From NCBI GenBank assembly GCA_028876805.1, contig JAGWQP010000020.1:1-34567 (forward strand): 34,567 bases of DNA. The letters are read 5' to 3'. The notes beneath the pieces are model-generated. The model saw only the letters and a list, made by a program, of their open reading frames with translations, had not been told where the DNA came from and ran no database searches. Below, one piece after another: positions 1 through 34,567 of this stretch. How positions within the stretch are numbered: the first letter of the stretch is position 1; the number at the start of each line of letters is the position of its first letter. Origin of the DNA: Acidobacteriota bacterium (GTDB taxonomy: Bacteria > Acidobacteriota > Terriglobia > Bryobacterales > Bryobacteraceae). The position numbers and the translations under genes were made by a program.

Positions 1-71
1 CACCCCGACGCGCGGCGCAGCTCTCCATCCGCCATGCCCTACAATAGAGATACGGTTACTCGTTCCGCCCC

Positions 72-764
72 ATGCCAAAGCGAATCGCCATTGTGGAAGA
101 CGAAGCGGAACTTGCCTCTTTGATCGACTACAATCTGACCCGGCACGGCTTTGAAGCGCGGGTGCTCGGCGGCTCCGAGGGGACTCTGAAATCGCTCGAG
201 GGGCTGAAACCCGACCTCATCCTGCTCGACGTGATGCTTCCCGAGATGGATGGCTTCGAGCTGTGCCGCCAGATTCGCGGGTCTTCGGCGCTGGCGCGCA
301 CGCCGATCCTGTTTCTCACGGCCCGCTCCGACGAGGTCGACCGCGTGCTCGGTCTCGAGATCGGCGGCGACGACTACATGACCAAGCCGTTCAGCCCCCG
401 AGAGCTGGTCGCCCGCGTCAAAGCCCACCTCCGCCGCGAAGAGCTGGACGCTGAGCCGACCGTTTTCAACATCGGGCCGTTCAAGCTCGACCGCAGCGCC
501 CGCCGCGTGTTTCACGCGGATCGCGAGTTGACCCTGACTTCCACCGAATTCAATCTTCTGGAATTCTTCCTGACGCATCCCGGCCGCGCTTACAGCCGCG
601 ATCAGCTTCTGGAATCGGTTTGGGGTGAACAGCGCTTCGTGACGCCGCGCACCGTCGATGTGCACGTCCGCCGCCTGCGCGAGCAGATCGAAGAACAGCC
701 CGACAGCCCGCGCTACCTCACCACGGTTCGCGGCTTCGGCTACCGCTTCGAGGAGGCCCCGTGA
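72..764 (+). CDS. OmpR/PhoB-family response regulator
   Basis: N-terminal receiver domain (IVEDEAELASLIDYNL, DLILLDVMLPEMDG, LTARSDEVDRVLGLEIGGDDYMTKPFSPRELVARVKAHLRR) and C-terminal winged helix (LTSTEFNLLEFFLTHPGRAYSRDQLL...RTVDVHVRRLREQIE...VRGFGYRFE). Confidence 0.95.
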   Translation: MPKRIAIVEDEAELASLIDYNLTRHGFEARVLGGSEGTLKSLEGLKPDLILLDVMLPEMDGFELCRQIRGSSALARTPILFLTARSDEVDRVLGLEIGGDDYMTKPFSPRELVARVKAHLRREELDAEPTVFNIGPFKLDRSARRVFHADRELTLTSTEFNLLEFFLTHPGRAYSRDQLLESVWGEQRFVTPRTVDVHVRRLREQIEEQPDSPRYLTTVRGFGYRFEEAP

Positions 765-2224
765 CCGGGCGCATCTTTTTCAAGCTGATTGTGGGCATGT
801 TTGGCCTGCTGCTGGTCGCCATTGTCCTGGTCGATTACTTCGCCACCCAGGTGGCGAGGGATGCCTATATCGCGAACTTGCGGCGCCAGCTGGCCGACAA
901 AGGCCGGATGCTGGCATTATCCTTTCCCGAGCCCGCCCGCTTTCCCGCCGTCGGCGCCCGCGAGATCGCCCAGGCGGCTGGCGGCCGGGTCACGGTGATT
1001 CGATCCGACGGGCTGGTGCTGGCAGATTCGGAGGCCAACCCTCGGGAAATGGAGAATCACCGCAACCGACCGGAGCTGATCGACGCCTTCCGCGGTGTCG
1101 TCGGCTCCAGCATCCGGCGCAGCGCCACCATCGGTGTCGACTTCCTCTATGTCGCCGTGCCGATTCACGGCGGCGCCATTCGCATCGCGGTGCCGCTCTC
1201 TGCAATCAACCGCCAGGTCTCCGAGGTCCGGGCGAAGATTCTCTCCGGCACTGCGCTCGCCTTCCTGCCCGCCGTTGTCATCGCCGCGCTGCTCGCCCGC
1301 TGGGTCTCGCGGCGCTTCGGGAGCATCCTGGCATACGCCGGGGAACTGGCCAAGGGCAATTTTCGCGCCCGGCTGCCCAGCACGGGCGGCGCCGAGTTCG
1401 GAACCCTGGCACGCACGCTCAACGAAACGGCCGGAAATCTCGAGCAGACCATGGCGCAGCTCCAGCACGAGCACACCGAGCTTGAAAAGGTCGAGCGCAT
1501 CCGCAAGGATTTTGTGATCAATGTGTCACATGAGCTGCGCACGCCGCTTGCTTCCATCCAGGGCTACACCGAAACGCTCATCAGCGGCGCGCTCCAAGAT
1601 CCCCAGTACAACATGCGTTTTCTACGCATCATCCGCCATAACGCCGAGCGCCTAGCCCGCCTCACCGAGGACCTGCTGACGCTGTCCCGCATCGAGCAGA
1701 AGCGGCAGAAGTTCGAATTCGAAGCACACCGCGTCAACGATCTTCTGCGCGACGCGGTGGAGCTAATGACTCCCCTCGCCGAGAAGAACCAGATCCGCAT
1801 CTGGGAAGAGCCGGCACCGAGCGGCGTCGAAGTGTGGTGTGACAGCGAAGCGGTCTCCCAGATCCTGAGCAATCTTCTGGACAACGCCATCAAACACACA
1901 CCGGTGGGAGGCGCGATTACTGTGGGCGGGCGCGAGTCGGGGCGCTTCTTCGAGCTCTACGTCCGCGACACCGGGGTGGGCATCCCCGCCGAGGAACTGC
2001 CGCGGCTGTTCGAGCGCTTCTATCGCGTCGACAAAGCCCGCTCCCGTGAGCTAGGCGGCACCGGTCTGGGTCTTGCCATCGTCAAGCACCTGGTGGCCGC
2101 CCACAATGGAACGGCGCGCGTCGAAAGCCGCGTGAATGAAGGCTCCACGTTCTTTTTCACGCTGCCGGGGAGCGAATCCGAGCTCGGCGGCGAGCGTCTT
2201 AATCCCGAATTCACAGCGCTTTAA
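761..2224 (+). CDS. PhoR-like sensor histidine kinase (TM, HAMP, HisKA, HATPase_c)
   Basis: Overlaps the upstream regulator by 4 bp (ATGA-type GTGA). H-box VSHELRTPLASIQGYTETL, N-box LSNLLDNAIKHTP, G-boxes DTGVGIPAEELPRLFERFYRVDKARSRELGGTGLGLAIVKHLV. Confidence 0.95.
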   Translation: MTGRIFFKLIVGMFGLLLVAIVLVDYFATQVARDAYIANLRRQLADKGRMLALSFPEPARFPAVGAREIAQAAGGRVTVIRSDGLVLADSEANPREMENHRNRPELIDAFRGVVGSSIRRSATIGVDFLYVAVPIHGGAIRIAVPLSAINRQVSEVRAKILSGTALAFLPAVVIAALLARWVSRRFGSILAYAGELAKGNFRARLPSTGGAEFGTLARTLNETAGNLEQTMAQLQHEHTELEKVERIRKDFVINVSHELRTPLASIQGYTETLISGALQDPQYNMRFLRIIRHNAERLARLTEDLLTLSRIEQKRQKFEFEAHRVNDLLRDAVELMTPLAEKNQIRIWEEPAPSGVEVWCDSEAVSQILSNLLDNAIKHTPVGGAITVGGRESGRFFELYVRDTGVGIPAEELPRLFERFYRVDKARSRELGGTGLGLAIVKHLVAAHNGTARVESRVNEGSTFFFTLPGSESELGGERLNPEFTAL

Positions 2225-2272
2225 CGGTCCTGTAACGCGCGGGCTGTTAACTTGAGGAAGCCGAGGCCTGGA

Positions 2273-2974
2273 ATGAAAAAAATAATTCTTATCGAGGACG
2301 ACTCGGACCTGTTCGCACTCCTCCAATACAACCTCGAAAAAGAAGGCTTTGTCCTCACCGGATTACAGACCGGTCGCGGAGCCATCGAACTCTGCCGCCA
2401 GGTGCGGCCCGATCTGATCCTGCTCGATATCATGCTGCCCGACTCCGACGGGCTTGACATCTGCAAAGGTATCCGCAAGGATCCGGACTTGGCCGCCACT
2501 CCCATCATCTTTCTGACCGCGCGCGCCGCGGAAACCGACCGTATTGTCGGGTTGGAAGTCGGCGCCAACGACTACGTGGTCAAGCCCTTCTCCATCCGCG
2601 AGCTGATTGCTCGGATCAAGCTCCAGTTTCGCAATCAGGCGAGGCCGTCGCGCGTGCTCGAAGCCGGCGGGATTGAGCTCGACCGCACCAGCTGCCAGGT
2701 TCGCGTGAATAGCGTGCCGCTCGCACTCACCGCCACCGAGTTTCGCCTGTTGGAGTTTCTGATGAGCCGTCCCGGGGTAGTCTTCAGCCGCGAGCAATTA
2801 TTGAACGCCGTGTGGGGCCAGGACCGCGCCATCACCGACCGCGCCGTCGACGTCTACGTCCTCCGCCTCCGCCAGAAAGTCGAGCGCGACCCGGCCAATC
2901 CCCTTCTGATCCATTCGGTGCGCGGCTTCGGTTACACCTTCGAGCCCAGCCGCGACCGCGCCGTCACCGCGTAA
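2273..2974 (+). CDS. Second OmpR/PhoB-family response regulator
   Basis: MKKIILIEDDSDLFALLQYNLEKEGF...DLILLDIMLPDSDGLDICK...VGANDYVVKPFSIREL plus winged-helix C-terminus (VRGFGYTFEPS). Start moved to the ATG at 2273 from the track's 2252. Confidence 0.93.
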   Translation: MKKIILIEDDSDLFALLQYNLEKEGFVLTGLQTGRGAIELCRQVRPDLILLDIMLPDSDGLDICKGIRKDPDLAATPIIFLTARAAETDRIVGLEVGANDYVVKPFSIRELIARIKLQFRNQARPSRVLEAGGIELDRTSCQVRVNSVPLALTATEFRLLEFLMSRPGVVFSREQLLNAVWGQDRAITDRAVDVYVLRLRQKVERDPANPLLIHSVRGFGYTFEPSRDRAVTA

Positions 2975-3863
2975 CTTTCTCCGCGGCGGCACGCCTCAGC
3001 CGGTCCAGCACGCCGGCCCAATCCGGTCGATCGGGGGGCGGCTCCACCGCGATCCAGTCGAGCCCGCGCCGGTCGAGTTCGTGCAATTTCTCATAGAGGG
3101 ACGCGGCATATTCGGCTGCGTTCTGGGGCATCTCAAGTCCCAGCCGCAGCCACGCGCCATGGCCCGCCGGGGGCGGTGCCTCACGGCCCAAAAGAACCAG
3201 CGGAGTGCTCGGCCGGTAGTGCCGTAGGTGCATTCCCGGCGCCGGGTGCGCACCGCGACCGACGCCTGAGGAGACCTCGACCGGCCCAACGAGGGCTTCG
3301 ATCTCCGGCAGCGGAATCACGCCCGGCCGTAAGAGTTCCGCTCGACCCGCAAGCGAGAGCACGGTCGATTCGATTCCCACACGGGCGGGGCCTCCGTCCA
3401 GCACGAAGTCCGCCAGGTGTTCGGCGACATGTTCCGCCAGTGTGGGCGAAAGCTCTGTGAACCGGTTCGCGCTCGGCGCCGCAATCGGGGTGCCGGAGGT
3501 GCGAATCAATTCGAGCGCCACCGGATGCGCCGGCATCCGCAGCCCCACTGTCGGCAATCCCGCGGTGACGATGTCGGGAATTCGTGACGCCTTCGGAACC
3601 ACCAGCGTTAGCGGTCCTGGCCAATAGCGCTCGGCCAGGGTCTCGGCGGCTTCCGGCCATTCGGCCGCAAGCCGGCGCGCCATCTCCACCGAATCCACAT
3701 GAACAATCACAGGACTCGTCGACGGACGCCCCTTGGCCGCAAAAATTCGGGCCACGGCCTCAGCGTCAAGCGCGTTCGCGCCCAGCCCATAGACGGTTTC
3801 GGTTGGAAACGCGACCAGCCGTCCCGCGCGAATCAATGCCGCGGCCCGCTCGATATCGCTCAC
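2964..3863 (-). CDS. L-threonylcarbamoyladenylate synthase (Sua5/YrdC/YwlC family)
   Basis: IRAGRLVAFPTETVYGLGANALDAEAVARIFAAKGRPSTSPVIVHV...YWPGPLTLVVPK...GLRMPAHPVALELI...GTPIAAPSANRFTELSPT...HYRPSTPLVLL. GTG start at 3863 overlaps the prfB stop (GTGA). The track ORF extending to 4196 is over-extended. Confidence 0.92.
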   Translation of the reverse strand: MSDIERAAALIRAGRLVAFPTETVYGLGANALDAEAVARIFAAKGRPSTSPVIVHVDSVEMARRLAAEWPEAAETLAERYWPGPLTLVVPKASRIPDIVTAGLPTVGLRMPAHPVALELIRTSGTPIAAPSANRFTELSPTLAEHVAEHLADFVLDGGPARVGIESTVLSLAGRAELLRPGVIPLPEIEALVGPVEVSSGVGRGAHPAPGMHLRHYRPSTPLVLLGREAPPPAGHGAWLRLGLEMPQNAAEYAASLYEKLHELDRRGLDWIAVEPPPDRPDWAGVLDRLRRAAAEKVTR

Positions 3864-5006
3864 TCCGGGGCGCCCTCGGAGCCTTCGTCTTTGCCGTCGC
3901 CGGCAGTCCTGCCGGTCTTTCGCCACACCAGATACGCATGGATCATTGGTTCCAAGTCGCCTTCCAGCACTCGGTCCACGTCTCCTAAGGCGAGCTTGCT
4001 GCGCAGGTCCTTTACCAGCCGGTACGGCGCCAGCACATAATTTCGGATCTGACTTCCGAAGTTGATGTCGAGCTTCGCATCTTCGGTCTTGCGGGTTTCC
4101 TCGCGCTTCCGTTCGAGCTCGTGCTCGTACAACCGCGCCCGCAATTGCTTGAAGGCGCTGTCGCGGTTCTTGTGCTGCGACCGCTCGTTCTGGCACTGCA
4201 CCACGATTCCAGTCGGAAAGTGCGTGATCCGCACCGCGGAATCGGTCATATTCACGTGCTGCCCTCCGGCGCCCGAGGAGCGAAAGGTGTCGATGCGCAG
4301 GTCCTCGGGCCGGATCTCGATCTTGATCTCGTCGTCCACCTGCGGATAAACGAACACGGAGGCAAACGAAGTGTGGCGCCGCGCGTTCGCGTCAAACGGC
4401 GAGATCCGCACCAAGCGGTGCACGCCGATCTCCGACTGCAGCAGCCCATAGGCATTTTCGCCATTCACCTCGAAGGTCGCCGACTTGATGCCCGCGCCTT
4501 CTCCCTCCAGCCGGTCGGTGATCACGGTGCCGAAACCCTGGCGTTCCGCCCACCGCAGGTACATACGCAGCAGCATCTCGGCCCAGTCCTGGCTCTCTGT
4601 GCCGCCCGCTCCGGGGTGAATGGTCACGATCGCGCTGCGCACGTCGTTTTCGCCGGAGAGCAGCATCGTGGTTTCTAGCTTCTCCAGCAGGTCTTGGTAC
4701 GCTTTCATCTCACGCGCAATGTCGGTGTGGACATCCTCGCCCTCGCGCGCCAGTTCGAATAGCGTGTCGAGGTCCTCGGTGAGGGCGCGCACGCGCTCGT
4801 CGCTTGTGATCGTCTCCTCCAGCCGCTTCCGGTCCTGCATGACTTTCTGGCTTTTTTCCGGCTGGCTCCAGAAATCCGGAGCGGCGATCTGCTGTTCGAG
4901 TCTAGCTAGTTTTTGTTTTTGCGCTGGAGCGTCAAAGATACCTCCGCACAGCCAACGCCTGCACGCGGAGGGGAACATATTCGCGGTCCAGTTCTTCTAC
5001 GGTCAT
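3860..5006 (-). CDS. prfB: Peptide chain release factor 2 (RF2) with programmed +1 frameshift
   Basis: The main ORF carries RF2 signatures (GAGGTESQDWAEMLLRMYLRWAERQGF; RSSGAGGQHVNMTDSAVRITHFPTGIVVQCQNERSQHKNRDSAFKQLRARLYE). The upstream 0-frame starts at ATG 5006 (MTVEELDREYVPLRVQALAVRRYL) and stops at TGA 4934-4932. The slip site is CGGAGG-TAT-CTT-TGA-C. Confidence 0.95.
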
Positions 5007-5612
5007 TTACTCCAATTCTAACAAATACCCCTTTTTGCCCACATTCATCGCGCGCGTCCGGCCCATCTCGATCGTGACGCCTTCGGCCTCATGGATGTGG
5101 CCGCAGAAGAAGTATTCCGGCTGGTGCTTTTCGATGAACTCCCGCACTGAATGGGATCCAGCGTGCACGCCGTTGCGGACCTCGTCGAGCGCTGTCCCAA
5201 ACGGCGGCGCATGACAGATCAGCACCAGCGGGGTGAGACCGGCAAACCGCTGCAACCGTTCGCCGATCTCGAGCTCGCTATACTCGCCGGGAGTATCAAA
5301 CGGCGTCGGATTCGAATATCCTAGCCCGGCGACGCGCCACTTTCCCACCTGTATATGACGCTCGTGGAAATTGTGCAGTCCAAAGCGCGCGCACATGGTA
5401 TCCACCAGTTCGGCCGATTCATGATTCCCCGGGAGCACGTAAACTTTGTCGCCGCGCGCCTCTAAGATTTCACCGCAACGCTCGATGCCTTTGGCCCAGC
5501 TCACCTGATCACCCGCGGCGATATAGTAGTCGGCCTCGAGCGCCAGCAGTCTTTCGAGCGTCTTCCAATCGTTGTGAATATCGGAGAAGATGACGAGCTT
5601 CACAGACCGCAT
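5007..5612 (-). CDS. Metallophosphoesterase (calcineurin-like)
   Basis: KLVIFSDIHNDWKTLERLL, IAAGDQVS, VLPGNHES, LVLICHAPPFGTALD, YFFCGHIHEAEG motifs. Its stop is immediately followed by the prfB ATG (TAAATG). Confidence 0.88.
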   Translation of the reverse strand: MRSVKLVIFSDIHNDWKTLERLLALEADYYIAAGDQVSWAKGIERCGEILEARGDKVYVLPGNHESAELVDTMCARFGLHNFHERHIQVGKWRVAGLGYSNPTPFDTPGEYSELEIGERLQRFAGLTPLVLICHAPPFGTALDEVRNGVHAGSHSVREFIEKHQPEYFFCGHIHEAEGVTIEMGRTRAMNVGKKGYLLELE

Positions 5613-5653
5613 CTTAACCCAGACCCGATATACTTTTGGATGCCGGACCGGTC

Positions 5654-6805
5654 ATGGGCGACTACGACAGCGAGCTGTCCCGCATTGTCGAGGAACTGAA
5701 CCGCGCGGCGCCCAGTCAGAAGTCGGCGCCGGGCACGCCTGGGTCGACGGCATCGCTCGATCAACTGCTGGACTTCGCCACCAAACGCAACGCCTCCGAC
5801 ATCCTGCTGGTGGCGGGGGCCCCCCCGGTTCTGCGGGTCAACGGAGCGCTGGCGCCCAACCTGGGCGCTGCTCTCGGCCCGGAAGACGTCCGCACCCTCA
5901 TGCTGCCGTTGCTTGCACCTTCGCAGATCGAGGAGCTCCAGAAACGCAGATCCGTCGACTTCGGGTTTGTCCGCGAAGGCGTTGGTCGTTTCCGCGTGAA
6001 CATCCATCACCAGCGCGGTACACTCGCGGCGAGCATCCGCCTGCTCCCCTCCCGCATCCCGTCGCTCGAATCCCTGCACCTTCCTGGGTCCCTCGCTAAG
6101 CTGGCCGAGCGCCGCCAAGGTCTAGTCCTGGTTACTGGCGCCACAGGCTGCGGCAAGACTTCGACGCTCGCTGCCTTGATCGACCTCATCAACACCCGCC
6201 GCGCCGCACACGTGGTCACCATCGAGGACCCGGTCGAATACCAGCACGTCAACCGCGCCGCCATCATCGAGCAGATCGAACTCGGCCGTGATACCCCCGA
6301 TTTCACCGGCACCCTCCGCAGCATTGTCCGCCAGACTCCGGACGTGATCCTCATCGGAGAAATGCGCGATACCGAAACCGTCGCCACCGCCCTGACCGCG
6401 GCCGAGACCGGCCACCTGGTCCTGTCCACACTGCACACCAACGACGCCATCCAGGCCGTCAGCCGGATCCTCGATTCTTTCCCCACCGCCAACCAGCCGC
6501 AGATCCGCCAGCAGCTGTCGCTTGCGCTGCTGGCCATCATCGCCCAGCAGTTGGTGCCCGGCACAGACGGCCAATCTCGGTGGCCGGCCACCGAGATCAT
6601 GATTGCCACCGACGCGGTGCGGGCCCTCATCCGGAAAGGCGACGACCATCAACTCCGCAGCCAGATCTCAGTCGGCCGCGCCGACGGCATGATGACCATG
6701 GAGCAGTCGCTCGCCGAGCTGGTGCGCACCGGCCGCATCCACCGGGAAACCGCCCTCGCGCATTGCTTTCGCGTCGAGGACCTCCGCCATTACCTCGGAT
6801 CGTAA
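5654..6805 (+). CDS. PilT-like twitching motility / type IV pilus retraction ATPase
   Basis: LDQLLDFATKRNASDILLVAGAPPVLRVNGAL, Walker A GATGCGKTSTLAALID, Asp box VVTIEDPVEYQH, Walker B PDVILIGEMRDTETVATALTAAETGHLVLSTLHTNDAIQAVSRILDSFP. Confidence 0.92.
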   Translation: MGDYDSELSRIVEELNRAAPSQKSAPGTPGSTASLDQLLDFATKRNASDILLVAGAPPVLRVNGALAPNLGAALGPEDVRTLMLPLLAPSQIEELQKRRSVDFGFVREGVGRFRVNIHHQRGTLAASIRLLPSRIPSLESLHLPGSLAKLAERRQGLVLVTGATGCGKTSTLAALIDLINTRRAAHVVTIEDPVEYQHVNRAAIIEQIELGRDTPDFTGTLRSIVRQTPDVILIGEMRDTETVATALTAAETGHLVLSTLHTNDAIQAVSRILDSFPTANQPQIRQQLSLALLAIIAQQLVPGTDGQSRWPATEIMIATDAVRALIRKGDDHQLRSQISVGRADGMMTMEQSLAELVRTGRIHRETALAHCFRVEDLRHYLGS

Positions 6806-6858
6806 TCGGCTTTTTCCCTGCCCGTGCCTGCCGGGCTATCATGTTCAGGAGGTCTACC

Positions 6859-7668
6859 GTGCCTGTTCGTTTCCCGGCCTCCCTGACCACGACCGCGGTG
6901 ATAACGGCGCTCTCGTTTGCGGCCGCCGCGCAAGATGATTTCGACGGCAAGCAGGTGGCCGCCGCGCTTACTCGCAACAACATTGCTCCCGCTCCGCGCC
7001 TGGGAGATGGCCATCCCGATCTGGGCAATGCGACAGGTTCCTGGGTCCCTCCCGGGGTCGGCGATATGGCGGGCACCCACGGCGGCTTTGCTGGCAGCGC
7101 ACAACCCGAAAGGAAGCAGGACATCCCCTTTCTCTCCTGGGCCAAGACCCTCTTTGAACAGCGCAACGCCAACGTCACCAGAGACGACCCGGAGGGATTC
7201 TGCTTGCCGCCTGGAGGCCCGCGCCTGTACGCCACTTCTTTTCCGTTCCAGATCTACCAACTCCCCAACCGCATCCTCTTTGTCTTCGAAGGTGGCGCCC
7301 ACATGTGGCGGGTCGTCTACATGGACGGGCGCAAGCACACGCCAGCCGACCGTTTGAATCCCACGTATCTGGGCGAAGGTATCGGACATTGGGAGGGCGA
7401 CACTCTGGTTGTCGACGTCACCGGCTTCAACAATCGCACTTGGCTCGATGCCGCCGGCCATCCCCACACCGAACAACTCCACGTCGTTGAGCGCTTCACT
7501 CGCGTGAATCAGTTGATTCTCCATTACGAAGCGACCATCGAGGATCCTGGCGCTTACACCGGTCCCTGGACCACCAGCTGGAACATCCTGTTCCACCCAG
7601 GCATGGAGCCCTACGAATACGTCTGCCAGGAGAACAACGCCGACCTCAAACACCTGGTCGGGAAGTAG
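6859..7668 (+). CDS. Secreted protein of unknown function (paralog family A, copy 1)
   Basis: Signal-peptide-like N-terminus. AGGAGG lies 7 nt upstream of the GTG at 6859. Conserved block RVVYMDGRKHT...GIGHWEGDTLVVDVTGFNNRTWLD...LHVVERFTRVNQLILHYEATIEDPGAYTGPW...YEYVCQENN shared with five other ORFs here. Confidence 0.8.
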   Translation: MPVRFPASLTTTAVITALSFAAAAQDDFDGKQVAAALTRNNIAPAPRLGDGHPDLGNATGSWVPPGVGDMAGTHGGFAGSAQPERKQDIPFLSWAKTLFEQRNANVTRDDPEGFCLPPGGPRLYATSFPFQIYQLPNRILFVFEGGAHMWRVVYMDGRKHTPADRLNPTYLGEGIGHWEGDTLVVDVTGFNNRTWLDAAGHPHTEQLHVVERFTRVNQLILHYEATIEDPGAYTGPWTTSWNILFHPGMEPYEYVCQENNADLKHLVGK

Positions 7669-7768
7669 CATCGCGCGCCTGGCTGCAGCTCGACGTCCGC
7701 CACCCCCGCTTGACACCGGATTCGTCGACAGGTACGATCAACCGCAAACCATCTTTGAGAACGGCGCT

Positions 7769-8590
7769 ATGCGAAACCGACTTCGAGACTTGATGATCGT
7801 TTGGACTGCTCTGGCTGGCCTTGGGTCACTGGCCGCCATGCTGGCCGTGGCGCAGGCCCCGGCGTACCGGGCGCCGCGGACTGCCGATGCAAAGCCCAAC
7901 TTGAACGGGATCTGGCAAGCGCTCAACACAGCGGATTGGGATCTCCAAGGCCATGCGGCCGCACAAGGACCGGTACTTTTGCTCGGAGCGGCCTTCTCGG
8001 TCCCGCCCGGCTTGGGCGTCGTCGAAGGCGAGGAGATCCCGTACCTGCCGGCGGCAGCGACCAAAAAGAAGGAGAATCAAGCCAACTGGGCCAAGCTCGA
8101 CCCGGAGGTCAAATGTTATCTGCCGGGCGTGCCCCGCGCCACCTATCTCCCTTATCCCTTCCAGATCATTCAGTCCCAGAAGGTGATTATGATTTCGTAC
8201 GAGTTCGCGGGGGCGGTTCGCACCATCAATATGGAGGCTCCGACAAAGGCACCTGCCGACAGTTGGATGGGGTGGTCGAACGGTCATTGGGAGGGCGAGT
8301 CGCTGGTGGTTGACGTCACCAGCCAAAATGACCAAACCTGGTTCGACCGGGCCGGTGATTTTCATAGCGACGCCCTGCACGTGGTGGAGCGCTACACACC
8401 GCGCAGCGCCGACACGCTGACCTACGAAGCGACGATCGAGGACTCCAAGACTTTTTCGCGGCCCTGGAAGATCAGCATGCCGCTTTATCGTCACGTGGAG
8501 AAAGACGCCCGGATGCTGGAATACAAATGTGTCGAGTTCAGTGAAGAGTTGTTGTATGGGCATCTGCGGAAGAAGCCCAGCAACCCGTAA
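7769..8590 (+). CDS. Secreted protein of unknown function (paralog family A, copy 2)
   Basis: Hydrophobic N-terminus, then PNLNGIWQALN...GHWEGESLVVDVTSQNDQTWFD...LHVVERYTPRSADTLTYEATIEDSKTFSRPWKISMPLY. Confidence 0.8.
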   Translation: MRNRLRDLMIVWTALAGLGSLAAMLAVAQAPAYRAPRTADAKPNLNGIWQALNTADWDLQGHAAAQGPVLLLGAAFSVPPGLGVVEGEEIPYLPAAATKKKENQANWAKLDPEVKCYLPGVPRATYLPYPFQIIQSQKVIMISYEFAGAVRTINMEAPTKAPADSWMGWSNGHWEGESLVVDVTSQNDQTWFDRAGDFHSDALHVVERYTPRSADTLTYEATIEDSKTFSRPWKISMPLYRHVEKDARMLEYKCVEFSEELLYGHLRKKPSNP

Positions 8591-8603
8591 GGATGGAGGC
8601 GCC

Positions 8604-9629
8604 ATGACCCGTCGTTTGCTTGCTTTCACAACGGCTTTCGCGGCCACAGTATTGGTTCTGCTGCTTGGCGAGACCCCTGCACGGGCTCAATCGCCGGCGA
8701 AGAAAGCAGCCCCGGCCGGCAAGTCCTGGACCCCACCACGCACGCCGGACGGCACCCCGGACCTGCAGGGAATCTGGACCGACTCCACGCTGACGCCTTT
8801 GGAAAGGCCCAAGGGTCTGGGGGCCAAAGAGTTCTACACCGAAGAGGAATTTGCCAAACTTTCGGCGCGGGTCCGCCAAGGCGAAGTGGGCGAGGAAGGC
8901 GATTTGGGCGCCGCCCGCGAGCAAACCCTCCGCTACGATCTCAGCCTGTACGGATTTGACATCACCAAGGCGCGGTTCGCGTCCAACCGGCGGACTTCTC
9001 TCGTCGTGGGACCGGAGGGCGTCGTGCCTCCCATGCTTCCCGAGGCGAGAAAGAGGAACGCCGAACGCACCGCGAAAAACAAGGGACACGAATTCGACAG
9101 TTACGAGAACCGGCCCCTGAGCGAGCGCTGCATCCTGATGAATCAGGAGCGGATTCCGATGCTTCCCGGAGCCAACGACAACAACCTTCTACAGATTGTG
9201 CAAGGCCCGGGCTACGTAACCCTGCTTCACGAGATCGACCATGACACGCGCGTCATCCCCACTGATGGGCGCCCCCATGTGCCGCAGAACATCCGCCTTT
9301 ACCAGGGAGACTCGGTGGGCCATTGGGAAGGCGATACGCTGGTGGTGGACACCACCAATTTCACGAACCTGACAGCCTTCCGGGGATCGAGCGACAGGCT
9401 GCATTTGGTGGAACGCTTCACGCGCACGGCGGAGGACACGGTCGCGTACCGCTTCACAGTGGAAGATCCCACTACCTGGGACAGACCCTGGACCGCGGAG
9501 GTTCCGATGACCAAGACACAAGGACCGGTGTACGAGTGGGCCTGCCATGAGGGGAATTCGATGATCTCCACCATCCTCAATGGAGCGCGCGTCACCGAGG
9601 CACAGGGCGCCGAGAAAGCAGGGAAATAA
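8604..9629 (+). CDS. Secreted protein of unknown function (paralog family A, copy 3)
   Basis: Signal peptide, SWTPPRTPDGTPDLQGIWTDSTLTPLERP, GHWEGDTLVVDTTNFTN, LHLVERFTRTAEDTVAYRFTVEDPTTWDRPWTAEVPM, YEWACHEGN. Confidence 0.82.
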   Translation: MTRRLLAFTTAFAATVLVLLLGETPARAQSPAKKAAPAGKSWTPPRTPDGTPDLQGIWTDSTLTPLERPKGLGAKEFYTEEEFAKLSARVRQGEVGEEGDLGAAREQTLRYDLSLYGFDITKARFASNRRTSLVVGPEGVVPPMLPEARKRNAERTAKNKGHEFDSYENRPLSERCILMNQERIPMLPGANDNNLLQIVQGPGYVTLLHEIDHDTRVIPTDGRPHVPQNIRLYQGDSVGHWEGDTLVVDTTNFTNLTAFRGSSDRLHLVERFTRTAEDTVAYRFTVEDPTTWDRPWTAEVPMTKTQGPVYEWACHEGNSMISTILNGARVTEAQGAEKAGK

Positions 9630-9647
9630 GGACTTATGGGAGGGAAA

Positions 9648-10676
9648 ATGAGCCGTCGATCGTTCGCTGTAACGGCCGCGCTGGCGGCGTTCACCTTCTC
9701 GGTCGGCACGCCGCCCGCCGCCGGTCAGGCGTTGTCACCGGCTGCGAAACCGGCCAAAGAGGCGAAGTCCTGGACCCCGCCGCGTACTCCCGACGGCGCC
9801 CCGGACCTCGAAGGGGTCTGGACCAACAACACGGCCACGCCCTTGCAACGGGCGAAGAATTTGGCGGGGAAGGAGTTCTATACCCAGGCCGAATTGGAAG
9901 GCCTGGTCAAAGGCGAAAAAGATCGCCTCGCGAAGAACGAAGAGGAAGGGCGTCCCACCGAGCCGGGAACCGCCGAGGACGTGCATTACGATTTCAGCGA
10001 GTATGGCCTCGACCGGGGGCAGTCCAAGCTCGTCTGGAACCAGCGCACGTCGATCATCGTGGGACCGGACGGGAGGATTCCTCCGCTGACACCCGAGGCG
10101 CGCCAGAGACTGGCCGAACGCCGTGCCAAAGAAAAGGGACATGAATTCGACGGCCCGGAAAGCCGGCCGCTCGGGGCGCGGTGCCTGGCTCGGGCGAACG
10201 TGGGACCGCCGCTGCTGCCCACCGCTTACAACAGCAATCTCCAAATCGTGCAGGGTACCGGATACGTCGCAATCGAGACCGAGGAGATCCACGACGCTCG
10301 GCTCATTCCCACCGACGGACGCCGGCACGTGCCCAGTACTATCCGACAATGGATGGGCGATTCAGTGGGCCATTGGGAAGGGAACACGCTGGTGGTCGAT
10401 ACCACCAATTTCACCGATCTGAATCCCTTCGAGGGAGCCCAGAACCTGCACGTCGTCGAACGGCTCACCCGCGTCGATGCCGAGACGATCCTCTACCAGT
10501 TCACGGTGGAGGATCCGGGGATGTGGACCAAGCCGTGGTCCGGAGAAGTGCCGATCTCCAAGATTCAAGGCCAGCTTTACGAGTACGCGTGTCACGAGGC
10601 GAATTATGGCCTCGCCAACACGCTCCGCGGCGCTCGCGTGGCCGAGGAAGAAGCCGGCAAGAAGACCGCCAAGTAG
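9648..10676 (+). CDS. Secreted protein of unknown function (paralog family A, copy 4)
   Basis: Close tandem paralog of copy 3: SWTPPRTPDGAPDLEGVWTNNTATPLQRAKNLAGKEFYT...GHWEGNTLVVDTTNFTDLNPF...YEYACHEANYGLANTLRGAR. Confidence 0.82.
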   Translation: MSRRSFAVTAALAAFTFSVGTPPAAGQALSPAAKPAKEAKSWTPPRTPDGAPDLEGVWTNNTATPLQRAKNLAGKEFYTQAELEGLVKGEKDRLAKNEEEGRPTEPGTAEDVHYDFSEYGLDRGQSKLVWNQRTSIIVGPDGRIPPLTPEARQRLAERRAKEKGHEFDGPESRPLGARCLARANVGPPLLPTAYNSNLQIVQGTGYVAIETEEIHDARLIPTDGRRHVPSTIRQWMGDSVGHWEGNTLVVDTTNFTDLNPFEGAQNLHVVERLTRVDAETILYQFTVEDPGMWTKPWSGEVPISKIQGQLYEYACHEANYGLANTLRGARVAEEEAGKKTAK

Positions 10677-10707
10677 TGACGATGAACCGAAGCGAAAGAG
10701 GTAACCG

Positions 10708-11121
10708 ATGAAGACGAGACTGTACGTTATGCTGGCCGGCGCCGGCCTGCTTCTGGCAGCCATGCCCGTTCGGGCGCATCACGCGTTTGCCGCGGAATTT
10801 GATCAGACGAAACCGCTCAAACTACACGGAACCGTCGTCAAGTGGGAAGTAAGCAATCCGCACTCCTGGATTCACATGGATGTTAAAGGCGACGATGGCA
10901 AAACGGTTACTTGGATGATTGAAGGCGGCAGCCCGAACAACCTCTACCGGCTCGGGTTCACGAAGGATTCTTTGCCGCCCGGCGCCGAGATCCTGGTCGA
11001 GGGCTACCAGGCTAAGGACGGATCCACTCGGGCGGTCGGCAAAAACGTTACCTTCGCAGACGGCAGAAGGTTATTCCTTGGTCTGTCGGCGTTGGAGAGT
11101 GACCCGAACGCGAAAAAGTAG
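10708..11121 (+). CDS. DUF6152-like secreted protein
   Basis: Signal peptide, then HHAFAAEFDQTKPLKLHGTVVKWEVSNPHSWIHMDVKGDDGKTVTWMIEGGSPNNLYRLGFTKDSLPPGAEILVEGYQAKDG. Domain name from recall of the family pattern. Confidence 0.78.
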   Translation: MKTRLYVMLAGAGLLLAAMPVRAHHAFAAEFDQTKPLKLHGTVVKWEVSNPHSWIHMDVKGDDGKTVTWMIEGGSPNNLYRLGFTKDSLPPGAEILVEGYQAKDGSTRAVGKNVTFADGRRLFLGLSALESDPNAKK

Positions 11122-11169
11122 CCGCCCACGGTGTTTCGCTTTCCGCGTGGAGGCGCCGGCGCTCCCGGG

Positions 11170-11188
11170 AGAGGGCCGGTTGCCCTCT
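11170..11188. terminator. Hairpin between convergent genes, possible weak bidirectional terminator
   Basis: AGAGGGC-CGGTT-GCCCTCT perfect 7-bp stem overlapping the stop of the minus-strand cytochrome gene. No strong T tract. Confidence 0.3.
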
Positions 11189-12416
11189 ATCGGGGTTTAA
11201 GCGGCGCGGGTCTGCCGAATTTGGCCTCGTCAATCGGAACGTTAGTCTTGATGTCGGTCAACTCGATCGAATCACGTCCGTCGAGCCACGCGTAGGTGAT
11301 GCGGAACGGCAGTTTGATTCCGTTGACGTCGCGATAATTGCCGTAGTCGATTTGCGTGGGAACGCGGCCGATGGGCGAGTTGCCGTAGCGCAACTCGCGC
11401 AACAGCAGGCCGTTCTGTCGGTCGAAGTACAAAGTGACGAGAAGACCGCGCGGCCCGGTTCCCTGTACGACGTCGCACTCGTGACTCTGCCCCAAGGCCA
11501 GATCCTGCTGGAGCGAAGTTTGGCTGGATGGGCCCGGAAGATCCATGATCGAGGTCGGCGGACCGGTCTTCAGATTCGTGAGAATCTGCTTGATCTGTCC
11601 CGGAAACGAGAGTTGCGCGTCGAATCTCGCGCCGTCCAGATCGCCTCCACTTAACTGAAATTCCCCGAGCACATTGAGCGGTGTTCTCACCCAACCGGTA
11701 CGGCCATTGTAGCTGCGGATCTGGTCGCCCCGGCCAGTCTCAGCCTTAAACAAGATGATCGTGGAGCGCTGATCCGGGACCTTCGCATCGATTTCGACGT
11801 CGCCACCACCGCCGAATCCTCCGAAGCCTACGCTGGTCCCTTTGCCCACAAAGCTGGTGAGACCGGCCAACCGCTGGGCTCCGCCGGATGCCTCGATGTA
11901 CTTGTCGAGAATCGACCCGGGCGCAGCGAGTCCGGGAGGCGAGACGATGACGTCATCCGGCTCCAAGCTGGGCGTGGTGTAAATGGCCTCCATCGTCGGT
12001 GTCACGAGCGGCCGGTCGCGGTTCCGATGGCACGTCCAACAGGTCACCATTTGACGGCCTCCGAAATTGTCCTTGTTGATGGTGGCCACCATGGCCACCA
12101 TGCGGCGCGCCGTCCGCTTCCGCGGAGTGTCCGCTGCCCAGTCGACCCGGTCGGTGCCGGCATTGGCATGACAATCCGAGCAGTCGAACTGCAGGGCGGC
12201 CGTCATGATCCCCATCGTCTCCATGAAATCGTCGACGGGAATCCCTTTAAGCACCTGGATGTTCTTGAAGACTTGTTCCGCCAGGAGGGGTTTGTCTGGT
12301 GCGGCGGGTTGGGCGACCGCCAGCCCGGCGCTGATCAGCGCGACAGCCGCAATCCCGGTGGCCGCGAGCGCCGCTCGTCCGGACCCTGACCTGATCGTTC
12401 GTCCCCTTAGACTCAT
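11187..12416 (-). CDS. Multihaem c-type cytochrome, photosynthetic-reaction-centre-cytochrome-subunit-like, with C-terminal outer-membrane-lipoprotein-like domain
   Basis: Two CxxCH motifs (DCSDCHANA, TCWTCHRNRDRP) after VFKNIQVLKGIPVDDFMETMGIMTAALQFDC, typical of Acidobacteriota cyt c proteins. Start taken at the ATG at 12416 (MSLRGR). Confidence 0.82.
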   Translation of the reverse strand: MSLRGRTIRSGSGRAALAATGIAAVALISAGLAVAQPAAPDKPLLAEQVFKNIQVLKGIPVDDFMETMGIMTAALQFDCSDCHANAGTDRVDWAADTPRKRTARRMVAMVATINKDNFGGRQMVTCWTCHRNRDRPLVTPTMEAIYTTPSLEPDDVIVSPPGLAAPGSILDKYIEASGGAQRLAGLTSFVGKGTSVGFGGFGGGGDVEIDAKVPDQRSTIILFKAETGRGDQIRSYNGRTGWVRTPLNVLGEFQLSGGDLDGARFDAQLSFPGQIKQILTNLKTGPPTSIMDLPGPSSQTSLQQDLALGQSHECDVVQGTGPRGLLVTLYFDRQNGLLLRELRYGNSPIGRVPTQIDYGNYRDVNGIKLPFRITYAWLDGRDSIELTDIKTNVPIDEAKFGRPAPLKPR

Positions 12417-12458
12417 ATGCGTCGTTGTGCCTCCTAGGAGCGGGTGGAAAGTCACATA

Positions 12459-12464
12459 TTATAG
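12459..12464 (-). promoter_or_regulatory. Candidate sigma70 -10 box for the cytochrome c gene
   Basis: TATAAT on the minus strand 43 nt upstream of the ATG at 12416, with a weak TTGCGC 15 nt further upstream. Confidence 0.4.
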
Positions 12465-12514
12465 CCCCTTGGCCTCCGGCGCAAGCCTGAAACCTGCCGT
12501 CGTATCCTAAAGGT

Positions 12515-13114
12515 ATGGACCGACTGACGGGTGTCACCCCCGCCCGCGCGGGCTGGGTGGCGAAGCTGATTTACCGTGGAATCAACAAGCGGATCGGGCG
12601 CGTTCCCAAAGGCAAAACGCTTCAGGCATACGATACGGGGATGCTTGTCGCTTCCACGTGGATGGATGCCGTCGGCGCGAAAGCCAGGACGATTCCGCCC
12701 GCTCTCAAAGAACTGGCGCAACTGAAGGTCGCCGCGCTGGTCGGTTGTCCGTTTTGAATCGATCTTCATTCTGCCGTAGGCAGAAAAACTGGCATCACCG
12801 AGGCGCAGTTGCGCGACCTGGCGCGATTTGAGCAAAGTGCCGCGTTCAGCCTGACCGAGCGTCTGGTGTTGCGGCTGGCTGTCGCGCTGACGCGGACGCC
12901 GGCTTCGGTCGATGATGCGTTCTTCGCGGAGCTGCGCCGCGAATTTAGCGAACCACAACTCGTCGAATTGGCTTCCGCCATTGCTTGGGAAAACCATCGC
13001 GCGCGTTTCAACCGCACTTTCGGAATCGGCTCTGAAGGGTTCTCGGAAGGCGATTTTTGCCCAATGCCGGAGAGCTCCTCATTGGCCGGCGAAGCGAGTC
13101 CTTCCCACCGGTGA
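12515..13114 (+). CDS. Candidate selenoprotein: AhpD/carboxymuconolactone decarboxylase-like protein with CPFU active site (TGA 12755-12757 read as Sec)
   Basis: Track ORFs 12515-12757 and 12809-13114 are in the same frame (difference 294 nt). Only one TGA interrupts ...KELAQLKVAALVGCPF-U-IDLHSAVGRKTGITEAQLRDLARFEQSAAFSLTERLVLRLAVALTRTPASVDDAFFAELRREFSEPQLVELASAIAWENHRARFNRTFGIGSEGFSEGDFC. Hairpin directly downstream. Confidence 0.78.
12769..12785 (+). promoter_or_regulatory. Candidate bacterial SECIS hairpin
   Basis: TTCTGCC-GTA-GGCAGAA, perfect 7-bp stem. Apical loop GUA begins 18 nt after the in-frame UGA. Confidence 0.7.
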
Positions 13115-13153
13115 ATTCCCTATGGGTCGACCGGTTTCTGGTAGGCTGGGGCG

Positions 13154-13885
13154 ATGATGAGACGAGCAGGATCGGCGCGACTTTTAGCAGGCCTTATTCT
13201 CGCAAGTCTCGGCGTCCTGGCTCAGCCTGCTTCCAAAGCTTCCGGGCACTGGGAAGGCACTCTCGAAGCGCCCAATCAGAAAGTGGGCATTGTCGTGGAT
13301 CTTTCAAAGAGTGCTGCCGGACTCTGGACGGGCTCGTTCAGCATCCCGCAGGCCAACACCCGCGACATCCCCGTTGAAAAAATCTCCGTGGAAGATCCGG
13401 TTGTGCGTTTTGTGGTCCCCGGTTTTCCGGGCAGCCCTTCGTTTGAAGGAAAACTCTCCGCTGATGGAATGAGCCTTGCGGGCACAGCCACCGCGCGGAA
13501 TACCCCGATCCCGTTTCAGCTGAAGCGGACGGGGGAAGCGAAGGTGAATCTGCCGCCGCCCAGCAGCGTCCTGCCGAAGGACTTTGAAGGCACGTGGGAA
13601 GGCACGCTCGATGCCAACGGCAACCAGTTGCGGATCGTGGTGAAGCTGGCGCCGGCGACCAACGGCGCCGCCACCGGCGCACTGATCAGCGTCGACCAAG
13701 GCAACCAGCCAATCCCAATCGATACCATCACCATCAAAGGCAGGCAGTTGAAATTCGAGGTGCGCCTGGTGGGGGGAACCTTCCTGGGAGCGCTGGGCGC
13801 GAATGGCGAGATCTCGGGCAATTGGAGCCAGGGCCCCAACTCCCTGCCGCTCACTCTGAAACGCGCGGCCGCTTCCACGCCGTAA
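13154..13885 (+). CDS. Secreted protein with two tandem lipocalin-like GxWxGxL domains
   Basis: Signal peptide. Repeat 1 GHWEGTLEAPNQKVGIVVDLSKSAAGLWTGSFSI...FEGKLSADGMSLAGTATARNTPIPFQLKRTG; repeat 2 GTWEGTLDANGNQLRIVVKLAPATNGAATGALIS...FLGALGANGEISGNWSQGPNSLPLTLKRA. Confidence 0.75.
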   Translation: MMRRAGSARLLAGLILASLGVLAQPASKASGHWEGTLEAPNQKVGIVVDLSKSAAGLWTGSFSIPQANTRDIPVEKISVEDPVVRFVVPGFPGSPSFEGKLSADGMSLAGTATARNTPIPFQLKRTGEAKVNLPPPSSVLPKDFEGTWEGTLDANGNQLRIVVKLAPATNGAATGALISVDQGNQPIPIDTITIKGRQLKFEVRLVGGTFLGALGANGEISGNWSQGPNSLPLTLKRAAASTP

Positions 13886-13907
13886 GCGGGAGGATGGCGC
13901 TCGGACT

Positions 13908-14645
13908 CTAGCGCGCGTCCTGGCAGATGTATTCGAACAGTTCGCCCCCGGCAATCCAGGAGGAGGGCGTCTTCTCCCCGATGGTCCAATGAAGCGACCA
14001 CGGCTTCGTGTAGGCGCCGGGATCGTCGATCGTGGCATCGTAGTTGAGCGTCTTTAGATTCGGACGCGAAATCCGTTCCGTGAGATGCAGCTGCGATGTG
14101 GTCGGGTAGGCCCCGGCAATCCACTGCTTTTCGTTGAACCCGACCGTGTCGATCACCAGCGCATCGGCTTCCCAGTGCCCCACGGAGTGGCCGAAGAAGG
14201 TCGGACGCAGATCGTCCCCGGCCGGGTGCGCGCGGCCGTCCATATAGACGACGCGCCAGGAGTGCGGACCGGCAATATCGAGGAGAAAGACGCTCTTGAG
14301 TTCGGGAGTGTCTACGATCTCAAATCCGGGAGGATTGAAGAAGGACGGACCGCCCGCCGGTTTGCACGCGACCAGTGGCGGATACAAATCCTTCTTGGAA
14401 CTCCGGTACTGATACAGAGCCTTGGCCCACGGCTGGAAGGGCACGTCGGCGGCTCGCGGCATCCCTCCGAGACCCGGCCTCACTTCCCAATAGCCCCTCT
14501 TTTCCGGCGTGGATCCCAGGTTCACGTGGCCATCGGGCCAGCGCGGTGTCTCGAAATCCGCCGGCGCCTGAGCCCAGCAACACACAGCCAGCAAGCACCC
14601 GGCGGCGCTGGTGATCGCGGCTTTCGTAAGAAACCAGGTGAGCAC
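13908..14645 (-). CDS. Secreted protein of unknown function (paralog family A, copy 5)
   Basis: RWPDGHVNLGSTPEKRGYWEVR...WRVVYMDGRAHPAGDDLRPTFFGHSVGHWEADALVIDTVGFNEKQWI...LHLTERISRPNLKTLNYDATIDDPGAYTKPW...FEYICQDAR. Confidence 0.8.
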   Translation of the reverse strand: MLTWFLTKAAITSAAGCLLAVCCWAQAPADFETPRWPDGHVNLGSTPEKRGYWEVRPGLGGMPRAADVPFQPWAKALYQYRSSKKDLYPPLVACKPAGGPSFFNPPGFEIVDTPELKSVFLLDIAGPHSWRVVYMDGRAHPAGDDLRPTFFGHSVGHWEADALVIDTVGFNEKQWIAGAYPTTSQLHLTERISRPNLKTLNYDATIDDPGAYTKPWSLHWTIGEKTPSSWIAGGELFEYICQDAR

Positions 14646-14648
14646 CGG

Positions 14649-15044
14649 CTACCTCATCGGCAACTTCTGACCGCTCGCAAGGATCATCGCGGTGGTGGGC
14701 ATCGAGCCGCCGCCGTTGCTTCCGTCTTTGGCGAGCGCTGCCCCCTGAACGGTTACCTTGTCGCCAATCCTGACCGTGTCCCGCTTCCAGCCGCCGCGGA
14801 CCAGGGCGTACGGAGGCCCCATTTCCACCTTGAAACTCCGCACCGTGCCGTTTTCGTCCTTCGCATCAAGGTAGACAAAGGCGTGGGGATTGATCCAATC
14901 GAGCTTCGTTACAATTCCCGTAACCGTGAACGGCTTCGTCGAATCGTACTCCGCATCAAACGAGTGATGTGCCATCGCGAGCGCCCCATTCAGAACGATC
15001 GCCCCGCATCCCATCAACCAAGTCGCGGTAGGTTTCATCGTCAT
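14649..15044 (-). CDS. DUF6152-like secreted protein
   Basis: AHHSFDAEYDSTKPFTVTGIVTKLDWINPHAFVYLDAKDENGTVRSFKVEMGPPYALVRGGWKRDTVRIGDKVTVQGAALAKDG. Confidence 0.8.
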   Translation of the reverse strand: MTMKPTATWLMGCGAIVLNGALAMAHHSFDAEYDSTKPFTVTGIVTKLDWINPHAFVYLDAKDENGTVRSFKVEMGPPYALVRGGWKRDTVRIGDKVTVQGAALAKDGSNGGGSMPTTAMILASGQKLPMR

Positions 15045-15053
15045 TTCCGCTCC

Positions 15054-16163
15054 TTATCGGACGAATGTTGATTCCGCGCTGTCCTCGCAGAAGTATTCTT
15101 GAATCTCTTCGTCGGGAACCCACTGGACAGTCCAACCGCCCTTCCAGGGCCGGGTGTAGGTTCTGGGATCGTCGACCGTGACCTGGTACGTCAAGGTGTT
15201 CAGGTCCGGCCTGGAAAAACGTTCCGTCAAATGAAGCGCCTCGGTATGGGGAAGCCCCCCTGGCGCGAGCCAGAAGCGCTCATTAAAGCCGACCGAATCC
15301 ACCACGAGCGTATCGGTTTCCCAATGGCCGACCGAGGTTCCGTAATAGCTAAGGACGGTTTCTGCGGCTTGAGCCAGGGGCCGCTTGTCGGTATAGATGA
15401 TGCGCCAGTTGCGATCGCCCCCGCCCAGCAGGACCAGAATGCGGCCTAGTTCCCGCTGCTCCACGAACTGGAATCCGTGCGGCGTTAGGAACTGGCGCGG
15501 GCCGCCGGGCGGAACGCAGCGCGCGATCGGATCATCCTGCAACCGCCGGCGTTGGCGGTACAGGTAGAGCGCCTTGGCCCACGGCAGAAAGGGCGCCACC
15601 CGGTCGGCATCGGAGAGGTTCAACAAGAGACCGTCATCGTCGATCGCGATCGTGGCGCCGGTATTTTCGACCAAGGCTTTGAAGCTCGCGGCTCCCCAAT
15701 ATCCTTTTTTGCCCGGAGGCGGTCCCAAGCGGACCTGACCGTCCGGCCAGCGCGGAGCCGGGTCGGGCGGCGCGGACGCACGGTGCGTAACCGACGGGGC
15801 AAACAGTCGCTTGCCAGTCCGTGTCAACACCACGGATTTGGCCAAAACCTGCCTCGCCTGGCCTCTGGTTGGAATTCCTTCCACCACCACCACATCACCG
15901 ATCCCGAGGGCGCTCGGTTTCCAACCGTCGCGATCCAGATCGAGCGGGTTCCCAAATTCCACGGCCCAATTGATGATCGCGCCGGATGGATCGCGCACAT
16001 CGATAAACAGGTAGGCGCGCGGGTTCACCCAATCGATCCTCGTGACCGGCCCCTCTAATTTCACTTGGCGGTCGCCGTCATAGGTCGCCGAAAATGGGGC
16101 TTGCGCGGAGGCCGAGGCCATAACCAGAAGCACGGCGAAGGGCGCCCTGACGAGGTGATTCAT
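15054..16163 (-). CDS. Fusion of DUF6152-like domain (N-term) with family A domain (C-term)
   Basis: N-term APFSATYDGDRQVKLEGPVTRIDWVNPRAYLFIDVRDPSGAIINWAVEFGNPLDLDRDGWKPSALGIGDVVVVEG. C-term RWPDGQVRLGPPPGKKGYWG...WRIIYTDKRP...TSVGHWETDTLVVDSVGFNERFWL...LHLTERFSRPDLNTLTYQVTVDDPRTYTRPW...QEYFCEDS. Confidence 0.8.
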   Translation of the reverse strand: MNHLVRAPFAVLLVMASASAQAPFSATYDGDRQVKLEGPVTRIDWVNPRAYLFIDVRDPSGAIINWAVEFGNPLDLDRDGWKPSALGIGDVVVVEGIPTRGQARQVLAKSVVLTRTGKRLFAPSVTHRASAPPDPAPRWPDGQVRLGPPPGKKGYWGAASFKALVENTGATIAIDDDGLLLNLSDADRVAPFLPWAKALYLYRQRRRLQDDPIARCVPPGGPRQFLTPHGFQFVEQRELGRILVLLGGGDRNWRIIYTDKRPLAQAAETVLSYYGTSVGHWETDTLVVDSVGFNERFWLAPGGLPHTEALHLTERFSRPDLNTLTYQVTVDDPRTYTRPWKGGWTVQWVPDEEIQEYFCEDSAESTFVR

Positions 16164-16164
16164 G

Positions 16165-16566
16165 TTAATCTCGCGTGATCCGGAAGTCGCCTTGTGCCGT
16201 GCCTTGGTGCCAGGTGCCTTCGATCCTCCGATGGTACGAGCTCAGGTCTTCCAAGCGGCCTTCGGCCGCGATGTGCACCGCCTTGCCAGACGGATCCTTG
16301 GTGTCGGCCTCTATGCGAACCGTCCAATTCGTTACGTCCAGGTAGACGCTCGCGAGCGGAATCGCATCCGGCCCCGGGTTGATGGTGCCGCTGATGTTCT
16401 TGCCGTCCCAGTTCATCACCAGGGTCAGGTGCGTGCGCTGGGTGATCGTCGGCCCCCAGTCTCCGGCCCAGGTGCCGGTTAACGGATGGCCTTCCTGAGC
16501 GAGCAATGACAGGATGGCGATTACCCACCCCAGAGAGCCAATCAGATGGTACGCTCGTCTCGGCAT
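16165..16566 (-). CDS. Small secreted protein, lipocalin-like (GTWxGDW)
   Basis: Signal-peptide-like N-terminus, HPLTGTWAGDWGPTITQRTHLTLVMNWDGKNISGTINPGPDAIPL...IEGTWHQGTAQGDFRITRD. Confidence 0.65.
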   Translation of the reverse strand: MPRRAYHLIGSLGWVIAILSLLAQEGHPLTGTWAGDWGPTITQRTHLTLVMNWDGKNISGTINPGPDAIPLASVYLDVTNWTVRIEADTKDPSGKAVHIAAEGRLEDLSSYHRRIEGTWHQGTAQGDFRITRD

Positions 16567-16689
16567 GGCCCCTCCTAGACCTCTGAACCGGTGAAGTATG
16601 CGTATTATACGTCAGACGCTCGGTCCGCTCTTTCTCTCGTCGGGATGTATACTGTTCAAAGCCATCCCGATTCCGCCAGCGACCTAACC

Positions 16690-18060
16690 ATGGAACCAAT
16701 CACCAAGGTCGATATCTCGGACTTCATCGACCGTTCCAGGATCGGCACATTTCAAGTAGGCATCTTCATCTTGTGCGGCCTGTGTTTGATCATGGACGGC
16801 TTCGATGTGCAGGCCATCGGCTATGTCGCCCCCGCCTTGCGCCAGGAGTGGAAGATCGCCCCGGCCGTGCTCGGCTCGGTTTTGAGCGCCGCGCTCTACG
16901 GCGTACTGTTCGGATCGATTCTGTTGAGCATGCTCGCAGACAAGATTGGGCGCCGTCCGGTGTTGGTGGGAGCGTGCCTGTTCTTCGCCACCGTTTCGAT
17001 TCTGACGGGGCTCACCGGGAGCGTCCCGCAACTGCTGGCGATGCGTTTCATCGCGGGTCTGGCGCTGGGCAGTATCATGCCGAACGCCATGGCGCTGGTC
17101 GGAGAATACGCACCGCGGCGCGCGCGCGTCGCACTTATGATCGTCGTGGGGAACGGCTTTACCGCCGGGGCAGCCATCGGAGGCTTTGTCGCCTTCTGGC
17201 TGATTCCCCGCTTCGGCTGGCGTTCGGTGTTCTACTTTGGCGGCGCGGTGCCTCTGGCGATCGGGATTTTCATGTTCTTTATGCTCCCGGAGTCCCTGCA
17301 GTTCCTGACGCTGCATGGGAAAGACCCGCAGAAGCTGGGACGGTGGCTCCGCCGCATCGACGCGGCTGCCCCGGCGGGAGGCGCCGTCCAATACGTTGTC
17401 CCCGAACAGCGGCGCCGCGGCACCCCTGTGGTGAAACTGTTCCAGAACCAGCTGGCTTCGCGGACAATTCTGCTGTGGACCGTCTATTTCATGAATCTGC
17501 TGAACCTCTATTTCCTGTCAAGCTGGCTGCCCACGGTTGCGACTCCGCTGGTCCAGGCCGCGGGAATCTCCGGCGCCTATGCCTTGCTGCTGGGCACTGT
17601 GTTGCAAATCGGCGGTGTGGCCGGATCGCTGGGGCTTGGCTGGTTCGTGCAACGCTCGGGCTTTGTGGGCGCGTTAATGACATGCTTCGTTTTGGCCGGC
17701 GTGAGTATCGCCTGGATCGGCCAGCCGGGGATCTCCCTGGTTGGCTTGTTCGGCGTGGTTTTCGTGGCCGGCATCGGCATTGTGGGCGGCCAGTCGGCCC
17801 TCAATGCCTTGGCGGCGACACTCTACCCGACCGACCTCCGCTCCACCGGAATCGGCTCCGGCTTGGGCATCGGCCGTATCGGTTCAATCGTGGGACCGAC
17901 CCTGGCCGGTATTCTGCTCAGCCTGCACTGGACCACCCATCAGCTCTTCCTGGCGGCCGCCGTGCCCGCCTTCGTTTCCGCGGTGGTGATGATCGGAATG
18001 CGCGGAGTGATCCGGGCCAATGCTCACGCCGGACGCGAGCACCAAGTGATGGTGCACTAG
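16690..18060 (+). CDS. MFS transporter, aromatic acid:H+ symporter (AAHS)-like
   Basis: About 12 hydrophobic segments, LCLIMDGFDVQAIGYVAPALRQEW, LADKIGRRPVLVG, QSALNALAATLYPTDLRSTGIGSGLGIGRIGSIVGP. Confidence 0.88.
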   Translation: MEPITKVDISDFIDRSRIGTFQVGIFILCGLCLIMDGFDVQAIGYVAPALRQEWKIAPAVLGSVLSAALYGVLFGSILLSMLADKIGRRPVLVGACLFFATVSILTGLTGSVPQLLAMRFIAGLALGSIMPNAMALVGEYAPRRARVALMIVVGNGFTAGAAIGGFVAFWLIPRFGWRSVFYFGGAVPLAIGIFMFFMLPESLQFLTLHGKDPQKLGRWLRRIDAAAPAGGAVQYVVPEQRRRGTPVVKLFQNQLASRTILLWTVYFMNLLNLYFLSSWLPTVATPLVQAAGISGAYALLLGTVLQIGGVAGSLGLGWFVQRSGFVGALMTCFVLAGVSIAWIGQPGISLVGLFGVVFVAGIGIVGGQSALNALAATLYPTDLRSTGIGSGLGIGRIGSIVGPTLAGILLSLHWTTHQLFLAAAVPAFVSAVVMIGMRGVIRANAHAGREHQVMVH

Positions 18061-18089
18061 CGCTCGCGCTCCGGCGCAACGCGACTCCC

Positions 18090-18701
18090 TTACATCCGGA
18101 CGGTTACCGGCTGGCGCAAGGCCACCGTAAGACGGGTTTCGGGCGCGAGGTGAACGTTTCGTATGCCCGTAGCTAATGCGCCGGTGGTGCCCACTCCGGC
18201 ACCGGCTCCCGTGCCGACCAGGGCCCCTACGCTCCCAGCGGTAGCGGCTCCGATCGCCGCGCCGGCACTCGCGATTCCCCCGATGAGCAGCAGGTTCCGC
18301 TTCTTATGATCCTTGCTGACGCGCGCGGCCGTCGAAGTCGTCACTCGGTAGGCCTTTCCTTGCCGTTCCACCGAGTCAATGGCGACGCCCATCACGGCGC
18401 GGCCGCGTAGGCGCCCGGACTGTTTTGATTCGACCACGTGCCCACGGCAAACCGCTCCCTGCGGCAGAATCACCACGCCGTTGCGGCTGACCGGCGCCGC
18501 CAAGTGGGCCGTGAACCGCGTCCCCGCCCGGTCGCGCCGGGTATCGAGCGCCTGCGCCAACCGGACGGTAATTTGCGTGCCAGCCGGCAGAACAGTTTCG
18601 GGCTGCGTGGGAGTGCTGGGAGCGGACTTAGGAGCTCCCGCAGCCAGCAACGGAGAACAAACGGCGAACACCAAACCGATTCGGACAAGACATTTTTTCA
18701 T
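18090..18701 (-). CDS. Secreted glycine-zipper protein (copy 1)
   Basis: Signal peptide, LPAGTQITVRLAQALDTRRDRAGTRFTAHLAAPVSRNGVVILPQGAVCRGHVVESKQSGRLRGR, glycine-zipper IGGIASAGAAIGAATAGSVGALVGTGAGAGVGTTGAL. Paralogous to 25686-26474. Confidence 0.75.
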   Translation of the reverse strand: MKKCLVRIGLVFAVCSPLLAAGAPKSAPSTPTQPETVLPAGTQITVRLAQALDTRRDRAGTRFTAHLAAPVSRNGVVILPQGAVCRGHVVESKQSGRLRGRAVMGVAIDSVERQGKAYRVTTSTAARVSKDHKKRNLLLIGGIASAGAAIGAATAGSVGALVGTGAGAGVGTTGALATGIRNVHLAPETRLTVALRQPVTVRM

Positions 18702-18732
18702 AGGTGTTTCGTTCATGGGCACGGCTCATACC

Positions 18733-18799
18733 AGTGTGCGACTACGCACACTTGAGCGTCTAGTCGGCACAGCCCTTGGGCGGTACCGCCGGCCAGGGC
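18733..18799 (-). promoter_or_regulatory. Structured leader / candidate cis-regulatory RNA upstream of glycine-zipper copy 1
   Basis: AGTGTGCG-ACTA-CGCACACT (18733-18752) perfect 8-bp inverted repeat. GCCCTTGG-GCGGTACCGCC-GGCCAGGGC (18772-18799) contains the perfect palindrome GGCGGTACCGCC. Confidence 0.4.
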
Positions 18800-19360
18800 A
18801 AACCCGTTCCGTGACCCTTACCTGGCTGAAATCAAGAAACTTAGTGGCGGAACTCGCCGGCGCCCTTGCGCCCGAGGCCGGCGACCCGACACCTTCGGCT
18901 CAATCGTCGGCATCGGGAGGCTTGGCGGGGATCGCAAGTGCGAGATCATATCGAAGCCTTCGATACCGAGTCTGCTTCCGGACCCCGTCTACGGAGCAGC
19001 GTGGCGGCCGCAGGTGGTGAGCGTTGGCTTCCTCGATTGGCGGCTCTCGACCGCGCCGGCCGGCTCGCCGTGCTAGGATCGGAGGCACGGCCGATCCGCA
19101 CCTCCGCTTGCGGGCGCCGGACTACTGGTTTCGGGTCGCTTGGCATCTGATCGTGAAGAGTGTCTCTCCGCCTTTGGTATTTCCCGGAAATCACCTCCTG
19201 CTGTTGGCGCTATTGGTCGAATTTCACTCCACCACGAAGGGATCTAGAGCGATCTCTACTGAGCCATTGAAGTCCAACGAATCGGGCTGGCGGTAGAATG
19301 GCGGAAGGGCCCCGAAGTCATGTTTCGGCCCGCCGGGCGCCGAACGCCCTCACTAATTTT

Positions 19361-20224
19361 ATGTTCCATACCGTGAAGCAAGTTCGCGCGGCGGTCTCTC
19401 TGGTGAGACCGGAGGCCGTACGCGCACTCGCCTGCCAGCGCATCACCATCGGGCTGGTGGCGGCGAGCCGCGGCGGGTACGCCGAGCTAGAGGATTTTCT
19501 GATTCCCCCGGGAGCGCCGCATGAGGCGCGGTTCGAACCCATGAACACCCTCTACCGCGCGGGAGACCCCGGCACGCCCGAGCACGTCGATCTGGTTCTT
19601 TACGAACACGGCCTGCCGTGCCCGCACGGAGCCTTTCCCTACCGGCGTACCGACCCCCAGTCGACGGTTGCGGAAATTCTGCGAACTAAAGAGGAATTGG
19701 CCCTGCCGCTCGCGCGTCAGTATCCCGTCTTCCGCCGCGCGGTAGTCGAGCGGACCATCCATGCCGTGGCTTGCGAGAACGCGTTGTTCGCGGTCGTCAC
19801 TTCTTTGCCCAACGCGGTTCCCAGCCTGTTTGAACTGCCGTGGGCGGTGGGCGAATTCGCTTCCGACACCGCGTTCCTCACGGTGAACCAGATTCGCATG
19901 GCGTTCATGATTGCCGCCGCCTGTGGCAAAGAGATCGGGTTCGTGCACCAGAAAGCGGAGATGCTCTCGATCGCGGCCGGTGCCTTCGGCTGGCGGGCGT
20001 TGGCGCGCGAGCTGGTAGGCAAGATCCCGCTCGGCGGCGGGATCATCCCTAAAGGAGCTATTGCGTTCGCGGGAACCTTCCTGGTGGGTAAGGGCCTCGA
20101 GGCCTATCATCACGCTCGCGCCCCGCTCACCAAAGCCGAGCGCGACGAGGTGTATGAAGAAGCCTACGAGCGCGGCAAAATGGTAGCCGAGTCGTTTTCA
20201 AAAGAAAGCGCGCGACTGCGCTGA
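19361..20224 (+). CDS. DUF697-like (YcjF-like) protein without a recognisable GTPase P-loop
   Basis: C-terminus NQIRMAFMIAAACGKEIGFVHQKAEMLSIAAGAFGWRALARELVGKIPLGGGIIPKGAIAFAGTFLVGKGLEAYHHAR resembles DUF697. No GxxxxGK[ST] seen. Confidence 0.6.
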   Translation: MFHTVKQVRAAVSLVRPEAVRALACQRITIGLVAASRGGYAELEDFLIPPGAPHEARFEPMNTLYRAGDPGTPEHVDLVLYEHGLPCPHGAFPYRRTDPQSTVAEILRTKEELALPLARQYPVFRRAVVERTIHAVACENALFAVVTSLPNAVPSLFELPWAVGEFASDTAFLTVNQIRMAFMIAAACGKEIGFVHQKAEMLSIAAGAFGWRALARELVGKIPLGGGIIPKGAIAFAGTFLVGKGLEAYHHARAPLTKAERDEVYEEAYERGKMVAESFSKESARLR

Positions 20225-20237
20225 ATCCGCGGCGGCC

Positions 20238-20648
20238 TCAGACGTGGGCTCGGAGAACCGGGTGGGTGGCGCCGGTGATCGGGATCACCCGCATCGGGCG
20301 AGCACACGGTTCGAGCGAGTTGGCGGCGATCGACAGACCGCGAGTCCGAAAATGATATTTCACCACTCCGAGTGTGACTCGATCGCCGTCTACACCGATC
20401 ACGCGGCCTTCGATTATGAGCTGTAACTTCACCCGGTCGTCCAACAGAACCGGCCACGCGACCGAGACCTGCAGCCGGGCGGCGACCTGGAGGGCCGGTT
20501 CGGCGATGAACACGACTCGCCGGCTGCCAAACCGAGTGGTTCGGCCGCTGCCTGTCTCGACCGGCCTGCCGTCCGATAGAACCTGGTAATGAAGGTCCAG
20601 CGTAATCGGGTAGAGGGGCGGGTAACGCAACTTGTCCTGCCGTCTCAC
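20238..20648 (-). CDS. PilZ-like domain protein
   Basis: RYPPLYPITLDLHYQVLSDGRPVETGSGRTTRFGSRRVVFIAEPALQVAARLQVSVAWPVLLDDRVKLQLIIEGRVIGVDGDRVTLGVVKYHFRTRG. GTG start at 20648 preceded by GGAGG. Confidence 0.6.
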   Translation of the reverse strand: MRRQDKLRYPPLYPITLDLHYQVLSDGRPVETGSGRTTRFGSRRVVFIAEPALQVAARLQVSVAWPVLLDDRVKLQLIIEGRVIGVDGDRVTLGVVKYHFRTRGLSIAANSLEPCARPMRVIPITGATHPVLRAHV

Positions 20649-20856
20649 GGTTCCTCCAAGATCCACACCAATAGAGTGAATCGGAGAGCAACGCCGTTTC
20701 AGGCGGGAGCACCGGCGGTGCGGCAGTCTAGAGTGCGCCGGCGCCCAGTATGCTGAACACCGCACTATTGGCCCCAATGGAGAGCGCGAGGATCAGCAAG
20801 GCAACCGATGTAAAAAGAGGTGACCTGATCCGTAGGCAGAATGCATATCGCATGGC

Positions 20857-23325
20857 TCAGTTGATTGCGCCAGTATAAACCTGGAATGGAGCCCAGTAGT
20901 AAGGCTTGGCGTAAGAACCGCCACCGCGAACGAGGGACAGCTTGGCAGCACGCAAGGCATCGGCTGGGGTGGAACCGCGTGCGATCTCGGCGTAAAGACC
21001 CGACATTAGTTGCGCAGTCGAGCGGTCGTTCACATCCCACAAGCCGGCAATCACATTGCGCGCGCCGGCGCGAAGGAAGGCCCAGGCGAAGCCGACCGGA
21101 CCTTCACCCGCGTAGGTTTTCGCTCCGGCGCTTCGGCACGCGGAAATGGTCACCAGTTCGGCGGTAAGCGGGACGGACATCACGTCGCGCGCAAAGAGCT
21201 TGCAGCGGTCCGCTGGACCGGACAGGATGACGGCCGAATCGAGCGGACTCTGCGTGTTGGCCGCCGCGTGGGCAGAAAAGTGGATGAATTCGAAGCTCCC
21301 CGGCTGGGTGCCGACATATGAATCCGGGCGGGCTTCCGGCCCTCGCAAAACCTTCGAGTCGGAGTCGCCCATCGTGGAGCGGATGCTGTCGATTTCGCGC
21401 GCGGCGAACTCTAGCCTGGGATACTCCTGGAGGACCTGCGCAGGGTCTCCCATCAGGAGCAGTCCCTTTCCCTTGTGGAAGTATGGATGGCGGCTAGTGT
21501 CCACCAGGTAATCGAGCGACGGCGCAATCTCCACGTTCGCCTCTTCGATCCAGAACTTGTTACTATCGCTGCTAGCCGGAAAGCTTTCGAAGTTGAATGA
21601 GTACAAATCCTCGTCCGGCACAAGGATAACCCGGCAGCCCGCACACAGATCTTCGGCTGCCGGAGCCACCAGCGTGTCATACAACTTGCGGCCGACGTCG
21701 CCCGCGGCATCCAGCGGATTGCGCTGCCCGAGCACAATGTTGCGATAGGCTTCGACGAGGGCGCGGATCGTTTTCGCCGGTGGCAGTGTGTAATTGCCAA
21801 TCCGCTCTGCCGTAATCACCCAAAGGTACGATTGATTCTCACCGAGCCAGTATTCGAGCAACACCGCTTGGGCTTGCTGTGCCAACTTCTGGTAAGCCTT
21901 CGCTGCGTGCGACTGAGCGGGCGTCGGACGGCCACTCCGCTGGGCGAGCACGTGCGACCGGCTCGACTCGGCCACTTCAAGAGCCCGCTGGGACTGATGG
22001 TTGGCGACCAGAAAGTCGACGTACTTGCGATAGAACCGGATCAAACTCGCAAGGTAGGCGAACCTGTAGTCGTCTTTGATCAGCTGAGAACTCAGCCGTT
22101 CAATGGCTGAGACCGTGATCCTGAACTCCGCATCGGCACGCACGGTACGATGGCTCTGAACATAAACATCGGCAAGACCAGTGTGTGCTTCCAGGGCCAC
22201 GCTGGGGTCTTCGGCCGGCCCGCTCATCGTCGAGCGGAACAAGGATTCCGCCTTGGCAAGCTGGCCCCGGCCGAGAGCGATTCGACCCGCGTTGAGGAGC
22301 GAAGACGCTTCGAAGAGCGTATTTCCGAGGCTCCTCTTCAGCGCCAGCGCCTCATTGTTGTATTGCTCGGCAGCATCCCAGTCTTGCAATTGGATTGCGT
22401 TGTTCGCCAGATCGGTCAACCAGCGAGAGGCCCAATCGTCGTTCGGCACCTGGCGCGCTACTTGCAGTGCATGGCGAAATGCGGCCTTTGCTTCGGTGTA
22501 GCGGCCTGTATCCTCCAGGACGTTCCCGTCATTTCCGGTCCAGATTTGCTCTTCGAACTGGTTGCTTGCCCTGGCGAAGCCAGTTTGCGCGTGCTCATAA
22601 TAAAGCCGAGCCTTGTCATAATCCCCCAGGCGGTAGTAACAGGTCCCCAAATTGCCGTCGTCGCGTGCAACTGATTCATTCGCGTGCAATTGCGTGTGGA
22701 GCATTCTTGCTCTCTCTAGCCAAATAATCGCCTCGTCGAACCGGGCGGCGGTTAGCAAGGTGTAACCTAGGTTCCCTGTGGCAGTCGCCTCCAAGTAAAA
22801 CTCTTGTAGGGCGGATGCCTCTTTGATCACTCGGCGTAGTGAAGCTTCTGCTTCATGGAACCGAACCTGCTTCACCAACAGTAGGGCGCGGCGGAGCTCT
22901 ATCTCAGTGGCTAGACCATTGGAATCCGATTGGTGTGCCCGTTCAGCAGCTCGATTGAGTAGATCTTCAGCCTCCGCGTAGCGCGCCATGATGTAAGCTG
23001 CAAAAGCTCGCAGCAGAAGCGTTTTTCCACGAGCCTCTGCCCATTCGGGCCTATCAGGAGGATCCTCATTCAGAACAGCTAGAGCGGCAGAGGGCTTGCG
23101 TTGCGCCAACAGGATCTCTGCTTTCAAGAGGCGAAAACGCCACTCGAAAGTCAAATCTTTCGCTTGCCTGGCGCGAGAAAGCCCACGCTCAGCCTTACTG
23201 AGGGCCAGGAGATGTTGGTCAGATTCTAAAAGATTGATCGCAGCACGATAATCCCCACTGAGACTGCGCGGCTGGGTCACACAGCCGACAAGCAGTAGTG
23301 CCGTGAGCGACAGCAATACACGCAT
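20857..23325 (-). CDS. TPR-CHAT putative caspase-like protease, lipoprotein
   Basis: Lipobox-like LLVGC at N-terminus, many TPR-like repeats, C-terminal CHAT domain with candidate His (FEFIHFSAHAAANT) and Cys (LVTISACRSAGAKTYAGEGPVGFAWAFLRAGARNVIAGLWDVND). Confidence 0.88.
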   Translation of the reverse strand: MRVLLSLTALLLVGCVTQPRSLSGDYRAAINLLESDQHLLALSKAERGLSRARQAKDLTFEWRFRLLKAEILLAQRKPSAALAVLNEDPPDRPEWAEARGKTLLLRAFAAYIMARYAEAEDLLNRAAERAHQSDSNGLATEIELRRALLLVKQVRFHEAEASLRRVIKEASALQEFYLEATATGNLGYTLLTAARFDEAIIWLERARMLHTQLHANESVARDDGNLGTCYYRLGDYDKARLYYEHAQTGFARASNQFEEQIWTGNDGNVLEDTGRYTEAKAAFRHALQVARQVPNDDWASRWLTDLANNAIQLQDWDAAEQYNNEALALKRSLGNTLFEASSLLNAGRIALGRGQLAKAESLFRSTMSGPAEDPSVALEAHTGLADVYVQSHRTVRADAEFRITVSAIERLSSQLIKDDYRFAYLASLIRFYRKYVDFLVANHQSQRALEVAESSRSHVLAQRSGRPTPAQSHAAKAYQKLAQQAQAVLLEYWLGENQSYLWVITAERIGNYTLPPAKTIRALVEAYRNIVLGQRNPLDAAGDVGRKLYDTLVAPAAEDLCAGCRVILVPDEDLYSFNFESFPASSDSNKFWIEEANVEIAPSLDYLVDTSRHPYFHKGKGLLLMGDPAQVLQEYPRLEFAAREIDSIRSTMGDSDSKVLRGPEARPDSYVGTQPGSFEFIHFSAHAAANTQSPLDSAVILSGPADRCKLFARDVMSVPLTAELVTISACRSAGAKTYAGEGPVGFAWAFLRAGARNVIAGLWDVNDRSTAQLMSGLYAEIARGSTPADALRAAKLSLVRGGGSYAKPYYWAPFQVYTGAIN

Positions 23326-23328
23326 CTA

Positions 23329-24153
23329 CTAGTACGGGCTACCGCCATCGTCCGCCGCGACGGCCATAACGTCCCCTTCGACAGGTGAGCCCAGATTCAC
23401 ATGGATCATCGTCAGTCTACGGGTCTTTTTGCTGAGCTGCAACTCGGCGAGTTGAATCGTCCCAAAACCTTCAACATGGACGACATGCCCAAAGCACTTG
23501 TATTCAGGAGGGCGCTCCGGTTCTAGAGTGCGCAGTAAGGAGACGCAAGTGATGCCTTTCGTATGTGGCATCTCGGCATCATCCACGGCCGGGCGGTGAA
23601 ACCATCGTTGCACCCTTTCTGGCACTTCATGCAGTCGATGCTTTAGCGTAATACGATCAAAAAGGCTCCGGAATTCCTTTTCGGTCCGATATGCATCTGC
23701 AACTTGCTGATGCGTGTGCAGCCGGTCAAAGACATCCAGACAGAGATCCACGTTCACCGGGACACCAGCAATTTTCAGATTCTCAAACCGCGTTCCAGCA
23801 AGTTTGATCGAGGGCTGGCTGTCGGGACCGCCGTCATGGGTCGAGACTAGGTTTGCAACCACGCGATCAGCCGTGAGCATACCCATGATGTTGAGACCCT
23901 CGATTGTAGACTTGATCAATGTGTTAAAGACCATCCCGCCATCTCCGTTGCTCTTCGAGCCGGCAACTTCGCTATGAGCTACGTCGAACTGGAGGATTTC
24001 GCGATAACGGAAGTCCCGCGAACGAGCCGTGCCGTAGCCGCCAATCTCCGGCAGAGCGGCCGCCGCCTGGATTTCAATGATCTCTTGAAACGGATTGTGA
24101 ATACGGCCGCCCGCACCGATGGCATGTCCGCTAAAACGGTACCGACTAGGCAA
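23329..24153 (-). CDS. Conserved-looking protein of unknown function in the sigma/CHAT cassette
   Basis: 274-aa ORF starting with TTG (GAGGTG upstream), ending 3 bp before the CHAT gene start: RYRFSGHAIGAGGRIHNPFQEIIEIQAAAALPEIGGYGTARS... Confidence 0.72.
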   Translation of the reverse strand: MPSRYRFSGHAIGAGGRIHNPFQEIIEIQAAAALPEIGGYGTARSRDFRYREILQFDVAHSEVAGSKSNGDGGMVFNTLIKSTIEGLNIMGMLTADRVVANLVSTHDGGPDSQPSIKLAGTRFENLKIAGVPVNVDLCLDVFDRLHTHQQVADAYRTEKEFRSLFDRITLKHRLHEVPERVQRWFHRPAVDDAEMPHTKGITCVSLLRTLEPERPPEYKCFGHVVHVEGFGTIQLAELQLSKKTRRLTMIHVNLGSPVEGDVMAVAADDGGSPY

Positions 24154-24164
24154 CGTGCACCTCG

Positions 24165-24845
24165 CTAATAGAATTCGAAATGAAACAGGTAGGTAGCAAT
24201 CTTACCATTCTCGGGCCCGTTTTCCCCGAAAATTGTAAGTTCGTAGTCTCCGGAGGACAGTTTCCCGGCCGGCACCAGGACGGTGATGGGCTGCGCGCCG
24301 GCCGGCGCAGGCCCTGTAACCTCAAATATATTTTGGCCAGCTCGCGTCAGCACGCAACGGTAATCTGAAGACCGCACGTCGGGCGGAATGTCCGCCGAAA
24401 GCGGCACAAAGGGCGCGCCCCGCGGAACGCGGATGGGTGCAGCCTCGCCGCGGGAAGCGCCGGCCAACTGAATCGCCGGCAGCACCACCGGGTTCTCGAG
24501 GAGGTGCTCGAGGCGCGGGATTACGATTGCGCCTTCATACAAGGCAACGCCGGCGAACGCAAAGGCTGCCGCTGATGCGAGAGCAAACGCCCATTGCAGC
24601 TGCAACGAGAAAAACCGGAATGGTTTTCGCGGCACGGGCGGGCTTGCCGGCGCCGCGAGCCGGCTCGGGCGACCCATCACGGCTCGGGCGTTGGCGATGA
24701 ACACACCACCCGATTCCACGGCTTCCGCGCAGTCGGTGCATTCGAAATAGTGTTGTTCGAAATCCTCTGCTTCGGAGGCGGACAATTCGCCGAGCAAGTA
24801 CCGTTCAGCGGCTTGTGTTCCGATGGCTTGAGAATGGTCCATCAA
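24165..24845 (-). CDS. Anti-sigma factor with N-terminal zinc finger and one TM helix
   Basis: ERYLLGELSASEAEDFEQHYFECTDCAEAVESG (HxxxCxxC), TM QWAFALASAAAFAFAGVALYEG, C-terminal extracytoplasmic domain. Confidence 0.82.
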   Translation of the reverse strand: MMDHSQAIGTQAAERYLLGELSASEAEDFEQHYFECTDCAEAVESGGVFIANARAVMGRPSRLAAPASPPVPRKPFRFFSLQLQWAFALASAAAFAFAGVALYEGAIVIPRLEHLLENPVVLPAIQLAGASRGEAAPIRVPRGAPFVPLSADIPPDVRSSDYRCVLTRAGQNIFEVTGPAPAGAQPITVLVPAGKLSSGDYELTIFGENGPENGKIATYLFHFEFY

Positions 24846-24895
24846 TTTACGCCCTCATGGTTACAGTGAAGCGCCTGCCGATTCCGTTTCGCAGC

Positions 24896-25438
24896 CTAGA
24901 CCTCGCCACCCGCCGCCCCCCGGGCTCCGGATTCGAGGAGCTGAGCTTTGAAGCGCAGCCGGGCTCGATGCAGAAGGACCCTCAGATAATTGCGGTCGAT
25001 TTGTAACTCCCGGCACACCAAATCCTTATCCTCCTCCTCGAGAAGCACGCGCCGCAGCAGTTCGCGGTCTTTTTCAGGTAATTCCCCTAGAATTCGTCGA
25101 ACGACGCTGGTGCGCTCCTCCGAGATCATTCGCCCCTCCGCGCTGGGCGAGCGATCGGTCGGATCCTCAACCGTTTCCGGCACTTGATCGTGGCGCGTAT
25201 GGATACGAAGAAACTCCCGGGCAATGTTGCGGCACACAGAGTGGACGAACCCCGGCAGGCTGGCCGGATTCTCGAGCGTTTTGCCGGAGCGGAAATACGA
25301 CAACACTCGAAGGAACGTCTCCTGGGAGGCATCCTGGATCAATTCGGGGGATCGCAACCGGGCCCGGAGTTTCAACTGTACCGGACGGTAGAAGTGTGAC
25401 ACCAGGACATTTTCGGCGCGAGCATCGCGATCGGCCAA
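24896..25438 (-). CDS. ECF RNA polymerase sigma factor
   Basis: ELIQDASQETFLRVLSYFRSGKTLENPASLPGFVHSVCRNIAREFLR (region 2), ILGELPEKDRELLRRVLLEEEDKDLVCRELQIDRNYLRVLLHRARLRFKAQL (region 4). The true start may lie upstream: FDYNFLRSLADRD is in frame before the TTG at 25438. Confidence 0.85.
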   Translation of the reverse strand: MADRDARAENVLVSHFYRPVQLKLRARLRSPELIQDASQETFLRVLSYFRSGKTLENPASLPGFVHSVCRNIAREFLRIHTRHDQVPETVEDPTDRSPSAEGRMISEERTSVVRRILGELPEKDRELLRRVLLEEEDKDLVCRELQIDRNYLRVLLHRARLRFKAQLLESGARGAAGGEV

Positions 25439-25594
25439 GGATCGCAGGAAATTGTAATCGAACAGGAGCCTTCGGTCCTCCTCAGCACGACTATATCATT
25501 CAGGGTGAGCGCGCCCAAGATCTTGAAACTGAATGCGGAACTGCTTTTGCCTGCGAACTCATACCAGACCGCGCAGGCACCATAGCTTCGGTTT

Positions 25595-25619
25595 GGGGTG
25601 TTTTCGCCCCGATTTTTTT
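25595..25619 (+). terminator. Intrinsic terminator within the leader of the glycine-zipper copy 2 gene
   Basis: GGGGTG-TTTT-CGCCCC stem-loop (one U:G pair) followed by GA-TTTTTTT, 66 nt upstream of the ATG at 25686. Confidence 0.6.
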
Positions 25620-25656
25620 GCGCCCAACGACGACGTTGGTACGTCTTACAATCAAG

Positions 25657-25673
25657 GAGGGGAGTCGCCCCTC
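25657..25673 (+). promoter_or_regulatory. Hairpin just upstream of the start codon, may sequester ribosome-binding sequence
   Basis: GAGGGG-AGTCG-CCCCTC perfect 6-bp stem, 12 nt before the ATG at 25686. Confidence 0.4.
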
Positions 25674-25685
25674 GGAGTAACAAGT

Positions 25686-26474
25686 ATGCGTTTGATTTAT
25701 ATTGGACTGACGGTAGTGCTGGCGGGAAGCGCTTGGGCTGACACGGTGACCTTGCGCAGCGGTCGGGTGATTCAAGGCACGTACTTGGGAGGCTCCGCAC
25801 GCCAGGTCCGAATCGACTCTGGGGACCAGGTTCAGACCATCGACGTGGGCGATATCGCAAAGATTGAGTTTACGGCGACGGAGGCGTCGCAGCCCGCGCC
25901 CCTCGCGCCGCGCGCCGATTCCGGCAAGGTGTTCCGCCCCGACGCGAGCAGCACGGCTGCGGTTCGGTCGGCGGCCGAACTGCCAGCCGGAACCAACATT
26001 GTCGTTAGGATGATCGACGGAGTGGACTCCCAAACCAACTCGGTGGGGCAGACGTTCGCGGCAAGCATCGATGAACCGGTGATGCTGAACGGCGATACGG
26101 TGATTGCGCGTGGCGCCGACGTCGTGGTCAAGCTCGTGGACTCCAAAGAATCCGGTAAGCTCACGGGGCGGTCGGAACTAACGCTGGATCTGGTTTCGGT
26201 CAAAGTCAACGGCAGGCCGGTGGATATCAACACGCAGACCGTCTCGCGCGAGAGCGCGTCGCGCGGCGAGCGCACAGCGAAGGTGGCGGGAGGGGCGGCA
26301 GCGCTTGGCGCCATCATCGGGGCGATTGCCGGGGGCGGAAAAGGCGCGGCCATCGGAGCTGGCGCGGGCGCCGCGGCCGGGGCCGGAGCCGAAGTGGTCA
26401 CCAAGGGGCAGCGGGTGAAGATTCCTTCGGAAACGCGGTTGACTTTCGTCCTGGATACGCCGGTTCGACTCTGA
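25686..26474 (+). CDS. Secreted glycine-zipper protein (copy 2)
   Basis: Signal peptide MRLIYIGLTVVLAGSAWA, LPAGTNIVVRMIDGVDSQTNSVGQTFAASIDEPVMLNGDTVIARGADVVVKLVDSKESGKLTGRSELTLDLVSVKVNG, zipper GGAAALGAIIGAIAGGGKGAAIGAGAGAAAGAGAEV. Confidence 0.78.
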   Translation: MRLIYIGLTVVLAGSAWADTVTLRSGRVIQGTYLGGSARQVRIDSGDQVQTIDVGDIAKIEFTATEASQPAPLAPRADSGKVFRPDASSTAAVRSAAELPAGTNIVVRMIDGVDSQTNSVGQTFAASIDEPVMLNGDTVIARGADVVVKLVDSKESGKLTGRSELTLDLVSVKVNGRPVDINTQTVSRESASRGERTAKVAGGAAALGAIIGAIAGGGKGAAIGAGAGAAAGAGAEVVTKGQRVKIPSETRLTFVLDTPVRL

Positions 26475-26478
26475 CCGG

Positions 26479-27978
26479 CTAGCGGCCGTCGGCGAGATCC
26501 AGATCCTGCTCCAGGTCTTGGGCCTGCTGAACCCGGAGAATCTTCGCTTTGGTCGATTCTAGCGGCGCATCGGACACCTCGACATCGAAGGAGCTGAGCA
26601 GGCGGTAGCTGCCCGGCGCCAGATCGGTAAATTGATATTGGCCTTGGGCATCGGTGCGGGTCACCTGGGGATCCTTGACCCGGCGGGCGGCCTGATCATA
26701 CGCCTCCAGGTACACGGGAGCTCCAGCTACTGGCTGGTGGCTCGATCCGGTGACCATGCCATGCACCGCTCCCGGCATGGCGGAGAGCTGAAAATGAACC
26801 GTCTCGGAGGTGCCCGCGAGCAGGACTTCGTTCCAACCGTCCGCACGGCCGGTGTTGCCGCCCTGAGACCGTGTGCCGGAAAAACCCGCCACAAAATACC
26901 CGGGTACGGGCGCGAGCGCAAGATCCCATCGTCCGGGCAGAAATTGGAGGCGATCGCCGGCTAGTTGAAGAGTTTGGGTCTTGCCGGTGCCGGCGAGATC
27001 TTTGCGGCGGGCGAGCACCAAAACCATACGGGCATCGACCGGCTGGCCCTGACTGTCCTTCAACACGAACTGCACGTCCGGCAGCGGGCGCAACTCCACA
27101 CGGATGTCGCTACGATCGCGATTCACCACCATCGGTTGGTAGGCTGCCTGAATGACACCCGTCCGCGGATCGGCGGGACCTTGAGCATAGAGTTCGTACT
27201 GGCCGGAAGATGTGGGATTGAAGTAGAAATTCCCGGAGGCGTTGGAGGCCGTCGTCTCCGCGCCCGTATCGGACACCAGGGTCACGTTGACCTGCGCGGG
27301 AGGATAGATCTGGCCCGAGAGACTGAGCAGGTTGCCGGCGAGCGGACGAATGTTGATGTCATCGGTCTGTTGATCGAGTGTGACCTCGATCGAGGTGGCG
27401 TCGTCGGCGCGCAGAGTGTCCCGGTAAAACGTCGGGAGGTAGCCGCCGTCTTCATACTGCCGCGCCACCGTCCGGATGTAGTATTTTCCGGGCTCCAGAC
27501 CGGCGATGCGGTAGCGGCCGCGCTCATCGGAACGGGAGCGGGCTACCAGTTCAAGTGGCCGGGCCACCCGATACGCCACCACGTCGTGCTCGGGCAGCCC
27601 CACGTCGCTTTCGTCCAGCACCGTTCCGGCGATAGACCCAAAACGCGGCAGGGGGATGTTCAGGACCTTCGATTCTCCGGCCTGGACCACAATCGGGATC
27701 CCCGACGCTCGCCAGCGTTTCTGTCCGTAATTCACCGGCGCGAAGCCCGGCCGCGAAACCGCCATCAAGTAGGCGCCGCCGGGCAGTCCAGAGAACTCAA
27801 ACGTGCCGAACTGGTTCGTGCGAGTCGACGCGGTTCGTTCGGCGACGCCGGACACCGGTTCGAGAACCACTAACGCGCGGGCCAGCGGACGCCCCGTCTG
27901 ATTTTCGACCACCGTGCCGCGGATGGCCGCGGCTTGAAGGGAGCCGGCGCCGAGCGCGATTAGCAACCATCTCCGCAT
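26479..27978 (-). CDS. Secreted carboxypeptidase-regulatory-like (CarboxypepD_reg/Cna-B-like) multidomain protein
   Basis: Signal peptide, IRGTVVENQTGRPLARALVVLEPVSG...TNQFGTFEFSGLPGGAYLMAVSRPGF, further repeats (SDERGRYRIAGLEPGKYYIRTVA; TDAQGQYQFTDLAPGSYRLL). Confidence 0.8.
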   Translation of the reverse strand: MRRWLLIALGAGSLQAAAIRGTVVENQTGRPLARALVVLEPVSGVAERTASTRTNQFGTFEFSGLPGGAYLMAVSRPGFAPVNYGQKRWRASGIPIVVQAGESKVLNIPLPRFGSIAGTVLDESDVGLPEHDVVAYRVARPLELVARSRSDERGRYRIAGLEPGKYYIRTVARQYEDGGYLPTFYRDTLRADDATSIEVTLDQQTDDINIRPLAGNLLSLSGQIYPPAQVNVTLVSDTGAETTASNASGNFYFNPTSSGQYELYAQGPADPRTGVIQAAYQPMVVNRDRSDIRVELRPLPDVQFVLKDSQGQPVDARMVLVLARRKDLAGTGKTQTLQLAGDRLQFLPGRWDLALAPVPGYFVAGFSGTRSQGGNTGRADGWNEVLLAGTSETVHFQLSAMPGAVHGMVTGSSHQPVAGAPVYLEAYDQAARRVKDPQVTRTDAQGQYQFTDLAPGSYRLLSSFDVEVSDAPLESTKAKILRVQQAQDLEQDLDLADGR

Positions 27979-28044
27979 AGCGTAAAGATTATTGACGCAC
28001 TACCGGCGGAAAAAGCGCAACCCACAGGCCGACCGGGAAATCCC

Positions 28045-28458
28045 TTAAAGGTGGTAAAGCATCGCATACACGACGACACCGGTCACGCTGACGTAGAGCC
28101 AGATGGGCAGCGTCCACCGCGCCAGCTGGCGATGCTTCTGGTAGCGTCCGGCGCGGCCGCGGCGTAGCGTAATGATGGCCAGAATCGGCACCAGCGCCGC
28201 CAGCACCGTATGGCTTGCCAAGATGCTCAAGTATATCGTGCGGATTGCGCCGGTTTTCGGAAACCGCACCGAGCCCACCTGGTAGTGATACACCAGGTAC
28301 GAGACTAGGAACAGGCAGGAGACCACAAACGCCGTCTGCATGACCTTGCGATGGGTTGTGATGCGCTTCCGCCGGATCAACCGATAGCCCCATACGAGCA
28401 GCACGGCGGCAGTCGCGTTCAGCAAAGCGTTCACCGTGGGCAGCAGCGGCGTCGTCAT
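28045..28458 (-). CDS. DUF420-family membrane protein
   Basis: Four TM helices, RKRITTHRKVMQTAFVVSCLFLVSYLVYHY...IRTIYLSILASHTVLAALVPILAIITLRRG...HRQLARWTLPIWLYVSVTGVVVYAMLY. Confidence 0.82.
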   Translation of the reverse strand: MTTPLLPTVNALLNATAAVLLVWGYRLIRRKRITTHRKVMQTAFVVSCLFLVSYLVYHYQVGSVRFPKTGAIRTIYLSILASHTVLAALVPILAIITLRRGRAGRYQKHRQLARWTLPIWLYVSVTGVVVYAMLYHL

Positions 28459-29036
28459 TTCTCGCGCTCCAACCGGCGGACATCGGCGAGCAGCCGACTG
28501 GGAAAGTCCCGTTCCGAGAAGCCATAGTAGCCCCGGATGCGCCCCTTCCGATCAATGAGGGTGAAGCGGGTGCTGTGGTCCAGGCGGCCGTCCACCCGAT
28601 TCAGATGGAACACGTTGAGCCCCAGGTGATCGAGCCGGACCGGTTCACCGGTCAAGAAAAACCAGCGTCCGGGGGGCGCCAGAAAGTGCTTCGCGTAAGC
28701 GTCGAGCACCGGCGGCGTATCGCGGGCCGGGTCCACGGTGAAAGAAACCAGCCGCACGTCCGCGAGATCTCGGGTCTCGGTTTCGACCTGGCGCATCCGC
28801 TCGCTCATCATCGGACACGGACCGGGGCAGTGGGTGAAGATGAAGTCAGCCACCCAGATGCGGCCGTTGAGTGAATGGCTGTCGAAGGCGTAGCCATCCT
28901 GCCGAGTGAGCTCGAACGGCGGAACCCCGCCCAGCACCGGTAACGCGCGCCCTCCGCAGCCAATGAATGCGCCGAGCAAAGCAGCGACAACGAGACCCCC
29001 GACTCCTGGCCCCCGAGTTCCGGCTCCGACCCTCAT
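28455..29036 (-). CDS. SCO1/SenC-family copper chaperone
   Basis: WVADFIFTHCPGPCPMMSERMRQVE (CxxxC), VSFTVDPARDTPPVLDAYAKHF, DHSTRFTLIDRKGRIRGYY. True start ATG 29036; the track ORF is over-extended upstream. Confidence 0.9.
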   Translation of the reverse strand: MRVGAGTRGPGVGGLVVAALLGAFIGCGGRALPVLGGVPPFELTRQDGYAFDSHSLNGRIWVADFIFTHCPGPCPMMSERMRQVETETRDLADVRLVSFTVDPARDTPPVLDAYAKHFLAPPGRWFFLTGEPVRLDHLGLNVFHLNRVDGRLDHSTRFTLIDRKGRIRGYYGFSERDFPSRLLADVRRLEREK

Positions 29037-29773
29037 GCCGCGCTGCGCGTCGTTTTCTGCTTGGCCATCATGCCGCACAGCAGCAACAGGCCGAGTCCGA
29101 ACGCGAGGGTGACCAGCAGGCTTTCGGCCCCACCCGGAGTGATGTTCGGCAGACGCAGCGTGTGATTTAACAGCGAAAGCGCGTACGTCAGCGGATTCAC
29201 CCGCATGATCAACTTCATCCATCCCCGCGCCTCGGAAAGCGGAAACAGCGCGCCCGACACCATCCACATCGGCATCAGCAGCAGATTCATGATGGCGTGA
29301 AATCCAGCGGTCGAATCCATCTTCCAAGCGATGGCGAAACCCAGGCCGGTCAGCGTAAACGAAATCAGGAAAACCGCCCCCACTACCGGGAGCACTTCAC
29401 CCGCCTGAAGACTCATACCGGCGAGCGGGGCGAAGGCCAGAAAAATCACGCCTTGAATCCATGCCAGGGTGGCGGCGCCTAGAATCTTGCCCAATACCAT
29501 GCTGGTCCGCGGTGCCGGCGAGACGAGCATCGACAACAGAAAGCCTTCGCGCCGGTCTTCGATGATCGAAATCGTGGAGAAGATCGCCGAGAACATCACG
29601 GTCAGCACCAGCGCGCCGGAAAAGAAACGCCCGAGAGTGTTGGAACCGTAGCCGATCAACAGCCAGATCACGAGCGGCGACGCGATGACGCCGAGTAGGC
29701 GGCTCTTCTGGCGCCAGAAGCGGATTAGCTCGCGTTGCCAAAGCGTCGCGGCGGGGAGAAAGAAACTACTCAA
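29033..29773 (-). CDS. ABC-2 type transporter permease
   Basis: About six TM helices, WQRELIRFWRQKSRLLGVIASPLVIWLLIGYG, EDRREGFLLSMLVSPAPRTSMVLGKILGAA. TTG start at 29773 overlaps the stop of the ATPase gene. Confidence 0.87.
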   Translation of the reverse strand: MSSFFLPAATLWQRELIRFWRQKSRLLGVIASPLVIWLLIGYGSNTLGRFFSGALVLTVMFSAIFSTISIIEDRREGFLLSMLVSPAPRTSMVLGKILGAATLAWIQGVIFLAFAPLAGMSLQAGEVLPVVGAVFLISFTLTGLGFAIAWKMDSTAGFHAIMNLLLMPMWMVSGALFPLSEARGWMKLIMRVNPLTYALSLLNHTLRLPNITPGGAESLLVTLAFGLGLLLLCGMMAKQKTTRSAA

Positions 29774-30674
29774 TGGAGGCTCCTGTCTCGCGAACGAAGA
29801 CGTCTTCGAGCGTCGGCTTGTGCAGGCCGACGGATTCAATGGCGCCCGGGAAAGCCTCAACCACTTCGGTGATGAAGCGGTGGCCGTTTTGGATCTCGAC
29901 CCGCACCAGACCGTCCATCACCTTGGGTTTGAGGCCGAAGCGCTGCTCGATTCGCCCGGACAGCGATGAGGTGTCGTTCGCCTCGAGCACCACCACGTCG
30001 CCGCCGATGCGAGACCGGAGCTCGCGCGGGCTGCCGTGGGCGACGATCCTTCCCTGGTGCAGCAGCACCAGCCGGTCGCAGCGGTCCGCTTCTTCCAAGA
30101 TATGGGTGGTCAGCAGAATCGTGACACCCTCGCGGCTGCGCAGGTTTTCCACGTGGAGAGAAAGGTCGCGGCGAGCCGCCGGATCCAGGCCCGTCGAAGC
30201 TTCATCCATCAGCAATACCGGGGGCCGGTGCAGGAGCGCCTTGGCGATCTCGACGCGGCGACGCAGGCCGCCGGAGAGCGTCTCCACCAGATCCTTGCGG
30301 CGGTCGGCGAGGCCGAGTTGGTGCATGGCGTGCTCCATCCGCTCGCCGAGCGCCGCTCCGCTCAGCCCGTGCAAGTGACCCTGGCTGCGCAGGTTCTCTT
30401 CGACCGTGAGCGCTTTGTCCAGGCTCTGGGTCTGGAACACGACTCCCACGTGGCGCCGCACCTGGGCCGGTTCGCCGACGACGTCGTAACCGGCTACGAC
30501 GGCCCGGCCGTCGCTTGGAACCATCATGGTCGAAAGAATCCGGAATAGGGTGCTCTTGCCGCCACCGTTTGGCCCCAACAGCCCGAAGATCTCGCCTGGT
30601 TTCACATCGAAACTGATCTCGGAGAGGGCCACCCGCTCGCCGTAACGATGAGTCAGGTTTTGGACTTCAATCAC
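29766..30674 (-). CDS. ABC transporter ATP-binding protein
   Basis: Walker A GLLGPNGGGKSTLFRIL, signature LSGGLRRRVEIAKALLHRPPVLLMDEASTGLDP, H-loop TTHILEEADRCDRLVLL. Confidence 0.94.
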   Translation of the reverse strand: MIEVQNLTHRYGERVALSEISFDVKPGEIFGLLGPNGGGKSTLFRILSTMMVPSDGRAVVAGYDVVGEPAQVRRHVGVVFQTQSLDKALTVEENLRSQGHLHGLSGAALGERMEHAMHQLGLADRRKDLVETLSGGLRRRVEIAKALLHRPPVLLMDEASTGLDPAARRDLSLHVENLRSREGVTILLTTHILEEADRCDRLVLLHQGRIVAHGSPRELRSRIGGDVVVLEANDTSSLSGRIEQRFGLKPKVMDGLVRVEIQNGHRFITEVVEAFPGAIESVGLHKPTLEDVFVRETGASIE

Positions 30675-31591
30675 AGCCCCGGCCTATCCAGGATCATCAG
30701 GCCGTAGATGAGCGGCAGGTAAAGCACGGACGTCATCAAGACACTGCGCGCACGCAGGATGTTGCGGTCCAGCGCCACGCGTACGCCCGAATACAAAAAC
30801 CACAGCCCGAGAACCAGCGCGCCCAGACCGTAGACGATCCCAGACATCCCCATCAACGCCGGAGTGAGGCTGACAGGAATCAAAGCCATGCCGTACACCA
30901 CGATTTGCCGCGCGGTCGAGCGGCCATCGGGCTCAACCACCGGCAGCATTCGAATGCCGGCCCGCGCGTAATCCTCTTTGTACATCCACGCAATGGAGTA
31001 AAAGTGCGGGAACTGCCACAAAAACAGAATCGCCCCCAATACCCACGCTTCTCGGCTCACCGCGCCCGCCGCTGCGGCGTAACCGATGACGGGCGGCATG
31101 GCACCCGGAATCGCGCCTACAGTCGTCGACCACCACGTTCTTTGTTTGAGCGGCGTATACAGAAACAGATAGCTGGCTAGCGTGAAGGCACCGATCACAC
31201 CCGAAAGCAGGTTCACCCCTAGCCATAACTCCACAAAGCCCGCGATTGAAAGCGCAACGCCAAACGCCAGTGCGCGCTCGGCCGAGAGCCGCCCGGCTGG
31301 AAGAGGGCGGCGAGCGGTGCGGCGCATGCTGCGGTCCGCGTCGCGCTCGTACCATTGATTGAGCGCCGCCGTGCCGGAGGCGATGAGGCAGGTGCCGACG
31401 ATCGTATGCACGAGGGAAACGAGATGGATCGTTCCCAGCAACGCGCGCCAACCCGAAGAGCGTGGCAGCCCGAAAAAGTAACCGATCGCTGTGCTCATCA
31501 GGATCAGCCAGGTAATGCGGGGCTTGGTAAGTTCGACGTAATCGCGTACGAGATGACCGGTCTGTGGTTTGGAAGTCAACCCGGGAACCAT
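30671..31591 (-). CDS. ctaB: Protoheme IX farnesyltransferase (haem O synthase)
   Basis: YVELTKPRITWLILMSTAIGYFFG, NQWYERDADRSMRRTARRPLPAGRLS, YTPLKQRTWWSTTVGAIPGAMPPVIGYAAA, WQFPHFYSIAWMYKEDYARAGIRMLPVV. Confidence 0.93.
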   Translation of the reverse strand: MVPGLTSKPQTGHLVRDYVELTKPRITWLILMSTAIGYFFGLPRSSGWRALLGTIHLVSLVHTIVGTCLIASGTAALNQWYERDADRSMRRTARRPLPAGRLSAERALAFGVALSIAGFVELWLGVNLLSGVIGAFTLASYLFLYTPLKQRTWWSTTVGAIPGAMPPVIGYAAAAGAVSREAWVLGAILFLWQFPHFYSIAWMYKEDYARAGIRMLPVVEPDGRSTARQIVVYGMALIPVSLTPALMGMSGIVYGLGALVLGLWFLYSGVRVALDRNILRARSVLMTSVLYLPLIYGLMILDRPGL

Positions 31592-31688
31592 GTGGAAAAG
31601 CCGGTGCCTTTATTGTAAACGTTTCCGAGCGCCCCCGCCAGGTTGCGGAAGGGCGTGGCCGGTGAGCCATATGCGTCCTCGGGCAGTC

Positions 31689-31717
31689 TTGCTTTTTGTG
31701 CAGTTCGGGAGCATAAT
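31689..31717 (+). promoter_or_regulatory. Candidate sigma70-type promoter for the TonB-dependent receptor gene
   Basis: TTGCTT (31689-31694), 17-bp spacer, CATAAT (31712-31717). Gene ATG at 31836 implies a leader of about 110 nt. Confidence 0.45.
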
Positions 31718-31835
31718 TTCCTCTATTCGCATCATTCCTCTCTGATCTCTGGGAGCCCTGTCGGCGCGGCACGGTTTGAGCGAAATCGGAATTTTAGGTT
31801 AGTAGACAGAACCTTTGTAGCGAGGAGAGGTGAAC

Positions 31836-34567
31836 ATGCGTTCCTTTAAGCGGTTTTCTGGCTTTCGGCCGGTAGCTTCATTCGGGGTTTTCGCCCTGTG
31901 CCTGGGGACTCTCGTCGGCTTCAGCGCCCCGCCGGTGTGGGCACAGAACGCCGCGGGCGGCGTTATCTCCGGCCAGGTGACCGATCAGCAGGGAGCGGCC
32001 GTACCAGGCGCCAGCATCAGGCTGACGGAGACTTCAACCAACTCCACGACCAACACTACCACCAACGACGCGGGCCGCTATACGTTTCCGACGGTTTCTC
32101 CCGGCGTCTACGACCTGGTGGTGACCAAGGAGGGTTTCGCGCTGACGCGGATGCCTGCGCAGAAGGTAGACGTGGGCCTCGCGCTGACCATCAACGTCGC
32201 GCTGCAACTCGGCCAGCCCTCGACCATCGTCGAAGTCTCCGCTGCCGCAGGCGCAGATCTGCAGACGATGAACTCCACGGTCGGCTCGACCATCTCCGGC
32301 GACGCACTGCAGTTTCTGCCCAATCTTGGACGCGATGCCTCGACTCTGGCCACGCTGCAGGTGGGCGTGACGGCGTTCGGAAATACCGGCGGAGCCAATC
32401 AGGATCAGAACAGTTTCCAGCTCGACGGCGGCAACAACAGCAACGATATGGATGGCAATCAAAGGACTTATACGCCCAGTAACGGCTACACCGGCACTAG
32501 TTCGACCGGGGGCTCTCCCTCGGGGGTGATGCCGACTCCCGTCGAGAGCATCGAGGAATTCAAGATTGGGAGCAGTAACCAGACGGCGGACTTCGCCGGC
32601 GCAGCGGGGAGCCAGGTCCAGATGGTTACCAAACGCGGGACCAATTCCTTCCATGGCGCCGCCTACGAACACTACTTCGCAGCCAATGTTGGCGCCGCGA
32701 ATCTATGGAAGAACAATCACACTCCGTCTGGAGGCCTGCCTTATACACCCCTGCCCGCCACTCACCGCAACCGCTTTGGTTTCGCCGGAGGCGGTCCGAT
32801 CAGCCCGAAATTCTGGGGAGGCAAGACCTATATCTTCGCCAACTACGAAGGCTTTCGTTTCCCGCAGACTACTACCTTCGAGAAGGCCGTCCCATCGGTG
32901 CTGTTGCGAAACGGAATTATTCAGCTCCCGGACGCTAACCGCGTCTATCAGGCCTATAACCTGAACAACGTCCCGGTTACCGTGAATGGCGTCACCTATC
33001 AGCCGGCCACCTGCTCGAACGGCTCTTTTTGCGATCCGCGAGGGCTTGGGTTTAATCCGATCGTGAAGCAGATCTGGAACACGATGATGCCGTTGCCGAA
33101 CGATCCCCAGTACATCGTCGCGAACGGCGTTTCCGACGGCGTGAATCAACAGGGTTATCTGGCGAATATCCGACTGCCGCAGAGCTCCGATTTCCTCGTG
33201 GTCCGGCTGGATCATGACTTCGGCGATAAATGGAAATTCATGTCGAGCTATCGCTACTATCGCTTCCTGCAGTTAGCGACCACGCAGGTTGACATCGGCG
33301 GGGTGCTGCCAGGCGACCAATTCGGCGTTCCTTCATCGTCGGCACCGCGGCCGCAGAAGCCCTCGTTTTGGGTGGCCGGGTTGACGGGCACCATCACGCC
33401 GAATCTCACCAACGACTTCCATGTGAGTTACCTGCGTAACTTCTGGCAGTGGTCGACTGTCGGCGGCCCCCCTCAGCTTCCTGGCCTCGGCGGCGCGCTA
33501 GAGATGGGTGGTGAAGGCGCCGCGGTGAATGCCCTGATTCCTTACAACGTGGACTCGCAAAATACCCGCAAACGGTTCTGGGATGGGCAGGACTGGCTCT
33601 TGCGCGACGATCTCAGCCTGCTCCATGGCAATCACCTGTTCCAGTTCGGCGGCTCCTACCAGCGCAACTTCGACTATCATCAACGCAATGACAACGGTGT
33701 CGGCATCGATACGTCCCTCACCTATCAGCTCACGAACGGAACCGGCATCAACTTTACCAGCCAGCCGGCCGGTCTGCCCGCCACCCAAGTCACTAACTGG
33801 CAAAACCTCTACGCCCAGGTGCTGGGCCTGGTCAGCCAACCCCAGGTGATGTACACACGCAGCGGCTCGAATCTAACTTTGAATCCGCCGGGAACACCCG
33901 GTTTCGATCAAAGCGTGATCCCGACGTACAACGTTTACGTGAGTGACACCTGGCACATGAAGCCGACCTTCACCTTGACCTATGGACTGGCCTACACGCT
34001 CGAGATGCCGCCCTACGAGCTCAACGGGAAACAAGTCGGCCTCACGGACCCGTCCGGCAAGCCGATTGTGTTAACCGACTTCCTCGCTGAAAAGCAAAAG
34101 GCGGCGCTGGCGGGTCAGGTTTACGACCCGACGGTCGGGTTTGCGACCATCCGCAATATGAGCCCCTCGCTCAAGTATCCGTTCGACCCCTTTTATGGAG
34201 GACTGAGCCCGCGAATCGCGGCGGCCTGGAATCCCAGTTTTGACAGCGGCCCTCTCGCGAGCGTGTTTGGCCATGGCAAGACGGTGATCCGGGGCGGGTA
34301 CAGTCGCATCTACGGCCGGCTCAATGGCGTGGGCTTGGTTCTGGTACCTCTGCTCGGCACCGGGTTGTTGCAACCGGTGTCCTGTATTGGCGCCAGCGCA
34401 ACCGGCCAATGCCTCGGAAACGGCGGGGTCGATCCAATCACCGCGTTTCGGATCGGCGCCGATGGCATGACGGCACCGCTGCCGGCGGCTTCCCAGACTC
34501 TCCCACAACCGTACCTGCCCGGCGTGAACGGCAGTGCGGCGGCCGGTGACGGCTCGCAGCTCGATCC
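31836..34567 (+). CDS. TonB-dependent receptor / Oar-like protein with N-terminal carboxypeptidase-regulatory domain (partial, runs off window)
   Basis: Absent from the ORF track because no stop occurs before the window end. Signal peptide MRSFKRFSGFRPVASFGVFALCLGTLVGFSAPPVWAQ; GVISGQVTDQQGAAVPGASIRLTETSTNSTTNTTTNDAGRYTFPTVSPGVYDLVVTKEGF; plug-like VESIEEFKIGSSNQTADFAGAAGSQVQMVTKRGTNSFHGAAYEHY. Confidence 0.9.
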   Translation, partial: MRSFKRFSGFRPVASFGVFALCLGTLVGFSAPPVWAQNAAGGVISGQVTDQQGAAVPGASIRLTETSTNSTTNTTTNDAGRYTFPTVSPGVYDLVVTKEGFALTRMPAQKVDVGLALTINVALQLGQPSTIVEVSAAAGADLQTMNSTVGSTISGDALQFLPNLGRDASTLATLQVGVTAFGNTGGANQDQNSFQLDGGNNSNDMDGNQRTYTPSNGYTGTSSTGGSPSGVMPTPVESIEEFKIGSSNQTADFAGAAGSQVQMVTKRGTNSFHGAAYEHYFAANVGAANLWKNNHTPSGGLPYTPLPATHRNRFGFAGGGPISPKFWGGKTYIFANYEGFRFPQTTTFEKAVPSVLLRNGIIQLPDANRVYQAYNLNNVPVTVNGVTYQPATCSNGSFCDPRGLGFNPIVKQIWNTMMPLPNDPQYIVANGVSDGVNQQGYLANIRLPQSSDFLVVRLDHDFGDKWKFMSSYRYYRFLQLATTQVDIGGVLPGDQFGVPSSSAPRPQKPSFWVAGLTGTITPNLTNDFHVSYLRNFWQWSTVGGPPQLPGLGGALEMGGEGAAVNALIPYNVDSQNTRKRFWDGQDWLLRDDLSLLHGNHLFQFGGSYQRNFDYHQRNDNGVGIDTSLTYQLTNGTGINFTSQPAGLPATQVTNWQNLYAQVLGLVSQPQVMYTRSGSNLTLNPPGTPGFDQSVIPTYNVYVSDTWHMKPTFTLTYGLAYTLEMPPYELNGKQVGLTDPSGKPIVLTDFLAEKQKAALAGQVYDPTVGFATIRNMSPSLKYPFDPFYGGLSPRIAAAWNPSFDSGPLASVFGHGKTVIRGGYSRIYGRLNGVGLVLVPLLGTGLLQPVSCIGASATGQCLGNGGVDPITAFRIGADGMTAPLPAASQTLPQPYLPGVNGSAAAGDGSQLD

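What the first reader, a model, noticed from the sequence alone, without database searches (positions are those of the whole stretch)
20857..25438. Compact ECF sigma / TM anti-sigma / unknown protein / TPR-CHAT protease cassette
Four minus-strand genes with gaps of 50, 11 and 3 bp: ECF sigma, zinc-finger anti-sigma with one TM helix and a C-terminal extracytoplasmic domain, a 274-aa protein of unknown function, and a lipobox-bearing TPR-CHAT protein retaining candidate His (HFSAHA) and Cys (ISACRS). CHAT domains are caspase-like. In the type III-E Craspase system a TPR-CHAT protease cleaves Csx30, releasing sigma-factor control. Here a TPR-CHAT protein is linked to sigma/anti-sigma without any CRISPR effector. 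Hypothesis: a protease-triggered sigma switch, with the 274-aa protein or the anti-sigma outer domain as substrate.
Basis: partly seen in the sequence, partly recalled or inferred. Interest (0 to 1): 0.72.

Follow-up and report, generated by a model that had tools for sequence, protein, structure and literature searches.

The report
Conserved sigma-switch cassette with lipoprotein CHAT protease
Soil bacteria of the Acidobacteriota keep four genes together: a gene-switching sigma factor, its membrane-bound inhibitor, a protein of no known fold, and a caspase-like protease predicted to sit outside the inner membrane; this points to an undescribed proteolytic signalling switch that needs no CRISPR.

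Summary
In detail: the four genes, strand, coordinates and gaps (50, 11, 3 bp) check out. It is also much more than a local coincidence. Relatives of the 274-aa protein (here "CAP") occur in 98 of 257 genomes of the window's order and in further Acidobacteriota families. In 83 CAP loci the TPR-CHAT gene follows CAP in every testable case (79/79; CHAT domain 70/70), the anti-sigma precedes it in 76/79 and the ECF sigma in 64/79. Several loci without an adjacent sigma have an orthologous sigma elsewhere. Flanks are not conserved. The four proteins co-diverge (r 0.75-0.87) under purifying selection. The CHAT His/Cys dyad is intact in every member that covers it; a lipobox cysteine in 57 of 58.

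The reading changes in three ways. TPR-CHAT is predicted outside the inner membrane whereas CAP has no signal peptide, so CAP as substrate is disfavoured. CAP is not Csx30-like: it is a leaderless choice-of-anchor-P relative with no solved fold match. The anti-sigma outer domain is the plausible substrate; it carries a nearly invariant Arg loop just outside the membrane. A second CHAT-sigma-anti-sigma arrangement exists without CAP. Cleavage itself is untested.

The parts
24896..25438 (-). ECF sigma factor (SIG), 180 aa
   Evidence: NCBIfam sigma70-ECF TIGR02937 50.7 bits vs cut-off 42.9; Pfam regions 2 and 4 below cut-off; upstream of CAP in 64/79 loci
24165..24845 (-). Membrane-bound zinc-finger anti-sigma (ANTI), 226 aa; probable start ATG at 24842
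   Evidence: zf-HC2 above Pfam cut-off; upstream of CAP in 76/79 loci; model pLDDT 89.9
24729..24752 (-). ZAS zinc motif H32-x3-C36-x2-C39
   Evidence: invariant in 70 aligned relatives
24525..24593 (-). Transmembrane stretch, about residues 85-107, within the predicted helix 77-117
   Evidence: hydrophobic sequence; helix in model
24441..24464 (-). Juxtamembrane loop, residues 128-135, with nearly invariant R132; candidate recognition or cleavage site (inference)
   Evidence: R132 in all but two listed relatives; loop between first two outer strands; the same Arg-Gly step in 15 listed anti-sigmas of the CHAT-SIG-ANTI arrangement
24168..24473 (-). Outer domain of the anti-sigma, Ig/cupredoxin-like beta-sandwich
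   Evidence: model and weak PDB fold matches to azurin and Ig-type domains, E 2e-3 to 1e-2
23329..24153 (-). CAP, 274-aa leaderless choice-of-anchor-P-related protein
   Evidence: NF040603 36.1 bits vs 27; model pLDDT 95.7, pTM 0.92; no PDB fold match at E <= 0.001; no signal peptide in 63 relatives
20857..23325 (-). TPR-CHAT lipoprotein, 822 aa
   Evidence: CHAT PF12770 175 bits, several TPR families; directly after CAP in 79/79 testable loci
23281..23292 (-). Lipobox LVGC (residues 12-15)
   Evidence: Cys15 conserved in 57/58 aligned relatives; N-termini
20878..21699 (-). CHAT protease domain (residues 543-816)
21268..21270 (-). Candidate catalytic His686
   Evidence: present in every cassette member whose alignment covers it; 57/58
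21136..21138 (-). Candidate catalytic Cys730
   Evidence: present in every cassette member whose alignment covers it; 56/58

Best explanation
The cassette is a dedicated envelope-signalling unit. The ECF sigma is held at the inner membrane by the zinc-finger domain of its anti-sigma. The TPR-CHAT protein is exported and lipid-anchored on the periplasmic side. Its TPR superhelix senses an envelope signal or ligand, and its CHAT domain then cuts the outer part of the anti-sigma, most likely in the juxtamembrane loop that carries the nearly invariant Arg132. A site-2 protease and cytosolic proteases finish the job and free the sigma. CAP is a cytosolic beta-protein that most likely acts on the sigma/anti-sigma side, tuning or assembling the complex, rather than as the CHAT substrate. 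Shown here: the conserved unit, the intact dyad, the lipobox, the absence of a CAP leader, the fold predictions and the conserved Arg. Inferred: periplasmic topology, direction of signalling, cleavage and its site, and the role of CAP.
For: Near-absolute linkage: TPR-CHAT 79/79, anti-sigma 76/79, sigma 64/79, in at least nine families of the phylum, with no conserved flanking genes. Where the sigma has moved away, clear orthologues of it usually remain elsewhere, most without a detected anti-sigma beside them, e.g. 61-68% identical in G169, G170 and G172. Co-divergence r 0.75-0.87 against permutation maxima of 0.10-0.15 (shared ancestry not removed). CHAT dyad conserved. Lipobox Cys 57/58. One CHAT clade, SH-aLRT 99. 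The protease and the anti-sigma outer domain are predicted on the same side of the membrane. R132 lies in a loop next to the membrane and is nearly invariant. The same Arg-Gly step recurs in the CHAT-SIG-ANTI anti-sigmas and was not apparent in the intact non-CHAT-linked ECF anti-sigmas read in eight genomes. M50 (site-2 protease-type) genes are present in the genome.
Against: No cleavage, localisation or expression data exist. The Arg may be structural for this outer-domain family, and several anti-sigma-like proteins near other CHAT genes lack it. Co-transcription alone would also fit CHAT as an output of the sigma. CAP is unexplained by the core model although it is the most strictly CHAT-linked gene; one locus keeps CAP-CHAT with no detected anti-sigma nearby (L141), and two keep CAP-CHAT with the anti-sigma on the other side (L124, L125). 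G061 and G060 show no clear orthologue of the sigma. No shared promoter motif was found upstream of the sigma genes.
Confidence: 0.42

Rival explanations
1. Effector model. The sigma/anti-sigma pair senses envelope stress by itself and switches on its own operon; CAP and the TPR-CHAT lipoprotein are outputs, with CHAT processing envelope or foreign proteins.
For: Tight gaps suggest one transcript. ECF factors usually control their own operon (general knowledge). Cassette CHATs keep an active dyad wherever covered.
Against: Where the sigma has left the locus, the anti-sigma, not the sigma, stays with CAP and CHAT, which fits a protease acting on the anti-sigma better. A second gene order with CHAT in front of sigma and anti-sigma is also conserved.
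Confidence: 0.3
2. Csx30-like model. TPR-CHAT cleaves the 274-aa CAP protein, which is itself an inhibitor or cofactor of the sigma.
For: CAP and CHAT are the two most strictly linked genes (79/79) and one CHAT clade goes with CAP. CAP tails carry a recurrent (N/D)G...P motif of unknown use.
Against: CAP is leaderless in 63 of 63 relatives while the protease has a conserved lipobox. CAP is predicted compact, with no block of ten residues below mean pLDDT 84 and so no obvious linker to cut. No Csx30 similarity by profile or listed fold match. The CHAT-SIG-ANTI arrangement exists without CAP.
Confidence: 0.12
3. CHAT works as a non-proteolytic TPR scaffold or ligand sensor that binds the anti-sigma outer domain.
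For: TPR superhelices are classic binding domains (general knowledge); no proteolysis is shown.
Against: His686 and Cys730 are conserved in every covered member across the phylum.
Confidence: 0.1
4. Chance neighbours of unrelated genes.
For: None found.
Against: Linkage counts, unconserved flanks, co-divergence.
Confidence: 0.01

Closest known systems
Type III-E CRISPR Craspase: Csx29 (TPR-CHAT), Csx30, CASP-sigma (PMC10028731)
   Same: A TPR-CHAT protease encoded with an ECF-type sigma factor and a sigma inhibitor; cleavage of the inhibitor is the proposed switch.
   Different: No Cas7-11 or RNA guide; the inhibitor is a membrane zinc-finger anti-sigma, not Csx30; the protease is a predicted lipoprotein; CAP shows no relation to Csx30; the CHAT scores far below the Csx29 model.
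Regulated proteolysis of anti-sigma factors (DegS/RseP on RseA; DegS and RseA as described in PMC10028731)
   Same: Membrane-spanning anti-sigma with an extracytoplasmic part and a protease predicted on that side; M50 proteases are present in the genome.
   Different: The candidate site-1 protease is a caspase-like CHAT lipoprotein encoded in the same cassette, with an extra CAP gene.
ECF54 group with CHAT, subtilase or carboxypeptidase proteins in its genetic context (PMC8999054)
   Same: ECF sigma genes next to CHAT-domain protein genes, with proteolytic control proposed.
   Different: ECF54 is described there as lacking an anti-sigma; here a zinc-finger anti-sigma is present in 76/79 loci. 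Membership of this sigma in ECF54 was not tested.
Choice-of-anchor P family (NCBIfam NF040603)
   Same: CAP matches the first two thirds of the model above cut-off.
   Different: CAP is leaderless and operon-bound; a distant relative in L121 is a large protein with a signal peptide, the kind of surface protein the family name suggests.

Membership tests
CHAT-domain proteases | CHAT domain above Pfam cut-off | tested here: met
   175 bits vs 24
CHAT-domain proteases | His and Cys catalytic residues | tested here: met
   H686 and C730 present and conserved
CHAT-domain proteases | Proteolytic activity | not testable with these tools
   needs a biochemical assay
Type III-E Craspase (Csx29/Csx30/CASP-sigma) | Csx29 family membership | tested here: not met
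   NF041237 18.6 bits vs cut-off 300
Type III-E Craspase (Csx29/Csx30/CASP-sigma) | Cas7-11 effector in the genome | tested here: not met
   only RAMP hit is Csm3 of a type III-A locus on another contig; genome about 92% complete
Type III-E Craspase (Csx29/Csx30/CASP-sigma) | Csx30 homologue | tested here: not met
   CAP and its relatives match only choice_anch_P; no PDB profile match; no Csx30 among listed fold matches
ECF sigma factors | Sigma-70 regions 2 and 4, ECF length | tested here: met
   TIGR02937 over cut-off; Pfam regions detected below cut-off
ECF54 subgroup | ECF54 sequence signature | not tested
   no ECF subgroup models available; the classification paper is not held
Zinc-binding (ZAS) class I anti-sigma factors | H-x3-C-x2-C motif, N-terminal to one membrane helix | tested here: met
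Choice-of-anchor P | Model match above cut-off | tested here: met
   36.1 vs 27 bits, model positions 1-123 of 185
Choice-of-anchor P | Export signal and C-terminal surface anchor (feature inferred from the family name) | tested here: not met
   no signal peptide in 63 relatives; compact C-terminus
Known anti-phage defence proteins (PADLOC) | Match to a PADLOC model | tested here: inconclusive
   only a generic TPR model, E 9e-6

The most novel reading that the evidence does not exclude
A phylum-wide, CRISPR-free 'caspase-to-sigma' pathway in Acidobacteriota: a lipid-anchored caspase-like protease outside the inner membrane cuts its cognate anti-sigma at a conserved Arg-Gly step next to the membrane, with a cytosolic protein of new fold as a third regulator. 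At least two gene arrangements evolved (SIG-ANTI-CAP-CHAT and CHAT-SIG-ANTI), and the Csx29/CASP-sigma pairing of Craspase would be a parallel use of the same logic.
Probability: 0.3. Interest if true: 0.82.

Novelty: new variant of a known kind. Interest (0 to 1): 0.64.

Why it matters
CHAT proteases are known mainly as separase relatives and from CRISPR-guided Craspase. A conserved, guide-free CHAT/sigma unit in a dominant soil phylum would show where such protease-sigma coupling exists outside CRISPR. It offers a simple two-protein cleavage assay, would put caspase-like proteases among the site-1 proteases of anti-sigma signalling, and brings a high-confidence predicted fold without a solved relative.

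Tried and rejected
A shared ECF promoter motif upstream of the sigma genes: the best 5-mer/3-mer pairs occurred in 14 of 63 loci against shuffled maxima of 8-10, with no consistent position or ECF-like core, so not pursued. A fifth conserved cassette gene: none in clustering of flanking ORFs. CAP-like fusion proteins as a clue: the 718-aa frame in L121 is a secreted choice-of-anchor-P-type protein, not a cassette. CAP on plasmids: no match. Fold matches of CAP to outer-membrane barrels and viral proteins: TM-scores mostly about 0.1-0.25 and E >= 0.015, judged spurious. A weak PDB sequence hit of CAP to a ribosome-biogenesis protein (E 0.001) did not recur with the family profile and was rejected. 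CHAT hits to lectins in the PDB rest on short Gly-rich stretches. Literature searches found no description of this cassette in the held open-access library.
Full report
THE OBSERVATION. Family searches give an ECF sigma (above the NCBIfam ECF cut-off, below Pfam's), a zf-HC2 anti-sigma, and a TPR-CHAT protein with strong CHAT and TPR scores. This is the genome's only CHAT gene and only choice_anch_P gene at the thresholds used.

IS IT MORE THAN CHANCE? CAP relatives were found in 98 of 257 genomes of the same order and in 25 of 396 genomes drawn from the whole phylum. At least nine families there carry the CAP-CHAT pair. I fetched wider loci and labelled ORFs with profiles grown from the window's proteins. 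Over 83 loci, the TPR part follows CAP in 79 of 79 cases with enough sequence, and the CHAT domain in 70 of 70. The anti-sigma precedes CAP in 76 of 79 and the sigma in 64 of 79. No other gene cluster is shared by more than 8 loci, and the largest one sits beside the cassette only in one small group of related genomes. In the 55 complete cassettes, pairwise divergence of the four proteins correlates at 0.75-0.87 against permutation maxima of 0.10-0.15; part of this is shared ancestry, which the test does not remove. dN is well below dS for all four genes in every close pair tried.

THE SIGMA THAT MOVED. Fifteen loci lack an adjacent sigma. Ten of these genomes were searched with the window's sigma. 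In seven the best match lies far above the rest: 61-68% identical in G169, G170 and G172, 40-45% in G229, G200, G230 and G158. G063 has a weaker one (35%), and G061 and G060 have no clear orthologue. Around these unlinked sigmas no anti-sigma was detected, except in G200 (a short one) and in G060, whose hit belongs to the CHAT-SIG-ANTI arrangement. So ANTI-CAP-CHAT can stay together while the sigma relocates but is usually kept.

THE PROTEASE. In every cassette member whose alignment covers the site, His686 and Cys730 are present (57/58 and 56/58, the exceptions being fragments). The N-terminal lipobox cysteine is conserved in 57 of 58. The protein is therefore most likely an active cysteine protease anchored by a lipid outside the inner membrane; that is a prediction from motifs, not a localisation. 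All 70 CAP-linked CHATs tested form one side of a branch with SH-aLRT 99. The PDB relatives found by sequence are separases and a CHAT-domain protein. The match to the Csx29 model is 18.6 bits against 300.

THE ANTI-SIGMA. The model (mean pLDDT 89.9, 70 sequences) has an N-terminal zinc domain, a flexible stretch at 60-76, a long helix 77-117 that contains the membrane span, and an outer beta-sandwich that weakly resembles Ig-type and cupredoxin domains. H32, C36, C39 and G199 are invariant and R132 is at least 90% conserved. By eye, only L131 and L139 of the listed relatives lack the Arg. R132 lies in a loop between the first two outer strands, next to the membrane. The same Arg-Gly step is present in all 15 listed anti-sigmas of the second arrangement. 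In eight genomes, the best full-length matches to this anti-sigma family were the eight cassette copies and four CHAT-SIG-ANTI copies. The intact ECF anti-sigmas without a CHAT neighbour that I could read lacked this outer domain and the step. Some CHAT-adjacent anti-sigma-like proteins have a similar step (L168, L173, L174) and others do not (L171, L175, L176, L178). Clan CD proteases include Arg-specific members such as separase (general knowledge). I take the loop as the leading candidate site, no more: a structural role of the Arg is not excluded.

CAP. The model is very confident (pLDDT 95.7, pTM 0.92): long antiparallel strands and a helical insert, with no PDB or viral fold match at E <= 0.001 and no profile match in the PDB. 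None of 63 relatives has a leader peptide. Many tails end in an (N/D)G...P-like motif of unknown use. A distant family member in L121 is a large protein with a signal peptide, so the leaderless cassette form looks like a cytosolic derivative. CAP's predicted side of the membrane differs from that of the protease, which argues against CAP as the direct substrate.

A SECOND ARRANGEMENT. In CAP-less genomes many TPR-CHAT genes of about 800 codons stand directly in front of a sigma and an anti-sigma (16 loci). They form a supported group in the CHAT tree together with two relatives in which the neighbours were not seen and keep His and Cys wherever aligned, apart from one or two divergent positions around the His motif. 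They mostly lack an obvious lipobox but start with a hydrophobic segment. The pairing of CHAT with sigma and anti-sigma is thus broader than CAP.

MECHANISM. Best supported is a proteolytic sigma switch in which the lipoprotein TPR-CHAT cuts the anti-sigma outside the membrane (0.42). The main rival is that CAP and CHAT are outputs of the sigma (0.30). The Csx30-like reading with CAP as substrate gets 0.12. None of the cleavage steps is shown. M50-type proteases that could complete the pathway are present in the genome.

WHAT IS KNOWN. The held literature contains the Craspase work (PMC10028731) and a review stating that ECF54 sigmas, said to lack an anti-sigma, have CHAT-domain, subtilase and carboxypeptidase genes nearby (PMC8999054). 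So an ECF/CHAT link is already on record. The four-gene unit with an anti-sigma, a lipoprotein CHAT and CAP was not found described, but the main ECF classification paper is not held, so it may list this group. CRISPR is not involved as far as can be tested: the genome's RAMP gene belongs to a type III-A Csm locus on another contig.

LIMITS. Many loci are from metagenome-assembled genomes. ORF starts are mechanical. Alignments were automatic. The tree is a quick one. Only Acidobacteriota were surveyed; plasmids gave nothing, and one pattern scan of genome contigs, which finds close relatives only, returned only Acidobacteriota records.

Noticed in passing
L144-L145, L148-L161 (e.g. L149, L155, L161): A second conserved arrangement, TPR-CHAT then ECF sigma then anti-sigma, without CAP; the anti-sigmas share the Arg-Gly step after the membrane helix.
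   Followed up: partly
L184-L188, L190-L192: Orthologues of the cassette sigma sit alone, without a detected anti-sigma, in genomes that keep ANTI-CAP-CHAT elsewhere.
   Followed up: yes
window 20238-20777 (-); L002 9367-9777; L184 and L185 just downstream of the unlinked sigma: A small PilZ-like-looking protein (no Pfam or NCBIfam match for the window copy) follows the cassette in the window and L002, and a similar protein follows the relocated sigma in G169 and G170; possibly a regulon member.
   Followed up: no
L121 547-2703: 718-aa secreted protein with choice-of-anchor-P-like segments, a leadered relative of CAP.
   Followed up: partly
L120 1435-2445 and 432-1091: A distant, leaderless CAP relative (336 aa) lies divergent to an ECF sigma and a zinc-finger anti-sigma in G264; whether a CHAT gene is near was not checked.
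   Followed up: no
L077, L078, L079, L080, L081, L083, about 200 bp upstream of the sigma: A roughly 93-codon LuxR-type HTH frame precedes the cassette in one group of related genomes.
   Followed up: no
C-termini of CAP relatives (window 23332-23350): A recurrent (N/D)G...P-like tail in an otherwise variable C-terminus; role unknown.
   Followed up: partly
G000 contig C269 (L196): The same genome carries a type III-A CRISPR locus (Cas10/Csm1, Csm2, Csm3 and a further RAMP-like frame).
   Followed up: partly
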